A stretch of DNA of 64,000 bases from Amylibacter sp. SFDW26 (lineage in GTDB: Bacteria > Pseudomonadota > Alphaproteobacteria > Rhodobacterales > Rhodobacteraceae), in assembly GCF_009184395.1 (NCBI RefSeq), contig NZ_WEIC01000004.1:1-64000 (forward strand). Reading direction: 5' to 3'. The position numbers and the translations under genes are program-made. Position 1 is the stretch's first letter. Each line of letters opens with the position of its first letter. Of the stretch, positions 1-64,000 are shown in pieces. Below the pieces are notes generated by a model. It had not been told where the DNA came from. It did no database searches and saw only the letters and a program-made list of their open reading frames with translations.

Positions 1-1
1 C

Positions 2-121
2 GACAACTTGAAGTTTGCAGTAGAATTGATCTACCCAATCGCGATGGAAGAAGGCTTGCGCTTCGCTATCCGTGAAGGTGGCCGCACTGTAGGCTCAGGC
101 GTCGTTTCTAAAATCCTTTAA
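2..121 (+). CDS. tuf: elongation factor Tu, C-terminal end (partial)
   Basis: Open at the left edge; the visible 39 codons read [20 protein letters not shown] and end in SGVVSKIL before TAA, which is the conserved end of EF-Tu domain III. EF-Tu delivers aminoacyl-tRNA to the ribosome as a GTPase in the cytoplasm. Its position directly before rpsJ is the usual str-S10 junction of proteobacteria. Only the last tenth of the gene is present, so nothing can be said about the GTPase domain. Confidence 0.95.
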
Positions 122-212
122 TACACTACACTAATAACCTTCGGGTTCGACGTAGGGCGACAGGTTCTCTGTCGCTCTACCTATCAACTCTAACGCCTTG
201 AAAGGCTAAACA

Positions 213-521
213 ATGCAAAGCCAAAACATTCGTATTAGGCTAAAAGCTTATGATTACCGTGTGCTAGATGCGTCTACACTGGAAATCGTAAACACAGCCA
301 AGCGGACTGGTGCACAAGTACGTGGCCCAATCCCTATGCCGAATAAGATCGAGAAGTTTACTGTTTTGCGTGGTCCACACGTAAACAAGAAATCTCGTGA
401 GCAATTCGAAATCCGGACGCATAAGCGTCTATTAGACATCATTGACCCAACTCCACAAACAGTAGACGCGCTTATGAAGCTTGATCTTGCTGCTGGTGTG
501 GATGTTGAGATCAAACTATAA
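213..521 (+). CDS. rpsJ: 30S ribosomal protein S10
   Basis: First gene of the S10 operon, 102 residues, the normal length. The N-terminal [19 protein letters not shown] and the internal RGPIPMP segment are typical of S10, which assembles in the 30S head and also takes part in antitermination with NusB. A 91-bp gap separates it from tuf and contains a Shine-Dalgarno-like GAAAGG just before the ATG. rplC follows after 16 bp, so the genes are probably co-transcribed. Confidence 0.97.
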
Positions 522-537
522 AAGGGGCCTGGATATT

Positions 538-1284
538 ATGCGCTCTGGAATTATAGCAAAAAAAGTTGGCATGACTCGTTTGTTCATGGAAGACGGTAAA
601 CAGATCCCTGTAACTGTTCTTCAAATGGAAAACCTACAAGTTGTGGCACAACGCACATCTGAAACTGACGGCTACACAGCTGTTCAACTTGGTGCTGGTG
701 TTGCTAAAGCAAAACGCCAATCTGCAGCAATGCGTGGCCACTTTGCAAAAGCAAAAGTAGAACCAAAACGCAAAATCGCGGAATTCCGTGTTTCTGCTGA
801 CAACCTGATCGAAGTTGGTGAAGAGATTACTGCAAACCACTTCTTAGACGGTCAGAAAGTTGACGTATCCGGCACATCAATCGGTAAAGGTTTTGCTGGT
901 GCGATGAAACGTTGGAACTTCTCTGGTTTGCGTGCGACACACGGTGTGTCTATCTCTCACCGTTCACACGGTTCAACAGGCCAATGTCAGGACCCTGGTC
1001 GCGTTTTCAAAGGTAAGAAAATGGCTGGTCACATGGGCGCTGCTCGTGTCACAACACAGAACTTGGAAGTTGTTAAAACAGACATCGATCGTGGTCTTAT
1101 CATGATCAAAGGCGCTGTTCCTGGTTCAAAAGGTGGTTGGGTGACTGTTAAAGACGCTGTGAAAAAGAAAGCCCCAGAAGGTCTTCCTTTCCCAGCAGCT
1201 CTACGCAGCCAACAAGCACCAGCTCAGGTAGAAGAAGCTCAAGTTGCGACCGCAACCGAAGCACCTGAAGGAGGAGCAGAATAA
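538..1284 (+). CDS. rplC: 50S ribosomal protein L3
   Basis: The chosen ATG gives [16 protein letters not shown], the standard L3 start; a longer in-frame reading would run back into rpsJ. At 248 residues it is somewhat longer than E. coli L3 because of an Ala/Glu-rich C-terminal tail ([19 protein letters not shown]), common in alphaproteobacteria. L3 binds 23S rRNA near the peptidyl transferase centre. Its TAA overlaps the rplD ATG by one base, indicating translational coupling. Confidence 0.97.
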
Positions 1285-1904
1285 TGAAAGCTGACGTAAT
1301 CAAGTTGGATTCTAAAGCCGCTGGTTCTATCGATCTTGACGATACAATCTTTGGTCTTGAGCCACGCGCTGACATTCTTCACCGTGTTGTGCGTTACCAA
1401 TTGGCGAAACGCCAAGCGGGTACACACAAAGTGAAAACACGTTCTGAAGTAAGCTACTCAACAAAGAAGATTTACCGTCAAAAAGGTACTGGCGGCGCTC
1501 GTCACGGTGCTCGTTCGGCGCCTATCTTCCGCGGTGGTGGTGTTTACAAAGGTCCAAAAGTTCGCTCACACGCGCACGATTTGACAAAGAAGTTCCGTAA
1601 ATTGGGTCTTCGCCACGCTTTGTCTGCAAAGGCAACTGCTGGTGAGTTGGTGATCCTAGATGCGGCGACTTTGAAAGACGCAAAAACTAAGGAATTGGCA
1701 AAAACTGTCAAAAACCTTGGCTGGAAAAAAGCACTTGTGATTGATGGTGCTGAAGTGGATGCAAACTTCTTGTTGGCATCACGTAACATCGACGGTTTGG
1801 ACATTTTGCCAAGCCAAGGTGCGAACGTGTACGACATCTTGAAGTCAAACACTTTGGTTCTAACAAAAGCTGGCGCTGAAGCATTGGAGGCTCGTCTAAA
1901 ATGA
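1284..1904 (+). CDS. rplD: 50S ribosomal protein L4
   Basis: 206 residues with the L4 loop signature [19 protein letters not shown] at about residues 53-71, the part that reaches into the exit tunnel. L4 assembles early on 23S rRNA; in gamma-proteobacteria it also autoregulates the S10 operon, but no equivalent leader can be assigned here. It overlaps rplC by 1 bp and rplW by 4 bp (ATGA), so the three genes are translationally coupled. Confidence 0.97.
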
Positions 1905-2197
1905 GCACTAAAGCAGAACTATACGATGTAATTCGCAAGCCGATCGTTACGGAAAAAGCAACTATGGCTTCTGAAGCCAACGCTGTTGTTTTCGAAGTTG
2001 CTATTGATGCGAACAAACCTCAGATCAAAGAAGCTGTAGAAGGCTTGTTCAATGTTAAAGTAAAAGCAGTGAACACTACGATCACTAAAGGTAAAGTAAA
2101 GCGTTTCCGCGGTCAGCTGGGTAAACGTAAGGACGTTAAAAAAGCATATGTTACACTTGAAGAAGGTAACACAATCGACGTCTCTACTGGTCTTTAA
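1901..2197 (+). CDS. rplW: 50S ribosomal protein L23
   Basis: 98 residues, normal L23 length, starting [21 protein letters not shown]23 sits at the exit-tunnel rim and docks trigger factor and SRP. In most bacteria rplB follows immediately; here an intrinsic terminator comes 20 bp after the stop and rplB is 3 kb away, so this gene is the last of a truncated S10 transcription unit. Confidence 0.97.
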
Positions 2198-2218
2198 GAC
2201 GGTTTAAATAGATTTAAG

Positions 2219-2251
2219 AAGCCCTCGGCGTATGCTGGGGGCTTTTTTCGT
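2219..2251 (+). terminator. intrinsic terminator after rplW
   Basis: Imperfect GC-rich stem (AAGCCCTCGG against CTGGGGGCTT) followed by a run of T. It separates the first ribosomal unit from the inserted block. Confidence 0.8.
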
Positions 2252-2353
2252 TTAGGGGGTATGTCCCAGTTGGGACATTTGTCTATCTTATTGATAGTAA
2301 TGCGCCTTTCTCTGATTAACTTAAATTCTGTGTGCTGGTTTGAACATCATGTC

Positions 2354-2389
2354 TTGTTTCTTAATGTGTAATTATGTTATAATATAACA
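2354..2389 (+). promoter_or_regulatory. Promoter with Zur-type palindrome
   Basis: The perfect odd palindrome TGTTATAATATAACA occupies 2375-2389. It matches the core of the Zur operator described for rhizobial alphaproteobacteria (TGTTATANTATAACA), as I remember that consensus. A -10 hexamer TATAAT (2378-2383) lies inside it and a TTGTTT -35 candidate is at 2354-2359, so a bound repressor would block polymerase. The downstream gene is a COG0523 GTPase, a family often repressed by Zur. Confidence 0.7.
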
Positions 2390-2409
2390 ATCTTAGTATC
2401 TTGGATAAA

Positions 2410-3513
2410 ATGACGCCAATAATGCCCACATCTGCCACACGCCTGCCTGTCACTTTGCTGACTGGGTTTTTGGGTGCGGGTAAAACAACGCTTCTTAATG
2501 CAATATTGGCCAATGCCGTTGGTACAAAGATTGCTGTGATTGTGAATGAGTTTGGTGAAGCTGGGCTTGACCATGATCTTATTCAAACCGTGGACGAAGA
2601 AGTCGTGTTGATGCAATCGGGGTGTTTGTGCTGTTCCATTCGCGGTGATCTGGCGCAAACTTTGCAAGACCTGATGGAGCGTAAACAGTCAGGCAACATA
2701 ACGTTTGACCGTGTGGTGATTGAAACAACCGGTCTTGCTGATCCTGCCCCAATTCTGCACACGTTATTGGTCGATCCATATTTGGCAAAGAACTTTCGTA
2801 TGGACGGTGTTGTGACAGTGGTCGATGCAGCGGCAGGCCCTGATACGCTTGATCGTCAATTCGAAGCTGTTTCACAGGTGGCAATGGCGGATTTGTTGGT
2901 GCTAAGTAAAACTGACCTAGTGCCAGAACATGAGTGGCATACATTTGAAACGCGCCTAAAATCACTGAACCCAACAGCAAGCATTTTAAAAGCCGATCGT
3001 GGTGTCGTTCCGACTACCTCTCTTTGGGGGCTGAGTGGTATGGATGAAACGGGGAAACCAGATCAGGTTATGGCGTGGTTGATACCGAATGATATCAAGC
3101 CCAAGCCAACATCATTGGATAATCTTTCGGGGTTGGCACCGTTCACGCCAACGAAAGCATTGCCACATGCACATGATGCGCGCATTGGTTCAGCATCAAT
3201 CGTGCTGGATGATCCCATTCCGTCTGACGTCTTTGATCTTTGGCTAGATACTTTAATCTTATTGCGCGGTTCTGATATTTTGCGTGTCAAAGGGATTGTG
3301 CACCTGGAGGGTATTGAAACGCCGTTTGTTTTCCATGGGGTGCAACACTTGTTTGATCCACCCGTAGCTTTATCAGATTGGCCAGGGGGTGATCGCCGTT
3401 CCCGTGTTGTTGTGATTGCGCGGGATATGACGAACCCAGAACTGGCCCGCAGTCTTGATATGTTGCGAAGAAATAAGTTTGAAGAAGATCATTCGGCTGT
3501 TGAGATACTGTAG
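2410..3513 (+). CDS. COG0523/CobW-family GTPase, probable zinc metallochaperone
   Basis: A G3E-family P-loop GTPase of 367 residues from the ATG (a TTG three codons earlier and an ATG four codons later are alternatives). Walker A GFLGAGKTT lies at residues 19-27, the family metal-binding motif CLCC at 72-75, and a CobW C-terminal domain with the RVKGIVHL segment near residues 290-300. Members load metals into client enzymes; the Zur-like palindrome over its promoter points to zinc homeostasis. It is a single-gene unit in the gap between rplW and rplB. The client protein cannot be read from the context, since the cobalt nitrile hydratase genes are 41 kb away. Confidence 0.85.
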   Translation: MTPIMPTSATRLPVTLLTGFLGAGKTTLLNAILANAVGTKIAVIVNEFGEAGLDHDLIQTVDEEVVLMQSGCLCCSIRGDLAQTLQDLMERKQSGNITFDRVVIETTGLADPAPILHTLLVDPYLAKNFRMDGVVTVVDAAAGPDTLDRQFEAVSQVAMADLLVLSKTDLVPEHEWHTFETRLKSLNPTASILKADRGVVPTTSLWGLSGMDETGKPDQVMAWLIPNDIKPKPTSLDNLSGLAPFTPTKALPHAHDARIGSASIVLDDPIPSDVFDLWLDTLILLRGSDILRVKGIVHLEGIETPFVFHGVQHLFDPPVALSDWPGGDRRSRVVVIARDMTNPELARSLDMLRRNKFEEDHSAVEIL

Positions 3514-3539
3514 TCTGTTGCGAAAGCTCTGCGTGAATA

Positions 3540-3740
3540 TTACCGAAACACCAAGCGTAACTTATTCCTAATACGGACCTCACCAACATTGGTTTGTTTT
3601 GTAAATGCGATGATGAGGGGGAGGAGTGGATCATCTGGGGTCAAGTGCCCTTCGTCAAACAACATCTGCAAAATTAATGATCTGGTGCGCTTGGTTATGT
3701 AAATGGTGTGCAAACTGTTGCTGTGTGGAAATATCATCAT
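3540..3740 (-). CDS. Conserved 66-aa small protein of the repeat cassette, copy A
   Basis: Begins [18 protein letters not shown] and contains MLFDEGHL and TNVGEVRIRNKL. No family recognised. Compared codon by codon with copy B (49885-50085), about 21 codons differ synonymously and only 8 change the residue, the pattern of purifying selection on protein sequence, so I take it as real despite its size. The ATG lies 14 bp after an AAGGGAG Shine-Dalgarno-like sequence, which is long spacing; in copy B a TTG two codons upstream is better placed, while copy A has a stop there. No signal peptide; short, basic and hydrophobic in the middle. It lies directly downstream of the structured RNA. Confidence 0.6.
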   Translation of the reverse strand: MMIFPHSNSLHTIYITKRTRSLILQMLFDEGHLTPDDPLLPLIIAFTKQTNVGEVRIRNKLRLVFR

Positions 3741-4016
3741 GGGCTAATACGCCGCTCCCTTAAATCAAATATACAAATGAAAACGGCCGTCGGATGATCC
3801 GACAGCCGGGGAGTTCGTTAGCCGCGTGAACCACGACTGCTATGACCTTTAGGCCGAAACCCTGGACATACGTCATAACCTCCCCGACCTTTGAATATCG
3901 AGAAGGTATCATTTCAGCTGACACCAGCTGGTTCACGTGGGGTAACGACACCCCGAGATGAGCTGTGGCTCATCCTGAGGTTAGGATAGGGGATGTGTTC
4001 GGGCTAGGGAAGGGGG
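3542..4016. repeat. Dispersed structured repeat cassette, copy A
   Basis: About 475 bp that aligns along its whole length with 49887-50360. On the minus strand it carries a structured RNA (about 3990 down to 3776) and then a 66-residue ORF (3740-3540). Left boundary is near CGAAACACCAA, right boundary near GGGCTAGGGAAGGGGG. No terminal inverted repeats, transposase or target duplication were seen. The next gene, divergent, begins 90 bp to the right; at copy B the spacing is 86 bp. Confidence 0.9.
3776..3990 (-). ncRNA. Candidate structured RNA with pseudoknot and terminator, copy A
   Basis: Read on the minus strand, 5' to 3': an ATCCT/AGGAT hairpin; GATGAGC/GCTCATC hairpin with CACA loop; GGGGT/ACCCC hairpin; stem strand at 3937-3930 pairing with 3832-3825 (GGTTCACG with CGTGAACC on the plus strand); internal CAGCTG hairpin (3915-3930); GGGGAG at 3885-3880 able to pair with CUCCCC at 3813-3808, which crosses the previous stem and forms a pseudoknot; TATGAC/GTCATA hairpin; and a 12-bp terminator-like stem (3784-3808) followed by TTTTC. 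Copy B changes several pairs but preserves pairing, and the wobbles are G.U only on the minus strand. The 66-aa ORF follows, so this may be a regulatory leader or an independent RNA. It does not match tmRNA, RNase P, 6S or SRP RNA by eye. Confidence 0.6.
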
Positions 4017-4105
4017 AATAAATTTTATAAATATTATGTGGTTTAATAAGTAGATTTCTTTTTAATAATAAGGATAGTTTTTAAATCTTATTTTGGAGCA
4101 GAAAA

Positions 4106-4870
4106 ATGCGCGAAAAGTGGAAAAGTATCCCCCCCGTAGGTCACTCAAGCTGGAATGATATAGAGGCTTGGATGAGCGCACATTATCCAGACGTATTCGA
4201 AGAATACTTTCCTGAGCGTAATCGGGGGGATAAATATTTTTGGTATAAAGAGGTTACAAAGCGGCTTGTTATTGGTTTGATAGGATTCATTATAGCTGCT
4301 ATTTTCTATTGGTATAATACAGTTAAGAACCCATCAGGTCTCTTTAATGTTGTAATTTTTCCCGACAGCTCAATTGGAATGTCGATAAATACATTTATGT
4401 TTTTTTTATTAGCAACATGTATTTCCGTTAGCCTGATTGTTTGCTGTTTCTTTTTATATAGAACTATTGTTTGTAAACGCTCTTTTGGAAAAGCGAATAG
4501 CATTGGTGCCCAAATTAATGAGTTAAAAGTTAAGTCCCAGACCCAACCGTCAGTAGTGGTCGGGGATCAAAGTACATTGAACATGAATTGGGGTAATGAA
4601 AGTATTGTGGGTGCTAATACTGTGTCTAATACTAACACTTATAATATTGGTGAATTTAACGCAGAGATAAAAAGACTGGTGCAATATTGCAGTTCTAATG
4701 AAGAGCAAGAGGCTGTAAAAATCGTACATTTTTTGCAACAGGCAATTGAGAAAGGTGAAAATAAATCAGTTATTTTTAAAATATGGAACCAGCTTTTCAA
4801 AGTGATTTCTGATGTTAATCAATTAGCTAAATTGGAAAACTATATAGGCCAATACTTTAATGGGCATTAG
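4106..4870 (+). CDS. Unknown two-TM membrane protein, island cargo
   Basis: 254 residues with a good RBS (GGAG 8 bp before the ATG). Predicted transmembrane segments at about 53-71 and 96-118. An Asn/Thr-rich stretch (VVVGDQSTLNMNWGNESIVG, then TVSNTNTYNIGEF) lies at about 150-185, followed by a helical C-terminal region (185-250). I recognise no named family; Asn-rich linkers between a membrane part and a helical module are seen in some predicted conflict-system proteins, but that is weak. The gene is much more AT-rich than its ribosomal neighbours, with many AAT/TTT/ATA codons, suggesting horizontal acquisition. It sits between repeat cassette A and a GC-rich hairpin repeat that begins at its stop codon. 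Confidence 0.75.
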   Translation: MREKWKSIPPVGHSSWNDIEAWMSAHYPDVFEEYFPERNRGDKYFWYKEVTKRLVIGLIGFIIAAIFYWYNTVKNPSGLFNVVIFPDSSIGMSINTFMFFLLATCISVSLIVCCFFLYRTIVCKRSFGKANSIGAQINELKVKSQTQPSVVVGDQSTLNMNWGNESIVGANTVSNTNTYNIGEFNAEIKRLVQYCSSNEEQEAVKIVHFLQQAIEKGENKSVIFKIWNQLFKVISDVNQLAKLENYIGQYFNGH

Positions 4871-4964
4871 CGCCCGATCCGAGGGTGGGTGTGAAGCACC
4901 CGCCCGTGGGGGCGGATCGGGTGCTGTCCGTGCCTTGCACGGACTGGGTGCGGAAAGCGCGGTG
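4870..4964. repeat. GC-rich multi-hairpin repeat (copy 1)
   Basis: Outer arms GCGCCCGATCCG and CGGATCGGGTGC enclose an inner hairpin (GGGTGGGTG with CACCCGCCC). A second hairpin follows, GTCCGTGC/GCACGGAC with CTT loop (4926-4944), then TGGGTGCGG and GCGCGGTG. The first base is the last base of the upstream TAG stop. The same modules recur at 51517-51728 and, in diverged form, at 14177-14247. It resembles REP/BIME-type elements. Confidence 0.8.
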
Positions 4965-5223
4965 TTTTGTAGGATCGTTTTGGTGGTTTGAGCGTCTAGA
5001 TGGCATTATGTGGCATGCTTGCAATCCCCAATAAAACAACGCTAAACCTATAGACAGTCCCCCCTATCCCTGATACTCCCACCCAATCGATTGGCTTCAG
5101 ATTCGTTCTGGGGCCTCTCATACTTTTTAAAGCCGAGTGTTTTGCACTCTGAATTGACGGACCTACGGGGCCGTATAACCACAGCGGTCTGCGGATCGCG
5201 CTAAAAACGGAAGACAGAAAGAA

Positions 5224-6063
5224 ATGGCACTAAAGTCGTATAAACCGACGACGCCAGGCCAACGTGGGTTGGTTCTGATTGACCGTTCCGAGCTTTGGAA
5301 AGGCCGTCCTGTTAAAGCGCTCACTGAAGGTGTGCGTAAAAACGGCGGTCGGAACAACACCGGACGGATCACTATGCGTCGCAAAGGCGGTGGGGCGAAA
5401 CGCCTATACCGTATCGTTGACTTCAAACGCAACAAAATGGACATGCCAGCCACGGTAGAGCGTATCGAATACGACCCTAACCGTACTGCGTTCATCGCGT
5501 TGATCAAATATGAAGACGGTCAACAAGCATACATCCTTGCACCACAGCGTTTGGCTATTGGTGACAAAGTAATTTCATCTGCTAAGGCAGATATCAAACC
5601 AGGTAACGCAATGCCGTTCACTGGTCTACCAATCGGTACAATCATCCACAACATCGAGTTGAAGCAAGGCAAAGGCGGCCAAATGGTACGGGCTGCTGGT
5701 TCATATGCTCAGTTTGTTGGTCGTGATGGTGGCTATGCTCAGGTGCGTTTGTCATCAGGTGAGCTTCGCTTGGTTCGTCAAGAGTGTATGGCAACAGTAG
5801 GCGCAGTATCTAACCCAGATCACAGCAACCAAAACTTGGGTAAAGCTGGTCGTAACCGTCACAAGGGCATTCGCCCATCTGTACGTGGTGTTGTTATGAA
5901 CCCTGTTGATCACCCACACGGTGGTGGTGAAGGTCGTACATCTGGTGGTCGTCATCCTGTGACACCATGGGGTAAGCCGACTAAGGGTGCTCGTACACGT
6001 TCAAACAAGACAACGGATAAATACATCGTTCGTTCTCGTCATGCTAAGAAGAAGGGTCGCTAA
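5224..6063 (+). CDS. rplB: 50S ribosomal protein L2
   Basis: 279 residues, starting [20 protein letters not shown] and containing the peptidyl-transferase-associated signature [13 protein letters not shown] near residue 225. L2 is needed for subunit joining and peptide-bond formation. Unusually it heads its own unit: 4965-5223 upstream holds no gene, so the promoter and leader of this second S10 segment must lie there. A TTGACG (5154) and TATAAC (5174) are visible but only 14 bp apart. A purine-rich GGAAGACAGAAAGAA precedes the ATG. Confidence 0.97.
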
Positions 6064-6066
6064 GAT

Positions 6067-6345
6067 ATGCCTCGTTCAGTCTGGAAAGGCCCATTTGTTG
6101 ATTCATACGTGCTTAAAAAAGCGGAAGCTTCACGTGAATCAGGGCGTAATGAAGTAATTAAAATTTGGTCTCGTCGTTCGACGATCCTACCTCAGTTCGT
6201 TGGTTTGACTTTTGGCGTTTATAACGGCCACAAGCACATCCCAGTAAACGTATCTGAAGATATGATTGGTCAGAAGTTTGGCGAATACAGCCCGACCCGT
6301 ACATACTACGGTCACGCGGCTGATAAAAAAGCGAAAAGGAAGTAA
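6067..6345 (+). CDS. rpsS: 30S ribosomal protein S19
   Basis: 92 residues, normal length, with [20 protein letters not shown] at the start and the S19 core [16 protein letters not shown]19 forms the 30S head with S13 and contacts the A-site side of the ribosome. Three bases separate it from rplB and three from rplV, so it is inside one tightly packed operon. Confidence 0.97.
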
Positions 6346-6348
6346 AAG

Positions 6349-6741
6349 ATGTCTAAGTCTAAGAACCCTCGTCGCGTTGCAGATAACGAAGCTATGGCCG
6401 TATCTCGCATGCTAAAGACTAGCCCGCAGAAAATGAATCTTGTTGCGCAACTTATTCGCGGCAAATCAGTAGACAAAGCGTTGGCTGATCTTACATTTTC
6501 TAAAAAGCGTATTGCTGATGATGTTAAGAAAACATTGCAATCAGCGATTGCGAATGCGGAAAACAACCACGGTTTGGATGTTGACGAGTTGATCGTTGCA
6601 GAAGCTTGGGTTGGTAAAAACCTTACAATGAAACGCGGACGTCCACGTGCTCGTGGCCGCTACGGCAAAATCTTGAAGCCATTCGCTCAAGTTACTATCG
6701 TAGTACGTCAACCGTCAGCTGCAGCAGAGGAGCAAGCATAA
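6349..6741 (+). CDS. rplV: 50S ribosomal protein L22
   Basis: 130 residues. The [20 protein letters not shown] segment and the tail with [14 protein letters not shown] are L22 hallmarks; the latter is the beta-hairpin lining the exit tunnel where macrolide-resistance mutations fall. An alphaproteobacterial N-terminal extension ([19 protein letters not shown]) and a C-terminal AAAEEQA tail are present. The stop overlaps the rpsC ATG by one base. Confidence 0.97.
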
Positions 6742-7457
6742 TGGGTCAAAAGATCAATCCAATTGGCTTCCGTTTGCAAGTCAACCGTACATGGGACAGC
6801 CGCTGGTTTGCTGAAAGCAAAGACTATGGCGACCTTCTATTAGAAGACCTTAAGATCCGTGACTTCATCAAGAAGGAATGTGTTCAAGCTGGTGTTGCTC
6901 GTGTTATCATCGAGCGTCCACACAAGAAGTGCCGTGTGACTATTCACTCTGCACGTCCTGGTGTGATCATCGGTAAAAAAGGTGCTGACATTGAAACACT
7001 TCGTAAGAAGGTTTCTGCGCTTACAGATTCTGAATTGCACTTGAACATTGTTGAAGTTCGCAAGCCAGAACTAGACGCTGCATTGGTTGCTGAATCAGTA
7101 GCTCAACAGCTAGAGCGCCGTGTATCTTTCCGTCGTGCGATGAAACGCGCTGTTCAAAACGCAATGCGTATGGGTGCCCTTGGTATTCGTATCAACTGTG
7201 CAGGCCGTCTTGGTGGTGCAGAGATTGCGCGTACTGAATGGTACCGTGAAGGTCGCGTTCCGTTGCACACATTGCGTGCGGACATCGACTATGCACGTGC
7301 AGAAGGTCTGACAGCTTATGGTATCATCGGTATCAAAGTTTGGATCTTCAAAGGTGAGATCATGGAACATGATCCACAAGCACATGATCGCCGTGCTGCT
7401 GAAGCACAAGAAGGCGGTGCGCCGCGTCCACAGGGCAACCGCCCTCCACGCCGCTAA
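6741..7457 (+). CDS. rpsC: 30S ribosomal protein S3
   Basis: 238 residues beginning [20 protein letters not shown]. The KH domain carries the GxxG-type loop in [14 protein letters not shown] near residues 73-86, which binds mRNA at the 30S entry tunnel. The C-terminal tail is acidic/basic and Pro-rich ([14 protein letters not shown]), usual in this class. The start is coupled to rplV by a 1-bp overlap; rplP follows after 17 bp. Confidence 0.97.
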
Positions 7458-7474
7458 GCTGAAGGAGAACTACA

Positions 7475-7888
7475 ATGCTTTCACCAAAGCGTACTAAATT
7501 CCGCAAAGCGTTTAAGGGCCGTATCCACGGCCAAGCTAAAGGCGGTTCTGATCTGAACTTTGGTTCATTCGGTCTAAAAACGACTGAACCAGAGCGTATC
7601 ACAGCCCGTCAAATCGAAGCGGCGCGTCGTGCAATGACACGTCACATGAAACGTCAAGGTCGTGTTTGGATCCGTATTTTCCCAGACTTGCCTGTTACCA
7701 AAAAGCCTACTGAGGTTCGTATGGGTAAAGGTAAAGGTTCTGTGGAATTTTGGGCAGCCAAAGTTAAACCTGGCCGTATCATGTTCGAAATCGACGGCGT
7801 AAGCGAAGACGTTGCACGTGAGGCTTTGCGCCTTGCAGCAATGAAATTGCCAGTGAAAACACGTGTTGTACAACGCGAAGACTGGTAA
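7475..7888 (+). CDS. rplP: 50S ribosomal protein L16
   Basis: 137 residues with [20 protein letters not shown] at the N-terminus and the central [17 protein letters not shown] motif. L16 organises the tRNA-binding sites of the 50S subunit; its conserved Arg within the GRIHG region is the roxA/ycfD target in other bacteria. AAGGAG precedes the ATG. In most bacteria rpmC would follow at once; here a terminator follows and rpmC is 7.5 kb away. Confidence 0.97.
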
Positions 7889-7910
7889 GCTTTCACGCTT
7901 CTAAAAAATT

Positions 7911-7946
7911 AGAAACCCCTGATCGCAAGGTTGGGGGTTTCTTTAT
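7911..7946 (+). terminator. intrinsic terminator after rplP
   Basis: GAAACCCC pairs with GGGGGTTTC across a short loop and is followed by TTTATT. It ends the rplB-rplP unit before the inserted block; on the minus strand it could also serve the Rid gene. Confidence 0.8.
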
Positions 7947-7970
7947 TATCATATGCATAAAGTTAAAGGA

Positions 7971-8366
7971 TTATTTTGCGGGTACACGTGCGATAGCTTT
8001 AACTTCAAAAACAAATGGCTCTGCCAGAGCGGCAACTCCAATGGCTGTCCAGTTTGGCGGTGTTTCCACACCAAAAAACTTTTCCCTTATGGGGCGCGCT
8101 AAACCGCCATGTTCGGGGTAGTTGGTATAAAATGCGGATAAATCAACGACATCATCATAGGTTGCACCTGCGGCATGCAGCACAGCACCCATATTCACAA
8201 AAGCTTGTTCTATTTGTTGCGCTGGATCTTTTGGCGTGGTGCCATCTGAATAGATGCCTACCTGCCCACCAATGAACAACAGATCATCTGATTGAATAGC
8301 TGGAGCAAACCCCCAAGCATTGTAAAGGTCTTTTATGTCTTTTGGGGCCACAATATTTCGTCCCAT
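7971..8366 (-). CDS. Rid (YjgF/YER057c/UK114) family protein, non-RidA type
   Basis: 131 residues from the start MGRNIVAPKDIKDLYNAWGF, chosen because AAAGGAA lies 5 bp upstream. Rid proteins form trimers; RidA hydrolyses reactive enamines/imines from PLP enzymes. The catalytic Arg of RidA is replaced here (NWTAIGVAALAEP where RidA has an Arg-containing segment), so this belongs to another Rid subfamily with unknown substrate. It is divergent from the LysR gene 116 bp away, which suggests that regulator controls it. Confidence 0.85.
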   Translation of the reverse strand: MGRNIVAPKDIKDLYNAWGFAPAIQSDDLLFIGGQVGIYSDGTTPKDPAQQIEQAFVNMGAVLHAAGATYDDVVDLSAFYTNYPEHGGLARPIREKFFGVETPPNWTAIGVAALAEPFVFEVKAIARVPAK

Positions 8367-8482
8367 ATCAATTCCTTTCATTTTGGTATGGTTTGAAAGT
8401 ATCACTTGTATATAAATCTTAACAAATCAGGCTTTCTATGCAGGTGCCTTAGAAAATCTATTCCATAAACAGGTTCTATTTT

Positions 8483-9100
8483 ATGACATATCGACTGCCA
8501 TCTTTGAACGGGTTGCGTGCATTTGAAGCATCGGCGCGGCATTTGAGCTTTAAGCGCGCAGCGAGTGAATTATGTGTCACTGCTGGTGCAATCAGTCAGC
8601 AGGTCAAAGCTCTTGAAGCAACAATGGGTGTGCAACTGTTCCAAAGATTACCACGTGGGTTGGTTTTAACGGAACAAGGCGAGGCCTATCTTAGCCCGAT
8701 CAGTGATGCGTTTCGCCTCATTTCGCGCGCAACAGATGAGGCTTCAAGTATTTTGAAAAGTCGCACATTCAGGTTGGGTATTGCTACGTCTTTGGGGCCA
8801 GAGTTTCGCACAGCGATATCAAAACTGCGCGATGAAAAAACAAATGGCCCTATTGCGGTTATAACTGAGGCGAGCGATCCAACCATGCTGTTGGATGGTG
8901 GCATTGATGCGTTGTTGCGCCAACCTCTTGCCAGACATCCAGAGCTGCATTTGGAACAAATGGCTTTCAGAATGCCAGATGGTTCAACAAAAGAGGTTAC
9001 CTTGGCAATGTTGCCTGCTGTTTCGGGGTGTCGGGAGCATCAACTGCTGCAAAATGCTATGATGAGGCGGTCCCAAGAAACGTCAGATTTGGAGAATTAA
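8483..9100 (+). CDS. LysR-family regulator with shortened effector domain
   Basis: 205 residues; an intact LysR winged helix-turn-helix (LPSLNGLRAFEASARHLSFK to LVLTEQGEAYL, residues 5-70), close to the GcvA/AmpR type, then only part of the effector-binding domain. Typical members have about 300 residues, so the second half of the sensor fold is missing. The C-terminal end (SGCREHQLLQNAMMRRSQET) does not look like LysR and may be frameshift-derived. It may be a decayed regulator or a short DNA-binding form. It is divergent from the Rid gene, its most likely target, and overlaps the CGNR gene tail-to-tail by 4 bp. Confidence 0.8.
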   Translation: MTYRLPSLNGLRAFEASARHLSFKRAASELCVTAGAISQQVKALEATMGVQLFQRLPRGLVLTEQGEAYLSPISDAFRLISRATDEASSILKSRTFRLGIATSLGPEFRTAISKLRDEKTNGPIAVITEASDPTMLLDGGIDALLRQPLARHPELHLEQMAFRMPDGSTKEVTLAMLPAVSGCREHQLLQNAMMRRSQETSDLEN

Positions 9101-9663
9101 CTTAAACCATCCCGAAATGCTGCGACCTTTGCGCGGTTGCCGCAGGTTTTCATGCTGCACCAGCGGCGTTTTGAGCCGCGGGAGGTATCTTTGTAGACCA
9201 ACACGCATTCTGGGTTAGAGCAATTCTTTAAGGTACCATCTGCAACGGATGCCAATAGCTCTGCGGCCATCTGCGCCAGTTTTCCTAAAATCGCATGCGG
9301 TTCCAGTTCTTCATCCCGTGGGCGCAGGGTAAAGGTTTTGTTTACATAAGTCAGTTGCAGATTGGGCGTATAGGACGCCACATAGGCGTCAATTGTAGCA
9401 ATATCTTGCGCTGATGGTGTTTTGTCAGACATACGTGCATCAAACACAGCCTTCATCGCTGTTCGCAATCCATAAATCGCTTGCATTTCATCCATTGAGA
9501 ACGTGCGCTTTGGGGTGATCCCTGCCGCTTTCAACCAACCATCGAACTTTGCCGCATCTGGAATTAAGTCCAATGGTGCATCCTTATAGGCGACCAGCGT
9601 GTTGACAAAATCAAGCGCTGTATCGTTGCCGATAAACTGAAAGGGGACACGTGTTTGTGACAT
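9097..9663 (-). CDS. ABATE/CGNR zinc-finger transcriptional regulator
   Basis: 188 residues: an N-terminal ABATE domain (FQFIGNDTALDFVNTLVAYK) and a C-terminal CGNR zinc finger with CSNPECVLVYKD and RRWCSMKTCGNRAKVAAFR, giving the four Cys ligands. Such proteins are stress-linked or ligand-responsive transcription factors. The divergent gene at 9786 encodes an exported alpha/beta hydrolase, and the 122 bp between them hold three copies of TGTAACCT in direct and inverted orientation, the likely operators for auto- and target regulation. Confidence 0.9.
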   Translation of the reverse strand: MSQTRVPFQFIGNDTALDFVNTLVAYKDAPLDLIPDAAKFDGWLKAAGITPKRTFSMDEMQAIYGLRTAMKAVFDARMSDKTPSAQDIATIDAYVASYTPNLQLTYVNKTFTLRPRDEELEPHAILGKLAQMAAELLASVADGTLKNCSNPECVLVYKDTSRGSKRRWCSMKTCGNRAKVAAFRDGLS

Positions 9664-9744
9664 GTAACCTATCTAAGTGCTGTTGACTGGTTAATCAAGT
9701 TGAAATAGCAATGTAACCTATATGGTGTAATCAAGAAGGTTACA
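9663..9744. promoter_or_regulatory. Putative CGNR operator cluster (3 x TGTAACCT)
   Basis: TGTAACCTAT occurs at 9663-9672 and 9712-9721, and the inverse AGGTTACA at 9737-9744, so the last two form an inverted pair with 17 bp between the octamers. TAATCAAG also occurs twice. The first copy abuts the CGNR start codon. Confidence 0.6.
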
Positions 9745-9785
9745 AAAGTAAGTGAGGCAGCTTTGCCCGCAATTTGGAGAACATA

Positions 9786-10724
9786 ATGTTGAACATATTT
9801 AAATCAGCCGTCGCAGGTGCCGTTTTGCTGGCATCAACAGCGGGTTTTGCAACAGCCGAGGTGAGTTACGGTTATGAAAGTGTGAAGGGGACAAAAATCT
9901 TTTACCGCGAAGCGGGAGATCCATCGAAACCGTCTTTGGTTTTGTTGCATGGGTTTCCAAGTTCTTCGCACCAATACCGCGATTTGATTGATGATCTGAG
10001 TGACGCCTATCATGTTATCGCGCCAGACTACCCAGGTTTTGGGTCGAGTGATTTCCCATCCCCTGACCAATATACATATTCCTTTGATAATTTTGCCGAT
10101 ACGATTGACACATTCTTGGAACAACGCGGCATTTCAAAATACTCGTTGATGATGCACGATTACGGCGCCCCTGTCGGTTTCCGTATTGCCACTGAACATC
10201 CAGAACGTGTTGAAACCTTGCTGATCAAAAACGGCAACGCGTATGAAGAGGGTATCAACAAAGAGGTTTGGGCGCCGATCCTATCGCTGTGGGAAAACCC
10301 AACGCCTGAGTTGCGCAAAACGATTGCCGAAAATATTTACAGCCTTGGTGGAATGCAGTGGCAATACACGCATGGCACGCGTAACCCAGAGGCGATTTTG
10401 CCAGACAACTGGTTGTTGGATTATTACAACCTGACCCGCGAAGGCATGCATGATGTGCAGTTGGATCTGTTCTATGATTATCGTAACAATGTGAAGCTTT
10501 ACCCTGAGTGGCAGGCGTACCTAAAAGAAAACCAACCGCCTGTTTTGGTTGTGTGGGGTAAGAACGATGCGTTTTTCCCAGTGTCTGGTGCCGAAGGCTA
10601 TAAACGTGACGTCAAAGACATTGATTACAATATCTTGGACACGGGCCATTTCCCACTGGAGGAAGAAGGTGAATTTATTGCTGAAAAAGTGCGGACCTTC
10701 TTAATAGAACGTGGCATTGAATGA
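9786..10724 (+). CDS. Exported alpha/beta hydrolase, haloalkane dehalogenase/epoxide hydrolase-like
   Basis: 312 residues from the ATG behind TTGGAG. A Sec signal peptide (MLNIFKSAVAGAVLLASTAG then FATA) predicts a periplasmic enzyme. Oxyanion motif HGFP is at 55-58, the nucleophile Asp125 in MMHDYGAPVG, a candidate acid Asp261 and the catalytic His288 in DTGHFPLEEE. An Asp nucleophile fits haloalkane dehalogenases, fluoroacetate dehalogenases and epoxide hydrolases, not esterases. Divergent from the CGNR regulator with clustered operators between them. The substrate cannot be inferred. Confidence 0.85.
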   Translation: MLNIFKSAVAGAVLLASTAGFATAEVSYGYESVKGTKIFYREAGDPSKPSLVLLHGFPSSSHQYRDLIDDLSDAYHVIAPDYPGFGSSDFPSPDQYTYSFDNFADTIDTFLEQRGISKYSLMMHDYGAPVGFRIATEHPERVETLLIKNGNAYEEGINKEVWAPILSLWENPTPELRKTIAENIYSLGGMQWQYTHGTRNPEAILPDNWLLDYYNLTREGMHDVQLDLFYDYRNNVKLYPEWQAYLKENQPPVLVVWGKNDAFFPVSGAEGYKRDVKDIDYNILDTGHFPLEEEGEFIAEKVRTFLIERGIE

Positions 10725-10730
10725 AAAAAG

Positions 10731-10754
10731 GAGTGCGTGGAAAACCACGCACTC
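10731..10754 (+). terminator. hairpin after the hydrolase gene
   Basis: Perfect 10-bp stem, arms GAGTGCGTGG and CCACGCACTC with AAAA loop, 6 bp after the stop. The T-tract is poor. It lies where an upstream-extended reading of the next gene would begin, which supports the internal start used there. Confidence 0.55.
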
Positions 10755-10805
10755 TACAACTTTATCAGGCTCGCGCTTGCAGTTTGTTTGCGCTATCTAT
10801 CCTGT

Positions 10806-11426
10806 ATGTCACAAATTGATTCACTTTTCGTAACCCGCTTGTACCGCGCTGCTTTGAATGAAGTCGGCAGCAAAATTGATGCCTCTGAGTTTGAGAATAC
10901 TTGCCTCTCTATCGCCGAAGATGATGAGGCTGGACAGCTGTGGTGCGAGGAAAATGACTTCCCTGGGTACACCAGCTATGCTTCCCTCGACGATCTGGAA
11001 TGGCGGTTCCCGATCTTTCAGGATGTAGCAGCAGCTCTTGATAAACACGTCATGGCTTTTGCTGAGGATTTGCAATTTGATCTGGATGGTAAGGAGTTGA
11101 AGCTCGATAGCCTTTGGATCAACATCCTGCCGACAGGTGGTATTCACACATCTCACATTCACCCACATTCAGTGATCAGTGGCACCACCTATGTCTCTCG
11201 CCCAAAAGATGCCAGTGCGATTAAATTTGAAGACCCGCGGTCGCAAATGATGATGGCCGCACCTACACGCAAAAGTGATGCGCGAAAAGAGATGCAAAGC
11301 TTTATATATGTGGAACCAGAGGCAGGGGATGTCTTGCTTTGGGAAAGTTGGTTGCGACATGAGGTGCCCATGAATATGTCAGATGAAGAACGCATAAGCG
11401 TCAGTTTTAATTACGGTTGGGGATAA
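10806..11426 (+). CDS. Putative 2OG-Fe(II) oxygenase (TIGR02466 type)
   Basis: 206 residues starting MSQIDSLFVTRLYRAAL; I rejected the upstream extension because it crosses a terminator hairpin. The segment LPTGGIHTSHIHPHSVISGT supplies His ligands, LLWESWLRHEVP the distal His, and ERISVSFNYGW the 2-oxoglutarate-contacting end of the double-stranded beta-helix. Family members are uncharacterised iron-dependent oxygenases common in marine alphaproteobacteria and cyanophages. Its stop overlaps the ATG of the following lipoprotein by one base. Confidence 0.85.
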   Translation: MSQIDSLFVTRLYRAALNEVGSKIDASEFENTCLSIAEDDEAGQLWCEENDFPGYTSYASLDDLEWRFPIFQDVAAALDKHVMAFAEDLQFDLDGKELKLDSLWINILPTGGIHTSHIHPHSVISGTTYVSRPKDASAIKFEDPRSQMMMAAPTRKSDARKEMQSFIYVEPEAGDVLLWESWLRHEVPMNMSDEERISVSFNYGWG

Positions 11427-12004
11427 TGGGAATTTTCAAACAGATTATTGTGCCGCTGATTGCAGTGGTGTTTTTAAGTGGGTGTGTATCTACATCTAAC
11501 CCAACTGAATTGCCGCCTGTCACACAACAAGAGGTGACAGAGCTTACAAGTGGCATCCTTGCATTGGGTCCTAATATTGATCCTGAAGAGGCTGCGCGCG
11601 CTGCCCGTATTGCCTATGAATACCCGCGCCAGTTGGCGGTTGAGTATGGGATCACGGATACCCCGCTGACACATAATACCAAGGTGAATTTGGGTTACCG
11701 CACACGTGGCCTGTGTTGGCATTGGGCCGATGATCTGGAGGCGCGTCTGGCAAAAGAGAATTTCAAAACGTTGGATTTGCACCGTTCTATTGCCAATTCC
11801 CGCAAACCTTTGCGGATTGAACACAGCACCGTTCTGGTTGGTCGCAAAGGAAGCAGTTTGTACGAAACATTGGTACTTGATCCATGGCGTAAAGGTGGGC
11901 TGCTGTTTTGGGCGCCACCACTAGAAGATAAACGCTATGAATGGTTGCCTGTTGAGGTTGTTTTCGCAGAACGTCGTGCCAAGAAGGCAAAGCAAGGCCT
12001 CTGA
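11426..12004 (+). CDS. Hypothetical lipoprotein
   Basis: 192 residues; signal MGIFKQIIVPLIAVVFLSGC ends in a lipobox (LSGC), so Cys20 should be lipidated and the protein envelope-anchored. The mature part contains GYRTRGLCWHWADDLEARL and RIEHSTVLV, with a Cys-His pair resembling the catalytic dyad layout of papain/transglutaminase-like folds; that is only a suggestion. Translationally coupled to the oxygenase gene. No named family recognised. Confidence 0.8.
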   Translation: MGIFKQIIVPLIAVVFLSGCVSTSNPTELPPVTQQEVTELTSGILALGPNIDPEEAARAARIAYEYPRQLAVEYGITDTPLTHNTKVNLGYRTRGLCWHWADDLEARLAKENFKTLDLHRSIANSRKPLRIEHSTVLVGRKGSSLYETLVLDPWRKGGLLFWAPPLEDKRYEWLPVEVVFAERRAKKAKQGL

Positions 12005-12012
12005 ACAAAATC

Positions 12013-12035
12013 AGGTGGGTATTGCCCACCTTTTT
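12013..12035 (+). terminator. intrinsic terminator
   Basis: AGGTGGG and CCCACCT arms followed by TTTTTG; ends the oxygenase-lipoprotein unit and sits between convergent genes. Confidence 0.8.
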
Positions 12036-12039
12036 GCAT

Positions 12040-12360
12040 CTAGTCTAATATGCCCGCAGAGGAATCCAGTGTGTTGTCTATACTGTTGTCCACGGGGTCT
12101 ATGATCGGATCTGATGGTGGCGGGAGTAAAAGCTGTGTCGTTTCACCGTCTTCTCTGACGACCCCAAAGGAAAAATCTTCACTTTCGCCAAAGCTGTCGG
12201 TGTCTGATCCTGTTCCATCGTCTGTAGACAGGTCAATGGCGCCATCCCAGACGGCTAGAAAAAAATTGCCATCAACGATTTCGATTTCAAAGTGTTGTGC
12301 CGTGGCTTGTATTGGGAATGCCGCAATTGTTGCTGCGATAATATATGATAGGATTTTCAT
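12040..12360 (-). CDS. Small secreted acidic protein, unknown
   Basis: 106 residues with a signal peptide (MKILSYIIAATIAAFPIQAT then AQ) and a strongly acidic mature region rich in Asp, Ser and Thr (DLSTDDGTGSDTDSFGESED) ending in a Pro/Asp-rich tail. No domain recognised. It starts 10 bp after the outer-membrane-type protein at 12371, so the two are probably one operon and may function together at the cell surface. Confidence 0.65.
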   Translation of the reverse strand: MKILSYIIAATIAAFPIQATAQHFEIEIVDGNFFLAVWDGAIDLSTDDGTGSDTDSFGESEDFSFGVVREDGETTQLLLPPPSDPIIDPVDNSIDNTLDSSAGILD

Positions 12361-12370
12361 GGGATACTCC

Positions 12371-13141
12371 TTAAAAACTACGGCTGACTTTTAGGCCAAT
12401 GGAACTGTCGCCAGAGATGGCGCCAATGCCTGAACTGCCTGTCAGACTGACTGTTGTTACGGCGCCAAAACGTTGGGACAGACCGACGCTAACATAATTG
12501 GCTTGGTCCACCAAATGGGCGGTTATGTTTTCGTTGGAAAACAGGGATTTTGCACCAACGGAAAGGGATGTTTTTTCTGCGATTTTCTGTGTGTATTGTA
12601 ATCCCAACGTCGTGATGTGCCGCGTATCTTCAAACGGGGTGCCCGTGAAATCCTGATCCAGCACACTGACCGCATGATTGATACTGCCCACCAATGTGGA
12701 TTTTCGCCCAATACCAAATAACCTTTGCAGCCCAGCCACGATTGTGACCGCATCGCCGTCACTGGTGGCAGGCGCGCCGCCGCCATTAAACACTTCGGCA
12801 TTGTCGTTATAGGAAAATGCAAGTGTGGCGATGGTCAGTTTACTGACATTAAATGTCATGCCTGCACCGATACCGTTGATGTCCGCGTCTGAGGTGCCAA
12901 AGGCATTGGTTGCATCCAAATTCGCATTATACAGATAAAAGAACCCGCTGGCCTTGGGCGCGAACTTTTTCGTATAGCGCAGAATTGTCGAAATACGTTC
13001 GCGATCTCGGTTGGTTGTGTTGCTGTCAGATTTGCTGAACCGTAATTGCAGCGAAATCTTTTGATCGTTTTTAGTGTCGGCAATCCCTGGAACAGCGCCA
13101 AGGCATGCGATACATGCGGATAATAGTAGTTTTCGTATCAT
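12371..13141 (-). CDS. Putative outer-membrane beta-barrel protein
   Basis: 256 residues. Signal peptide MIRKLLLSACIACLGAVPGI then ADT; the rest alternates polar and hydrophobic residues in short strands (SLQLRFSKSD, ISTILRYTKKF, TLAFSYND) and ends in Phe (GLKVSRSF), the usual C-terminal signal for barrel assembly by BAM. Probably a porin-like or surface protein; ligand unknown. First gene of a two-gene unit with the small acidic protein, divergent from the MNT-HEPN gene. Confidence 0.7.
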   Translation of the reverse strand: MIRKLLLSACIACLGAVPGIADTKNDQKISLQLRFSKSDSNTTNRDRERISTILRYTKKFAPKASGFFYLYNANLDATNAFGTSDADINGIGAGMTFNVSKLTIATLAFSYNDNAEVFNGGGAPATSDGDAVTIVAGLQRLFGIGRKSTLVGSINHAVSVLDQDFTGTPFEDTRHITTLGLQYTQKIAEKTSLSVGAKSLFSNENITAHLVDQANYVSVGLSQRFGAVTTVSLTGSSGIGAISGDSSIGLKVSRSF

Positions 13142-13272
13142 TCATCTCTCCCCTGCATTATTTGTATTGTATACATTAAAGCTGTCAATGGCGGGGTTCT
13201 TGGTTTACCTGCGAAACAACCTAGACTTCGGCCCACCTATCGTGGATAGTCTGATCTAAAAACAGGACGCCC

Positions 13273-14190
13273 ATGCAAACCAGCCTTGACCATTTACCGC
13301 CGCGAAAACAGCGCGAGTTGGCGCAGGTTGTGGATGTGTTGCGCGCAGGGTTGGCGGCGAAGCTGGAAAACGCCACGCAGCCGCATAAGCGGAACGGCAA
13401 AATCCTGAAAGTGATCCTTTATGGGTCCTATGCCCGTGGTGGCTGGGTCGAGGATCATAAGGGCGGGTATTATTCGGACTTTGATATTCTGGTGATCGTC
13501 GATCATCCCGACTTTACGGATGTGGTGGATTACTGGATGCCGACCGAGCAGATATTGCAAGAGATCAAAACGCCCGTTCAGGTGATTTACCATACGTTGG
13601 ATGAGGTGAATTCGGCACTGAAAGACGGACAGTATTTCTTTTTTGATCTCTATAATGATGGTGTGATGCTCTATGAGTATCAAGATGCTAAGAACGGTTC
13701 GCCAAAATATCGTCTGGCAGACCCGACAGCGCCTGATGCACAACGTGCTTATGATATGGCGAATGATTATTATGAATTATGGATGAATAATGCTCGTAAT
13801 TTTCTTAAGGGTGCGGACTTCTACATAAACGAAAATATACATAACAATGCAGCTTTCGAATTACACCAAGCAACTGAAAGTGCATACGCAGCCTTTCTGC
13901 TCACTCATACTTTATATAGCCCAAAATCACATGATATTGGGAAACTTCGTGCACGTTGTGAAGAGATAAACCAAACCTTGCGAAATGTATGGCCAAGAAA
14001 CCAAAAACCTTATGACCGCTATTTCAGCCTCCTAAAACGAGCTTATGTAGAGGCTCGCTATTCCAAGCACTACGAGATTACAAAAGAAGAGTTGGAATGG
14101 TTGGATAGGCAAGTGAGTAAATTGATAGGGATAGTGGATCACGCCTGCCAAACCCATTTAGATAAATTGCAACACAGCGCCCGAGACTAG
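13273..14190 (+). CDS. MNT-HEPN fusion protein
   Basis: 305 residues. Residues 45-140 form a minimal nucleotidyltransferase with GSYARGG (51-57) and the metal-binding pair in SDFDILVI (Asp69, Asp71). Residues 155-295 form a HEPN domain (FELHQATESAYAAFLLTHTL then YSPKSHDIGKL). In two-gene MNT/HEPN toxin-antitoxin systems the MNT enzyme AMPylates and silences the HEPN RNase; here both are on one chain. The strict HEPN RNase R-x4-6-H motif is not obvious, so it may be non-nucleolytic. The first 400 bp are GC-richer than the rest, suggesting a mosaic origin. The last codons (HSARD-stop) are encoded by the 5' arm of a hairpin repeat. Confidence 0.85.
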   Translation: MQTSLDHLPPRKQRELAQVVDVLRAGLAAKLENATQPHKRNGKILKVILYGSYARGGWVEDHKGGYYSDFDILVIVDHPDFTDVVDYWMPTEQILQEIKTPVQVIYHTLDEVNSALKDGQYFFFDLYNDGVMLYEYQDAKNGSPKYRLADPTAPDAQRAYDMANDYYELWMNNARNFLKGADFYINENIHNNAAFELHQATESAYAAFLLTHTLYSPKSHDIGKLRARCEEINQTLRNVWPRNQKPYDRYFSLLKRAYVEARYSKHYEITKEELEWLDRQVSKLIGIVDHACQTHLDKLQHSARD

Positions 14191-14247
14191 GGTGGGCGCA
14201 GTGCGCCCTCCCGTGGGGGAGGATCGGGCGCGGCCCGCAAGCGGGCC
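14177..14247. repeat. GC-rich multi-hairpin repeat (diverged copy 2)
   Basis: Outer arms GCGCCCGA and TCGGGCGC, inner hairpin GGGCGC/GCGCCC with GTGGGGGAGG spacer, then hairpin GGCCCGC/GCGGGCC with AA loop (14232-14247). Same architecture as 4870-4964 but different stem sequences. It contributes the last five codons and the stop of the MNT-HEPN gene. Confidence 0.7.
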
Positions 14248-14363
14248 AGTTGAAAACATAAGCTAACAAGCAAACTGTGACTCAAGATTAGGCAACCTAT
14301 GCTTGCTAAATCGTTTTGTGTGATTTTATATTCTGGTATTAATTTAAATAAATTGAGAAAATT

Positions 14364-15209
14364 ATGAGTAATGGTTTCCCAGCACGACTGCATGTTCTTC
14401 TAGCCAGAGAAAGTTCGAAAGCTGTTGTTATTAGGCGAGGGCCATCAAAAAAAGTAGGTTTATTTGGTTGGGACCGAAAAACTGATAAAATCACGACTGG
14501 TCAATGGTTGAAGGGGCGCATTTATGAGTTTCGTTGCGATTTGTCTCCAGACGGTAAGTATATGATCTATTTCGCAATGAATGGCCGTTGGGATGATCCT
14601 GTTAGTTTGGGCTCTTGGACTGCAATTTCTCGCGCACCATATTTAAAGGCACTGACATTTATCCCTTGGGGTGATTGTTGGAATGGTGGTGGATTATTTA
14701 ACGACAATAAGACGTACTGGTTAAATAGGGGTTGTACAGAAATAAATAAAGTGAGGGATCATTGGGAGATTTCAGAAAAACATGATCAACAAAGTGATGG
14801 GAATACCCGTTCGGAATGCCCAGACATTTACTATCGCCGCCTACAACGTGATGGTTGGTTAGAAATTGGCCGTGAAGGTGATCCAGCCGATTGGCGAACC
14901 CCGCATGTGACATTTTTTGAAAAGGATTTATGGGCACATTGGAAGATCAGGAAAAGTGCTATAGCAGATATTAACCAACCTATTGGTCGAGGAACTTACC
15001 GGGATGAGCATGTTTTGGTTTCACAAAGTAATGAAGAGGTACCATGTCTAGATTGGGAGTGGGCTGAACAAGATGGTAAAAACATTATTTATGCGTCAGA
15101 AGGTAAGCTCTGGCGACAAAAGATAAACAGCCAGGCTAAATTGGCAGAACCCAAATTAATACATGACTTCAATAAAGAAAATTTTGAGGCGATAGAGGCG
15201 CCGTATTAA
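14364..15209 (+). CDS. Uncharacterised conserved protein
   Basis: 281 residues; begins MSNGFPARLHVLLARESSKA. The pattern LHVLLARESS, VVIRRGPSKKVGLFGWDR, WLKGRIYEFRCDLSPDGKYM and YFAMNGRW recurs in a widespread uncharacterised bacterial family I recall but cannot name. The SPDGKYMIYFA stretch resembles beta-propeller/WD40-like blades, so a propeller fold is possible. No signal peptide; cytoplasmic. AT-rich, between the hairpin repeat and the rpmC leader. Function unknown. Confidence 0.7.
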   Translation: MSNGFPARLHVLLARESSKAVVIRRGPSKKVGLFGWDRKTDKITTGQWLKGRIYEFRCDLSPDGKYMIYFAMNGRWDDPVSLGSWTAISRAPYLKALTFIPWGDCWNGGGLFNDNKTYWLNRGCTEINKVRDHWEISEKHDQQSDGNTRSECPDIYYRRLQRDGWLEIGREGDPADWRTPHVTFFEKDLWAHWKIRKSAIADINQPIGRGTYRDEHVLVSQSNEEVPCLDWEWAEQDGKNIIYASEGKLWRQKINSQAKLAEPKLIHDFNKENFEAIEAPY

Positions 15210-15336
15210 TTTGTTGGTGAAGAACCATTGAATACATCATATTGTGCCCAAACAGCACAAAGCATTTAGCCCTTTATAAATATCCCTGTTTTCCCCTTGC
15301 CATATAGCCGTTTCAGGCGTAAAGGAGCCGTTCATC

Positions 15337-15378
15337 ATGTACTCCACTGGAATCAGGGTGACCCATGGGCGTGTCTAA
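15337..15378 (+). CDS. Possible 13-codon leader peptide before rpmC
   Basis: ATG with AAAGGAG 9 bp upstream, reading [13 protein letters not shown] then TAA, 47 bp before rpmC. Its RBS is strong for so short a frame, which would suit a leader peptide; otherwise there is no proof that it is translated. Confidence 0.25.
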
Positions 15379-15425
15379 ACGTTCTGTTAGCGGGGCCTAC
15401 CAGTGATGTTGAAAGGAAAATGGCG

Positions 15426-15629
15426 ATGAATGCCAACGAACTAAAAGACAAAACACCTGACGAGCTGCGCGACGCGTTGGCTGCGGCTAAAAAAGAAGCG
15501 TTTAACCTACGTTTCCAAGCTGCAACAAACCAGTTGGAAAACACAGCTCAGATTAAGACTGCACGCCGTTCTGCTGCGCGCATCAAGACAATTTTGAACC
15601 AGAAAGCTGCCGAAGCGGCAGCTGAATAA
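15426..15629 (+). CDS. rpmC: 50S ribosomal protein L29
   Basis: 67 residues from the second ATG ([20 protein letters not shown]), which has AGGA 8 bp upstream; the first ATG two codons earlier is too close to it. L29 is a helical hairpin at the tunnel exit next to L23. It heads the resumed spc-type unit; the upstream 15210-15425 has no other gene except a possible 13-codon leader. Confidence 0.95.
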
Positions 15630-15639
15630 GGGGACTGAC

Positions 15640-15873
15640 ATGCCAAAGCGTATTCTAACCGGCACAGTAACAGGCGACAAGAACGAGCAAACAGTATCTG
15701 TTTCAGTTCAGCGTAGCTTCCAGCACCCGGTTCTTAAGAAAACTATTCGTAAGTCTAAGACATATCGTGCACACGATGCGAATAACCAATTCAAAATCGG
15801 GGATACTGTTCGTATCGAAGAGTGTAAGCCGATTTCGAAAACGAAACGCTGGACTGTTTTGGCTGACGCCTAA
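15640..15873 (+). CDS. rpsQ: 30S ribosomal protein S17
   Basis: 77 residues, with [20 protein letters not shown] and [15 protein letters not shown], the OB-fold 16S rRNA-binding core of S17, a primary assembly protein. 10 bp after rpmC with GGGGA upstream of its ATG. Confidence 0.97.
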
Positions 15874-15937
15874 GCAACCAGTTTAACGAAACCGTAGGGC
15901 CACAAAGCATCGGTCCCTACAGGTCGGAGGAAACCAC

Positions 15938-16306
15938 ATGATCCAGATGCAAACTAATCTGGATGTAGCTGACAACAGCGGCGCTCGCCGTGTTCAGTGC
16001 ATCAAGGTTCTGGGCGGTTCTAAACGGAAGTACGCTTCCGTTGGCGACATTATCGTAGTTTCTGTGAAAGAAGCCATTCCACGCGGTCGCGTGAAAAAAG
16101 GTGACGTTCGCAAAGCTGTGGTGGTTCGCACTGCCAAAGAAGTCCGTCGTGAAGACGGCACAGCAATCCGCTTTGACGGCAATGCTGCAGTCATCCTAAA
16201 CAATGCGAATGAGCCTATGGGTACACGTATCTTTGGCCCAGTTGTTCGCGAACTACGCGCGAAGAACTTCATGAAGATCATTTCGCTTGCACCGGAGGTT
16301 CTGTAA
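15938..16306 (+). CDS. rplN: 50S ribosomal protein L14
   Basis: 122 residues, exactly the usual length, starting [21 protein letters not shown]14 lies at the subunit interface and is the docking site of the silencing factor RsfS. 64 bp separate it from rpsQ, containing GGTCGGAGG as RBS. Confidence 0.97.
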
Positions 16307-16307
16307 T

Positions 16308-16622
16308 ATGGCTGCTAAGTTGAAAAAAGGTGACAAGGTCATCGTTTTGACTGGTAAGGACAAAGGTAAAGAGGGTGAAATCTCTTCTATCAATCCTACA
16401 ACTGGTAAAGCAATCGTTGCAGGTGTTAACTCTGCAATCCGTCACACGAAACAATCACAAGCTGGTCAAGGTGGCCGTATCCCAACAGATATGCCGATCC
16501 AATTGTCTAACTTGGCTTTGGTCGATCCAAAAGAAGGCGGCGCAACACGCGTTGGTTTCAAAATGGAAGGCGACAAAAAAGTACGTTTCGCTAAAAAATC
16601 AGGAGCGTTGATCGATGGCTGA
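16308..16622 (+). CDS. rplX: 50S ribosomal protein L24
   Basis: 104 residues from [20 protein letters not shown], which contains the KOW motif (residues 8-30). L24 starts 50S assembly by binding the 5' end of 23S rRNA. The ATG is 1 bp after the rplN stop; the end overlaps rplE by 8 bp. Confidence 0.96.
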
Positions 16623-17166
16623 TTATACTCCACGTCTAAAAGCACATTATGACGGCACTGCTCGTCCTGCTTTGAAAGAAGAGTTCGGTTACAAGAACGA
16701 CATGATGATCCCAAAACTAGACAAAATCGTCTTGAACATGGGTGTCGGTGAGACTGTAAACGACTCTAAGAAAATCCGCTCAGCAGTTGCTGACATGGCG
16801 TCTATCGCTGGTCAACAACCGGTGATCACTAAAGCTAAGAAATCAATCGCTGGTTTCCGCGTACGTGAAGACATGCCTTTGGGCTGTAAAGTTACACTAC
16901 GTGGCGAAAAGATGTATGAATTCTTGGATCGCTTGATCACTGTAGCTATGCCTCGTATCCGCGACTTCCGCGGTATATCAGACAAAAGCTTTGATGGCCG
17001 TGGCAACTATGCCATGGGTCTTAAAGAGCACATCGTATTCCCAGAAATCGACTATGATAAAGTAGACGAGATGTGGGGTATGGACATTGTTATCTGTACG
17101 ACTGCTAAAACAGATGCAGAATCTAAAAGCCTATTGAAGCAATTCAATATGCCTTTTACCAGCTGA
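16615..17166 (+). CDS. rplE: 50S ribosomal protein L5
   Basis: 183 residues beginning [20 protein letters not shown], with the conserved [10 protein letters not shown] segment. L5 carries 5S rRNA into the 50S subunit and contacts S13. The start overlaps the last codons of rplX, indicating coupling. Confidence 0.97.
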
Positions 17167-17183
17167 TCGCGGAAGGAAAGAAC

Positions 17184-17489
17184 ATGGCAAAAGCTGCAAT
17201 GGTTCAACGCGAAGTAAAGCGCGCAAAATTAGTAGAGAAATATGCTGCTAAACGTGCTGCACTTAAAGAGATCGCGAATAACCAAGATCTACCAATGGAA
17301 GAGCGTTTCAAAGCACGTTTGAAATTGGCTAAACTACCGCGCAATTCGGCACCAACTCGTCTGCACAATCGTTGTCAGGTAACTGGTCGTCCTAAGGCGT
17401 ACTATCGTAAACTAAAAGTGTCACGTATCGCTCTTCGTCAATTGGCGTCAGACGGTATGATTCCTGGCATGGTTAAGTCAAGCTGGTAA
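17184..17489 (+). CDS. rpsN: 30S ribosomal protein S14 (zinc-independent)
   Basis: 101 residues, the long form, with [18 protein letters not shown]. The Cys-x2-Cys pairs of the zinc form are absent, so this is the C-minus, zinc-independent S14. That matters little beside the putative Zur-controlled gene earlier, because no paralogue switch is visible here. Confidence 0.96.
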
Positions 17490-17501
17490 GGGAGAGAATT
17501 T

Positions 17502-17894
17502 ATGAACGATCCTATCGGTGATATGTTGACACGTATTCGCAACGCTCAAATGCGTGGCAAATCTACAGTATCAACACCAGCGTCAAAACTGCGTGGTTGG
17601 GTGCTCGACGTTCTTGCGAACGAAGGCTATATCCGCGGTTATGAAAACTCGACATCAAAAGCAGGCTTTCCTGAGTTGGAGATTTCTTTGAAATACTTCG
17701 ACGGCGCGCCTGTGATCAAAGAGCTTAAGCGTGTGTCCAAACCTGGCCGTCGCGTTTACTCTGCTGCACAAGAAATTCCTTCTGTGCGTCAAGGTCTTGG
17801 TGTTGCAATCGTATCTACGCCACGTGGCGTGATGTCAGATGCACAAGCACGTTCTGCCAATGTTGGCGGCGAAGTGCTTTGCACAATCTTCTAA
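17502..17894 (+). CDS. rpsH: 30S ribosomal protein S8
   Basis: 130 residues: [20 protein letters not shown] at the start and the conserved [20 protein letters not shown] end. S8 is a primary 16S binder and the spc-operon repressor in E. coli. AGGGAGAG precedes the ATG. Confidence 0.97.
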
Positions 17895-17904
17895 GGAGTA
17901 TCTG

Positions 17905-18438
17905 ATGTCTCGTATTGGTAAAAAACAAGTTGATCTACCAGCAGGCGTTACTGCCTCTGTGTCAGGTCAAACGATCGAAGTGAAAGGTCCTAAGGGTGTT
18001 CGCACGTTTAAGGCCACTGATGATGTAACAATCGAAGTTGCTGACAATGTCGTAAACGTTAAGCCTCGCGGCTTATCTAAGCGTGCTCGTCAGCAATGGG
18101 GCATGTCCCGCACACTTATCGCAAATTGCGTAACGGGTGTAACGGAAGGCTTCAAAAAGGAACTAGAAATTAACGGTGTTGGTTACCGTGCTAAGATGGA
18201 AGGTAAAACACTGAACCTTACTCTTGGCCTATCACACGACGTTAACATCGACTTCCCTGAAGGCGTAACTGTTACGGCACCAAAACCAACTGAAATCATC
18301 GTCGAAGGTATTGACCAACAACAAGTTGGTGAAGTCGCTGCGAAAATTCGCGAGTGGCGTAAGCCTGAGCCTTACAAAGGCAAAGGGATCAAATACAAAG
18401 ACGAATATATCTTCCGCAAGGAAGGTAAGAAAAAATAA
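17905..18438 (+). CDS. rplF: 50S ribosomal protein L6
   Basis: 177 residues from [20 protein letters not shown], with AAGGAG upstream; a longer in-frame reading would overlap rpsH and is not used. Two L6 repeats are visible, ending with the signature [17 protein letters not shown]6 sits near the factor-binding stalk base. Confidence 0.97.
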
Positions 18439-18450
18439 GGAGCGCATAAT

Positions 18451-18810
18451 ATGGCTAATAGTAAGAGAACTCTGTTCCTTAAGCGTCGCATGCGCAACCG
18501 GAACAAAATTAAGAAGATGGCCGCTGGCCGTCCTCGTTTGAGCGTACACCGTTCGTCTAAAAACATCTCGGTTCAATTGATCGATGATGTGGCTGGCGTA
18601 ACAATCGCAGCGGCTTCTTCAATGGAGAAAGCACTGGGTGTTGTAGGCAAGAACAACGTTGAAGCATCTGCAAAAGTAGGCGCAGCTTTGGCTGAGCGTG
18701 CGAAAAAAGCTGGTGTTGCTGAGTGTTATTTCGACCGTGGTGGCTTTTTGTTCCACGGCAAAGTGAAGGCACTTGCTGACGCAGCCCGCGAAGGCGGTCT
18801 GAAATTCTAA
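18451..18810 (+). CDS. rplR: 50S ribosomal protein L18
   Basis: 119 residues with basic N-terminus ([20 protein letters not shown]) and the 5S rRNA-binding [19 protein letters not shown] region, ending in [20 protein letters not shown]. Forms the central protuberance with L5 and 5S rRNA. Confidence 0.97.
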
Positions 18811-18816
18811 AATTGT

Positions 18817-18836
18817 AGGTGGGCTTCGGTCCACCT
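18817..18836 (+). other. UUCG-loop hairpin between rplR and rpsE
   Basis: 8-bp stem (AGGTGGGC with GTCCACCT, one G.U) closed by a stable TTCG loop, 6 bp after rplR. There is no T-tract, so it is more likely a processing or mRNA-stability element than a terminator. Confidence 0.5.
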
Positions 18837-18911
18837 CGATGATCCGGGGAGCATACTGCTTCACTTGGATTGAGTTTAATAGGCGCAAGCCTGATATCTT
18901 AGGAGGCCATT

Positions 18912-19472
18912 ATGGCTAGAGATGACAATCGCCGGGGTCGCGATCGCGATGAAGCTCCGGAATTCCAAGATCGCTTAGTTGCGATTAACCGTGTTTCAAA
19001 AACAGTAAAAGGCGGTAAGCGCTTTGGTTTTGCTGCACTTGTTGTTGTTGGTGACCAAAAAGGTCGCGTTGGTTTCGGTAAAGGTAAAGCAAAAGAAGTA
19101 CCTGAAGCGATCCGTAAAGCGACTGAACAAGCGAAACGCCAAATGATCCGTGTGCCTCTACGTGAAGGCCGCACATTGCACCACGACGTAAATGGTCGTC
19201 ACGGTGCTGGTAAAGTTGTAATGCGTACAGCCCCTCAGGGTACTGGTATCATCGCGGGTGGTCCAATGCGTGCTGTGTTTGAAATGCTTGGCGTTCAAGA
19301 CGTTGTTGCAAAATCAATCGGTACACAAAACCCATACAACATGATCCGTGCAACAATCGACGGTCTGTCAAAAGAAGCTTCACCTCGTAACGTTGCACAA
19401 CGTCGTGGTAAGAAAGTTTCTGACATTTTGCCAAAAACTGACGCGGCTCCTGCTGCGAAAGAGGAGGCTTAA
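18912..19472 (+). CDS. rpsE: 30S ribosomal protein S5
   Basis: 186 residues. The double-stranded RNA-binding domain has [20 protein letters not shown] at about 37-56, the loop in which spectinomycin-resistance and ram mutations fall; [15 protein letters not shown] follows. AGGAGG lies 7 bp before the ATG. 101 bp separate it from rplR, an unusually long gap that contains a hairpin. Confidence 0.97.
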
Positions 19473-19475
19473 GAC

Positions 19476-19664
19476 ATGGCTAAAACTATCGTAGTTAAGC
19501 AAACAGGTTCACCAATTCGTCGCCCTCAAAAGCAACGTCAAACTTTGATCGGTTTGGGTTTGAACAAAATGCACAAAACACGTGAGCTTGAAGACACACC
19601 AGCCGTACGCGGCATGGTTGCTAAAGTTTCTCACATGGTAGAGATCATCGAAGAAAAAGGCTAA
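19476..19664 (+). CDS. rpmD: 50S ribosomal protein L30
   Basis: 62 residues with [20 protein letters not shown] and [20 protein letters not shown], a full-length L30. 3 bp after rpsE. In most bacteria rplO follows directly; here a terminator and a 4.3-kb inserted block intervene. Confidence 0.97.
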
Positions 19665-19693
19665 CTGGCCTGACACTTTGAGTTAAGAATTGA

Positions 19694-19727
19694 AAAACGC
19701 CTCGTAGAGATACGGGTCGTTTTTTGT
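19694..19727 (+). terminator. intrinsic terminator after rpmD
   Basis: Imperfect stem (AACGCCTCGTA with TACGGGTCGTT, GAGA loop) followed by TTTTT. Marks the end of the spc segment before the third inserted block. The next 300 bp (19728-20043) are AT-rich with no confident gene. Confidence 0.7.
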
Positions 19728-20043
19728 TTTGAGTAAACTGCATTTTAAAAATAGGTTAGGCGTATCTTAAACTGTGCGCCCTGGTGTAAATAAGTGTATT
19801 CAAAAAACTTCGTTAACGAATTATTAACCATAATTAATATACCTTAAAAACTTGTGAATTAGAGTTAACGGCTTTCTTTACGAGTTACTCTTTCCATAAT
19901 TTTTGTAGGTATATTTCGCCTTTCCCTAAGTCACATGATGTATGCTTCGGGGACTAAGAATAATCATGTCTCGAAGCTTGATCTTATCGTTGGCTAAAGT
20001 GCTGTCGACGGTTTTTATTCATTTTAAAAGAAAGAGCAAAGAT

Positions 20044-21180
20044 ATGTTAGATTTATCGAACCTACCAAATGATTTTGATGGCCTAAGCTCCCGTGAGGTA
20101 GCTTTAAGAATATGTGCGCCACTTCAAGAACGCAACGGAGTTGATTTAATTTCCATAATGTCATGTCCCAAGATGAGCTTTGATGAAAAGCGGCGAGCCA
20201 TGGTTGAAGCTTTGCTTTGTTCGAAATTCGAACGTGAGTATCAGGCTGGAAATGAGTTTTTCATGGATGAAACAGAGCAAGACACAGCAGAAATCATTAC
20301 ACTTGATGAGATGTTGAAAGCTGAAATCGACATTGAGCCAAACCTGAGCTTTTCTACAGCGAATGCGGATGTGTTGCGCACATATACAGGCTCAACGCTA
20401 AAAACATATGTTTACAACTTGACGAAGCGATTTGAAAATATGGAGAAAGCTGCAACGCCTGGTCAATTGGCATTGGAAATCGTGGGCGGAGCTTTGCTTT
20501 CTGTGGGAGTACCCATGGCTGTTGGAACTTATAAGGCTATGGGGCCAGGTATTAAGTTTTTGGCGGCTCTTAAAAAAGGTATTACTGGAATTGGTATGAA
20601 AACTGCGGTTGCGGCTATCGTTGTCGTTCTTGTAGTGTTGTTACTTTATCTGTTTCTTGAAAACCCGAAAAAGATTTTAGGGTTCATCATAAATAAGACA
20701 GACCATGATTTTAAAGTTAAGAATTGGAATAATGACAACAAAGGTGATTTATTCATGCAGCATGGTCACATGGTCGATTTCATGGAAGATAATAAGTTTG
20801 GTGATTTATCAGCACCAAAAGTACAAATCCAAGCTATGGTTGATTTTGGTGATAGTGATCCTGAAAGTTTTGTATTTGCTGGTGTATTCTTTGCAGATAG
20901 AAACTTCGGCTTAAGAGGTGCAGAAGGTGTGATGCGCTTTACATCTCTTGATAATTCATTGCGTTTTGCACAAATGTTTGCAGTGCCATATTTTCAGGAT
21001 AACGGTACCAATATTTGTGTTTTGAAAGACAGCTCAGATGATATGTCGAAGCTTTTCAGAACAATGTACGATAATAAAGCTGTACGCAAAGATTATACGG
21101 ATCAAGGCTTTAAGCTGACATCCACTGTAAATGATGCAAGAGGCGGGGTTGTTGCCTGCATTGCGTCTATTTCTAAATAG
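20044..21180 (+). CDS. Unknown protein with central membrane region
   Basis: 378 residues if started at MLDLSNLPNDFDGLSSREVA; an ATG at 19966 would add a hydrophobic, basic N-terminus. Residues 1-150 are soluble and acidic. At about 155-225 there is a Gly/Ala-rich hydrophobic hairpin ending in the strong segment VAAIVVVLVVLLLYLFLE. The C-terminal 150 residues (FIINKTDHDFKVKNWNNDNK, ADRNFGLRGAEGVMRFTSL) look beta-rich. The layout recalls pore-forming or membrane-inserting proteins, but no family is recognised. It is single, AT-rich and has its own terminator, inside the rpmD-rplO gap. Confidence 0.7.
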   Translation: MLDLSNLPNDFDGLSSREVALRICAPLQERNGVDLISIMSCPKMSFDEKRRAMVEALLCSKFEREYQAGNEFFMDETEQDTAEIITLDEMLKAEIDIEPNLSFSTANADVLRTYTGSTLKTYVYNLTKRFENMEKAATPGQLALEIVGGALLSVGVPMAVGTYKAMGPGIKFLAALKKGITGIGMKTAVAAIVVVLVVLLLYLFLENPKKILGFIINKTDHDFKVKNWNNDNKGDLFMQHGHMVDFMEDNKFGDLSAPKVQIQAMVDFGDSDPESFVFAGVFFADRNFGLRGAEGVMRFTSLDNSLRFAQMFAVPYFQDNGTNICVLKDSSDDMSKLFRTMYDNKAVRKDYTDQGFKLTSTVNDARGGVVACIASISK

Positions 21181-21197
21181 GGTGCGGAGAAAAGAAG

Positions 21198-21225
21198 AAC
21201 GTCCCATATGTGTGGGGCGTTTTTA
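21198..21225 (+). terminator. intrinsic terminator
   Basis: AACGTCCC and GGGGCGTT arms with a following T run, 17 bp after the unknown membrane protein. Confidence 0.75.
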
Positions 21226-21306
21226 TTCATTTGATTGTTTGAAAATTTCTTGCATCCAATAGAACCTCAAGCAAAAGTATTTACAAACAACAAAGGTACT
21301 CATCTC

Positions 21307-21744
21307 ATGCCCATCCGCCTAGAATATTGGAACACCGCCCCTGATGTCCTGCGCTATATTATGGACATCAAAAAATACCTCGAAGACTCCACGCTTGATG
21401 TACAACTACGGCATATCGTATTGTTGCGGATCAGTCAGATTAATGGGTGCAAGTATTGCATCGATATTCACGCCAAAGAAGCTCTGCGGGATGGCGAAAC
21501 ACAGGCGCGGTTGGATGTGTTGGTGGATTGGCGGGACAGCGCTGTTTTTTCAGAAACAGAAAAGGCGGCATTGGAATGGGCTGAGGTTTTGACGAACGTG
21601 ACACCTAAGGGGACATCAGACGCGCAATATGCAACCGTGCACAGTCATTTCAACGAGCGGGACTTGGTTGATCTGACATTCTTGATTTCCACAATGAATG
21701 CATGGAACCGTGTCAGCATCGCGTTTGATCACGAGCCTGATTAG
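21307..21744 (+). CDS. Carboxymuconolactone decarboxylase/AhpD-family protein
   Basis: 145 residues from MPIRLEYWNTAPDVLRYIMD. The redox motif NGCKYCIDIH carries CxxC and the conserved His of the AhpD core at about 50-60, so it may act as a peroxidase or alkylhydroperoxidase-like thiol reductase. No partner reductase lies nearby, so the physiological role is open. Convergent with the EamA gene. Confidence 0.85.
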   Translation: MPIRLEYWNTAPDVLRYIMDIKKYLEDSTLDVQLRHIVLLRISQINGCKYCIDIHAKEALRDGETQARLDVLVDWRDSAVFSETEKAALEWAEVLTNVTPKGTSDAQYATVHSHFNERDLVDLTFLISTMNAWNRVSIAFDHEPD

Positions 21745-21942
21745 TCGCGCACGAACACCAATGCTTTTTGTAGTGCTGTCTTATCTTTGAGTGATACGCT
21801 TAGCACCGACCCCTTAAACTGACATCGCTTTAAGGTGTAGATATCTAGGTGGTTTACTTGTTTATCAAGTGCAAATTCAGCGTTTGACCTGGTGCAGGTT
21901 TCTGCCTCTGTGATGTCAATTTTTGGGGTAGTGGTAATAGGT

Positions 21943-22812
21943 TTATGCCTGTTTGCGCGTGGCGATGTAAACACCAACGGCGGCAATCGCGATACCGACC
22001 CATGTGATCATTGGCATGGTCTCTCCCAGTAAAAGCCATGCAAGGAAGGCCGCAAAGGGTGGGATCATAAAGAACAGGGATGAAACAGAGCTAACGTCAC
22101 CTACGCGGATCATGGCAAGGAGGAGGCCTACTGCGATGACCGAGTTTCCTACAACTAGATAGAACAGGGCCGCGCCAAATTGCCATGTCCAATCGATTTG
22201 CATGGTTTCCAATGTCAGCATGAAAGGGAGAACGCCCAATAGGCCCGCAGCATACCCCACTAAGTTCGCTGTTACGGGGTGATGAGATTTCCCAAACCGT
22301 TTTTCCCATAGTGTACCGATGGTAATGCCCAGTAATCCGATAGCGCAAAAGAATAGCCCAAGCATACTGGGAGGGGCCACGCCAGATTTTGCAATGATCA
22401 CAAATGCTGTGCCCACCAACCCCAAGGCCAAGCCCACCCAACGCAACCACCCTACGTGCTCTTTGGTCCATGTGGGCGCTATAAGGGCGACCAATATGGG
22501 TTGTAAGGACATGATCAAGGCTACTGTACCAGCGGCGACACCGTCACGGAATGCGAGCCAACAAAATGCAAAATATATCGTTTGGATTAGGATGCCCACG
22601 ATGGACAGGTGCACCCATTCAGAAAGGGTTTTGGGTAGGGGCGGTCTGATGATGGCGAATATGACCAACATGATCGCAACCACACAGGCATAACGAATGG
22701 ATAGCATTGTCATGGGTTCTGCATATTGAAGGCCAACTTTTGCAACGGCGTAGCCACCAGACCAAAGAGCCAGAAAAATGAAAGGTGCAAAAGAAAGCCA
22801 ACGTGGTTGCAT
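21943..22812 (-). CDS. EamA/DMT-family exporter
   Basis: 289 residues from MQPRWLSFAPFIFLALWSGG; ten hydrophobic helices in two EamA repeats, including the PEMT-like MTMLSIRYACVVAIML region and a C-terminal LLLGETMPMITWVGIAIAAV typical of this inner-membrane family. Members export amino acids or metabolites; the substrate cannot be predicted. 198 bp separate its end from the convergent AhpD-like gene, with no confident gene there. Confidence 0.88.
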   Translation of the reverse strand: MQPRWLSFAPFIFLALWSGGYAVAKVGLQYAEPMTMLSIRYACVVAIMLVIFAIIRPPLPKTLSEWVHLSIVGILIQTIYFAFCWLAFRDGVAAGTVALIMSLQPILVALIAPTWTKEHVGWLRWVGLALGLVGTAFVIIAKSGVAPPSMLGLFFCAIGLLGITIGTLWEKRFGKSHHPVTANLVGYAAGLLGVLPFMLTLETMQIDWTWQFGAALFYLVVGNSVIAVGLLLAMIRVGDVSSVSSLFFMIPPFAAFLAWLLLGETMPMITWVGIAIAAVGVYIATRKQA

Positions 22813-23072
22813 AGTAATAATCCCCTTAGCCGTTATTTTGGAGCCTACTCTTAATTCCCACATGTAAAAGCGCAGAATTCTAGTTTTGGGTTTTCGATTG
22901 CCAGCGCGCGAATTTAAAAAACTGTAGTCTTGCTTTTAGCGGATTTTTTTGATGTGCGTGTGACCCATTTCTTGCGCATTGCATTGGTCTTTTGTTGTGA
23001 TCGCAAGAAACGGATCGCAATATTTATTACCTTTTGTACTTGGAGCTTATGTTTTGAAAAATGGAGCTCAAG

Positions 23073-23822
23073 ATGGAACTGAAAAACAAAACGATTATTA
23101 TTACAGGTGCAAGTAGCGGCATTGGCGAGGCTGCTGCACTATTGTTTGCGCAAGAAGGCGCTAATCTTATTATAGGGGCACGTCGTGAAGCTGAATTAGA
23201 ACGTGTTGCAACATTGATTGGCAAAGATAGCGTTAAAACCTTAGCAGGTGATGTGAAAGATCTTGATTATGCTCAAGCATTGGTAGAATTAGCTGTCGGA
23301 TCCTTTGGTGGTTTGAATGGTGCATTCAACAATGCGGGGCTTATGGGGGATACGGTGGATATATCGACCATGTCATTGGATAATTGGAATGATGTGATGG
23401 CGACCAATTTGACCAGCGCATTTTTATTAGCAAGGACACAGGTTCCAGCATTGAAAGCCCAAGGCGGCGGTTCAATTGTGTTCACGTCTTCTTTTGTCGG
23501 CGTTACAAATGGTGGAATGCCTGGAATGGCAGCGTACGCAGCTTCAAAAGCGGGATTGAACGGTTTTGTGCAGTCTATTGCGTCGGAATATGCCGCGGAT
23601 GGTGTTCGTGTAACTTCGCTTATGCCTGGGGGTACTGTAACCGCGATGGCTGGTGATGATCCTGAAGTGCATAGTTTCATCTCTAACTTGCACCCAATGA
23701 AACGTATGGCAGACCCAAAAGAAATTGCACAATTGGCAATGTTTCTACTGTCAGATCGTGCAAGCTTTGTAACAGGTAGCGCTATTGCCGCAGATGGCGG
23801 AATGTCTGTTAGGTTGTTGTAG
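23073..23822 (+). CDS. Short-chain dehydrogenase/reductase
   Basis: 249 residues from the second ATG, which has GGAG 8 bp upstream; the ATG four codons earlier is possible. Rossmann cofactor motif TGASSGIGEA, structural NNAG, catalytic Ser in the SSFVGV segment and YAASK active-site pair, then the C-terminal GSAIAADGGMSV. A classical NAD(P)(H) oxidoreductase resembling FabG-like enzymes; substrate unknown. Last gene of the third inserted block. Confidence 0.88.
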   Translation: MELKNKTIIITGASSGIGEAAALLFAQEGANLIIGARREAELERVATLIGKDSVKTLAGDVKDLDYAQALVELAVGSFGGLNGAFNNAGLMGDTVDISTMSLDNWNDVMATNLTSAFLLARTQVPALKAQGGGSIVFTSSFVGVTNGGMPGMAAYAASKAGLNGFVQSIASEYAADGVRVTSLMPGGTVTAMAGDDPEVHSFISNLHPMKRMADPKEIAQLAMFLLSDRASFVTGSAIAADGGMSVRLL

Positions 23823-23982
23823 GCTGTGGTTTATAAAACAAGGTGGGATATCTCCCCTTGAAAACCTGACAAAGCCCGCGTATATGACCGCATCTGGATC
23901 ATAAGGTTCAGAATCAAACATAATGCCGTGTTTGCCCCTTTGTCGCTAGTCGGGGGTAGTTCCGGCGATAGGAGATAGCGAC

Positions 23983-24468
23983 ATGAAATTGAATCAATTA
24001 AGCGATAATAAAGGTGCAACGAAAAGCCGTAAGCGCATTGGCCGTGGTCCAGGTTCTGGAACAGGTAAAATGGGTGGCCGTGGTATCAAAGGTCAAAAAT
24101 CACGTTCAGGTGTATCTATTAACGGTTACGAAGGCGGTCAAATGCCATTGTACATGCGTCTACCAAAGCGTGGCTTTAACAACATCAATGCAAAAACATA
24201 TTCTGTTGTGAACCTAGGTTTGTTGCAAAAATTTATCGACGCAAAGAAAATTGACGTGAAAAAACCAATCACAGAAGAAGTTTTGGTTGAATCTGGCCTT
24301 GTGCGTCGCGTTAAAGACGGTGTTCGTATCCTTGCAAAAGGTGAGTTGAGCGCGAAAATTGATCTGACGGTTACTGGTGCTTCTAAGTCTGCAATTGCTG
24401 CTGTTGAGAAAGCTGGCGGTAAATTGACTGTGACTTCTGCTAAAGAAGCAGCCCCTGCGGCGGAATAA
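23983..24468 (+). CDS. rplO: 50S ribosomal protein L15
   Basis: 161 residues with [20 protein letters not shown] and the Gly-rich [20 protein letters not shown] characteristic of L15, a late 50S assembly protein. Heads a separate rplO-secY-adk unit; GGAGATAG precedes the ATG. Promoter must lie in 23823-23982. Confidence 0.97.
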
Positions 24469-24469
24469 T

Positions 24470-24514
24470 ACTTGTAGGCAGCGCAATCGCTGCTTACATA
24501 TATACAAGTTTTTT
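24470..24514 (+). terminator. Terminator/attenuator between rplO and secY
   Basis: Outer stem ACTTGTA/TACAAGT encloses a strong GCAGCG/CGCTGC hairpin and is followed by TTTTTT. Since secY lacks an obvious strong promoter in the remaining 58 bp, it may attenuate rather than fully stop transcription. Confidence 0.6.
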
Positions 24515-24572
24515 GGCGCCGCGTGTCCTGAAAATGGATATCGCGGCGTTTCATCTGAAAGAAGGTTAGAAA

Positions 24573-25934
24573 ATGGCATCAGCTGCAGAACAAATGGCAT
24601 CCAACATATCTTGGTCTGCCTTTGGCAAAGCTAAAGAGCTTCAATCACGTATTTTATTCGCTCTAGGTATGTTAATCGTTTACCGTATTGGTACGTTTAT
24701 TCCCGTTCCGGGCATTGACCCAGTTGCGCTAGCATTATTCGTGGATCAAGCACAACAAGGTATCGGCGGTATCTTAAACATGTTCTCAGGTGGTGCGATT
24801 GGCCGTATGGCGATCTTTGCCCTTGGTATCATGCCATATATTTCTGCCTCTATTATTGTTCAGTTGATGACTGCAATGGTGCCTCAGCTAGAGCAGCTGA
24901 AGAAAGAAGGCGAACAAGGTCGTAAGAAAATCAACCAATACACTCGGTATGGCACGGTTGTTTTGGCTGTTTTCCAAGCTTATGGCTTGTCTAGAGGATT
25001 GGAAGTCAGCGATTTGGCAACAAATCCAGGGTTTCTAACATTCCAACTACCTGCCATCGTAACGCTTGTTGGTGGTACAATGTTGCTTATGTGGATTGGC
25101 GAACAAATCACGGCACGCGGTATCGGCAACGGTATCTCTTTGATCATCTTCGTGGGTATTGTGGCTGAATTGCCTGCAGCATTGGCACAGTTCTTTAGCC
25201 AAGGTCGGTCTGGTGCATTGTCTCCTGCTGTTATCTTGGGGGTTATGGTCATGGTTGTGGCTGTGATCGCATTCATCGTATTTATGGAGCGCGCACTTCG
25301 TAAAGTGCATATCCAATATCCAAAACGTCAGGTTGGTATGAAAGTATACGGCGGTGAGAGTTCCCACCTACCGATTAAAATCAACCCTGCTGGTGTTATC
25401 CCACCGATCTTTGCATCAGCATTGCTATTGTTGCCAACAACTGTCAGCACGTTTTCAGGCACACAAACATCACCGTTAATGTCTACTATACTAGCGTATT
25501 TTGGCCCAGGTCAGCCGCTATACCTTGCATTCTTTGTGGCGATGATCGTGTTCTTCTCATACTTCTACACAGCGAATGTTTCATTCAAGACAGATGAAGT
25601 CGCGGAAAACCTACAAAAACAAAACGGCTTTGTTCCGGGTATTCGCCCAGGTGCAAAAACGGCTGAATACCTAGATTTCGTAACAACGCGTATCTTGGTT
25701 CTTGGTTCTGCATATTTGGCGGCTGTTTGTCTGTTGCCAGAAATTCTGCGCAGCCAACTGGCTATTCCATTCTACTTTGGTGGTACTTCACTGTTGATCG
25801 TTGTATCTGTGACTATGGATACAATCACACAGGTACAGTCGCATCTATTGGCACACCAATATGAAAGCTTGATTGAAAAATCACAATTGCGCGGTAAGAA
25901 CCGCTCTAAAGCACGCAGAAAGGCACGTAAGTAA
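24573..25934 (+). CDS. secY: Preprotein translocase subunit SecY
   Basis: 453 residues, ten transmembrane helices. Conserved parts include the first helix with [14 protein letters not shown], the plug/TM2 region [20 protein letters not shown] and the cytosolic loop [10 protein letters not shown]. Forms the inner-membrane translocation channel with SecE and SecG. The very basic C-terminus ([14 protein letters not shown]) is usual in this order. adk follows after 1 bp. Confidence 0.97.
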
Positions 25935-25935
25935 T

Positions 25936-26520
25936 ATGAATATTATCCTATTAGGCCCTCCGGGAGCAGGCAAAGGCACTCAAGCAGCGCGTTTGGTTGA
26001 AGAGCGTAATATGGTTCAACTTTCTACAGGGGATATGCTGCGCGCAGCAAAAACATCTGGCACTGAGATGGGGAACAAAGTTGCGGCTGTTATGGATCGT
26101 GGCGAGTTGGTGACGGATGAAATCGTAATTGGTTTGATCGAAGAGCAATTGGACGGTGACAATAAAGGTGGGTTCATCTTTGATGGCTTTCCGCGTACGT
26201 TGGCACAGGCAGATGCACTTGCTGATCTTTTGGCATCTAAAGGCAAAACGCTGGATACAGTGATTGAGATGCGAGTGAAAGACGAAGTTCTGGTTGATCG
26301 CATTGTAAACCGTGCAGCAGAAGCCGCCGCAGCGGGCCAACCTGTACGTGCAGATGACAATGCTGAAAGCTTGAAGGTACGCCTTATGGCTTATTACAAA
26401 GAGACGTCACCTTTAATCGGCTATTACCATGCCAAAGGCCAACTTCAGTCTGTAGATGGTTTGCAATCTATCGAAGACGTAGCTGCTAGCATTTCTGGCG
26501 CATTGGAAAATGTATCTTAA
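25936..26520 (+). CDS. adk: Adenylate kinase, short form
   Basis: 194 residues starting [20 protein letters not shown] (P-loop 7-14), with [14 protein letters not shown] for AMP binding. The LID is the short type: after [14 protein letters not shown] the chain goes directly to [15 protein letters not shown], without the long zinc-type LID of 214-residue enzymes. Catalyses ATP + AMP = 2 ADP. The secY-adk arrangement is standard, but the gene is usually followed more closely by rpsM than the 213 bp seen here. Confidence 0.96.
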
Positions 26521-26655
26521 GGGAAGATAACGCCCTTAAATACTTGACGTTTTTAGGGATTTCCCCTAAAGGACGACCTTCTAGGCAAAAATCTTAGGGT
26601 TTTTCTGAAAACTGCCGATTCGGCAAAGTCTCGGAAGTGGTCTGGAATTAATCAG

Positions 26656-26682
26656 CCCAGCGGCAATTTCGCTGGGTTTTGT
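26656..26682 (+). terminator. intrinsic terminator before rpsM
   Basis: CCCAGCG and CGCTGGG arms with TTTT tail. Ends the rplO-secY-adk unit; the alpha unit promoter may lie between it and 26733 or be read through. Confidence 0.75.
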
Positions 26683-26733
26683 TGTGAAAACAGGTTCTGG
26701 AAACACGGAACCGCAACCAAAGGACTATAAAAC

Positions 26734-27102
26734 GTGGCACGTATTTCTGGCGTGAATATTCCCGATCATAAACGGGTAAAAATCGCTCTAACTTATATCC
26801 ACGGCATTGGTAACACCTCTGCTGTTAAAATCTGTAAAGATCTAGAAATTGCTGACGAACGTCGTATGAACGAATTGTCAGACGCGGATCTTTTGAAAAT
26901 TCGCGAATACATCGATGCAAACTTCGAAGTTGAAGGCGATCTGCGCCGTGAAGTTTCTATGAACATCAAACGTATGATGGACATGGGTTCTTATCGTGGT
27001 CTTCGTCACCGTCGTGGTTTGCCTGTTCGTGGTCAACGTACAAGCACAAACGCTCGCACACGCAAAGGCCCTGCAAAGGCCATTGCTGGTAAGAAGAAAT
27101 AG
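26734..27102 (+). CDS. rpsM: 30S ribosomal protein S13
   Basis: 122 residues with a GTG start (no nearby ATG), preceded by [26 protein letters not shown] and the tRNA-contacting tail [20 protein letters not shown] identify S13, which bridges to L5. First gene of the alpha unit. Confidence 0.97.
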
Positions 27103-27115
27103 GAGGGTTTGAACA

Positions 27116-27502
27116 ATGGCTCGTGAAGCACGCATGAAGCGTAAAGAACGTAAGAACATCACAACTGGTGTTGCACACGTGAATTCGTCATTCAACAACA
27201 CAAAGATCTTGATTGCAGATGCCCAAGGCAACGCAATTTCATGGTCATCCGCTGGTACAATGGGTTTCCGCGGCTCTCGTAAATCAACACCTTACGCAGC
27301 TCAGATGGCTGCTGAAGATGCTGGTAAAAAAGCACAAGAGCACGGCGTTAAAACTTTAGAAGTAGAAGTTCAAGGTCCAGGTTCTGGCCGTGAATCAGCT
27401 CTTCGCGCCCTAGCTGCAATTGGTTTCAACATCACAGCAATCCGTGACGTTACACCAATGGCACACAACGGCTGTCGCCCACCAAAGCGTCGCCGCGTAT
27501 AA
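27116..27502 (+). CDS. rpsK: 30S ribosomal protein S11
   Basis: 128 residues; [20 protein letters not shown] and the C-terminal [18 protein letters not shown] are diagnostic. S11 shapes the platform around the E-site mRNA. GGAGG lies 9 bp upstream. rpsD is not between this gene and rpoA, as usual for alphaproteobacteria. Confidence 0.97.
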
Positions 27503-27598
27503 TAATTCTGGGCTGGTTTTAGGGCTGGCCCAACGTCATTTCAACCTCGAGCGTTTGCTGTTTCGGATCCATAACAGTGAACAAGAATGGAGGCCCAC

Positions 27599-28615
27599 AT
27601 GATCCATAAGAATTGGCAGGAACTTATTCGTCCTAACCAACTAGACATTAAACCAGGTGCAGATCCTTTGCGCTCTGCGACAGCTGTTGCAGAACCTTTG
27701 GAGCGTGGCTTTGGTTTGACACTAGGTAACGCATTGCGTCGTGTATTGTTGTCATCTCTGCAAGGCGCAGCGATCACTTCTGTGCAAATCGACAATGTAT
27801 TGCATGAGTTTTCATCAGTTGCTGGTGTACGTGAAGACGTAACAGACATCGTTTTGAACCTTAAAGGCGTGGCTATTGCCATGGAAGCCGAAGGTCAGAA
27901 ACGTGTTTCTATCTCTGCAAAAGGTCCTGGTGTTGTAACCGCTGGCGATATCACTGAAACGGCTGGTATTGAAGTTCTAAACAAAGATCACGTGATCTGT
28001 CACCTAGACGATGGCGCATCTTTGTTTATGGAAATGACTGTTGAAACAGGCAAAGGCTACATTGCTGGCGACAAAAATCGTCCAGACGATGCGCCTATTG
28101 GCTTGATCCCAATCGATGCTTTGTTCTCACCTGTTAAGCGCGTGTCATATGATGTGCAACCAACACGTGAAGGTCAGGTTCTTGATTATGATAAACTGAC
28201 TATGAAAGTTGAAACAGACGGTTCAATTTCTCCTGAAGATGCAATCGCGTTTGCGGCACGTATCCTTCAAGATCAATTGTCAGTCTTCGTAAACTTCGAC
28301 GAGCCAGAATCTGCGAACCGCCAAGAAGAAGAAGACGAGTTGGAATTCAACCCACTTCTACTGAAGAAAGTGGACGAATTGGAATTGTCTGTGCGTTCAG
28401 CAAACTGCCTGAAGAACGACAACATCGTTTACATCGGCGATTTGATCCAAAAGACAGAGGCAGAAATGCTTCGTACGCCAAACTTTGGCCGCAAGTCATT
28501 GAACGAGATCAAAGAGGTTCTGACTGGCATGGGTCTGCACCTAGGTATGGACATTGTGGATTGGCCACCGGACAACATCGAAGAGTTGGCTAAGAAATAC
28601 GAAGACCAGTTCTAA
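27599..28615 (+). CDS. rpoA: RNA polymerase alpha subunit
   Basis: 338 residues from [20 protein letters not shown], the usual length; GGAGG lies 7 bp upstream of this ATG, so an ATG four codons earlier is not used. NTD residues 20-235 contain the dimer and beta-binding parts ([20 protein letters not shown]). The CTD (about 255-320) with [19 protein letters not shown] and [12 protein letters not shown] binds UP elements and activators. Confidence 0.97.
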
Positions 28616-28757
28616 TAAAGTTTCGGGCAGGCTTACGAGCCTGTCCAAAAAATGCCCACAAATGGTGGGGAATATCTGGGCAATAATGCCCCAAGGAGTG
28701 TGAGACCCAACGCAGGCTCGCCAGACAAAGTAAAAACGAAGATAAAGGATTAATATT

Positions 28758-29177
28758 ATGCGTCACGCACGTGGTTACCGCCGCCTAAATCGTACACATG
28801 AACACCGTAAAGCGTTGTTCTCGAACATGGCTGGCTCGCTTATTGAACATGAGCAAATCAAAACAACATTGCCGAAAGCTAAAGAACTTCGCCCAATCGT
28901 TGAAAAACTAATTACATTGGCAAAACGTGGTGATCTTCACGCACGTCGCCAAGCCGCATCAAAACTAAAGCAAGAAGCATATGTTGCTAAACTGTTTGAG
29001 GTTTTGGGCCCACGCTACAAAGAGCGTCAAGGTGGTTACATCCGCGTTCTTAAAGCGGGCTTCCGTTATGGCGATATGGCACCTATGGCGATCATCGAAT
29101 TCGTTGATCGTGATGTAGATGCAAAGGGTAAAGCCGATAAAGCTCGCGTTGCAGAAGAAGATGCAGCCGAAGAATAA
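28758..29177 (+). CDS. rplQ: 50S ribosomal protein L17
   Basis: 139 residues starting [20 protein letters not shown] with the basic 23S-binding core; an acidic tail ([12 protein letters not shown]) extends it, as in other alphaproteobacteria. Last gene of the ribosomal cluster; 142 bp separate it from rpoA. Confidence 0.97.
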
Positions 29178-29207
29178 GTTTCCCCTACGTTAGTATTGGA
29201 AATACGA

Positions 29208-29235
29208 AAGCCCTGCTGCGAAGTGGGGCTTTTTT
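29208..29235 (+). terminator. intrinsic terminator after rplQ
   Basis: AAGCCC and GGGGCTT arms followed by TTTTT. Ends the alpha operon. Confidence 0.85.
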
Positions 29236-29313
29236 GTGTCATAAATTTGAAAAGTTACCTGTCTAAAGGTTAGTTTTTGTTGACTATTCTATATTTTCGC
29301 CCTCTAAGGAAGT

Positions 29314-29925
29314 ATGGCAGATAAAAGTAATTTAGATAGTGAATTAAAAAAACTCGAGGAAATTTCTCCTCTGGGCTATAGTATTGGTTTGCATATTCGT
29401 TTCGCTTCCCCACTTATTTCTTCGCACACGTGGTCGAAGAAATGGCAGGATCATTATACCAACAATGTCTATGGTTTGCGTGACCCTATGGTCGCTTGGT
29501 CATTTGCTAAACAAGGCGTTTGCCGCTGGAATGAATGCCCTCTCCCAGACCCTTTTGATATTATTAAGCAAGCCCGTGAGCATGGGCTTAAACATGGTGC
29601 AACAATCTCTCATGGACGCATTTCCTCACGATCTATCGTGGGAATCGCACGTGAAGATCGTGAATTTACCATTGATGAACTCTTAGAAGCACAGAAAATC
29701 GTAATGGATCTTCACCGTAAGGCTGAATTACCTGCGCGATTAACGGATGCCCAACGCGAAGCTTTAGAGCTTGTTGCTGATGGGTATCGATACGAAATGG
29801 CAGCTGCAAAGCTTGGCATATCGGTGAGTGCTTTCAAGGTAAGATTGTTTTCTGCGCGCTCTCGTCTGTTGGCGAAAACGACTGCAGAAGCAGTGCAACG
29901 TGCGAAGGACTATAAGCTATTGTAA
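29314..29925 (+). CDS. luxR: LuxR-type quorum-sensing regulator
   Basis: 203 residues. Residues 15-135 look like an autoinducer-binding domain: WSKKWQDHYTNNVYGLRDPM keeps the Trp, Tyr and Asp-Pro used to hold acyl-homoserine lactones, followed by a conserved Trp. Residues 145-200 form an atypical LuxR helix-turn-helix (LTDAQREALELVADGYRYEM, LGISVSAFKVRLFSARSRL). It lies directly upstream of the luxI homologue in the same direction. A weak dyad (TTACCT at 29255 with AGGTTA at 29267) 40-60 bp before the ATG could be a lux-type box, but its symmetry is poor. Confidence 0.85.
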   Translation: MADKSNLDSELKKLEEISPLGYSIGLHIRFASPLISSHTWSKKWQDHYTNNVYGLRDPMVAWSFAKQGVCRWNECPLPDPFDIIKQAREHGLKHGATISHGRISSRSIVGIAREDREFTIDELLEAQKIVMDLHRKAELPARLTDAQREALELVADGYRYEMAAAKLGISVSAFKVRLFSARSRLLAKTTAEAVQRAKDYKLL

Positions 29926-29997
29926 CTTAGTAGCCCGTCAGAATTATTACCCCAGCTTGTAGTGAATATTAATGCCTATTTAAAGGATGAGGCTACT

Positions 29998-30585
29998 ATG
30001 CAAGCGACTACTTTATCATTTAACAATATCCATACTTATGGAGAATTATTTACGAATTTGCTCAAAGCACGTTATGAAAGTTTCTCTTTAGGGAAGCCTG
30101 CGGAAACCCCTGGAACTGAAGGAATGGAGTTTGACCAATATGACACTCCTGATAGCCGTTGGGTCGCTATTCATGATGCTGGGCATGTTCTTGGTGGTTT
30201 CCGGCTAACACCAACAACGGCAGAATGTGGCATGTATTCTTATATGATCAAAGATGCGCAAGCTGGGTTGAGTGAAGCAATCCCAGACGACCTTTTGTAT
30301 GTAGAAGCACCATGCGCCCCTCATATTTTTGAATTTTCCCGTTTTTTTATTACTGATGGGCTACCTTCGCATACACGGAAAACCGTACAGTCACGTTTGT
30401 TGTATGCGTTGTTGGAAACACGTCAAACACTGGGTGTTGAGATTGTTTTGGGTTTGGGCTCTGTCAGCTTGGGGCGCTGGATGAAACGTAGCGGTTTGGA
30501 AATTGATCCGTTGGGCCCGATTATTGAAATCGATGGTAAAGAACACCAAAGCTATATCGTGAACCTGCCTGAGGTTGCACTGTAA
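29998..30585 (+). CDS. luxI: Acyl-homoserine-lactone synthase (LuxI family)
   Basis: 195 residues from ATG with AAGGATGAGG upstream. Conserved LuxI features: RYESF (Arg and Phe of the SAM pocket), FDQYDTPDSRWV with the two Asp, GGFRLTPT (Arg) and FEFSRFF (Glu and Arg of the catalytic face). It makes an acyl-HSL from S-adenosylmethionine and acyl-ACP in the cytoplasm; chain length cannot be predicted. 72 bp after luxR, so the pair is likely a self-contained quorum-sensing circuit. Confidence 0.92.
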   Translation: MQATTLSFNNIHTYGELFTNLLKARYESFSLGKPAETPGTEGMEFDQYDTPDSRWVAIHDAGHVLGGFRLTPTTAECGMYSYMIKDAQAGLSEAIPDDLLYVEAPCAPHIFEFSRFFITDGLPSHTRKTVQSRLLYALLETRQTLGVEIVLGLGSVSLGRWMKRSGLEIDPLGPIIEIDGKEHQSYIVNLPEVAL

Positions 30586-30639
30586 GGAAAAGCTTTTGTG
30601 CTGATTGCAAGCTTCTGACTGCTGTGAGATACATGCCCT

Positions 30640-31962
30640 ATGGCGGATTTATTTGACACAGTTGGCGCAAAGCCTGAACACGCGGAAAAGAACACTCCGC
30701 TTGCAGATCGTATCAGACCTCGGACATTGAACGAGGTGATTGGTCAGCAGCATCTGATTGGGGATGATGGTGCGCTGACGTTGATGTTGAAATCCAGTAG
30801 TTTGGCGTCGATTATATTCTGGGGGCCACCTGGGGTGGGGAAAACAACATTGGCAAGATTACTTGCCAATGAGACTGACAAAACATTCGTCCAAATAAGC
30901 GCTATTTTTTCAGGTGTCGCTGATCTGAAAAAGGTCTTTGAGGCCGCTAGGCTACGTCGTTCGAATGGCACACAAACATTGCTGTTTGTGGATGAGATTC
31001 ACCGCTTTAACAAATCCCAGCAAGATAGCTTTCTGCCGTTTATGGAAGATGGCACAATTATTTTGGTCGGTGCCACGACAGAAAACCCATCGTTCGAGTT
31101 GAACTCTGCGCTTTTATCGCGATCACAGGTTTTGGTGTTGGAACGGTTGGAGTTGAAAGATCTAGAGCTTATGGCGCAACGTGCCGAGGCTGAGGTTGGA
31201 GAAAAGCTGCCACTAAAGGCCGAAGCACGCGAAGCTCTGCTGGAAATGGCAGATGGCGATGGGCGCAGCTTACTGAACTTGATCGAACAATGTTTTGGTT
31301 GGGGTTCAAAAAAGCCAGTTGATATTGAGGATTTGTCGAAACGCCTACAACGGCGTGCCGCGCAATACGATAAATCTGGGGACGGGCATTACAATCTGAT
31401 TTCTGCACTGCACAAGTCGGTGCGGGGTAGTGACCCCGATGCTGCATTATATTGGTTTACACGTATGTTGGATGGCGGCGAAGACCCGCGGTATTTGGCG
31501 CGGCGTATTACACGTATGGCTGTAGAAGACATCGGGTTGGCTGATCCGAATGCGCAAGCCGTATGTTTACAATCGTGGGAAACCTTTGAACGACTTGGCA
31601 GTCCAGAAGGTGAACTGGCTTTAGCGCAGGCGCTGATCTATTTGGCTTTGGCTCCGAAATCGAATGCAGCTTATGTGGCTTATAAAGCGGCTTACGCGCA
31701 GGCTAAATCTACAGGTTCTAAGAAGCCACCTAATCATATTTTGAATGCGCCAACTAAGATGATGAAAGAGCAGGGGTACGGTGATGGATATGCCTATGAC
31801 CATGATGCCGAGGATGGGTTTTCTGGTCAGAACTACTTCCCTGATGGTATGAACCGTGGTGTGTATTATTTCCCCGTTGAACGGGGTCATGAGCGTGAAT
31901 TCAAAAAACGCATGGATTATTTTGCAAAATTGCGTGTTAAAAGGAACGCGGACAAAAAATAA
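30640..31962 (+). CDS. rarA: Replication-associated recombination protein RarA/MgsA
   Basis: 440 residues, full length. AAA+ clamp-loader-like ATPase: Walker A GPPGVGKTTLAR near residue 63, Walker B LLFVDEIHRFNKSQQD, sensor 1 GATTENPSFELNSALLSRS, then the C-terminal tetramerisation domain (PPNHILNAPTKMMKEQGYG). Acts at stalled or collapsed replication forks. 54 bp after luxI on the same strand; no link in function is expected. Confidence 0.96.
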   Translation: MADLFDTVGAKPEHAEKNTPLADRIRPRTLNEVIGQQHLIGDDGALTLMLKSSSLASIIFWGPPGVGKTTLARLLANETDKTFVQISAIFSGVADLKKVFEAARLRRSNGTQTLLFVDEIHRFNKSQQDSFLPFMEDGTIILVGATTENPSFELNSALLSRSQVLVLERLELKDLELMAQRAEAEVGEKLPLKAEAREALLEMADGDGRSLLNLIEQCFGWGSKKPVDIEDLSKRLQRRAAQYDKSGDGHYNLISALHKSVRGSDPDAALYWFTRMLDGGEDPRYLARRITRMAVEDIGLADPNAQAVCLQSWETFERLGSPEGELALAQALIYLALAPKSNAAYVAYKAAYAQAKSTGSKKPPNHILNAPTKMMKEQGYGDGYAYDHDAEDGFSGQNYFPDGMNRGVYYFPVERGHEREFKKRMDYFAKLRVKRNADKK

Positions 31963-32031
31963 ACGCGGCTTTACTCTCGTATCCCGTCATAAAGCGCAGT
32001 AAGGGTACCGCGAATTTAGGGGATGATCCCA

Positions 32032-32412
32032 ATGTTAAACACAATCGGACTTGTTGCAGTTGGCGGCGCTATTGGCGCTGTTTGCCGTTATAGTATGGTT
32101 CTATGGGCTGCGCGCATGTTTGGCGCAGGGTTTCCTGTGGGCACGATGATTGTGAATATTATCGGTTCGTTTGTCATGGGCATGATTGCAGTGGTGTTTA
32201 TGCACAAGGTACATCATCCCGTTATTGTGCCGCTTGTGATGACTGGTGTTTTGGGTGGTTTCACAACATTTTCTGCATTCTCGTTGGATGCACTCGCATT
32301 ATTTGAAAAAGGTAAGATCGCAAGCGCTGGGTTTTATGTTTTTGGGTCGGTTGGTTTATCCATCTTTGCCCTGTTTTTGGGTTTAATCTGCGCGCGGAGT
32401 ATATGGGCATGA
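32032..32412 (+). CDS. crcB: Fluoride channel Fluc/CrcB
   Basis: 126 residues from MLNTIGLVAVGGAIGAVCRY; AGGGG lies 9 bp upstream, whereas an ATG three codons earlier touches it. Four TM helices; GAVCRY, PVGTMIVNIIGSFVMG and GGFTTFSAFSLD are family signatures for the dual-topology fluoride exporter. No fluoride riboswitch is apparent in the short upstream gap. Its stop overlaps the next gene as ATGA. Confidence 0.93.
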   Translation: MLNTIGLVAVGGAIGAVCRYSMVLWAARMFGAGFPVGTMIVNIIGSFVMGMIAVVFMHKVHHPVIVPLVMTGVLGGFTTFSAFSLDALALFEKGKIASAGFYVFGSVGLSIFALFLGLICARSIWA

Positions 32413-33458
32413 GCCGAGTACAAATGTTAGAAGTCGAAGCCGACGGCGACGGCCAACGTGTTGATCGTTGGTTACGTAAACGTTTTCCGCATCTCAGCCA
32501 AATACGGATCGAAAAGATGTGCCGTAAGGGTGATTTGCGCGTGGATGGTAAACGCGTGAAAGCGAACAGCCGTGTGGAAGAAGGCCAAAGTGTGCGTGTA
32601 CCACCGATCCCAGATGAAGGCGCTGCTGAAGTACGCGGGCGTGAGTATCATGTGTCTGACGCAGATGCCGCGATGATCCAATCCTGCGTGTTATATAAAG
32701 ACGACGATATTATCGTTTTGAACAAACCGGCTGGTTTGGCAGTGCAGGGCGGAACGAAGACAAATGTTCACGTAGATGGTTTGGCCGAAGCGTTGAAATT
32801 CGGCAATGATGATAAGCCCAAACTGGTACACCGTTTGGACCGAGATACGTCTGGCATTTTGCTTTTGGCACGCACAGGTAAAGCGGCACAATGGCTGGCG
32901 AAAGCGTTTCAATCCCGTGATACGCGTAAGATTTACTGGGCTGCAGTTGCTGGTGTGACACGCCCTAAATTGGGAACTATTCGGTATGGCTTGGTCAAAG
33001 CTGGTGGTCATGGGCCAAATGGCGGTGGTGAAAAGATGTATTGTATCCATCCGAATGAGGTGGATGCTACGAAGGGTGCAAAACGTGCCACGACGGATTA
33101 TGCCACGATCAATGAACTTGGGCGCCGTGTATCTTGGATGGCATTGGTGCCAATCACAGGCCGCACGCACCAATTGCGCGCACATATGGCAGAGATCGGA
33201 AATCCGATCATTGGCGACGGTAAATATGGTGGCAGCGCACAGGTGAATGACGGTGATGGTTGGGGATCACAGTTGGGTGGTGACATTAGTAAGAAGCTGC
33301 ACCTTCATGCGCGTTCTATTTCGTTTGATCACCCATCAACAGGTCGCCGCATGACATTCACAGCAGATTTGCCAGACCATATGAACCGTACATGGGAGTT
33401 TTTGGCCTGGGATATTGCCGATGCACCTGCGGATCCCTTTGAAGAGCAGTTTGAATAA
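32409..33458 (+). CDS. rluC: RluA-family 23S rRNA pseudouridine synthase
   Basis: 349 residues from MSRVQMLEVEADGDGQRVDR. An S4 RNA-binding domain (15-75) precedes the synthase core with the catalytic Asp in LVHRLDRDTSGILLLART, and ITGRTHQLRAHMAEIGNPI. Most like RluC, which modifies 23S positions 955/2504/2580 in E. coli; RluD-type cannot be strictly excluded. Overlaps crcB by 4 bp and the ATP12 gene by 1 bp, an arrangement common in Rhodobacterales. Confidence 0.93.
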   Translation: MSRVQMLEVEADGDGQRVDRWLRKRFPHLSQIRIEKMCRKGDLRVDGKRVKANSRVEEGQSVRVPPIPDEGAAEVRGREYHVSDADAAMIQSCVLYKDDDIIVLNKPAGLAVQGGTKTNVHVDGLAEALKFGNDDKPKLVHRLDRDTSGILLLARTGKAAQWLAKAFQSRDTRKIYWAAVAGVTRPKLGTIRYGLVKAGGHGPNGGGEKMYCIHPNEVDATKGAKRATTDYATINELGRRVSWMALVPITGRTHQLRAHMAEIGNPIIGDGKYGGSAQVNDGDGWGSQLGGDISKKLHLHARSISFDHPSTGRRMTFTADLPDHMNRTWEFLAWDIADAPADPFEEQFE

Positions 33459-34162
33459 TGGCAGATTGGGCGCAAAAAGTATTTTGGTCTGAAGTCAGCG
33501 TTGGCAAAGTGGCAGAGGGGTATTCTATTTTGCTGGATGGACGTGAAGTCCGTACGCCATTAAAATCGAAATTATATGTACCGACTGAAGCGTTCGCGCA
33601 TGAGATAGCTAAAGAGTGGGCATCACTGGAAGAGAAGGTTGATCCTGAGAAGTTACCGCTGACGAAAATTGCAAATGCTGCGATTGATAAGGTATCTGTC
33701 CAGTCTGATGCTATCATTCCAATGTTGGCTGAATATGCGACAACGGATTTGCTATCTTATCGTGCCGTTTCCCCCGAAGGATTGGTTGAGCGCCAACAAA
33801 TGACATGGGACCCTTTGCTGGATTGGTTTGCAAAAGAATATGATGTGACTTTGAAAACAGGCACTGGTGTAATGCCTGTCGAGCAGGCACCTGATGTGCT
33901 GGATGTGTGTTCGAAGATTTTACAAAAATACACAGCTTTTGAATTGGCTGCAGTTTATGATTTGATTACTTTGTCTGGGTCGTTTGTTATTGGTCTTGCG
34001 ACTGCCCAAAAACGCATCGACGTTTCGACGGCTTGGGCGGCTTCACGCATTGATGAAGAGTGGCAAATTGAGCAATGGGGCGAAGATGAAGAAGCGACGT
34101 CTCTTACGAAAGCTCGCTGTGATGCCTTTAAACGTTCCTTTTTTGTTCTGAAAATGATCTAA
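33458..34162 (+). CDS. ATP12-family F1-ATPase assembly chaperone
   Basis: 234 residues: KVFWSEVSVGKVAEGYSILL with DGREVRTPLKSKLYVPTEAF at the N-terminus, LTKIANAAIDKV, and TTDLLSYRAVSPEGL. ATP12 binds the F1 alpha subunit during ATP synthase assembly; the family is found in mitochondria and alphaproteobacteria, which supports the taxonomic placement. TAATG overlap with rluC couples translation. Confidence 0.93.
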   Translation: MADWAQKVFWSEVSVGKVAEGYSILLDGREVRTPLKSKLYVPTEAFAHEIAKEWASLEEKVDPEKLPLTKIANAAIDKVSVQSDAIIPMLAEYATTDLLSYRAVSPEGLVERQQMTWDPLLDWFAKEYDVTLKTGTGVMPVEQAPDVLDVCSKILQKYTAFELAAVYDLITLSGSFVIGLATAQKRIDVSTAWAASRIDEEWQIEQWGEDEEATSLTKARCDAFKRSFFVLKMI

Positions 34163-34318
34163 AGATTGCTATATATAACATTTGTTTTTTTATTTTTGCA
34201 TAAAAACAGGGCATTAACGCGACGAAAACATGACTCGTCCCTTGACGTGCAAGCCAACTCCTGTCCAAATGTGGGTCTAGATTAAGGGATTCCTTACTCT
34301 ATCAATAATACTGGCTGT

Positions 34319-34355
34319 GATGGCCGGGAGAGAGCCCCTAATGGGGCTGACCATC
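34319..34355 (+). promoter_or_regulatory. Leader hairpin before aapJ
   Basis: GATGG/CCATC arms enclose an AGCCCC/GGGGCT hairpin with a TAAT loop, directly ahead of the AGGAAGAGG Shine-Dalgarno. It could control stability or translation of the abundant binding-protein mRNA. The rest of 34163-34371 is AT-rich with no gene. Confidence 0.45.
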
Positions 34356-34371
34356 AGGAAGAGGTAAAAAA

Positions 34372-35391
34372 ATGAAAAAATCTGTATTTCTAGGCACGCT
34401 AGCCGCAGCATCTGTAGCTGCTGGTGTAGCTGCTGCGGGTACGCTTGACGATGTCAAAGCTGCTGGCGAACTAAAATGTGGTGTTTCCACAGGTCTAGTT
34501 GGTTTTGCTGCTGCTGACGCGAACGGTAAGTGGGGCGGTTTCGACGTTGATGTATGTCGCGCTGTTGCTGCTGCTGTTTTGGGCGACGGCTCAAAAGTTA
34601 AGTTCGTACCAACAACTGGTAAAACACGTTTTACTGCTTTGGCTTCAGGCGAAGTTGACATGTTGGCACGTAACACAACATGGACATTCTCACGCGATGT
34701 AGACCTTAAGTTTGAATTCGTTGGTGTGAACTACTATGACGGCCAAGGTTTCATGGTTCCAAAAGCATTGGGTGTTACATCTGCTAAAGATTTAGACGGT
34801 GCTACTGTATGTATCCAAACTGGTACAACAACAGAGTTGAACTTGGCGGACTTCTTCCGTTCAAACAACATCTCTTACGAGCCAGTTCCAGTGGAAACAA
34901 ACGCTGAAACACAAGCTCAATACCTAGCTGGTGCATGTGACGTTTACACAACTGACGCATCTGGCCTAGCGGCTACTCGTGCGACATTTGAAAATCCAGA
35001 TGACCACACAGTACTACCAGAAATCATTTCTAAAGAGCCTTTGGGCCCACTAGTACGTCACGGTGACAACCAATGGGGCGACATCGTTCGCTGGACATTG
35101 AACGCTTTGATCACAGCTGAAGAGCTAAACATTACATCTGCAAATGTTGCTCAATCTTCAGCCGCTGCTGGTAACAACCCAGAAGTTAACCGTCTGTTGG
35201 GTACAGAAGGTGACTTGGGCGCGATGCTTGGTCTAGACAAAGCATGGGCATCTCGTGCAATTGCGAATGCTGGTAACTACGGTGAAATCTTCGCGACTAA
35301 CATTGGTGAAGGTTCTCCAATCGGTATCGCACGTGGTTTGAACGCTCCGTGGACAGATGGTGGTTTGATCTACTCTCCACCTTTCCGTTAA
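34372..35391 (+). CDS. aapJ: General L-amino acid ABC transporter, substrate-binding protein
   Basis: 339 residues with a signal peptide (MKKSVFLGTLAAASVAAGVA then AAG). GTLDDVKAAGELKCGVSTGL, DVDVCRAVAAAVLGD and EPLGPLVRHGDNQW match AapJ, the broad-specificity periplasmic amino-acid binder. A terminator between this gene and aapQ probably lets most transcripts stop here, giving excess binding protein over membrane parts. Codon use is strongly biased, as expected for high expression. Confidence 0.95.
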   Translation: MKKSVFLGTLAAASVAAGVAAAGTLDDVKAAGELKCGVSTGLVGFAAADANGKWGGFDVDVCRAVAAAVLGDGSKVKFVPTTGKTRFTALASGEVDMLARNTTWTFSRDVDLKFEFVGVNYYDGQGFMVPKALGVTSAKDLDGATVCIQTGTTTELNLADFFRSNNISYEPVPVETNAETQAQYLAGACDVYTTDASGLAATRATFENPDDHTVLPEIISKEPLGPLVRHGDNQWGDIVRWTLNALITAEELNITSANVAQSSAAAGNNPEVNRLLGTEGDLGAMLGLDKAWASRAIANAGNYGEIFATNIGEGSPIGIARGLNAPWTDGGLIYSPPFR

Positions 35392-35403
35392 TCGGTTAGA
35401 GTT

Positions 35404-35433
35404 AAGGGCGCAGCATAGTCTGCGCCCTTTTCT
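35404..35433 (+). terminator. intrinsic terminator between aapJ and aapQ
   Basis: AAGGGCGCAG and CTGCGCCCTT arms with TTTTCTT tail. Likely partial, setting the stoichiometry of the transporter. Confidence 0.85.
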
Positions 35434-35538
35434 TATATAAAAAAGACTTACAAAAAACTCCGGGGAGGGAAGGTTTTGATGTGAGCACGCACATCAAGCC
35501 ACTAATCATTACCCGCATAAAAAAGGGAGTGTAGACAC

Positions 35539-36756
35539 ATGTCTGCAATAACCGATCCAGTTAAGGGCGGTTTCCGACCAAGCATGCTGTTGTACGATAC
35601 ACGTTATCGTTCAATGACAATCCAGATTATCGCCCTCGTTGGCTTTTTAATCGCGATTGGCTGGCTGGTCAGTAACACAGCACAAAACCTTGCTGATCTT
35701 GGTAAACCACTAGGATTTAGCTTTTTATGGGAACCAGCAGGTTATGATATTAACCAGCGGTTGATCGAATATAATTCACAAATGACACACGCACGCGCGT
35801 CACTGGTAGGTGTTCTAAACACTATGTTGGTGGCATTTCTTGGGTGTATCACAGCGACAGTCATCGGTGTTTTGGTGGGCGTTATGCGTCTTTCGAAAAA
35901 CTGGTTGATCTCGCGTTTAATGACAATCTACATCGAAGGCTTCCGGAATGTTCCTGTTCTGCTTTGGATTTTGATCACGATGGCTATTTTCATCGAAGTT
36001 TTCCCACAGCCAAGAGACTTTCGTGGTGAAGATGCTGTCGCATCTATGTCATTGTTTGACAGTGTCGCATTAACAAACCGCGGTATTTATATTCCAGCAC
36101 CAACTTGGTTTGCTGGGTCAGGCGCTGTAATCGCAGTATTCTTGGCATCTATCGTCGGTATGGTCTTCTTTGGTAAATGGGCGCGCAAACGCCAAGAACA
36201 AACAGGTGAAATCCTGCCAACGTTCTGGATCAAACTTGCGATTTTCTTTGTTCCAGCCATTCTAGCCTATTACATTTTGGGCAAGCCAATTGGTTTGGAA
36301 TATCCAGAATTGAAAGGCTTTAACTTTAAAGGTGGCTTCTACATGCGGAACTCGTTGATCGCATTGTGGTTTGCTTTGTCTCTTTATACGGCTGCATTTA
36401 TCGCGGAAACAGTTCGCTCTGGTATTCAGGCCGTTTCTAAAGGTCAAACAGAAGCTGCTGCTGCTTTGGGCCTTCGCCAAGGACGCATCACAAGCTTGGT
36501 TGTTCTACCGCAAGCTTTGCGCGTGATTATCCCACCGATGATTTCGCAATATCTGAACCTGACCAAAAACTCGTCATTGGCGATTGCGGTTGGCTATATG
36601 GATATTACGGGCACATTGGGCGGTATTACGTTGAACCAAACGGGCCGTGAAATGGAATGTCTGATGATCCTTATGGCGATCTATCTGGCAATCTCGCTAA
36701 CAATCTCGACGGTTATGAATTGGTATAATGACCGCGTTAAGTTGCAGGAGCGTTGA
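35539..36756 (+). CDS. aapQ: General L-amino acid ABC transporter, permease AapQ
   Basis: 405 residues, about eight TM helices. The conserved HisM-type permease region has TLLGVMRLSKNW-like N-part (VLVGVMRLSKNWLISRLMTI), YIEGFRNVPVLLWI and the EAA loop ETVRSGIQAVSKGQTEAAAA LGL. Two bases separate its TGA from aapM. Confidence 0.94.
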   Translation: MSAITDPVKGGFRPSMLLYDTRYRSMTIQIIALVGFLIAIGWLVSNTAQNLADLGKPLGFSFLWEPAGYDINQRLIEYNSQMTHARASLVGVLNTMLVAFLGCITATVIGVLVGVMRLSKNWLISRLMTIYIEGFRNVPVLLWILITMAIFIEVFPQPRDFRGEDAVASMSLFDSVALTNRGIYIPAPTWFAGSGAVIAVFLASIVGMVFFGKWARKRQEQTGEILPTFWIKLAIFFVPAILAYYILGKPIGLEYPELKGFNFKGGFYMRNSLIALWFALSLYTAAFIAETVRSGIQAVSKGQTEAAAALGLRQGRITSLVVLPQALRVIIPPMISQYLNLTKNSSLAIAVGYMDITGTLGGITLNQTGREMECLMILMAIYLAISLTISTVMNWYNDRVKLQER

Positions 36757-36757
36757 T

Positions 36758-38056
36758 ATGACAGATTTTTCATATGTACGTACGGAAATGCTGGAAGAAC
36801 GCCCAGCACCTACATCGCAAACGGGTATCGTTAAATGGTTGCGTGAGAACTTGTTCTCATCTGTACCAAACGCGATACTATCTATCGTGGCACTTTGGGC
36901 GATTTATTTCACCCTAAGCCACTTGTTACCGTGGGTTTTCCAATCATCATGGACAGCTACCTCACTGAAAGAATGCCGCGCGAGTATTGCGGCAGCTCAT
37001 GGTGAAGGCACAACAGGTGCATGTTGGGCAGTTATCCGTGAACGCTATTTGCAGTTGATCTATGGTTTCTATCCAGCTGACAGTTACTGGCGTCCGAACC
37101 TGGCCTTCATTATGATGTTGGTTGCTTTGGCTCCTGTATTGTTCAACAGCATTCCTAAGAAGATGATGCTGTTCACAGCTCTTTACCCATTCATTGCCTT
37201 TTGGTTGCTATGGGGCGGCTCTATCTGGTTGCCACTTTCTGTGATCGCTGGTTTCGTATTGGGTTATGTAGCGTTGAACGTTGTAAGCAAAGCTTCAAGC
37301 GAGTTGGTGGGCATGATTGCTTGTGCTGTTGTTCCAATTCTTTGGTTCTTGTTCTTTGCAGGACCTGTTGCTGATATTATGCAAGGTATCATTCCGATCT
37401 CACTTGAAAGCGTTGAATCTGCAAAATTTGGTGGCTTTATGCTGTCTATTCTGATCGGTATCACAGGTATCGCATTCTCATTACCAATTGGCATTGTATT
37501 GGCGTTGGGTCGTCAGTCTGATCTGATGATTGTGAAAGTGATCTGTGTTGGCTTTATCGAATTCATCCGCGGTGTTCCGTTGATCACATTGTTGTTCGTT
37601 GCATCAACATTGTTGAACTACTTTATGCCTCCGGGAACAAACTTCGATATCATCTTGCGTGTTATCATTATGGTGACCTTGTTCGCATCTGCCTATATGG
37701 CCGAAGTGATCCGGGGGGGCTTAGCAGCCTTACCAAAAGGACAATACGAAGGTGCAGACAGCCTTGGTCTTGATTTCTGGCAAGCAACACGCCTGATTAT
37801 CATGCCGCAAGCGTTGAAAATCTCGATCCCGAATATCGTATCGACATTTATCGGTCTTTTCAAAGACACCACGCTTGTTTCGATCATCGGTCTTTTGGAC
37901 CCGATCGGGCTTTCAACCAATATTCGCGCGGACCAATACTGGAACGGAATTATCTGGGAACTTTACGGCTTTATCGCTGTAATCTTCTTTGTCTTCTGTT
38001 TCGCAATGTCTCGTTACTCAATGTATCTGGAGCGCAAGCTTCAGACAGGCCACTAA
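36758..38056 (+). CDS. aapM: General L-amino acid ABC transporter, permease AapM
   Basis: 432 residues from MTDFSYVRTEMLEERPAPTS, with AGGAG upstream; several extra N-terminal helices precede the permease core, as is typical for AapM. EFIRGVPLITLLFVASTLLN and the EAA loop EVIRGGLAALPKGQYEGADS are diagnostic. Pairs with AapQ as a heterodimer in the inner membrane. Confidence 0.94.
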   Translation: MTDFSYVRTEMLEERPAPTSQTGIVKWLRENLFSSVPNAILSIVALWAIYFTLSHLLPWVFQSSWTATSLKECRASIAAAHGEGTTGACWAVIRERYLQLIYGFYPADSYWRPNLAFIMMLVALAPVLFNSIPKKMMLFTALYPFIAFWLLWGGSIWLPLSVIAGFVLGYVALNVVSKASSELVGMIACAVVPILWFLFFAGPVADIMQGIIPISLESVESAKFGGFMLSILIGITGIAFSLPIGIVLALGRQSDLMIVKVICVGFIEFIRGVPLITLLFVASTLLNYFMPPGTNFDIILRVIIMVTLFASAYMAEVIRGGLAALPKGQYEGADSLGLDFWQATRLIIMPQALKISIPNIVSTFIGLFKDTTLVSIIGLLDPIGLSTNIRADQYWNGIIWELYGFIAVIFFVFCFAMSRYSMYLERKLQTGH

Positions 38057-38068
38057 GGAGTTATTCTC

Positions 38069-38836
38069 ATGGCTACAGCAAAAAAGTTAGAAGTATCTGA
38101 CAAAGTCGCAATTCAAATCGATGCGATGAACAAATGGTATGGTTCATTTCACGTGCTTAAAGACATCGACCTAACGGTTTATGAAGGTGAGCGTATCGTG
38201 ATTTGTGGACCATCTGGTTCTGGTAAATCAACGCTGATCCGTTGCATCAACGCGTTGGAAGAGCATCAACAAGGTAAGATCACTGTGGATGGCACTCACC
38301 TGTCATCTGATCTGAAAAACATCGATACGATCCGGTCAGAGGTTGGCATGTGTTTCCAACACTTCAACCTGTTTCCGCATCTGTCGATCCTTGAAAACTG
38401 TACTTTGGCACCGATGTGGGTTCGCAAGATCCCAAAGAAAGAAGCCGAAGAAACAGCGATGCACTTCCTTGAAAAGGTGAAGATTCCTGAGCAGGCAGAT
38501 AAATACCCTGGCCAGTTGTCTGGTGGTCAGCAACAACGTGTGGCGATTGCGCGCTCACTGTGCATGAAGCCACGCATCATGTTGTTCGATGAACCGACAT
38601 CTGCGCTTGACCCAGAGATGATCAAAGAGGTGTTGGACACCATGATCGAACTGGCGGAAGAGGGCATGACAATGCTTTGTGTGACGCACGAGATGGGCTT
38701 TGCCCGTCAGGTTGCAAACCGCGTGATCTTTATGGATGCGGGTCAAATTGTGGAGCAGAACGAACCAGAAGAGTTCTTTAACAATCCACAATCAGAACGC
38801 ACACAGTTGTTCTTGAGCCAAATCTTGGGTCACTAA
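38069..38836 (+). CDS. aapP: General L-amino acid ABC transporter, ATPase AapP
   Basis: 255 residues: Walker [15 protein letters not shown]-loop FQHFNLFPH, signature [15 protein letters not shown], Walker [13 protein letters not shown] and the switch His in [11 protein letters not shown]. Polar amino-acid uptake ATPase powering AapQM; 12 bp after aapM. Confidence 0.96.
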
Positions 38837-38855
38837 GAATACAGTTTATAAAGTT

Positions 38856-38886
38856 AAAAAAGCCCCGCTATTGTGCGGGGCTTTTT
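38856..38886 (+). terminator. intrinsic terminator after aapP
   Basis: Near-perfect AAAAAGCCCCGC stem with GCGGGGCTTTTT. Symmetric A and T tracts also allow termination of the convergent lipoprotein gene. Confidence 0.88.
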
Positions 38887-38907
38887 GTCTTCGATGAATG
38901 GTATTTT

Positions 38908-39393
38908 TTATTTTTTTAGTTTGCCTAAATCTTTTTTCACTGCATCGGCTAATTTTACACCTGCATCAGAAAGCATTTCGTTTTTGGTTTTCCCTGGAGT
39001 TACAAGCGTGACTACACTAACAGGCCGATCTTCGACTATAGTGGTTTTTGTACTCAAATCTTTTATACCATATTCGCAAATCAAAAATACATTAGTAAGT
39101 AAATTAACGGTTTGAGAGAACTTCGTTGGTAGCTGAACTCTACATTTTATATCAAATGCGTAAGGTTTTTCGCCTTTGAAAGTGCTAAGTTTAGCTTTTA
39201 ACTGTGGAAGCACAGCGGCCTTTACTGCGTTATCGTTTGTAATTCCTGTGATTACACCATCATCATTATTTGTTGCGTCATCCAAAGGTCCCGAATAACT
39301 AATTTCACGAAAATTAAAGTTTTGGTCTAGGTTAAGATTAGGAGGAGCGCAGCCTGCTAATAAAACTAATGCGAGACATTTTATTGGTTTCAT
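38908..39393 (-). CDS. Hypothetical lipoprotein
   Basis: 161 residues from MKPIKCLALVLLAGCAPPNL, with a lipobox LAGC at residues 12-15, so probably an envelope lipoprotein. Mature part contains LKAKLSTFKGEKPYAFDIKC and LLTNVFLICEYGIKDLS; no family recognised. AT-rich. The 252 bp between its start and the divergent NTF2-like gene hold no other convincing gene. Confidence 0.65.
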   Translation of the reverse strand: MKPIKCLALVLLAGCAPPNLNLDQNFNFREISYSGPLDDATNNDDGVITGITNDNAVKAAVLPQLKAKLSTFKGEKPYAFDIKCRVQLPTKFSQTVNLLTNVFLICEYGIKDLSTKTTIVEDRPVSVVTLVTPGKTKNEMLSDAGVKLADAVKKDLGKLKK

Positions 39394-39645
39394 ATAATGG
39401 TTGCCTTTCAAAAATGATTGTCACTTTTCGCACATGTATACGTGATAATGAGTATTATAAGATAGGATATAAATGTACTTCTAGGATATGTGCCAGACTT
39501 TATTAATGAAATTAGTTGTCGAGATTTAAAGGTAGATACAAAAATAGCAACCTGAATGAAGTTTTTTATCATTAGTGCGTTACAACATAGAGCAGAACTT
39601 GAAAGTTTGATGAAAAACAATTGAACAAAATATAGGAATTGCTTT

Positions 39646-40176
39646 ATGAAGCTACGCACACCCCGTCTTAAATTATCTAAAAAGAACTCCTGCATATTAT
39701 TAGGTCTTGCTGCATGCTTGTCATTTGGAACGTTTTCAGCTCGTGCTGATATCGTGCTTGAGGATGGTGTGACACCGCATAAAGGTATTGATGCGCTATA
39801 TGAAAAACTGGCGGCTGCGACGGCGTCTTTAAATACCGAAAGTTTTTCCAAGATATATGCCGAGGATGCATTTTACCTCATTCCAACCGCACCTCTTATC
39901 CAAGGTATTGATGGTATCAAACCAGATTGGGATGATTGGTTTGTCTGGATGAAAGAAGGCAATGGATCTCTTGATATGGATTTTAGGATCGTTGCCAGGG
40001 AAGTGCATGATGATGCCATTGGGTATGACATAGGCTATGCGAAAACATTGCAGAAACGCCCGAATGAAGCGGATGTAACCTATGAAACCAAGTTCGTTGT
40101 GGTGACAAAGAAACTGCCGAATGGTGAATGGCGGTATCAGGTTGATGCTTACAGTCAGCTTAAGAAGGACAAATAG
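39646..40176 (+). CDS. Secreted SnoaL/DUF4440-like NTF2-fold protein
   Basis: 176 residues; basic N-terminus and hydrophobic stretch (CILLGLAACLSFGTFSARA) form a signal peptide. The mature domain (residues 45-170) has the cone-shaped NTF2 pattern: LYEKLAAATASLNTESFSKI with IYAEDAFYLIP, then WFVWMKEGNG and a C-terminal strand GEWRYQVDAYS. Such proteins bind small ligands or act as isomerases; substrate unknown. A second NTF2-fold gene follows 102 bp later. Confidence 0.75.
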   Translation: MKLRTPRLKLSKKNSCILLGLAACLSFGTFSARADIVLEDGVTPHKGIDALYEKLAAATASLNTESFSKIYAEDAFYLIPTAPLIQGIDGIKPDWDDWFVWMKEGNGSLDMDFRIVAREVHDDAIGYDIGYAKTLQKRPNEADVTYETKFVVVTKKLPNGEWRYQVDAYSQLKKDK

Positions 40177-40278
40177 AAATCGCCCAAATTTAAAAACCCC
40201 TTAGTATTTAAATAACATTTGAACAAATCATCCCCTTACAGACAGGGGTGGTTCATTTTTGAAAACAGGATTACGATC

Positions 40279-40716
40279 ATGAAGAAAATCTTCGCACTTA
40301 TATCAATAATTTCAGTAACTCTATTGAGCACGCTGCCCCTTTACGCAAATGCACAAGACAACAAAGACCTTGTCGTTAAATTCTACCAACAAGCCCTGAT
40401 CGAGAAAGATGTTGAAGCGGCTGCCATGGCGTATCTTTCAGAAGGGTACATTCAGCATAACCCTAATGTTCCAACGGGTCGCCAAGGACTTATTGACGGG
40501 TTGTCAGGATGGTTTGCGGCTGTGGATGTAGAGATGTCAATCGTGCGTGCGATTGCCGAGGATGATTTTGTTGTTTTGCATGTAAAGCAGGTGTCAGGTG
40601 GCAAAACCAAGGCTGTTATAGATATTTTTCGCGTTGAAAGCGGAAAGATTGTGGAACACTGGGACGTGTCGCAAGAAGTGCCAGAACAGATGGCGCATGA
40701 CAATGGAATGTTCTGA
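40279..40716 (+). CDS. Secreted SnoaL-like polyketide cyclase-family protein
   Basis: 145 residues from MKKIFALISIISVTLLSTLP (signal peptide). The domain DLVVKFYQQALIEKDVEAAA, YIQHNPNVPTGRQGLIDGLS and DIFRVESGKIVEHWDVSQEV is the common predicted SnoaL-like/ester-cyclase form of NTF2 proteins. Shares fold, not obvious sequence, with the preceding gene. Function unknown. Confidence 0.8.
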   Translation: MKKIFALISIISVTLLSTLPLYANAQDNKDLVVKFYQQALIEKDVEAAAMAYLSEGYIQHNPNVPTGRQGLIDGLSGWFAAVDVEMSIVRAIAEDDFVVLHVKQVSGGKTKAVIDIFRVESGKIVEHWDVSQEVPEQMAHDNGMF

Positions 40717-40753
40717 TTGAGCCATTAATGGGAATTAGATTTAGAGAGCTTCA

Positions 40754-40782
40754 AAAGCCCCGCAATTATATGGGGCTTTTTA
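40754..40782 (+). terminator. intrinsic terminator
   Basis: AAAGCCCC and GGGGCTTT arms followed by TTATTA; also usable by the convergent sixA gene. Confidence 0.8.
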
Positions 40783-40793
40783 TTATACTATAT

Positions 40794-41294
40794 TTATCCC
40801 AACCGACGCGGAATAATAAACGCTTCCAGCTTACCTGATCGCAATGACAGCTCTGACCAATCTGCAATATCGAAATCAATCACAGTAGTAGCGGCTGTTG
40901 GGTATTTATACAAATCACGGTCCTTGGGGCGACTTTCCAACAACTCTTCTGCAAAGGCCGATACGCCTGGGTTGTGGCATAGAAATAAGACTGTGTTGGC
41001 ATGAGCTGCCGTAAGTTTTTCACGTAATAGACTGCCGTGGGCGTGATATAAGCTGCGGTCGAATGTCGGTTCGATCTCTAAACCCATAGTCTCTTTCAGC
41101 CCCGCCCATGTTTCCATGCAGCGGACTGCGGTGGAACAGATGACTTGGTCTGGCACATAGTTATTTTCAACCAACCAATTACCAATCATCACGGCGGATT
41201 TGCGTCCACGGTCGTTCAATGTGCGGTCGTGATCGGATAAATCCAGATTGTCCCAGCTAGACTTTGCATGGCGCATTAGAATGACACGTTTCAA
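40794..41294 (-). CDS. sixA: SixA-type phosphohistidine phosphatase
   Basis: 166 residues using a TTG start (reads MKRVILMRHAKSSWDNLDLS), because GAGGAAG lies about 8 bp upstream and no ATG is well placed; longer readings run into the neighbouring gene. The RHG-type catalytic motif is RHAKSSW, with the second His in LFLCHNPGVSAFA. Removes phosphate from phosphohistidine, as SixA does on phosphotransfer proteins. Starts 4 bp after the ferredoxin-like gene, same strand. Confidence 0.85.
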   Translation of the reverse strand: MKRVILMRHAKSSWDNLDLSDHDRTLNDRGRKSAVMIGNWLVENNYVPDQVICSTAVRCMETWAGLKETMGLEIEPTFDRSLYHAHGSLLREKLTAAHANTVLFLCHNPGVSAFAEELLESRPKDRDLYKYPTAATTVIDFDIADWSELSLRSGKLEAFIIPRRLG

Positions 41295-41298
41295 ACTG

Positions 41299-41946
41299 TT
41301 ATCTTCCTCGAAAGGCCCGCATATGTAGGGCTGATTGTGCGTCTTGTCGGTTGGCACCTACGCTGATGGGGCAGGACCTGCGAGCTATACAGCCCATGGT
41401 CATACATTCCGCACCTGCATCTGTGTCCAGATAGGCGTGACAAGCCTGAACATTATAGCCATTCGGGCCAAGCGCGTCTACGGGACAAGCGACAACACAG
41501 GGTTTGGTTTCACATGTGTCGCAAGGTTTTTTAGGGGCTTTGGTGGGAAGGTCTAAAATTTCGTCAAATGCCAGTGCACCGCGGTACGAAACCATTAATC
41601 CTGTTGTATCGTGGATTAACATGCCAACGGGGGATGCCCATGCGCGGCCTGATTGCTTTGCCCATGCAATGAATGGTGCGTATGGCGGGCCGCCAAAGGG
41701 GAAAATGGCGTGGGCCGATACGGTATTGGCGAGGTCAGTTAAGACACGTGTGGACCAGCGATCGATGGGGTTTCGCGTTTTGTCTGTGTATTCGGGTGAT
41801 TTGGTGAATATGTTCCAAAAATCCGCCGATGGACCAAGCATGACAAGTGTCTTGGCTTCGCTCATATCATCCGCATCAGGATGGAATGCACCGTATATAT
41901 CCAAACCTGCCGGCGCGATGGTGGTTTGGATATCTGTTAGCTTCAT
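41299..41946 (-). CDS. 4Fe-4S ferredoxin-like protein
   Basis: 215 residues from MKLTDIQTTIAPAGLDIYGA; a Cys cluster CDTCETKPCVVACPVDALGP at about 145-165 and later CHAY, CMTMGCIARRSCPIS supply ligands for one or two iron-sulphur clusters. The N-terminal region is reminiscent of the ferredoxin part of QueG-like proteins, but no corrinoid domain is present. Electron donor role is inferred. ATGA overlap with the upstream sterol-desaturase-like gene suggests it may serve that di-iron enzyme. Confidence 0.75.
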   Translation of the reverse strand: MKLTDIQTTIAPAGLDIYGAFHPDADDMSEAKTLVMLGPSADFWNIFTKSPEYTDKTRNPIDRWSTRVLTDLANTVSAHAIFPFGGPPYAPFIAWAKQSGRAWASPVGMLIHDTTGLMVSYRGALAFDEILDLPTKAPKKPCDTCETKPCVVACPVDALGPNGYNVQACHAYLDTDAGAECMTMGCIARRSCPISVGANRQDAQSALHMRAFRGR

Positions 41947-42737
41947 TTTGCGCGAAATGGCAGCCATAGGCTCCATCCCAGTTTAGATGGACGATCGTCT
42001 TGCCATTGCAGACCGATGGTCATGTCATCATGGCTTTTTTCGGGTTGGGCAATATAGGTGCCAAACATGCGATCCCAAATAGATAATGAAAAACCATAGT
42101 TGCTGTCATGCTCATGGCGGTGCACCGAATGATGCACGCGGTGCATGTCGGGTGTGACAAGGATCAGACGCAGGTATTTATCGACTGTAAGCGGCAGTTT
42201 GATGTTGGCATGGTTGAACATTGCGGCACCATTAAGAATGATCTCGAACAGTATCACCGCCAATGCTGTTGGGCCAAGGATGTAAACTGCACCGATTTTG
42301 ATCAGCATCGATATAGCGATTTCGATAGGATGGAACCTGATAGCCGTAGTCACATCAATATCGACATCCGCATGATGTACGCGGTGTAGTCGCCATAAAA
42401 GCGGGACTTTATGTGTGATCAGGTGCTGTGCCCAGATCACGAAATCCAGCACCAAAATAGCAATTAGTATTTCCAGCCAGTTTGGCCAGTTTACCGCCCC
42501 CAAAATCCCCCAGCCTTTGGCGCTGGCGTCAGCAGCGGCAGCAACGGCCAGTACGGGCAACAGAACTGCCATGAGGCGCACTGTAAGCGTATCAATGACA
42601 GTAATGCTGATATTGGTGAACCAGCGTGCTTTGCGGGTTTGACTGCGCACACGGCGTGGTAAGAGTGCCTCTGCACTGGCTAAGAGCGCAAAGAGGCCCA
42701 AAAAGACCATCAGACGTATTGCGACTTCGTTTTCCAT
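41943..42737 (-). CDS. Sterol desaturase/fatty acid hydroxylase superfamily protein
   Basis: 264 residues with several TM helices. Histidine boxes HLITHKVPLLWRLHRVHHAD (HxxxH and HxxHH), FNHANI and HRVHHSVHRHEHD coordinate a di-iron centre. A membrane oxidase acting on lipids; substrate not predictable. First gene of a three-gene unit with the ferredoxin-like protein and SixA; argB lies 16 bp upstream on the same strand, so argB may lead the operon. Confidence 0.88.
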   Translation of the reverse strand: MENEVAIRLMVFLGLFALLASAEALLPRRVRSQTRKARWFTNISITVIDTLTVRLMAVLLPVLAVAAAADASAKGWGILGAVNWPNWLEILIAILVLDFVIWAQHLITHKVPLLWRLHRVHHADVDIDVTTAIRFHPIEIAISMLIKIGAVYILGPTALAVILFEIILNGAAMFNHANIKLPLTVDKYLRLILVTPDMHRVHHSVHRHEHDSNYGFSLSIWDRMFGTYIAQPEKSHDDMTIGLQWQDDRPSKLGWSLWLPFRAK

Positions 42738-42753
42738 ACCAACACCTTATCTA

Positions 42754-43626
42754 TTAGGCGCGGATCATGCTTCCTGCGCCGTAATCTGTGAACAACTCCA
42801 GCAAACATGCATGAGGTGCACGTCCATCCATAATCACAACTGCGCGAACGCCACCATTTATCGCATCTAATGCCGTTTGCGTTTTGGGGATCATGCCACC
42901 AGCAATAACCCCTTCTTTGGTAAGTGATGCAACTTGATCCGAAGTCAAGTTTGTCAGCACATCGCCTTCGGCATCTTTCACGCCTTCAACGTCAGTTAAA
43001 AGCAACAAACGATCGGCATCTAGTCCAGATGCGACTGCACCTGCTGCTGTGTCACCGTTGATATTGAATGTTTCACCGTTTTCGCCCGTTCCAATTGGGG
43101 CAATTACAGGGATAAATCCGCCGTCTGTCAGTGACTTTATCACTTCCGCGTCTACTTTTACGGGATCGCCGACCATGCCCAGATCGCCCGCAGCTTTTAC
43201 ACACTGGATAAAGTTGCCGTCTTTGCCAGACAGACCAACAGCTTTGCCACCTTGGTTGTTGATGGCTTGGACGATGTTTTTGTTCACTTTACCAGACAGA
43301 ACCATTTCCACGACTTCAACTGTTTCAGGTGTGCTGACACGTTTGCCGTTTACGAATTCAGTTGGGATATCCAATTTTTCTAACATGGAATTGATCATAG
43401 GGCCGCCACCATGCACGATGACAGGATTCAAACCGCACTGACGCAACATAACTACATCGCGTGCAAAGTTATCCATAGCCTCGGCACTGCTCATCGCGTG
43501 ACCGCCCAGTTTGATCACGACCACAGCGCCATCATAGCGCTGCATCAAGGGCAAGGCTTCGCTCAAAAGTCTGGCGGTTGCAATTGAATCGCGTTTCATT
43601 GCTTTGGACTTCTCCATGTCATTCAT
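42754..43626 (-). CDS. argB: Acetylglutamate kinase
   Basis: 290 residues. [12 protein letters not shown] at the phosphate loop, [40 protein letters not shown] and [20 protein letters not shown] identify NAGK, which phosphorylates N-acetylglutamate in arginine synthesis. The helical N-terminal extension ([20 protein letters not shown]) is the type that makes arginine-sensitive hexamers. MNDM and a later ATG (MEKSKAM) are both possible starts. Divergent from the nitrile hydratase operon. Confidence 0.95.
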
Positions 43627-43745
43627 CCGTATTGTCTATCTGTAGTTTTCATAACCTTTTGTGATGGATGCGCCAAGGGTATTGCAACTTGTTTGAAATT
43701 CTTGGTTAATGTCTGCAACACTTCTGACACAGATAGGTTTTGATC

Positions 43746-44384
43746 ATGGCAAGTTTTGACCAAAAGAAAATCACAGAAATTCATCAACATTTGCACAGCC
43801 ATTTGCCATCGGATTCTGCGCTGCGTGTGAAAGCGCTGGAAACGATTTTAGTGGAAAAAGGCATGGTCAAGAGTGAAAGCATTGATCGTTGGGTTGAAGT
43901 TTACGCAGACGATATTGGCCCCAAACGTGGTGCCCATGTTGTTGCTCGGGCTTGGACAGACCCCGCATTTAAGGAGCGCTTGTTGGCTGATGCCGCAAGT
44001 GCTGTGGATGAAATGGGATATAAAGGCCCAGCTTCAGGGCATCTGAAAGCGGTAGAGAACACAGATGATATACATAATGTGGTCGTTTGTACGCTCTGTT
44101 CTTGTTACCCATTTGCGATTTTGGGCATGGCGCCAAATTGGTATAAAACGGCTGCTTACCGCGCCCGTGTGGTGCGCGAACCTCGAGCGGTGTTGGAAGA
44201 ATTTGGTGTGACACTTGGGGAAGATGTTGGAGTGCATGTTTGGGACAGTACAGCAGAATTACGTTATATCGTGATCCCACAACAGCCTGCGGGGACGGAT
44301 GGTATGTCGGCTGAAGAATTGGCGGCGTTAGTGACGCGCAATTCTATGATCGGGACAGACCGTGATTTGAAGGTGGGTGCATAA
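43746..44384 (+). CDS. nthA: Nitrile hydratase alpha subunit, cobalt type
   Basis: 212 residues from MASFDQKKITEIHQHLHSHL. The metal-binding claw is VCTLCSCYP; Thr in CTLCSC marks the cobalt form (iron enzymes have Ser). Two Cys of the claw become sulphinic/sulphenic acids in the mature enzyme. Hydrates nitriles to amides in the cytoplasm. The stop overlaps the nthB start by one base. Confidence 0.95.
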   Translation: MASFDQKKITEIHQHLHSHLPSDSALRVKALETILVEKGMVKSESIDRWVEVYADDIGPKRGAHVVARAWTDPAFKERLLADAASAVDEMGYKGPASGHLKAVENTDDIHNVVVCTLCSCYPFAILGMAPNWYKTAAYRARVVREPRAVLEEFGVTLGEDVGVHVWDSTAELRYIVIPQQPAGTDGMSAEELAALVTRNSMIGTDRDLKVGA

Positions 44385-45040
44385 TGGACGGTATTCACGA
44401 TTTAGGTGGTAAACTTGGTTATGGCTCTGTGGATGTGAATGAGCCAGAAGAGCCTTTTCACTATGATTACGAGGGCCGCATGTGGGCGATGTCGCGGATT
44501 GCGAAAGCACCTGATATCAACATTGACTGGTGGCGGCATGTGCGTGAATTGATCCAAGAGGATGATTATCTGAACCGTCCATATTTCGATAGTTGGGCGC
44601 AAACGACAATTGCGACGATGATCGATTCCAAAGTGTTCACGACGGATGAATTGGCAAGTGGGGTGTCGGCTACGCCACCTTTGGCGGATGTTCTGGAAGT
44701 GGATTACGAAGGTGTTTTGCAGCAAAATGCCGAGATAGCTTTTGATTTTTCACGCCCTGTGGATACAGAACCTACATTCAGTGTTAGCCAAACGGTTGTA
44801 ACGAATAAAGAGGGGCACAGTGGGCATACGCGATTGCCCGAATACGCGCGTGGGAAAACGGGTGTGATACACAGTTACCACAACGCGCATTGCTTCCCCG
44901 ATGATTATGCAAAGGGAAAGCCAAGTGCGCAGCATTTGTATACCGTGGCTTTTACTGCAACAGAATTATGGGGAGCAGATGCCAACCCGAATGATCGTGT
45001 GACGTTGGAGTTGTGGGAGGATTATCTTGCACCCAAATAA
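44384..45040 (+). CDS. nthB: Nitrile hydratase beta subunit
   Basis: 218 residues starting MDGIHDLGGKLGYGSVDVNE, the classical beta-subunit opening; the C-terminal SH3-like barrel has RGKTGVIHSYHNAHCFPDDY and LWGADANPNDRVTLELWEDY. Forms the alpha-beta heterodimer with NthA and shapes the active-site pocket. Overlaps the accessory gene by 14 bp. Confidence 0.95.
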   Translation: MDGIHDLGGKLGYGSVDVNEPEEPFHYDYEGRMWAMSRIAKAPDINIDWWRHVRELIQEDDYLNRPYFDSWAQTTIATMIDSKVFTTDELASGVSATPPLADVLEVDYEGVLQQNAEIAFDFSRPVDTEPTFSVSQTVVTNKEGHSGHTRLPEYARGKTGVIHSYHNAHCFPDDYAKGKPSAQHLYTVAFTATELWGADANPNDRVTLELWEDYLAPK

Positions 45041-45374
45041 CGATACATTGATCCCCTTGCAGCGGTTGGATGACCAACCATCGTTTGATGAAGCATGGCA
45101 AGCACAGGTTTTGGCAATTGCTCAAAACCTTGTGGATGAGGGTACTATTGCTGCCGCCGATTGGTCGAACGCGTTGGGTGTTGCTTTGCGCAAACATCAA
45201 GTAAATGCGGATATGGATACGCCAGAAGTGTATTACAAAGCTGCGCTAGAGGCATTGGAAACGGTGTTGCAGGACAAATGTGATGTCCCACAAGATTTGA
45301 TGGATGAACGTAAAGCGGATTGGACCCATGCGTATGAAACAACACCGCATGGTGAGCCTGTTGAACTGCCTTAG
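45027..45374 (+). CDS. Nitrile hydratase accessory protein (activator)
   Basis: 115 residues, TTG start with GGGAGGA upstream, overlapping the end of nthB. PLQRLDDQPSFDEAWQAQVL resembles the beta-subunit N-terminus, and the family (P14K/NhlE-like) delivers cobalt-loaded alpha subunit by self-subunit swapping. The three-gene order alpha-beta-activator is normal for cobalt enzymes. No amidase or cobalt transporter is adjacent. The following 200 bp (45375-45574) hold only a weak terminator-like CCGC/GCGG hairpin with TTTTTT near 45400-45424. Confidence 0.85.
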   Translation: MHPNNDTLIPLQRLDDQPSFDEAWQAQVLAIAQNLVDEGTIAAADWSNALGVALRKHQVNADMDTPEVYYKAALEALETVLQDKCDVPQDLMDERKADWTHAYETTPHGEPVELP

Positions 45375-45574
45375 CAGTCTAAGCTGGCAATAGATTGGCC
45401 GCAGTTTCATCGCGGTGCTTTTTTAGATACCGCATGAACGGTGTGCTTCCTGTGCGCTGGTGGGCGGTATATGTGCAACTGATCTAGGGAATTTTAATGG
45501 GTCTGCTGCATGGCGGATACCCATAAGGGCATCCATTGTAGGGACTTCGAAAGATAAAAAGCTGTAAGCGTTGA

Positions 45575-46225
45575 TTAGATCAATGTTGCGATCACAGAGC
45601 GCAGCGTATCTATACCATCGCCTTTTTCAGAAGAGGTCAGAATGATTTCTGGGAATGCGGCTGGGTGTTTTTGTAAAACATCCTTGGTACGTTGAAGTGA
45701 TTTTTCCAATTCTTTACCACGTGGTTTATCGCATTTGGTTAAGATCACCTGGAATGTTACAGCGGAGCGGCCGAGCAATGTCATGATCTCTTCATCCACA
45801 GGTTTGGCACCGTGGCGGCTGTCGATCAAGAGGAACACGCGGCGCAATGATTGGCGGCCAGACAAATAGGCTTTTAACAGACGTTGCCATTTTTCAACGA
45901 TGGCAACAGGGGCATTGGCGAAACCGTAACCTGGGACATCTACAAGGTAGTGTTCTTCGCCTAATGTGAAGAAGTTAATCTCTTGTGTGCGGCCTGGTGT
46001 ATTAGATGTACGTGCAAGGGCTTTGCGTCCTGTTAAAGCATTAATCAAGCTAGACTTGCCAACGTTTGAACGGCCTGCAAAACAAACCTCAAGACGGTCC
46101 GCAGGTGGCATGCCATCCATGGCGACAACACCTTTTAAGAACTCTGCACCGCCAGCAAACATCTTGCGGCCAATTTCACGCTCTGAGTATTCAGGGCGTT
46201 CTGTAATTTTGAATTCTAAGTCCAT
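45575..46225 (-). CDS. yihA: Ribosome biogenesis GTPase YihA/YsxC (EngB)
   Basis: 216 residues: Walker A GRSNVGKSSLINAL near residue 51, switch NTPGRTQEINFF, G3 DVPGYG and G4 TKCDK. Essential GTPase for late 50S assembly. Its ATG overlaps the stop of the MOSC gene by one base. Part of the yidC-MOSC-yihA unit frequently seen in Rhodobacterales. Confidence 0.95.
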   Translation of the reverse strand: MDLEFKITERPEYSEREIGRKMFAGGAEFLKGVVAMDGMPPADRLEVCFAGRSNVGKSSLINALTGRKALARTSNTPGRTQEINFFTLGEEHYLVDVPGYGFANAPVAIVEKWQRLLKAYLSGRQSLRRVFLLIDSRHGAKPVDEEIMTLLGRSAVTFQVILTKCDKPRGKELEKSLQRTKDVLQKHPAAFPEIILTSSEKGDGIDTLRSVIATLI

Positions 46226-46980
46226 TACAGAACCTCTACCATATCATTCACAGAGATTGCGCCAGATTTTGTGACAACGCCAAAAATACCAAAATCACGG
46301 TGCCCCCAGTTGTCTTTTAATGTATTCAGGGTTTGCAGATCAGAAACACCTGTGTCTGGATTTACAGTTGTTGCCATACAGCGTTCGATACGATCTATGA
46401 TTTCCAACTCTACCTGACCGATGCGGATATGTTTTCCAACCCAACCGAATTCTTCCCATGGCTCGGCTGTGCCATCTAACCAGATGTTGCCACGGAACCT
46501 GCGTTGATCAAGTGATGCGCCAATGGTTTTTGAGAACTCATCCAATGATGCTTTGGTCAATATAGAAAGGGTCTGTGCACTACTGTCTGTCATGCCGCGG
46601 CCTGCTTTGAAAACATGTGATGGCAACGAACGTTTTGGATCGCTGATTTTTGTGACCCATTCAATTAAATCGCGTGCATCAGATGCATCTTCTGGGTTCA
46701 CTGTGATGTTGTCCAAATCGGGATGTTGTAATGTAATTTTACTAGTCACTTCATCGTACTGAGATGTAACGGCCATCAATTTATAGCCACGCGCGCCACG
46801 TGCAAAATTCAAACAACGTACCCATTCAGGATTGGCATAGTCCACTTTGGCATCAGCATGGGCCAAAGCCCAATGACGATCCCAAGGCATAGTTTTACCT
46901 TTCTGTAAGGCAACCGATCCAAGCTGTTCACAGCCGACACCCTTAATCGGGTGCCGCCATAGATCAGTTACTGTGATCAT
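46225..46980 (-). CDS. MOSC domain protein (YcbX-like)
   Basis: 251 residues from MITVTDLWRHPIKGVGCEQL, the ATG overlapping the yidC stop. MOSC beta-barrel with N-terminal domain; WRHPIKGV, RRFRGNIWLDG and IERCMATTVNPDTG including the conserved Cys that holds molybdenum cofactor. Relatives reduce N-hydroxylated compounds. Longer readings would lie inside yidC and are rejected. Confidence 0.88.
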   Translation of the reverse strand: MITVTDLWRHPIKGVGCEQLGSVALQKGKTMPWDRHWALAHADAKVDYANPEWVRCLNFARGARGYKLMAVTSQYDEVTSKITLQHPDLDNITVNPEDASDARDLIEWVTKISDPKRSLPSHVFKAGRGMTDSSAQTLSILTKASLDEFSKTIGASLDQRRFRGNIWLDGTAEPWEEFGWVGKHIRIGQVELEIIDRIERCMATTVNPDTGVSDLQTLNTLKDNWGHRDFGIFGVVTKSGAISVNDMVEVL

Positions 46981-48833
46981 TTGCTTTCCGCTTCTTCTTT
47001 TTTGAAGCGTTTGAAAATGTTGCCCAAGATATCTGGTTTCACACCTTGGCTGCGCATGATTGTGTATTGCTGAATGAATGTGATCGTGTTGTTGGCCACC
47101 CAGTACAACACAAGACCAGCTGCGAATTGGCCCAACATAAACATGAACACCCAAGGTAACCACGCAAATATTTGTGCTTGCGTTTTATCGGTCGGGGCTG
47201 GGTTCAGCTTTTGTTGAAGCCACATCGTGATACCCATAAGGATTGGATAAACACCGATAGAGAAGAATGCAAAGATTGTGCCAACTTCAGGTGTACCCCA
47301 AGGGAACAGGCCGAACATGTTTAAGAAGGATGATGGGTCTGGTGCAGACAAATCGTGTATCCAGCCAATGAATGGTGCGTGATACATTTCGATCGTTACA
47401 AAGATCACTTTATAGAGCGAGAAGAAAATTGGAATTTGTAGCAAGATTGGCAGACAACCAGCTGCTGGGTTGACCTTTTTTTCTTTGTATAATGCAAGCA
47501 CACCTTTTTGCATCGCTTGCTTATCTTCTCCGTGCTTCTCCTTTAGCTTTTCCATTTCTGGCTGCAGCTCTTTCATACGTGCCATTGACACGTATGATTT
47601 GTAGGCTAATGGGAACAACAACGCTTTGATCAAAAGTGTCAGGCCAATAATGGCAATACCCATATTTCCGATAAGATTGTTCAATAAGTGCAGTACAAGG
47701 AAAATTGGCTTGGTTAGGAAGAAAAACCAACCCCAGTCAATTGAATCGATGAAACTGTCTACGTTTGCATTTCTTTCATAGTCTTTGATGATTTCGTATT
47801 CTTTTGCACCTGCAAACAGTGATGTTGTGATGCCTTGTGTGGCGCCTGCTGGAATTACCATGCTTGGAAGACGTGCATCCGTTTGGTATGTATCGCTGTT
47901 TGCAGAATACTTAGAAACAGAGTTAAAAGCTTGCCCTGTATTCGGGATTAAAGTTGTCATCCAGTATTTATCTGTAAAACCGATCCACCCGTTTGCTTCA
48001 ACGTCCACAGCACTGACAGCTGCGTTTTCACGCGGGTCGATTGCTTCATCTGGCATATCGTCGTAATCGATTTCTTCGATCTCACCATCGCTGGCGCGAA
48101 CAACACCTTCGTGTAGAATATAAAAGCCGATTGTTTCTGGTTCACCTTGACGTGCAATGATCCCATATGGTGCAAGGCGTACATCTTCGTCTGTCGTATT
48201 TTCTACGGATTGTTCAATGTTGAACATATAGTTGTCATCCACGCTGATTGTGCGGCGGAAGATCAGACCTTTATCGTTTTCCCACTTCAATGTGACAGGA
48301 GTTGCTTCTGTGATGATGTCACCACTTTCAACAGCCCATTCAGTATTTGCATGAGGAACATCATTGTAAGTTAAACTGTCGTATGGTGTCCAACCGTGTA
48401 GCGCGTAATAAGCTTTTGGCCCGCCTGTAGGGGATAGCAATGTAATCTTGTCGGAAGGATCATTCAGGCGAACATTGTAATCAGTTAAATGCAGATCATC
48501 GATACGTGCACCTTTTAGAGAAATTGAGCCATCCAAACGGGGCGTTTTAATCGCAATACGATTTGTCTTTGTAAGGGCATTTTCACGTGTCCCAATTGTC
48601 TCAGCAGTATCAACAGGTACACTTGTTCCACCTGCCGCTGGTGCTGATGCAACAATACTTCCATCAGGTTGTGTGCCAAGTGATTGATTTGCGCCGCCAC
48701 GTCCATCTGCAACAACTTTTTCTGGTGGAATAACCTCAGGTTGCTCTGGTGGGAAAATAAGGAACCAACCTATAATAACAAGGGCGCTTAGGGCCATGGC
48801 TAGCATTAGGTTTTTGTTTTCGTCGTCTTGCAT
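46977..48833 (-). CDS. yidC: Membrane protein insertase YidC
   Basis: 618 residues. N-terminal TM helix (LMLAMALSALVIIGWFLIF), large periplasmic domain (about 60-360), then five core helices with GWFFFLTKPIFLVLHLLNNL, the hydrophilic-groove region ALLFPLAYKSYVSMARMKEL and LPWVFMFMLGQFAAGLVLYW. Inserts and folds inner-membrane proteins, alone or with Sec. In most bacteria it follows rnpA and yidD directly; here it is more than 6 kb from them, with ttcA and the TIR island between. Confidence 0.96.
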   Translation of the reverse strand: MQDDENKNLMLAMALSALVIIGWFLIFPPEQPEVIPPEKVVADGRGGANQSLGTQPDGSIVASAPAAGGTSVPVDTAETIGTRENALTKTNRIAIKTPRLDGSISLKGARIDDLHLTDYNVRLNDPSDKITLLSPTGGPKAYYALHGWTPYDSLTYNDVPHANTEWAVESGDIITEATPVTLKWENDKGLIFRRTISVDDNYMFNIEQSVENTTDEDVRLAPYGIIARQGEPETIGFYILHEGVVRASDGEIEEIDYDDMPDEAIDPRENAAVSAVDVEANGWIGFTDKYWMTTLIPNTGQAFNSVSKYSANSDTYQTDARLPSMVIPAGATQGITTSLFAGAKEYEIIKDYERNANVDSFIDSIDWGWFFFLTKPIFLVLHLLNNLIGNMGIAIIGLTLLIKALLFPLAYKSYVSMARMKELQPEMEKLKEKHGEDKQAMQKGVLALYKEKKVNPAAGCLPILLQIPIFFSLYKVIFVTIEMYHAPFIGWIHDLSAPDPSSFLNMFGLFPWGTPEVGTIFAFFSIGVYPILMGITMWLQQKLNPAPTDKTQAQIFAWLPWVFMFMLGQFAAGLVLYWVANNTITFIQQYTIMRSQGVKPDILGNIFKRFKKEEAESK

Positions 48834-48895
48834 CGATGCGTCCTGAGAAGGTTGTAAAAGGGTTGGCTCGGTTCAATAGAAAACCCGCCAAAAGG

Positions 48896-49744
48896 TCAAG
48901 GTTTTTCGGCGTCATTTGGGTTCGGGCGCACCAATCCTGCAAAGTCGAACAGGCCTTGGTCCAAAAGGTGGGTGGGGCGGGCGTTCATTAGGCTTTTGAA
49001 CATCACTTGACGGCGGCCTGGGCTGTTGGCTTCCCACTGGTCCAAAATCGCCTTCACTTGCTGCCTTTGCAACCCGTCCTGAGAGCCACATAAGTCACAT
49101 GGAATGATCGGATATTGCATGTCACGCGCGAACTTTTCACAGTCTTTTTCAGCCACAAAAGCCAGTGGGCGATAGACGAATAAATCGCCCTCATCATTCA
49201 CCAATTTCGGCGGCATTGTCGCCAAACGACCACCATGGAAGAGGTTCATAAAAAACGTTTCCAACATGTCGTCGCGGTGGTGCCCAAGTACGACGGCTGA
49301 ACACCCCTCTTCGCGTGCAATTCTGTATAGATTTCCGCGTCTTAGGCGGGAACACATCGCGCAATATGTCCGACCCATCGGCACTTTTTCTTTGACGATG
49401 GAATACGTATCTTCGTATTCAATACGGTGTTCCACACCCATCTTTTCCAGAAACTCTGGCAACACAGTTGCAGGGAAATTTGGCTGCCCCTGATCAAGGT
49501 TACAGGCCAGCAATTCCACAGGCAAAAGCCCACGCCATTTCAGTTCATGCAGTACTGCCAAAAGCGTATAGCTGTCCTTGCCGCCTGACAGGCAGACAAG
49601 CCATTTGGCGCCGCGTTCGATCATGCCATATTGCTCGATCGCTTCGCGGGTTTGGCGCACAATACGCTTCCTAAGTTTCTTAAACTCTGTTGTGCTGGGC
49701 GCACCTTCGAAAAGGGCGTGAATATCGGTGGTTTCATCTAACAT
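48896..49744 (-). CDS. ttcA: tRNA 2-thiocytidine biosynthesis protein TtcA
   Basis: 282 residues from [22 protein letters not shown]-loop [31 protein letters not shown] (two Cys for the iron-sulphur cluster), CDLCGSQ later. Thiolates C32 of several tRNAs. The reading frame continues 53 codons upstream without a start signal, ignored here. Its upstream region adjoins repeat cassette B. Confidence 0.92.
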
Positions 49745-49884
49745 AGCGCCCCTATACCGCGTGATTCCCTGATTTACCAGTGAACGCTTTGTTAAGTCTG
49801 CGCACGCTGGGGGAATGAGGGGCAAAAAGCGGTGTATGATCGGCGTGCACCGTACGTGCACAGGGCGTATGACATTTGTACGAT

Positions 49885-50085
49885 TTAACGAAACACCAAA
49901 CACAGCTTATTTCTGATGCGGATTTCGCCAACATTGGTCTGATTTAGAAAAGCGGTGATCAGGGGGAGGAGTGGATCATCGGGGTTCAGGTGCCCTTCGT
50001 CGAACAGCATCTGTAATATCAAATATCTGGTACGTTTGGTTATATAAATGGTGTGCAAACTGCTGCTGTGTGGAAAAATCATCAT
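49885..50085 (-). CDS. Conserved 66-aa small protein of the repeat cassette, copy B
   Basis: [18 protein letters not shown], then [17 protein letters not shown] and [16 protein letters not shown]. Eight replacements against copy A (N8S, S21Y, T34N, I44T, T47L, K48N, V54I, R62C) beside about 21 synonymous codon differences. A TTG at 50091, two codons earlier, has AAGGGAG about 8 bp before it and may be the true start. No homologous family recognised. Confidence 0.6.
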
Positions 50086-50360
50086 GGGCAAATACGCCGC
50101 TCCCTTAAATCAAATATACAAATGAAAACGGCCGTCGGTTTGATCCGACAGCCGGGGAGTTCGTTAGCCGCGCACGCACGACTGCTATGACCTTTAGGCC
50201 GAGACCCTGGACATACGCCATAGCCTCCCCGACCTTTGAAAATCGAGGAGTACCATTTCGGTTGATACCAACCGACGTGCGTGGGGTAACGACACCCCGA
50301 GATAAGCTGTGGCTCATCCTGCGGTTAGGATAGGGGATGTGTGGGGGCTAGGGAAGGGGG
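49887..50360. repeat. Dispersed structured repeat cassette, copy B
   Basis: Second copy of 3542-4016, same order: structured RNA and then the 66-aa ORF, both on the minus strand. One-base indels in hairpin loops and rewritten stems distinguish the copies, so the duplication is not recent. The TIR-domain cargo gene starts 86 bp to the right, divergent. Confidence 0.9.
50117..50335 (-). ncRNA. Candidate structured RNA with pseudoknot and terminator, copy B
   Basis: Same fold as copy A. Plus-strand coordinates: inner hairpin CGGTTG/CAACCG with ATAC loop (50259-50274) replaces CAGCTG/CAGCTG; long-range stem CACGCACG (50173-50180) with CGTGCGTG (50276-50283) replaces CGTGAACC with GGTTCACG; CTCCCC (50225-50230) and GGGGAG (50154-50159) keep the pseudoknot; the terminator stem keeps 10 pairs with a larger loop. 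CTATGGC/GTCATAG on the minus strand keeps pairing by one G.U. Confidence 0.6.
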
Positions 50361-50445
50361 GATTTTGAAACTATTGATCGAAAAACATTTGCTAGTTTGT
50401 TTGCCGATCGGCTATTAGATTTAATATTATACTAGAAAGCTAATT

Positions 50446-51492
50446 ATGACTTCATTTAACCGTAATGAGATAATCCGTTTAATTAAAGCGTTTAACAAAG
50501 AGGCCGCAAAGCTACATGATGTAAGTATTGAACAGGTTGTAATCACACAGTCAAACCTTGGTAAACAAGAAGTTGAAAACTCTGGTCACTATGTACTTCT
50601 TTGGCAGTATTATGGCTCCGTTGGAGGTGATGATGATATTGAAAACCTTTTGGAGAATTTGAAGAGAAGTGATTTGCAGATTGGTATGAAAGGCGCAGAG
50701 CTTTCGCAATTTGCTATAGTTAAAGGAAAGAAGCAACAAAGGGATAAGTTTATTAAACTAGCTTTACGAGCTGGAAATTTGTTTAACAAAGAACAGGCAG
50801 AAGAAATAAAGCGTCGAGTGTTGAATGATATTACTGATGCCGAAAAGAAAAATAAACCATCAAAAAAACCTATTAGCGTAGTTAATGATAACGGCTTGGC
50901 TATTTGGATTAATTATCTAATATATTATTTATCGATCACTCATTCAGGAAGGGAATTTTCTAGGATTATTCAACCTGAACCTTTTACTCTCTCATTACTT
51001 GTTCTTGAAAAGTTGTTAGACGATGGAATGGTTGGAAAGAGTGATCGCTCAAACAAACGTATAGAAGACTTAGACTTTGAAGTTGCTGTTTCTTTTCCAG
51101 GTGAGCAGAGAAAATATGTTTCTGATGTAATGAAGGTTCTTCGGAAGGAATTAGGCGTTGATAAAGTATTTTATGATTTAGATTACCAAGCACAGCTAGC
51201 GCGTCCGAACTTAGATACTTTATTGCAAAGTATATACCATAAACGTTCTAAGTTGATCGTTGTATTTCTTGCTACTGAGTACAATGAAAAAGAATGGTGT
51301 GGCTTAGAGATGAGAGCGATAAGAGATATCATTAAAAGTAAAGATGATGAGCGTTTAATGTTTGTTAAGTTTGATGATGCGGTTATTGAAGGACTTTTTT
51401 CAATCGACGGATATATAGATGCAAAAGTAAACAAGCCGAGAAAAGTTGCAGAATATATCTTAGAACGAGTGAAGCTTATAAAAGATACTTAA
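50446..51492 (+). CDS. TIR-domain protein, candidate NAD-cleaving immune effector
   Basis: 348 residues. The C-terminal TIR domain spans about 209-345: DFEVAVSFPGEQRKYVSDVM opens the fold, IVVFLATEYNEKEWCGLEMR contains WC (284-285) and Glu288 at the position of the catalytic Glu of TIR NADases. Residues 1-205 form a Lys-rich, mostly helical region of unknown type (LIKAFNKEAAKLHDVSIEQV, EEIKRRVLNDITDAEKK). Single-protein TIR effectors act in anti-phage abortive infection by depleting NAD+; this is an inference. Very AT-rich compared with neighbours and enclosed by repeat cassette B and hairpin repeats. Confidence 0.85.
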   Translation: MTSFNRNEIIRLIKAFNKEAAKLHDVSIEQVVITQSNLGKQEVENSGHYVLLWQYYGSVGGDDDIENLLENLKRSDLQIGMKGAELSQFAIVKGKKQQRDKFIKLALRAGNLFNKEQAEEIKRRVLNDITDAEKKNKPSKKPISVVNDNGLAIWINYLIYYLSITHSGREFSRIIQPEPFTLSLLVLEKLLDDGMVGKSDRSNKRIEDLDFEVAVSFPGEQRKYVSDVMKVLRKELGVDKVFYDLDYQAQLARPNLDTLLQSIYHKRSKLIVVFLATEYNEKEWCGLEMRAIRDIIKSKDDERLMFVKFDDAVIEGLFSIDGYIDAKVNKPRKVAEYILERVKLIKDT

Positions 51493-51516
51493 TTGCCATT
51501 GTTTTTGTTGACCTTT

Positions 51517-51728
51517 GCACCCGCCCGTGGGGGCGGATCGGGTGCTGCTTTTGAAAAGCAAAAGCGGGGTGCGATTGGATGTGGTGTTTTGTATGATCGT
51601 TGTTTCAAGAATATCTGTGGGATCGGCTCTCGCGCATTGCTTTGCAATACGCTGCCGCTAGACCATTGCAAGCAATGGTCTTGGGTACTGTCCGTGCCTT
51701 GCACGGACTGGGTGCGGTAGGCGCGGTG
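51517..51728. repeat. GC-rich multi-hairpin repeat array (copy 3, extended)
   Basis: Starts with the 3' part of the copy-1 element (CACCCGCCCGTGGGGGCGG), then four hairpins: GCTTTTG/CAAAAGC (51547-51565), GCGCATTGC/GCAATACGC with TTT loop (51632-51652), AGACCATTGC/GCAATGGTCT with AA loop (51660-51681) and GTCCGTGC/GCACGGAC with CTT loop (51690-51708). The last module and its flank are nearly identical to 4919-4964. GTGTTTTGTA-N-GATCGTT also recurs at both loci. Confidence 0.8.
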
Positions 51729-51769
51729 ATTTGAATGATCCTTTTCGCCCTTAGCTCCGTAGAAAGGGC

Positions 51770-52294
51770 ATGAAACAGTTTATTGCTTTATGCGCCGCCC
51801 TTATCCTTTCTGCTTGTGCGGGGAAGCCCTCTTTTGATGATCCCAGTTTGGGTGGGCCTAAGCTGGATTTGGAAGCTTATTTCGATGGCCCTGTGGTGGC
51901 TTATGGTCAATTCCAAGATGTGTTTGGCAAGGTGCGCCGTAAGTTTGAGGTGGATATCACTAGCACTTGGGATGGTAAAACCCTGACGTTGACCGAGGAT
52001 TTTACCTATGATGATCAGACAACTGAGCAGCGTGTTTGGGTGTTAACCAAAACAGGTGATGATAGTTGGACGGGCACAGCGGGCGGCGTGCTGGGACAGG
52101 CCGTAGGTGTGGAACAGGGGGATCGGTTTAACTGGAAATACCGCATTGATTTGCCTGTGCCCGATGGCACCTTGCGTGTGCGGTTTGACGATTGGATGTG
52201 GCGGCTGGATGAGAAACGCGTTTTGAACCGCGCGTATATGTATAAGGCGGGGGTTTTGATTGGTGAGGTTATTATATTCTTTGAGAAGGTTTAG
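51770..52294 (+). CDS. DUF3833-family lipoprotein
   Basis: 174 residues; MKQFIALCAALILSACAGKP gives a lipobox SAC-A type. The mature part (LDLEAYFDGPVVAYGQFQDV, RRKFEVDITSTWDGKTLTLT, DWMWRLDEKRVLNRAYMYKA) matches the DUF3833 pattern, envelope proteins of unknown role. GC-rich and normal in codon use, so it marks the return to core genome after the TIR island. Confidence 0.85.
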   Translation: MKQFIALCAALILSACAGKPSFDDPSLGGPKLDLEAYFDGPVVAYGQFQDVFGKVRRKFEVDITSTWDGKTLTLTEDFTYDDQTTEQRVWVLTKTGDDSWTGTAGGVLGQAVGVEQGDRFNWKYRIDLPVPDGTLRVRFDDWMWRLDEKRVLNRAYMYKAGVLIGEVIIFFEKV

Positions 52295-52495
52295 TTATTG
52301 CAGCTTGGCTTTGTGTTGTTCGTTCAACCGTTTTACGGCGCGGTCTAGGGCTTTCATGCTGTCGCCATACAACAGCGCCTCGGGGATTGTATCGCGGGCG
52401 GTGACCTCGAACTTTGCATAGCTGTCCATCAAATCCATGTTGTGGATCAGGCGTTGGTGGATGGTTTTGATTTTGGCTTGAAAAGGTGTGTTCAT
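52295..52495 (-). CDS. Small helical protein, unknown
   Basis: 66 residues, MNTPFQAKIKTIHQRLIHNM through KALDRAVKRLNEQHKAKLQ; predicted entirely alpha-helical and soluble. Convergent end-to-start with the DUF3833 gene, leaving no gap. Looks protein-like but no family is recognised; it could be a spurious frame. The following 102 bp to yidD hold no gene. Confidence 0.5.
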   Translation of the reverse strand: MNTPFQAKIKTIHQRLIHNMDLMDSYAKFEVTARDTIPEALLYGDSMKALDRAVKRLNEQHKAKLQ

Positions 52496-52597
52496 TGTAA
52501 ATCCGCACTCGTTATGGACCTATGAATTGAGCCGTTCGGGGTGATTTGACAAGTTTAAAATCTGTAAAATTTTATATCGGTGGAAGTTTGCTTGTGC

Positions 52598-52819
52598 TTA
52601 GTCGGGCACGTTGTCGATGCCGCTGCCGCCCCATGGGTGGCATTTTGATATGCGGCGTAGGGCCAGCCAACCGCCCTTGATCCCGCCGTGTTTTTGCAGG
52701 GCTTCCAATGCATAGGACGAGCATGTGGGCTGATAGCGGCAATTGCTGCCGATCATGGGGCTGATCACTGTGCGGTAGAATTTCACAGGCAAGGAAAAGA
52801 GGAAGGCGAGTGGTGTCAT
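52598..52819 (-). CDS. yidD: Membrane protein insertion efficiency factor YidD
   Basis: 73 residues with [40 protein letters not shown] and [13 protein letters not shown], the full YidD signature including three conserved Cys. A small amphipathic helper of YidC at the inner membrane. The ATG overlaps the aminotransferase stop (ATGA). Normally between rnpA and yidC. Confidence 0.95.
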
Positions 52820-53949
52820 TTGTTACTCATAATGTGTGCTTCCATGGCGGCAAGACCTTCGTCGAGGCCATGACGACCGTAACCGAGGCGGAAATGATTG
52901 GTTGGGGTGTCGCCTAGGCGGGTGTAATAGATGGAGCCGGGGAGGAGGAGTACGCCGCTTTGCTCAACAAGCGATTGGGCGAATGCTTCGACGCCTTCGG
53001 GGCCTTTGTATTTGGGGAAACCCATGCAGGAACCGTCGGGGACAGTCCAATCGAATAGGTCTGGGTGGCGTTCAAAGAAGGCTGTCCATTTTGGCAGGTT
53101 TTCGTCGATGATGGCGTTGTTGCGTTTCAGGAGTTCATCGCGGTGGTTGATGGCGATTTTTGCAAGACGTTCGCTGGGGCCAGAGTTGCAGATAGAGAGG
53201 TAGTGTTTTAGGCGTTCCATCTTGGACAGGATTTCGGTGTCTTGGCAGGCGATCCAGCCGATGCGCAATGCGGGAAGCCCGTATGATTTTGAGGTGACGC
53301 CCAAGGAGAGGCCACGTTCGTATACGTCGGCGATGAGGGGCAGGTGTTTTGTGCCTGTGGGGCCGAGGCCGTTGAAGATTTCGTCGTGTAAGATGTAGAT
53401 GCCGTGTTTGCGGCACAGCTCGATCAAGGCCATGTAGCGATCAAGGGGCAGGATTGCACCTGTTGGGTTGTGTGGGAAGTTGATTGTCATCAATTTGGTG
53501 TTGGGGCGGATGGCGGCGGCGACGCGGTCGATGTCTAGCGACCAGTTGTCGTTTGGGTCAAGCGGGATGCCTGTGGCGTCGCAAATGGCAAGGGGGAGTT
53601 CTTCGTGCGATTGGTAGTTTGGTGTGACGACCAAAGCGTGGCTGTCTTTGTCTAGAATTACGTTGTTGGCCGCGAAGATGCCTTCGCTGGCGCCTGCAAA
53701 ACAGAGGATGTTTTGGGCGGTTTGGTTTTGGAATGTCGAGGCGATGGTTTCACGCAAATCTGGTGCGCCGAATGTTTCCGTGTAACCCAGCCACTGATCA
53801 TCAAACTCTGCACGTTCTTCGGGTGTGGCCATATCAAGGAGTTCGCGCATAGAAATGCTTTGCGCGTCTGAGGCCGTCATGTGGTAGCGCGCTTTGAATT
53901 CCCACTTTGAGAAATGTGTTTCCAACTTGAAGTCTGGTAGCGTGGTCAT
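52816..53949 (-). CDS. Class I/II pyridoxal-phosphate aminotransferase
   Basis: 377 residues. [17 protein letters not shown] and the Schiff-base Lys in [15 protein letters not shown], then NHFRLGYGR near the end, show a fold-type I aminotransferase. Fused or lyase functions are not indicated. Substrate uncertain (aromatic or branched amino acids are possible). It has inserted itself between rnpA and yidD compared with the usual order, and is translationally coupled to yidD. Confidence 0.88.
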
Positions 53950-54128
53950 TTGGGAACCCTAAAAGTTTGATAAATAGTTTCGGTTTCATAGACATACGTA
54001 AATTGGTTTTGAAATGCTAGAACCACGGCTTAAAGTTTTCTGGAACCCCTGAAAACAAGTGTATATTCCCCATGCTTGCAAAGCTTTATGTCATAGGACA
54101 TGCTTTATAGAGCTTAGGAGTTGTATTC

Positions 54129-54875
54129 ATGAGTTTTGCCGCTTTGTTATTATTTATTATCTTTGTCGCTGTAGCGATCGTTTCGATGGCTATGATTAAG
54201 AGAGCAGGGCAAAGACCATCTTCGCATGCTGAAACGGCTGCGTTGGATGATCGTCCTGTGAAGAAAAAACGTGTTGCGGCTGTTTTAGGTGTCTTTGGGG
54301 CTCTTGCGGCTGGCATACTCTTATTCGGGATGTCGGGTCATAGTAAATCATGGAGATTGACGACGGGTACGGATCCGTTCACGGGGGCTGAAACAAAACG
54401 TATTACAGGGTTCCCCGAAACGTATAGCGGGCCTAAGAGACCGACAATGTTGGTTGAATGTCGTGCGAAGGATGTAGCGATATCCATAAATTTTGGTGTG
54501 CCAATGAAGAATTCACATAAAGGTACAAAAGTATCTTTGGTCACGGTGGAACTTAAACTAGATACTTCGGATGTCATTCCATTAGCGTTTTCACCATCTG
54601 AAGATTGGACAAGAGTTTCTGTATTGGATTATTCGACGGCAAGTGGTGCGCTTGAAGGGATCGGGGTGACGATCGATAATTTGATATTCCAAGCGCTGGG
54701 TATAGATAATGCACCACGGGCGGATTGGACTGCATCTAAGCTTTTTGGTCAGATGCGGTCTTCGAACAGTTTGTCTATTCGTGCGAGTACCCGAGCTGGG
54801 CAAACAATTTCCGCACAATATTTATTAGAAGATTTAAAGCCTCTTTATGAAGAGCTGCCTGTTCAGTGCCGATAA
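54129..54875 (+). CDS. Membrane protein with VasI-like periplasmic domain
   Basis: 248 residues with two N-terminal TM segments (about 3-23 and 49-68) separated by a basic loop. The extracytoplasmic domain has MLVECRAKDVAISINFGVPM, a mid-domain Trp-Thr (DWTRVSVLD), LFGQMRSSNSLSIRAS and ends in a final Cys, a layout like the VasI/type VI-associated or IalB-like family. No T6SS genes are near, so it is probably a stand-alone relative. Lies opposite to rnpA, convergent with 11 bp between them. Confidence 0.65.
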   Translation: MSFAALLLFIIFVAVAIVSMAMIKRAGQRPSSHAETAALDDRPVKKKRVAAVLGVFGALAAGILLFGMSGHSKSWRLTTGTDPFTGAETKRITGFPETYSGPKRPTMLVECRAKDVAISINFGVPMKNSHKGTKVSLVTVELKLDTSDVIPLAFSPSEDWTRVSVLDYSTASGALEGIGVTIDNLIFQALGIDNAPRADWTASKLFGQMRSSNSLSIRASTRAGQTISAQYLLEDLKPLYEELPVQCR

Positions 54876-54886
54876 TGCTGTCAGTG

Positions 54887-55288
54887 TTATTCGTGCACTT
54901 TCTTTAATGCATATTTTAGATCAGATTGTAGTTCTTTGAAGTCGCGCATGGCTGTGACTTCGCGTTTGCCTATTAACACGTAGTCCCACCCTGCGCGCCC
55001 TTTTGTAGGGATCATCAGGCGAGCAATTTCGCGCAAGCGGCGTTTGGCGCGATTTCGTGCGACTGCATTTCCGACTTTTTTGGAACAAGTGTAGCCAACG
55101 CGGATGGTTGGGTTGTCGTCTTGGCGGTTGCGGGCTTGTAATATGAACCCACGTACAGAACGGTAGGGGCCTTTGTTACAAGCCAAGAAGTCTTTGCGTT
55201 CTTTTATCACTGTTAGACAAACAGAAACCGCCGGAGGCGTTTCACCGGCGTCCCTTTGGGTGCCTTGTGTCGCCTTCGACGGTTTCAT
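54887..55288 (-). CDS. rnpA: Ribonuclease P protein component
   Basis: 133 residues. RVGYTCSKKVGNAVARNRAK and RRLREIARLMIP form the RNR motif that binds RNase P RNA. N-terminal about 20 residues (MKPSKATQGTQRDAGETPPA) are extra; a start inside at MKPS is the only ATG in a reasonable place. Removes tRNA 5' leaders with the RNA subunit. Follows rpmH by 27 bp. Confidence 0.95.
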   Translation of the reverse strand: MKPSKATQGTQRDAGETPPAVSVCLTVIKERKDFLACNKGPYRSVRGFILQARNRQDDNPTIRVGYTCSKKVGNAVARNRAKRRLREIARLMIPTKGRAGWDYVLIGKREVTAMRDFKELQSDLKYALKKVHE

Positions 55289-55315
55289 AATCTTATAGAC
55301 CTTTTGGTCGGCGTC

Positions 55316-55450
55316 TTACGCAGATAGCTTTTTACGGCCTTGGTTGCGACGGCGGTTCAAGATGATGCGACCATTTTTAGTCGCCATACGTGAACGGAAA
55401 CCGTGACGGCGTTTGCGAACGAGGTTGCTCGGCTGGTATGTACGTTTCAT
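55316..55450 (-). CDS. rpmH: 50S ribosomal protein L34
   Basis: 44 residues, [20 protein letters not shown] to [10 protein letters not shown], full-length L34. AGGAG lies 7 bp upstream of the ATG. rpmH-rnpA is the conserved pair near many chromosomal origins, but dnaA is not in the window. The 296 bp from here to 55746 contain the divergent promoters, with no other gene seen. Confidence 0.96.
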
Positions 55451-55746
55451 GTCGATCTCCTGATCGGGTATTTACGGCTTGAATCATGAATAGATTCGAA
55501 ACCCATCTATTTGGAAGCTGCTGTTTAGGCGCGAAACAGAAGTAAGTCAATTCGCCTGAGCGGCTTTTATTGCAAGAATTACAGGTTTTCTATGGTTTAT
55601 TTTGCCTGATTGTTACAAGAACCCCAGTTTTTGTAATGAAACAGGGGAAATCAATCACCTGCGATCACTCAGACGTGAGGTACCTATCTTCAACACATAG
55701 AATGTCGCAATAAGGGTCAACGCAACCAAACAATGTTGGTAGAGAT

Positions 55747-56487
55747 ATGAAAAATTCTGGTTCTTCTGAGACCCAAGCAGACACAAAAGGCTTTTCGCTA
55801 AAGCGGATGCTGCCGTTTGCTGTTATTATTCTTATGGCCGTTTTAGGCTTTGTTTTCCTTAAAGATTATCTGAGCTTTGAACAATTAGCTGAGAACCAAG
55901 AAGCGCTGAAAGCATGGCGTGATGGTAACTTTATCCTCGCGTCTTTGGCTTTCGTGGCAGTTTACGTTGTGATTGTGGCCTTCTCCCTCCCAGGGGCTGC
56001 AATCGCTTCGTTAACTGGTGGTTTTTTGTTCGGTGTTGTTACGGGTTCTGTTTATAATATCGTTGCAGCGACAATAGGGGCTACGGCAATCTTCAGTGCG
56101 GCGCGTATGGGCTTTGGTGAAACTTTGTCTGCGAAGATGGACAGTTCTAAAGGGGCTGTTAAAGCTTTGAAAGACGGACTGAAAGAAGATGAAGTGAGTT
56201 ACTTATTGATTATGCGCCTTGTACCTGCTGTTCCGTTCTTTGTGGCGAACTTGGTGCCTGCACTTGTTGGCGTGAAGTTGAAACGGTTCGTATGGACAAC
56301 ATTCGTGGGTATCATTCCTGGTGGTGTGGTTTACACATGGGTTGGTGCTGGCTTGTCAGAGGTGTTTGCACGTGGTGAAACGCCTAATTTGGGTATTATT
56401 TTTGAGGTTCAAGTTTTGGGCCCACTATTAGGATTGGCGGCTCTTGCGATGCTGCCGATCGCTTTGAAAAAATTTAAAGGAAAATAA
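55747..56487 (+). CDS. TVP38/TMEM64 (DedA-like VTT) membrane protein
   Basis: 246 residues, six or so TM helices. FSLPGAAIASLTGGFLFGVV, the cytoplasmic LLIMRLVPAVPFFVANLVPA and FVGIIPGGVVYTWVGAGLSE are the VTT-domain signature. Family members move lipids across membranes or take part in metal/peptide resistance. Directly followed (2 bp) by a flavoprotein reductase, a pairing found in many bacteria, sometimes as one fused protein. Confidence 0.9.
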   Translation: MKNSGSSETQADTKGFSLKRMLPFAVIILMAVLGFVFLKDYLSFEQLAENQEALKAWRDGNFILASLAFVAVYVVIVAFSLPGAAIASLTGGFLFGVVTGSVYNIVAATIGATAIFSAARMGFGETLSAKMDSSKGAVKALKDGLKEDEVSYLLIMRLVPAVPFFVANLVPALVGVKLKRFVWTTFVGIIPGGVVYTWVGAGLSEVFARGETPNLGIIFEVQVLGPLLGLAALAMLPIALKKFKGK

Positions 56488-56489
56488 TC

Positions 56490-57905
56490 ATGGTTCATCG
56501 TATTAAAACTGATCTTTGTATCATTGGCGGTGGCTCTGGCGGCCTGTCTGTTGCCGCTGGTGCAGTGCAAATGGGCGCTAACGTTGTACTTGTCGAAGGT
56601 GGCAAGATGGGTGGTGATTGTTTGAACTATGGCTGTGTTCCATCAAAAGCTTTGATTGCTGCGGGTAAACATGCCCATGCGATGACAACAGGGGCGCCGT
56701 TTGGTGTGGCACCTGCAAAGCCGAAAGTGGATTATGCTGCTGCGAAAGATCATGTTCGCAACGTGATTGCTGGGATCGAACCGCATGACAGCGTGGAACG
56801 GTTTGAAGGTTTGGGCGTGAACGTGATCACCGAGTACGGCACGTTTATTTCGCCTACTGAGTTACAAGCGGGTGACACGATTATCACTGCACGTCGTTTT
56901 GTGATTTCAACGGGGTCTTCGCCTTTTGTGCCACCCATTCCGGGTTTGGATAAGGTCACGCATTATACGAATGAAGATATCTTTGAACTGCGTGAACAAC
57001 CAAAGCACCTGTTGGTGATTGGCGGTGGTCCGATTGGTATGGAATTGGCGCAGGCGCATGTGCGTTTGGGGTCAAAAGTGACTGTTATCGAGGGCTTTAA
57101 GGCGCTTGGTAAAGATGATCCTGAAATGGCTGCGATTGCTTTGGAACGTTTACGTGCTGAGGGCATTGTGATCGAAGAGGACGCTTTGGCAGAAGAGATC
57201 AGCCAAAAGGGTGATGTGATTACGGTTAAGACCAAAGATGGCCGCAGCTTTAAAGGCTCGCATTTGTTGATGGCGGTTGGGCGTAAGCCGAATACGGATA
57301 AGTTAAACCTAGAGGCTGCTGGTATTGAGCCAACACGCGGTGGGATCAAAGTGGATGCATCCCTGAAAACCACAAACAAGCGCGTTTATGCGATTGGTGA
57401 TGTGGCGGGGGGGCTGCAATTTACCCATATGGCTGGGTATCATGCGGGTGTTATTATTAAATCCGCCTTGTTTGGTTTGCCATCAAAAGCAAGCTCTGCG
57501 CATATTCCTTGGGCAACTTATATTGATCCAGAGATGGCGCAGGTTGGTTTGACCGAAGCGCAAGCGCGTGAAGAACATGGCGATAAATTAGAAGTTGTTC
57601 GGTTTGAATACGCTGAAAACGATCGTGCGCGTTCTGAATTGGCAACAACAGGTCTGATCAAAGTGATGATCGTCAAAGGTCGGCCAGTTGGGGCAAGTAT
57701 TGTGGGTGCACAAGCCGGCGAATTGATACAAACGTGGGCATTGGTGATTGCGAATAAGCTGAAAATCGGTGCTGTGGCGGCGATGGTGGCCCCTTATCCG
57801 ACATTGGGTGAGATCAATAAACGCGCAGCCGGAGCGTATTATACACCGCGTTTGTTCGAGAGCGACTTTGTTAAAAAGGTGGTTAGGTTCGTACAGCGCT
57901 TTTAG
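56490..57905 (+). CDS. Dihydrolipoamide dehydrogenase/mercuric reductase-like flavoprotein
   Basis: 471 residues. FAD-binding GGGSGGLSVAAGA, redox-active CLNYGCVPSK (Cys44 and Cys49 approximately), NAD-binding GGGPIGMELAQAH and the C-terminal dimerisation domain with the active-site region GAYYTPRLFESDFVKK replacing the HxxxxE of lipoamide dehydrogenase. The specific electron acceptor is unknown. No mercury-binding Cys pair at the C-terminus, so it is not MerA. Operon with TVP38. Confidence 0.88.
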   Translation: MVHRIKTDLCIIGGGSGGLSVAAGAVQMGANVVLVEGGKMGGDCLNYGCVPSKALIAAGKHAHAMTTGAPFGVAPAKPKVDYAAAKDHVRNVIAGIEPHDSVERFEGLGVNVITEYGTFISPTELQAGDTIITARRFVISTGSSPFVPPIPGLDKVTHYTNEDIFELREQPKHLLVIGGGPIGMELAQAHVRLGSKVTVIEGFKALGKDDPEMAAIALERLRAEGIVIEEDALAEEISQKGDVITVKTKDGRSFKGSHLLMAVGRKPNTDKLNLEAAGIEPTRGGIKVDASLKTTNKRVYAIGDVAGGLQFTHMAGYHAGVIIKSALFGLPSKASSAHIPWATYIDPEMAQVGLTEAQAREEHGDKLEVVRFEYAENDRARSELATTGLIKVMIVKGRPVGASIVGAQAGELIQTWALVIANKLKIGAVAAMVAPYPTLGEINKRAAGAYYTPRLFESDFVKKVVRFVQRF

Positions 57906-57995
57906 TCGCAAGCGTAATATAGTTGTTGTCTAAGCCATTGATTGTAATCTTTGATGGCTTAGATTAGATCGTATGCATTATGTTATAGGGGAAAC

Positions 57996-59381
57996 ATGTT
58001 TCTTAAGTCACTTTCAGGACGGTTTTTATTACTGACGATCATCTTTGTGATGCTCGCAGAGGTCTTGATCTTTGTGCCGTCTGTTGCACGTTTCCGAGAA
58101 GATTATCTGCAAGCACGTTTGGAACGTTCGCAAATCGCATCTTTGGCTTTATTGGCCGCTCCAACCGATATGGTTGATGACGAGTTGGAAGCGGAATTGT
58201 TACGCAATGCAGATGTATTGAACGTTGTATTGCGCCGTGATGCTGTGCGCCAATTGGTTTTGGCGTCGCCTATGAGATCGACCATCGAGCAATCGTATGA
58301 TTTACGTAACCCTGGTGCGATGATGTTAATGGGTGATGCGATGATGACTTTGGCGAAAGACCAAGACCGCGTCATTCGTGTGATTGGGGAGCCTGTGAAA
58401 GAGGCTGGCCAAATGATCGAAGTTACGATGTATGAAAAGCCGTTGCGCGATGCGATGATTGAGTATGGGTTGAATATTCTGAAGTTATCGGCCTTTATCT
58501 CTGCCATAACAGCAGCATTATTGTTTATTGCCGTGCGGATATTATTGGTCCGTCCGATTGATCGTTTGGTGTCGCAAATGCGCAGCTACGCAGCGAACCC
58601 AGAAGATGTGCGTAAGATTATCCAACCTCAAGCTGGTGCTGTTGAACTGCGCGAAGCGGAAACGGCGTTGCAATCGTTGCAAACTGATCTAAGCCAATCG
58701 CTGAAACAAAAGGGTCGCTTGGCGGATCTAGGTGGTGCTGTTGCGCGGATCAGTCATGATTTACGGAACATTTTGACGACCACACAATTGTTGGCTGATC
58801 GCATGGAAATGAGTGATGACCCGCAAGTAAAAAAAACGGCGCCTAAGTTAATCAATTCTCTGTCTCGTGCGGTAAACTTGTGTGAAAGCACGCTGAGCTT
58901 TGGTAAGGCAGAAGAAACGCCACCACAACTGACACAATTCGCGATGACGCCTTTGTTGGCGGAGGTTGTGGAAGGCGAGCGATTAGCTGTGGGTGATGCC
59001 GACGTTCGTATTCGTTTGAATGTAGAGCGTGGTGTTAGGATGTTTGCGGATCGTGAGCAGCTTTATCGTATTGTCAGTAATATTGTGCGTAATGCACGCC
59101 AAGTGCTGGCTTTGAGGGATGTGCCGGGTGAAATTCGTGTGTCTGGCGCCGAAACAACCGATCATTGGACGATTGAAATCGCAGATAATGGCCCTGGATT
59201 GCCAAAACGTGCAGTGGATAATTTATTTACGCCGTTTGAAGGCGGGGCACGCAAAGGTGGCTCTGGCTTGGGTTTGGCGATTTCTGCTGATTTGGTTAAA
59301 GGCCATGGTGGGGCATTAGAATTGGTGTCTACTGGCGAAAATGGCACGGTATTTATGATTAATTTGCCAAAATCAGTTTGA
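57996..59381 (+). CDS. Membrane sensor histidine kinase
   Basis: 461 residues. TM1 near 10-30, a periplasmic region (30-160), TM2 near 165-188, a HAMP-like linker, H-box with RISHDLRNILTTTQLLADRM, N-box IVRNARQVLALRDV, and G-box DNGPGLPKRAVDNLFTPFEG, GGSGLGLAIS. No response regulator gene is adjacent, so it is an orphan kinase; its stimulus and partner are unknown. 90 bp after the flavoprotein gene. Confidence 0.9.
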   Translation: MFLKSLSGRFLLLTIIFVMLAEVLIFVPSVARFREDYLQARLERSQIASLALLAAPTDMVDDELEAELLRNADVLNVVLRRDAVRQLVLASPMRSTIEQSYDLRNPGAMMLMGDAMMTLAKDQDRVIRVIGEPVKEAGQMIEVTMYEKPLRDAMIEYGLNILKLSAFISAITAALLFIAVRILLVRPIDRLVSQMRSYAANPEDVRKIIQPQAGAVELREAETALQSLQTDLSQSLKQKGRLADLGGAVARISHDLRNILTTTQLLADRMEMSDDPQVKKTAPKLINSLSRAVNLCESTLSFGKAEETPPQLTQFAMTPLLAEVVEGERLAVGDADVRIRLNVERGVRMFADREQLYRIVSNIVRNARQVLALRDVPGEIRVSGAETTDHWTIEIADNGPGLPKRAVDNLFTPFEGGARKGGSGLGLAISADLVKGHGGALELVSTGENGTVFMINLPKSV

Positions 59382-59479
59382 TGTAAGTCGACGCTGGCAA
59401 AATCAGACAATTCACCCTAATTTTGACAAAATCCTATGCTTAATCGCGAGCAAAAAATAAGAGTAGTAGGGGCATTTCT

Positions 59480-60781
59480 ATGCAATTAACGATGATTGGA
59501 ACTGGTTATGTTGGCCTGGTTTCAGGTGTGTGTTTTTCAGATTTTGGGCATGACGTTGTTTGCGTTGATAAATTGCCAGCTAAGATAGAAGCACTAGAAC
59601 GTGGCGAAGTGCCGATTTATGAGCCTGGTTTGGATGAACTGATGGCTAAAAATGTTTCGGCTGGACGATTGAAGTTCACATTGGAATTAGATGCGGCTGT
59701 TGGGGCCGCCGATGCTGTATTTATTGCTGTGGGCACACCTACGCGTCGTGGTGACGGCCATGCGGATTTGACGTATGTATATGATGCAGCACGCGAAATT
59801 GCGCGGTCGTTGCAGGGGTATACGGTCATTGTAACAAAATCGACTGTTCCCGTTGGAACGAACCGCGAAGTAGAACGTGTTATTCGTGCGGAAAACCCTG
59901 ATGCGGATTTTGATGTATCGTCTAACCCTGAGTTTTTACGCGAAGGTGCTGCGATTGAGGATTTCATGCACCCCGACCGTGTTGTGGTAGGTGTTGAAAG
60001 CGAACGCGCCCAAGATGTGATGGCTAAGATTTACCGTCCACTTGCACTGCGTGAAGCGCCGATTGTTTATACCGATTTAGAAAGTGCTGAGATGATCAAA
60101 TATGCGGCGAACGCATTTTTGGCGACGAAGATTACGTTCATCAATGAAATAGCTAACCTGTGTGAAAAGGTTGGAGCAGATATCAAGTCAGTGTCTAAGG
60201 GCATGGGAATGGACAATCGTATCGGTAAAAAATTCCTGCATGCAGGGCCCGGATATGGTGGTTCGTGCTTTCCGAAAGACACGAAAGCATTGGCGCGTAT
60301 TGGCCAAGACCATGCCAGCCCGATTAAGATCGTAGAACAAGTGATTGCCATCAATGATGAACGCAAACGTCAGATGACCGATAAGATCATGTATCTGTGT
60401 GATGATAAGGTAAAAGGTAAAAAAATCGCTGTATATGGTGTGACGTTTAAGCCGAACACGGATGATATGCGCGATAGTCCGTCGCTGACGATTGTTCCTG
60501 CTTTGGTGGGCGCTGGTGCAGATGTGTATGTGGTGGATCCGCAAGGGCGTAAAGAAGGCGAAGAGATGTTGCCGTCTGTGACATGGCAAGAGGATCCTTA
60601 TGCTGCAGCTCAGGATGCTGATGCTGTTGTGATCCTCACGGAGTGGAACGAGTTCCGTGCATTAGATTTAAGCCGTTTGGCAGGTTTGATGAAGTCGGCA
60701 AAGATGGCGGATCTGCGCAATATTTATGATCCAGAGGATGCACAATCTGCGGGCTTTGAATATGTTGGGGTGGGAAGGTGA
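59480..60781 (+). CDS. ugd: UDP-glucose 6-dehydrogenase
   Basis: 433 residues. N-terminal NAD fold MQLTMIGTGYVGLVSGVCFS, EFLREGAAIEDFMHPDRVVV for substrate binding, catalytic Cys in GPGYGGSCFPKDTKAL and the C-terminal TFKPNTDDMRDSPSLTI. Oxidises UDP-glucose to UDP-glucuronate for capsule or exopolysaccharide. It stands alone here, without glycan genes. Confidence 0.95.
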   Translation: MQLTMIGTGYVGLVSGVCFSDFGHDVVCVDKLPAKIEALERGEVPIYEPGLDELMAKNVSAGRLKFTLELDAAVGAADAVFIAVGTPTRRGDGHADLTYVYDAAREIARSLQGYTVIVTKSTVPVGTNREVERVIRAENPDADFDVSSNPEFLREGAAIEDFMHPDRVVVGVESERAQDVMAKIYRPLALREAPIVYTDLESAEMIKYAANAFLATKITFINEIANLCEKVGADIKSVSKGMGMDNRIGKKFLHAGPGYGGSCFPKDTKALARIGQDHASPIKIVEQVIAINDERKRQMTDKIMYLCDDKVKGKKIAVYGVTFKPNTDDMRDSPSLTIVPALVGAGADVYVVDPQGRKEGEEMLPSVTWQEDPYAAAQDADAVVILTEWNEFRALDLSRLAGLMKSAKMADLRNIYDPEDAQSAGFEYVGVGR

Positions 60782-60802
60782 AGTTCCAATATTAACTATT
60801 GA

Positions 60803-60842
60803 GTTGCGACCACCCACGAGATCGGATCGGGGACTGGGTGGC
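60803..60842 (-). terminator. hairpin after phoX
   Basis: On the minus strand GCGGCCACCC pairs with GGGTGGTCGC (one G.U, valid on that strand) around a 20-base loop just after the phoX stop. The T-tract is weak. It also lies 20 bp after ugd, which is convergent. Confidence 0.5.
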
Positions 60843-60859
60843 CGCTTTATTACGTGGGA

Positions 60860-62758
60860 TTAACCGATTGGTTGGTTATCCGCACGGGATATGGCAACGA
60901 TACCAGAACGGGGAACACTGGTACCACCATTGGGGAAATGGCTGTTGCCTTTTTCGCCAGGGTGCTGGACGCCGACGAATGCGGTTTTTCTGTCTGCTGA
61001 CCATGCGATGCCAGTTATTTCAGCCTCTTTTGGCCCAACAAGGAAGCGGCGAATTTCGCCTGTTGCTGGATCGCCGACCAACATTTGGTTGTTACCCATA
61101 CCAGCGAAGTCACCTTCGTTTGAATATTTGCCATCTGTTTGGATCCATAACAGACCTTTGCTGTCAAAGCTGATGCCATCTGGGGAGTTGAACATGTTGC
61201 CAGAGTTGATGTTTGGAGAGCCTGCGTATTCATCGTCGTGAACATCTGGGTTACCAGCCAATGCGAATATATCCCAGCTGAACGCATCGTTTGCGTGGTC
61301 TTGCATATCGGGCACCCAACGCAAGATTTGACCGTATTTGTTTTCCGCACGAGGGTTTGGGCCATCCACTGGCGTTGCATCACCACCTTTGTTTGGCTTC
61401 ACACCGCGGTTTTTGTTGTTTGTCAAAGCAACATAAGCCTCAATCTGTGTTGGGTTATGTGTGACCCATTCAGGGCGATCCATTGTTGTTGCACCAACGA
61501 TTGAAGCCGCTTGACGTGTGTGGATACAAATCTCTGCTTGTGAAAGCCCTGTTGTTTCGGGTGTCAGTGCCAGCCATTCGCCACGTTGATCGTCGGTAAA
61601 TTTCGCAGCATATAGAATACCATCTGTTAACAGGTCTTCTGTATCGCCACCTTCGGCATAGTAACCGTTTGAAACGTAGCGGTATAGGAATTCGCCGCGT
61701 TCGTCGTCACCCATATAGACAACGATTTTGCCGTTTGGTGCCACGACAACATCAGCGTTTTCGTGTTTGAAACGACCCAATGCTGTGCGTTTTTTTGGTG
61801 TTGATGTTGGGTCTGTTGGATCGATTTCAACAACGTAGCCTGCGCGGTTTGGTTCATTAGGGTTTTTAGAGATGTCGAAACGCTCATCTGTCATTGCCCA
61901 GTTGTAGCCCCAGTCATCGTGACCGATGCCGTAGCGTTTGAAACGTTGTGGCAATTCCATTTCTTTGTCTGATGATGAGAAATACCCATTGAAGTTTTCT
62001 TCGCATGCAAGATATGTACCCCATGGTGTTTCGCCGTTACCGCAGTTGTTCCATGTACCAAGGGATTGTGTGCCTGATGGATCGGCAGATGTTTTCAACA
62101 GATCATGACCTGCTGCTGGGCCGGTTAATTCCATTGGTGTGTCGGCTGTGATGCGACGGTTTAAGGGGCTGTCTTTGATCACTTCCCAGTTTTCGCCAAC
62201 TTTGTGGACTTCTGCCACTGTTACGCCGTGTGCGGCTTTACCCTTTGCTACATCATCTGGTGTTTCGGGTAATTTGCTGTCGCGGTTGCCGTAAATGATA
62301 GGGCGGTTTGTGTACTCGTTGTTGGCAACCAAAACGTGACGGTTGCCGATTGCGAACATGGACATGCCATCGTTGTTGTCACCAAAGGCACGCAATTGAC
62401 TGGCGGCTGTGCCGCGTGTTGCTTCGTCAAATTCTGGTGCGTCGGACCATAATGGATCGCCCCATTTTACCAACATGTCCCATTTGTAGCCTTCTGGAAC
62501 AGAGATTGTATCATCTGTGCTGGCTGCAACTTGTTTGAACCCAAAGCGATCTGTTGCTGCTTCTGCAACATTCACAAGGCTGGATGTACCCATCACAAAT
62601 GTGCCTGCGCCAAATGTCAAAACGCCTGATAGGAAGCCGCGACGTGAAATTGCGGCGTCAACTACGGCGTCAAATTGTGGGTCTTCGGTGCGTGGGCTGT
62701 TTATTTCGTCGAATTCGTCAAATGACAATTCGTCGTGGGTGATGTTCGTATCTTTCAT
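60860..62758 (-). CDS. phoX: PhoX-family alkaline phosphatase
   Basis: 632 residues. A twin-arginine signal (SRRGFLSGVLTFGAGTFVMG at about 38-57) exports it folded. The DUF839 beta-propeller has LACEENFNGYFSSSDKEMEL, GRFKHENADVVVAPNGKIVV and YMGDDERGEFLYRYVS, residues typical of the calcium/iron PhoX centre. Releases phosphate from organophosphates in the periplasm or outside; the marine counterpart of PhoA. Its own Pho box is at 62863-62880. Confidence 0.94.
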   Translation of the reverse strand: MKDTNITHDELSFDEFDEINSPRTEDPQFDAVVDAAISRRGFLSGVLTFGAGTFVMGTSSLVNVAEAATDRFGFKQVAASTDDTISVPEGYKWDMLVKWGDPLWSDAPEFDEATRGTAASQLRAFGDNNDGMSMFAIGNRHVLVANNEYTNRPIIYGNRDSKLPETPDDVAKGKAAHGVTVAEVHKVGENWEVIKDSPLNRRITADTPMELTGPAAGHDLLKTSADPSGTQSLGTWNNCGNGETPWGTYLACEENFNGYFSSSDKEMELPQRFKRYGIGHDDWGYNWAMTDERFDISKNPNEPNRAGYVVEIDPTDPTSTPKKRTALGRFKHENADVVVAPNGKIVVYMGDDERGEFLYRYVSNGYYAEGGDTEDLLTDGILYAAKFTDDQRGEWLALTPETTGLSQAEICIHTRQAASIVGATTMDRPEWVTHNPTQIEAYVALTNNKNRGVKPNKGGDATPVDGPNPRAENKYGQILRWVPDMQDHANDAFSWDIFALAGNPDVHDDEYAGSPNINSGNMFNSPDGISFDSKGLLWIQTDGKYSNEGDFAGMGNNQMLVGDPATGEIRRFLVGPKEAEITGIAWSADRKTAFVGVQHPGEKGNSHFPNGGTSVPRSGIVAISRADNQPIG

Positions 62759-62862
62759 GGTGGATAATCCTTAAACTGTTTCGGTAAATCCCCAAGGGAA
62801 TCGCCTTAACAAAAGATTAAGGATGATATGTAACAACGTGGGTTCATTCATGATGCGCCCAC

Positions 62863-62880
62863 GTTACAGAATTATGAAAG
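62863..62880 (-). promoter_or_regulatory. Pho box upstream of phoX
   Basis: On the minus strand CTTTCATAATTCTGTAAC, which matches 15 of 18 positions of the classical two-repeat PhoB site (CTGTCATAAATCTGTCAC). About 105 bp upstream of the phoX ATG, right after trpS. A further AACGTGGG/CCCACGTT hairpin (62835-62866 region) lies just downstream of it. Confidence 0.7.
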
Positions 62881-62890
62881 ATTTGTAACC

Positions 62891-63913
62891 TTAGCGGCTG
62901 CGGATCATTCCAACGATATCGTAAGCATCTGCCAAAATTGGTTCTGCGATTTCAGCGGCACGATTTGCACCATCGCCCAAGATACGGTCGATTTCGGCAG
63001 GGTCAGCCATAAGTCGGCCCATCTCATCTGCGATTGGGGCAAGATGTGCGACGGCTAGATCTGCCAATAATGGTTTGAATTGGCCGAACTGTTGCCCTGC
63101 AACCTCTGTCAGAACTTCGGCAGGTGTTTGCCCTGAAATGCCTGCATAGATGTTGATCAAGTTGCGGGCTTCTGGACGGTCTGCAAGGCCATCCATATTG
63201 TCTGGTAACGGTTCAGGATCAGTTTTGGCTTTGCGGATTTTCTTGGCAATTGCATCGGCATCATCTGTCATATTGATGCGGCTCATATCGGATGGATCAG
63301 ATTTTGACATTTTCTTGGATCCATCGCGCAAAGACATCACGCGTGTGCCAGCGCCATCAATGATTGGTTCTGGCTCTGGGAAGAAATTCGTTTTGAAATC
63401 GTGGTTGAATTTATTTGCAATATCACGAGTTAGTTCAACATGTTGTTTCTGGTCTTCCCCCACAGGGACATGCGTGGCTTTATAGGCCAAGATGTCTGCC
63501 GCCATCAGGGATGGATAAGCGTATAGGCCCAGCGACATTTTTTCGGCGTTTTTACCAGCTTTGTCTTTGAATTGCGTCATGCGGTTCATCCAGCCAAGGC
63601 GGGCGACGCAGTTGAATAACCAGCCGAGTTCTGCATGTGCAGACACTTGGCTTTGGTTAAACAGAATGGATTTTTTCGGGTCTAGGCCACAGGCCAAATA
63701 GGCAGCGGTCAATTCGCGTGTTTGGCGGCGCAAAGCTTCTGGGTCTTGCCAGACGGTGATGGCGTGCATGTCGACCACGCAATAGATGGTTTCGATGCCG
63801 CTGTTTTGCATTTCCACAAAGCGCTTAACGGCGCCTAGGTAGTTGCCAAGCGTCAGGTTCCCAGATGGTTGGATGCCTGAGAAAACACGTGGTGTGAAGG
63901 CCGCTTCGGTCAT
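62891..63913 (-). CDS. trpS: Tryptophanyl-tRNA synthetase
   Basis: 340 residues from [20 protein letters not shown]. Class I Rossmann fold with the HIGH-equivalent in [15 protein letters not shown] and [15 protein letters not shown] as KMSKS loop. Charges tRNA-Trp. The longer reading upstream has no RBS. 63914-64000 contains no feature I can support. Confidence 0.95.
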
Positions 63914-64000
63914 AGTAATCTTGCTCCGCCTAGAGTAATAAGGTTTTAGGCTTATCGCGCCACAAATGCGCGGCGTCAACTAAAAGGGCACCTGAATGTA

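What the first reader, a model, noticed from the sequence alone, without database searches (positions are those of the whole stretch)
3542..4016. Two-layer repeat cassette: a pseudoknotted RNA followed by a 66-aa protein, duplicated at 49887-50360
Seen: both copies carry on the minus strand an RNA of about 210 nt with a terminator-like stem, then a 66-codon ORF. Hairpin 3915-3930 (CAGCTG/CAGCTG) is CGGTTG/CAACCG in the other copy, two fully compensatory base-pair changes; the long-range stem CGTGAACC/GGTTCACG is rewritten to CACGCACG/CGTGCGTG. Two stems keep pairing through G.U wobbles, and the terminator stem has one more; these are possible only on the minus strand. Inference: a selected RNA element linked to a small protein, perhaps a regulatory leader, a selfish element, or an RNA-protein system.
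Basis: partly seen in the sequence, partly recalled or inferred. Interest (0 to 1): 0.9.

Follow-up and report, generated by a model that had tools for sequence, protein, structure and literature searches.

The report
Widespread pseudoknotted switch-like leader RNA
The repeated cassette is a roughly 200-base knotted RNA just in front of a small gene; the same RNA sits in front of many unrelated genes, often on mobile DNA, in proteobacteria, and it looks like a built-in on/off switch whose trigger is unknown.

Summary
Both window copies (3540-4016 and 49885-50360, minus strand) carry a structured RNA followed by a 66-codon ORF; the genome has five such RNAs. In 19 related RNAs, 46 pairs in 8 helices, three of them crossing others, are 99.4% paired, with 25 pairs changed on both sides (0 of 500 shuffles).

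A covariance model finds the RNA in 22/394 genomes of the family and 48/385 of the class, own genome included, mostly in front of unrelated ORFs: 144 of 181 loci have a Shine-Dalgarno, start codon and ORF at +25 to +95 nt, against 433 of 3720 random positions. Strand B pairs with an upstream strand A or a downstream strand C; both pairings covary. C runs into a hairpin, terminator-like in 80 of 200 loci against 11 of 1000.

Rfam's sRNA-Xcc1 (87 nt) appears to be the 3' half of the same RNA.

I read it as a cis-acting attenuator with unknown trigger. The ORF66 link was seen only within the genus. In Amylibacter the RNA-ORF units border hot spots of exchangeable defence-like genes. All of this is inferred from sequence; nothing was measured.

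The parts
4006..4011 (-). -35-like TTCCCT of copy 1 (promoter proposed by eye)
   Evidence: 16-17 nt from the -10 in the genus copies checked by eye
3983..3988 (-). -10-like TATCCT of copy 1; transcript expected to start near 3975
   Evidence: inferred
3777..3977 (-). structured leader RNA, copy 1, including the terminator-like hairpin
3958..3973 (-). P1 hairpin ATGAGC/GCTCAT
   Evidence: alignment, read by eye
3939..3954 (-). P2 hairpin GGGG/CCCC; its loop (3944-3948) forms pseudoknot PK1 with 3815-3819
3825..3937 (-). P3 long-range helix: 3931-3937 with 3825-3831
   Evidence: 7 of 7 pairs changed on both sides
3906..3930 (-). P4 hairpin (3926-3930/3915-3919) with loop pseudoknot PK2 (3920-3924/3906-3910)
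3896..3905 (-). switch strand A
   Evidence: pairs with B, covaries
3880..3889 (-). switch strand B GGTCGGGGAG
   Evidence: pairs with A or with C
3839..3879 (-). P6 hairpin (3872-3879/3839-3846) with the conserved GTATGTCCA..CTAAAGG internal region
3820..3838 (-). P8 (3834-3838/3820-3824); its loop is the 3' strand of P3
3804..3813 (-). switch strand C CTCCCCGGCT, overlaps the 5' arm of the terminator-like hairpin
3780..3808 (-). intrinsic-terminator-like hairpin (C:D) with T run
   Evidence: sequence
3755..3761 (-). Shine-Dalgarno-like AAGGGAG
3540..3740 (-). ORF66, 66 aa, predicted b-a-a-b-b, no family match found
50121..50321 (-). structured leader RNA, copy 2 (B 50225-50234, C 50150-50159, promoter-like 50327-50355)
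49885..50091 (-). ORF66 of copy 2 (TTG start, or ATG at 50085)
4106..4870 (+). variable neighbour of copy 1: 254-aa protein with hydrophobic stretches, divergent from the RNA
   Evidence: no counterpart at the G032 site
50446..51492 (+). variable neighbour of copy 2: TIR-domain protein, divergent from the RNA
   Evidence: TIR_2 E 6.8e-8; the G032 site has a DRT6-like RT instead
4895..4990 (+). repeat R at the far end of the cassette
   Evidence: 6 matches in the genome, 5 of them at 4 of the 5 RNA sites
51683..51745 (+). repeat R at the far end of cassette 2 (part also at 51517-51547)

Best explanation
The feature is a cis-acting leader RNA, a self-contained promoter - pseudoknotted RNA - terminator/hairpin - Shine-Dalgarno unit that controls the ORF behind it by switching between two mutually exclusive helices. 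Strand B pairs either with A (A:B, inside the knotted 5' domain) or with C (B:C). When A:B forms, C is free to build the terminator hairpin C:D and transcription stops before the ORF; when B:C forms, the base of the terminator is taken away and the ORF is read. What tips the balance (small molecule, protein, ribosome or RNA polymerase state) is unknown. Supported by sequence: structure, covariation, strand, position before ORFs, the two competing helices, the terminator-like hairpin in part of the copies. Inferred: transcription, the promoter, the direction of the switch, and its trigger. The same unit stands before many mobile or variable genes; in Amylibacter it precedes ORF66 beside hot spots of exchangeable defence-like genes.
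For: Structure: (19 RNAs) and, for PK1, PK2, P8 and B:C, whose pairs the model did not contain, (102 RNAs; 271 double-sided cells against 85.1 +/- 10.9, 0 of 500 shuffles). Leader position: 144 of 181 loci against 433 of 3720 random positions; in fetched sRNA-Xcc1 loci 22 of 30 against 153 of 900. Unrelated downstream families. Competing helices: B:C 0.917 against 0.826 +/- 0.010 and A:B 0.900 against 0.832 +/- 0.007 (81 unique sequences); B:C computed as the stronger duplex in 118 of the 122 copies with a recognisable B motif. Hairpin directly after C in 100 of 200 loci (control 99 of 1000), with a T run in 80 (control 11). In 30 sRNA-Xcc1 loci a T5 run lies inside the leader in 23 (control 128 of 1500).
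Against: No transcript, ligand or reporter data. 37 of 181 loci lack a well-placed Shine-Dalgarno and ORF by my rule, and 100 of 200 lack the hairpin by my score, so the expression platform is not uniform. In one search one measure (pairs with a change on both sides, 17 against 14.2) was reached by 17 of 500 shuffles. In Xanthomonas the homologous 88-nt RNA was seen as a discrete small RNA (PMC2996969), and a trans role is in the title of a later paper that I could not read. Covariation of A:B may partly reflect that A and C both match B. Alignment A6 was fitted to the model for P2-P6.
Confidence: 0.74

Rival explanations
1. A trans-acting small RNA, as Rfam files sRNA-Xcc1: the RNA is made as a free ~200-nt (or processed 88-nt) molecule that acts on mRNAs or proteins elsewhere; the downstream ORF is incidental.
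For: sRNA-Xcc1 was seen on Northern blots and mapped by RACE at 88 nt (PMC2996969, passages read). The terminator-like hairpin would release a free RNA. RF02221 is typed 'Gene; sRNA'.
Against: A ribosome site and start codon at +25 to +95 nt in 144 of 181 loci before unrelated genes; covarying alternative helices that end in the hairpin fit a cis switch better than a free sRNA.
Confidence: 0.15
2. A two-part RNA-protein system: the RNA and ORF66 act together (for instance RNA-inhibited toxin or RNA-guided small protein).
For: RNA and ORF66 (or a diverged form) occur together at the five sites of this genome and of G032; in Xanthomonas integrons the related RNA precedes the toxin gene symE (PMC12444791, passages read; SymE also found here).
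Against: ORF66 found in 3 of 101 genomes; elsewhere the same RNA precedes methylases, pilins, porins, regulators. ORF66 has no family or fold match.
Confidence: 0.05
3. A mobile-element end or recombination site: the 476-bp unit, with repeat R at the other end, is the DNA boundary of exchangeable cassettes, and the fold acts in DNA.
For: At five sites shared by G000 and G032 the RNA and flanking genes align while the genes next to the RNA do not; R marks 4 of 5 sites in G000.
Against: 94 of 871 pair cells are G.U (summed), which pair only in the minus-strand RNA; a ribosome site is in place; three of the ten G000/G032 sites gave no R match (L007, L042, L045). The unit may still serve as homology for exchange.
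Confidence: 0.06

Closest known systems
sRNA-Xcc1 (Rfam RF02221)
   Same: Strand B, P6, P8 and strand C align in register: 43.5 bits on L099, 36.6 on L194, 35.3 on L111, 28.7 on L155. 29 of 30 fetched RF02221 loci were tested for the same 5' domain: PK1 mean complement 7.66 against 4.71 +/- 0.23, P3 6.90 against 4.29 +/- 0.22, 0 of 1000 shuffles each; 26 of 29 have a PK1 of 7 or more bases, 3 (L335, L351, L352) do not.
   Different: Rfam's model is 87 nt, typed as an sRNA gene, and lacks the 5' domain. It finds nothing in this genome up to E 10. Its scores on our RNAs are all below its cut-off of 53.
Transcription attenuators (trp-type 1:2, 2:3, 3:4 logic; recalled)
   Same: Three successive exclusive helices A:B, B:C, C:D.
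   Different: No leader peptide kept across the family (start codon lost in distant members); strands A and B sit in a fold with three crossing helices.
Riboswitches (general, recalled)
   Same: Compact knotted 5' domain with many invariant bases plus an expression platform.
   Different: No ligand known; the genes behind it share no evident pathway.
Integron gene cassettes and defence hot spots
   Same: sRNA-Xcc1 with symE is the most widespread Xanthomonas integron cassette (PMC12444791, passages). The Amylibacter cassettes differ in defence-like genes between species.
   Different: I did not search for attC sites or an integron integrase in the Amylibacter genomes.

Membership tests
sRNA-Xcc1 (RF02221) | score at or above Rfam's gathering cut-off (53 bits) | tested here: not met
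   window none; own genome none up to E 10; best distant member 43.5 bits
sRNA-Xcc1 (RF02221) | outer helix B:C enclosing P6 and P8 | tested here: met
sRNA-Xcc1 (RF02221) | shared 5' domain (PK1, P3) in RF02221 loci, which would make them one superfamily | tested here: met
   29 loci, 0 of 1000 shuffles; windows set after a first misplaced test
sRNA-Xcc1 (RF02221) | trans action under HrpG/HrpX control | not testable with these tools
   known to me from the title of the 2011 paper in reference lists and from passages citing it; paper not held
Transcription attenuator | terminator before the regulated gene | tested here: met
   both window copies; 80 of 200 loci with hairpin and T run
Transcription attenuator | mutually exclusive antiterminator supported by covariation | tested here: met
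Riboswitch | binds a ligand that changes expression | not testable with these tools
   no ligand evidence
RNA-protein toxin-antitoxin pair | RNA and protein always co-occur | tested here: not met
Defence-system cargo (neighbouring genes, not the RNA) | match to a PADLOC model | tested here: inconclusive
   RmrA, RT_UG20, PDC-M36A, Drt6 found; the 254-aa protein and the TIR, DUF2806 and AHJR proteins had none

The most novel reading that the evidence does not exclude
A very large, unrecognised class of switch RNAs, of which Rfam's sRNA-Xcc1 is a fragment, is the common control module of mobile and variable genes in proteobacteria: it senses one shared host signal (for instance stress or phage attack) and releases toxins, prophage antirepressors, ICE regulators, restriction enzymes and surface proteins.
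Probability: 0.35. Interest if true: 0.93.

Novelty: new variant of a known kind. Interest (0 to 1): 0.77.

Why it matters
If right, an RNA now filed as a short sRNA gene is the 3' half of a ~200-nt leader with three crossing helices that precedes SymE toxins, phage antirepressors, RovC/DUF2285-type regulators, methylases, porins, pilins and glycosyltransferases. A single orphan switch with such a set of genes would make it testable how mobile elements time the use of dangerous genes, and gives a search model for new mobile and defence genes.

Tried and rejected
Rfam gathering and permissive scans of the window: nothing (the four weak hits are far below their cut-offs). A translated leader peptide inside the RNA (GGGGAGG-ATG, 'MTYVQGFGLK'): the start codon is CTG, GCG or otherwise lost in distant members, so rejected. 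ORF66 by Pfam, NCBIfam, PADLOC and by fold (50 best rows seen of each): no match at E <= 0.001. A first, badly placed window for the PK1/P3 test gave weak results (8.03 against 7.37 +/- 0.23 for PK1, and for P3 6.03 against 6.17 +/- 0.18, no signal); I moved the windows to positions given by the RF02221 model and the alignment and reran, so the windows were chosen after the first result. Phage and plasmid collections with the window RNA: none in phages, one weak place on a Paracoccus plasmid. Paper searches for a prior description; no title or abstract start listed there describes this leader, but I read only passages of five papers and most subscription papers are not held.

Rows dropped: loci with under 250 nt behind the RNA and under 100 nt; rows without 4 nt behind the core, and duplicates, so 102 rows became 81; L343, loci without a picked ORF and L119, L146, L173, L102, L178, leaving the 91 proteins, L047, L049 and L053. 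In one search, 7 of the 80 listed genome loci were not given. For one search only copies with a recognisable B motif were used (19, 23 and 80). The sets 'dist', 'extra' and 'gtdb' share a few loci, so counts are not fully independent; the gtdb set was chosen by the B-strand motif. The 10 proteins were picked by eye from the 22 loci with an ORF.

Full report
Observation. Both copies exist as described. The 476-bp repeat ends at the stop codon of ORF66 on one side and just before the promoter-like sequence of the RNA on the other. A whole-genome search found five copies: four on one strand within about 160 kb of contig 7 and one on contig 8. By BLAST, 6 of 101 genomes match, own included; same-genus G032, G024 and G025 hold 5, 7 and 3 places. 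G032 is an uncultured Amylibacter (its contig length equals that of CANMGS010000001.1).

The RNA. Nineteen RNA cores were aligned with MAFFT. A structure of 46 pairs in eight helices, three of which cross others (PK1, PK2, P8), has 99.4% of 871 cells paired and 25 pairs changed on both sides, and no shuffle of 500 reaches any of the five measures. Slid controls pair 30-51% of cells. My sum of that table gives 94 G.U cells and 5 unpaired, so the fold belongs to the minus strand. On 102 RNAs aligned to a model without these pairs, PK1, PK2, P8 and B:C still covary (89.0% paired against 75.3 +/- 0.5; 271 double-sided cells against 85.1; 0 of 500 on four measures, 17 of 500 on the number of pairs changed on both sides).

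Spread. The model finds the RNA in 22 of 394 genomes of the family, 48 of 385 of the class and 21 of 398 of the phylum sample, own genome included; these samples overlap and the E-values are rough. Of 84 such sources given to the model, 83 have a full-length match, L267 none.

A leader. In 144 of 181 loci a Shine-Dalgarno, start codon and ORF of at least 50 aa lie 25-95 nt behind the RNA core, against 433 of 3720 random positions in the same loci. A sigma70-like promoter sits just upstream in many copies by eye. The ORFs are of many kinds: of 91 scanned, 8 match HTH_3, 6 RovC_DNA-bd (PF10074; DUF2285 is the name I recall for it), 4 OMP beta-barrel, 3 each glycosyltransferase 2 and PDDEXK_4, 2 DUF4268, 2 autotransporter, with single EcoRI-type and cytosine methylases (25 of 45 families shown). 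ORF66 is one such gene, found in 3 of 101 genomes, with diverged relatives in G024 placed by eye; its AlphaFold model (mean pLDDT 79) is b-a-a-b-b without a match at E <= 0.001.

A switch. Strand B (GGTCGGGGAG) can pair over ten bases with A upstream or with C downstream. In 81 unique sequences B:C pairs 91.7% of cells (shuffled 82.6 +/- 1.0) and A:B 90.0% (83.2 +/- 0.7), including changes such as GGGGTG/CACCCC, TGACTGGGAG/CTCCCAGTCG and, on the A side, CACTTTGACC/GGTCGGGGTG. Both cannot form at once. B:C is computed as the stronger duplex in 118 of 122. The last bases of C are the 5' arm of a hairpin that begins right there in 100 of 200 loci (99 of 1000 random positions) and is followed by a T run in 80 (11 of 1000). 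This gives A:B, B:C, C:D: attenuator logic. Half of the loci lack this hairpin by my score; several copies seen carry a GCGG-GGGCGNACC-GC hairpin there instead, whose role I cannot state.

The known relative. Rfam RF02221 sRNA-Xcc1 hits four distant members below its cut-off, in register with B to C. RF02221 itself occurs in 57 of 398 genomes of the phylum sample, 39 over the cut-off. The fetched loci carry the same 5' domain outside the Rfam model: PK1 and P3 complementarity exceed 1000 of 1000 shuffles in 29 loci, with 3 loci lacking a clear PK1 (an earlier run with misplaced windows had shown little). Of 10 downstream proteins picked there, 2 match SymE, 2 Bro-N, 2 Rha, 1 P22_AR_N, 1 KilA-N and 2 nothing. 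sRNA-Xcc1 was mapped as an 88-nt RNA in Xanthomonas (PMC2996969, passages) and lies upstream of symE in an integron cassette (PMC12444791, passages). So the Rfam entry appears to be the 3' half of a leader.

The Amylibacter cassettes. Five sites are shared by G000 and G032 by their flanking genes. The RNA aligns at all five and ORF66 with it at four; at rplW-rplB the BLAST match stops at the start of the ORF, and the region behind the ORF differs too. The flanking stretches align at 72-95% (the long ones at 77-95%), while the genes next to the RNA do not align. At the cmk site only a 176-bp stretch aligned on the far side within the DNA I fetched. Cassette genes include a TIR protein, RmrA, UG20 and DRT6 reverse transcriptases and PDC-M36A, an AHJR-like nuclease with RusA, and DUF2806. 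Of eight relatives fetched at rplB, rplW was in reach in two: G002, with about 300 bp between them and no RNA or cargo match, and G014, with 1.2 kb. Repeat R marks the other end at four of five G000 sites. RNA-ORF66 and R could serve as shared homology for swapping cassettes; that is inference.

Verdict. A cis-acting switch RNA is the best reading (0.74). The trigger is unknown. It belongs with known kinds (leaders, attenuators), but its knotting, spread and mixed gene set are new to me, and none of the paper listings I searched describes it.

Noticed in passing
L007 (G000 C7:161500-168000), RT at 2753-4315 minus: A DRT-type reverse transcriptase of group UG20 lies directly upstream of one RNA-ORF66 copy on the same strand (E 9.9e-206).
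   Followed up: partly
window 5157-5220 +: Alphaproteobacterial L2 ribosomal protein leader (RF03142) right behind the first cassette, so the cassette splits the ribosomal protein operon between rplW and rplB.
   Followed up: partly
L139, L140, L142, L143, L145 and others, 20-60 nt behind strand C: A conserved hairpin GCGG-GGGCGNACC-GC stands where other copies have the terminator-like hairpin.
   Followed up: no
L055 3554-3662 and L320: Second copies of the RNA close together on one contig, one of them a viral contig.
   Followed up: no
L327-L356, middle of the leader: Most sRNA-Xcc1 loci have a terminator-like hairpin with a conserved loop like CACCCG(A/T)CAG and a T run inside the 5' part; the loop could pair with strand B.
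   Followed up: partly
G000 C7 3.5-164 kb: Four of five copies lie on the same strand within about 160 kb, and four of five in G032 on one strand with similar spacing.
   Followed up: no
L063, L087, L091, L113: A tRNA (three loci) or the tmRNA gene (one) lies within about 1.5 kb of the RNA in 4 of 20 loci scanned, as for integrated elements.
   Followed up: no
L054 21-69 +: SAM/SAH riboswitch (RF01727) in a related locus.
   Followed up: no
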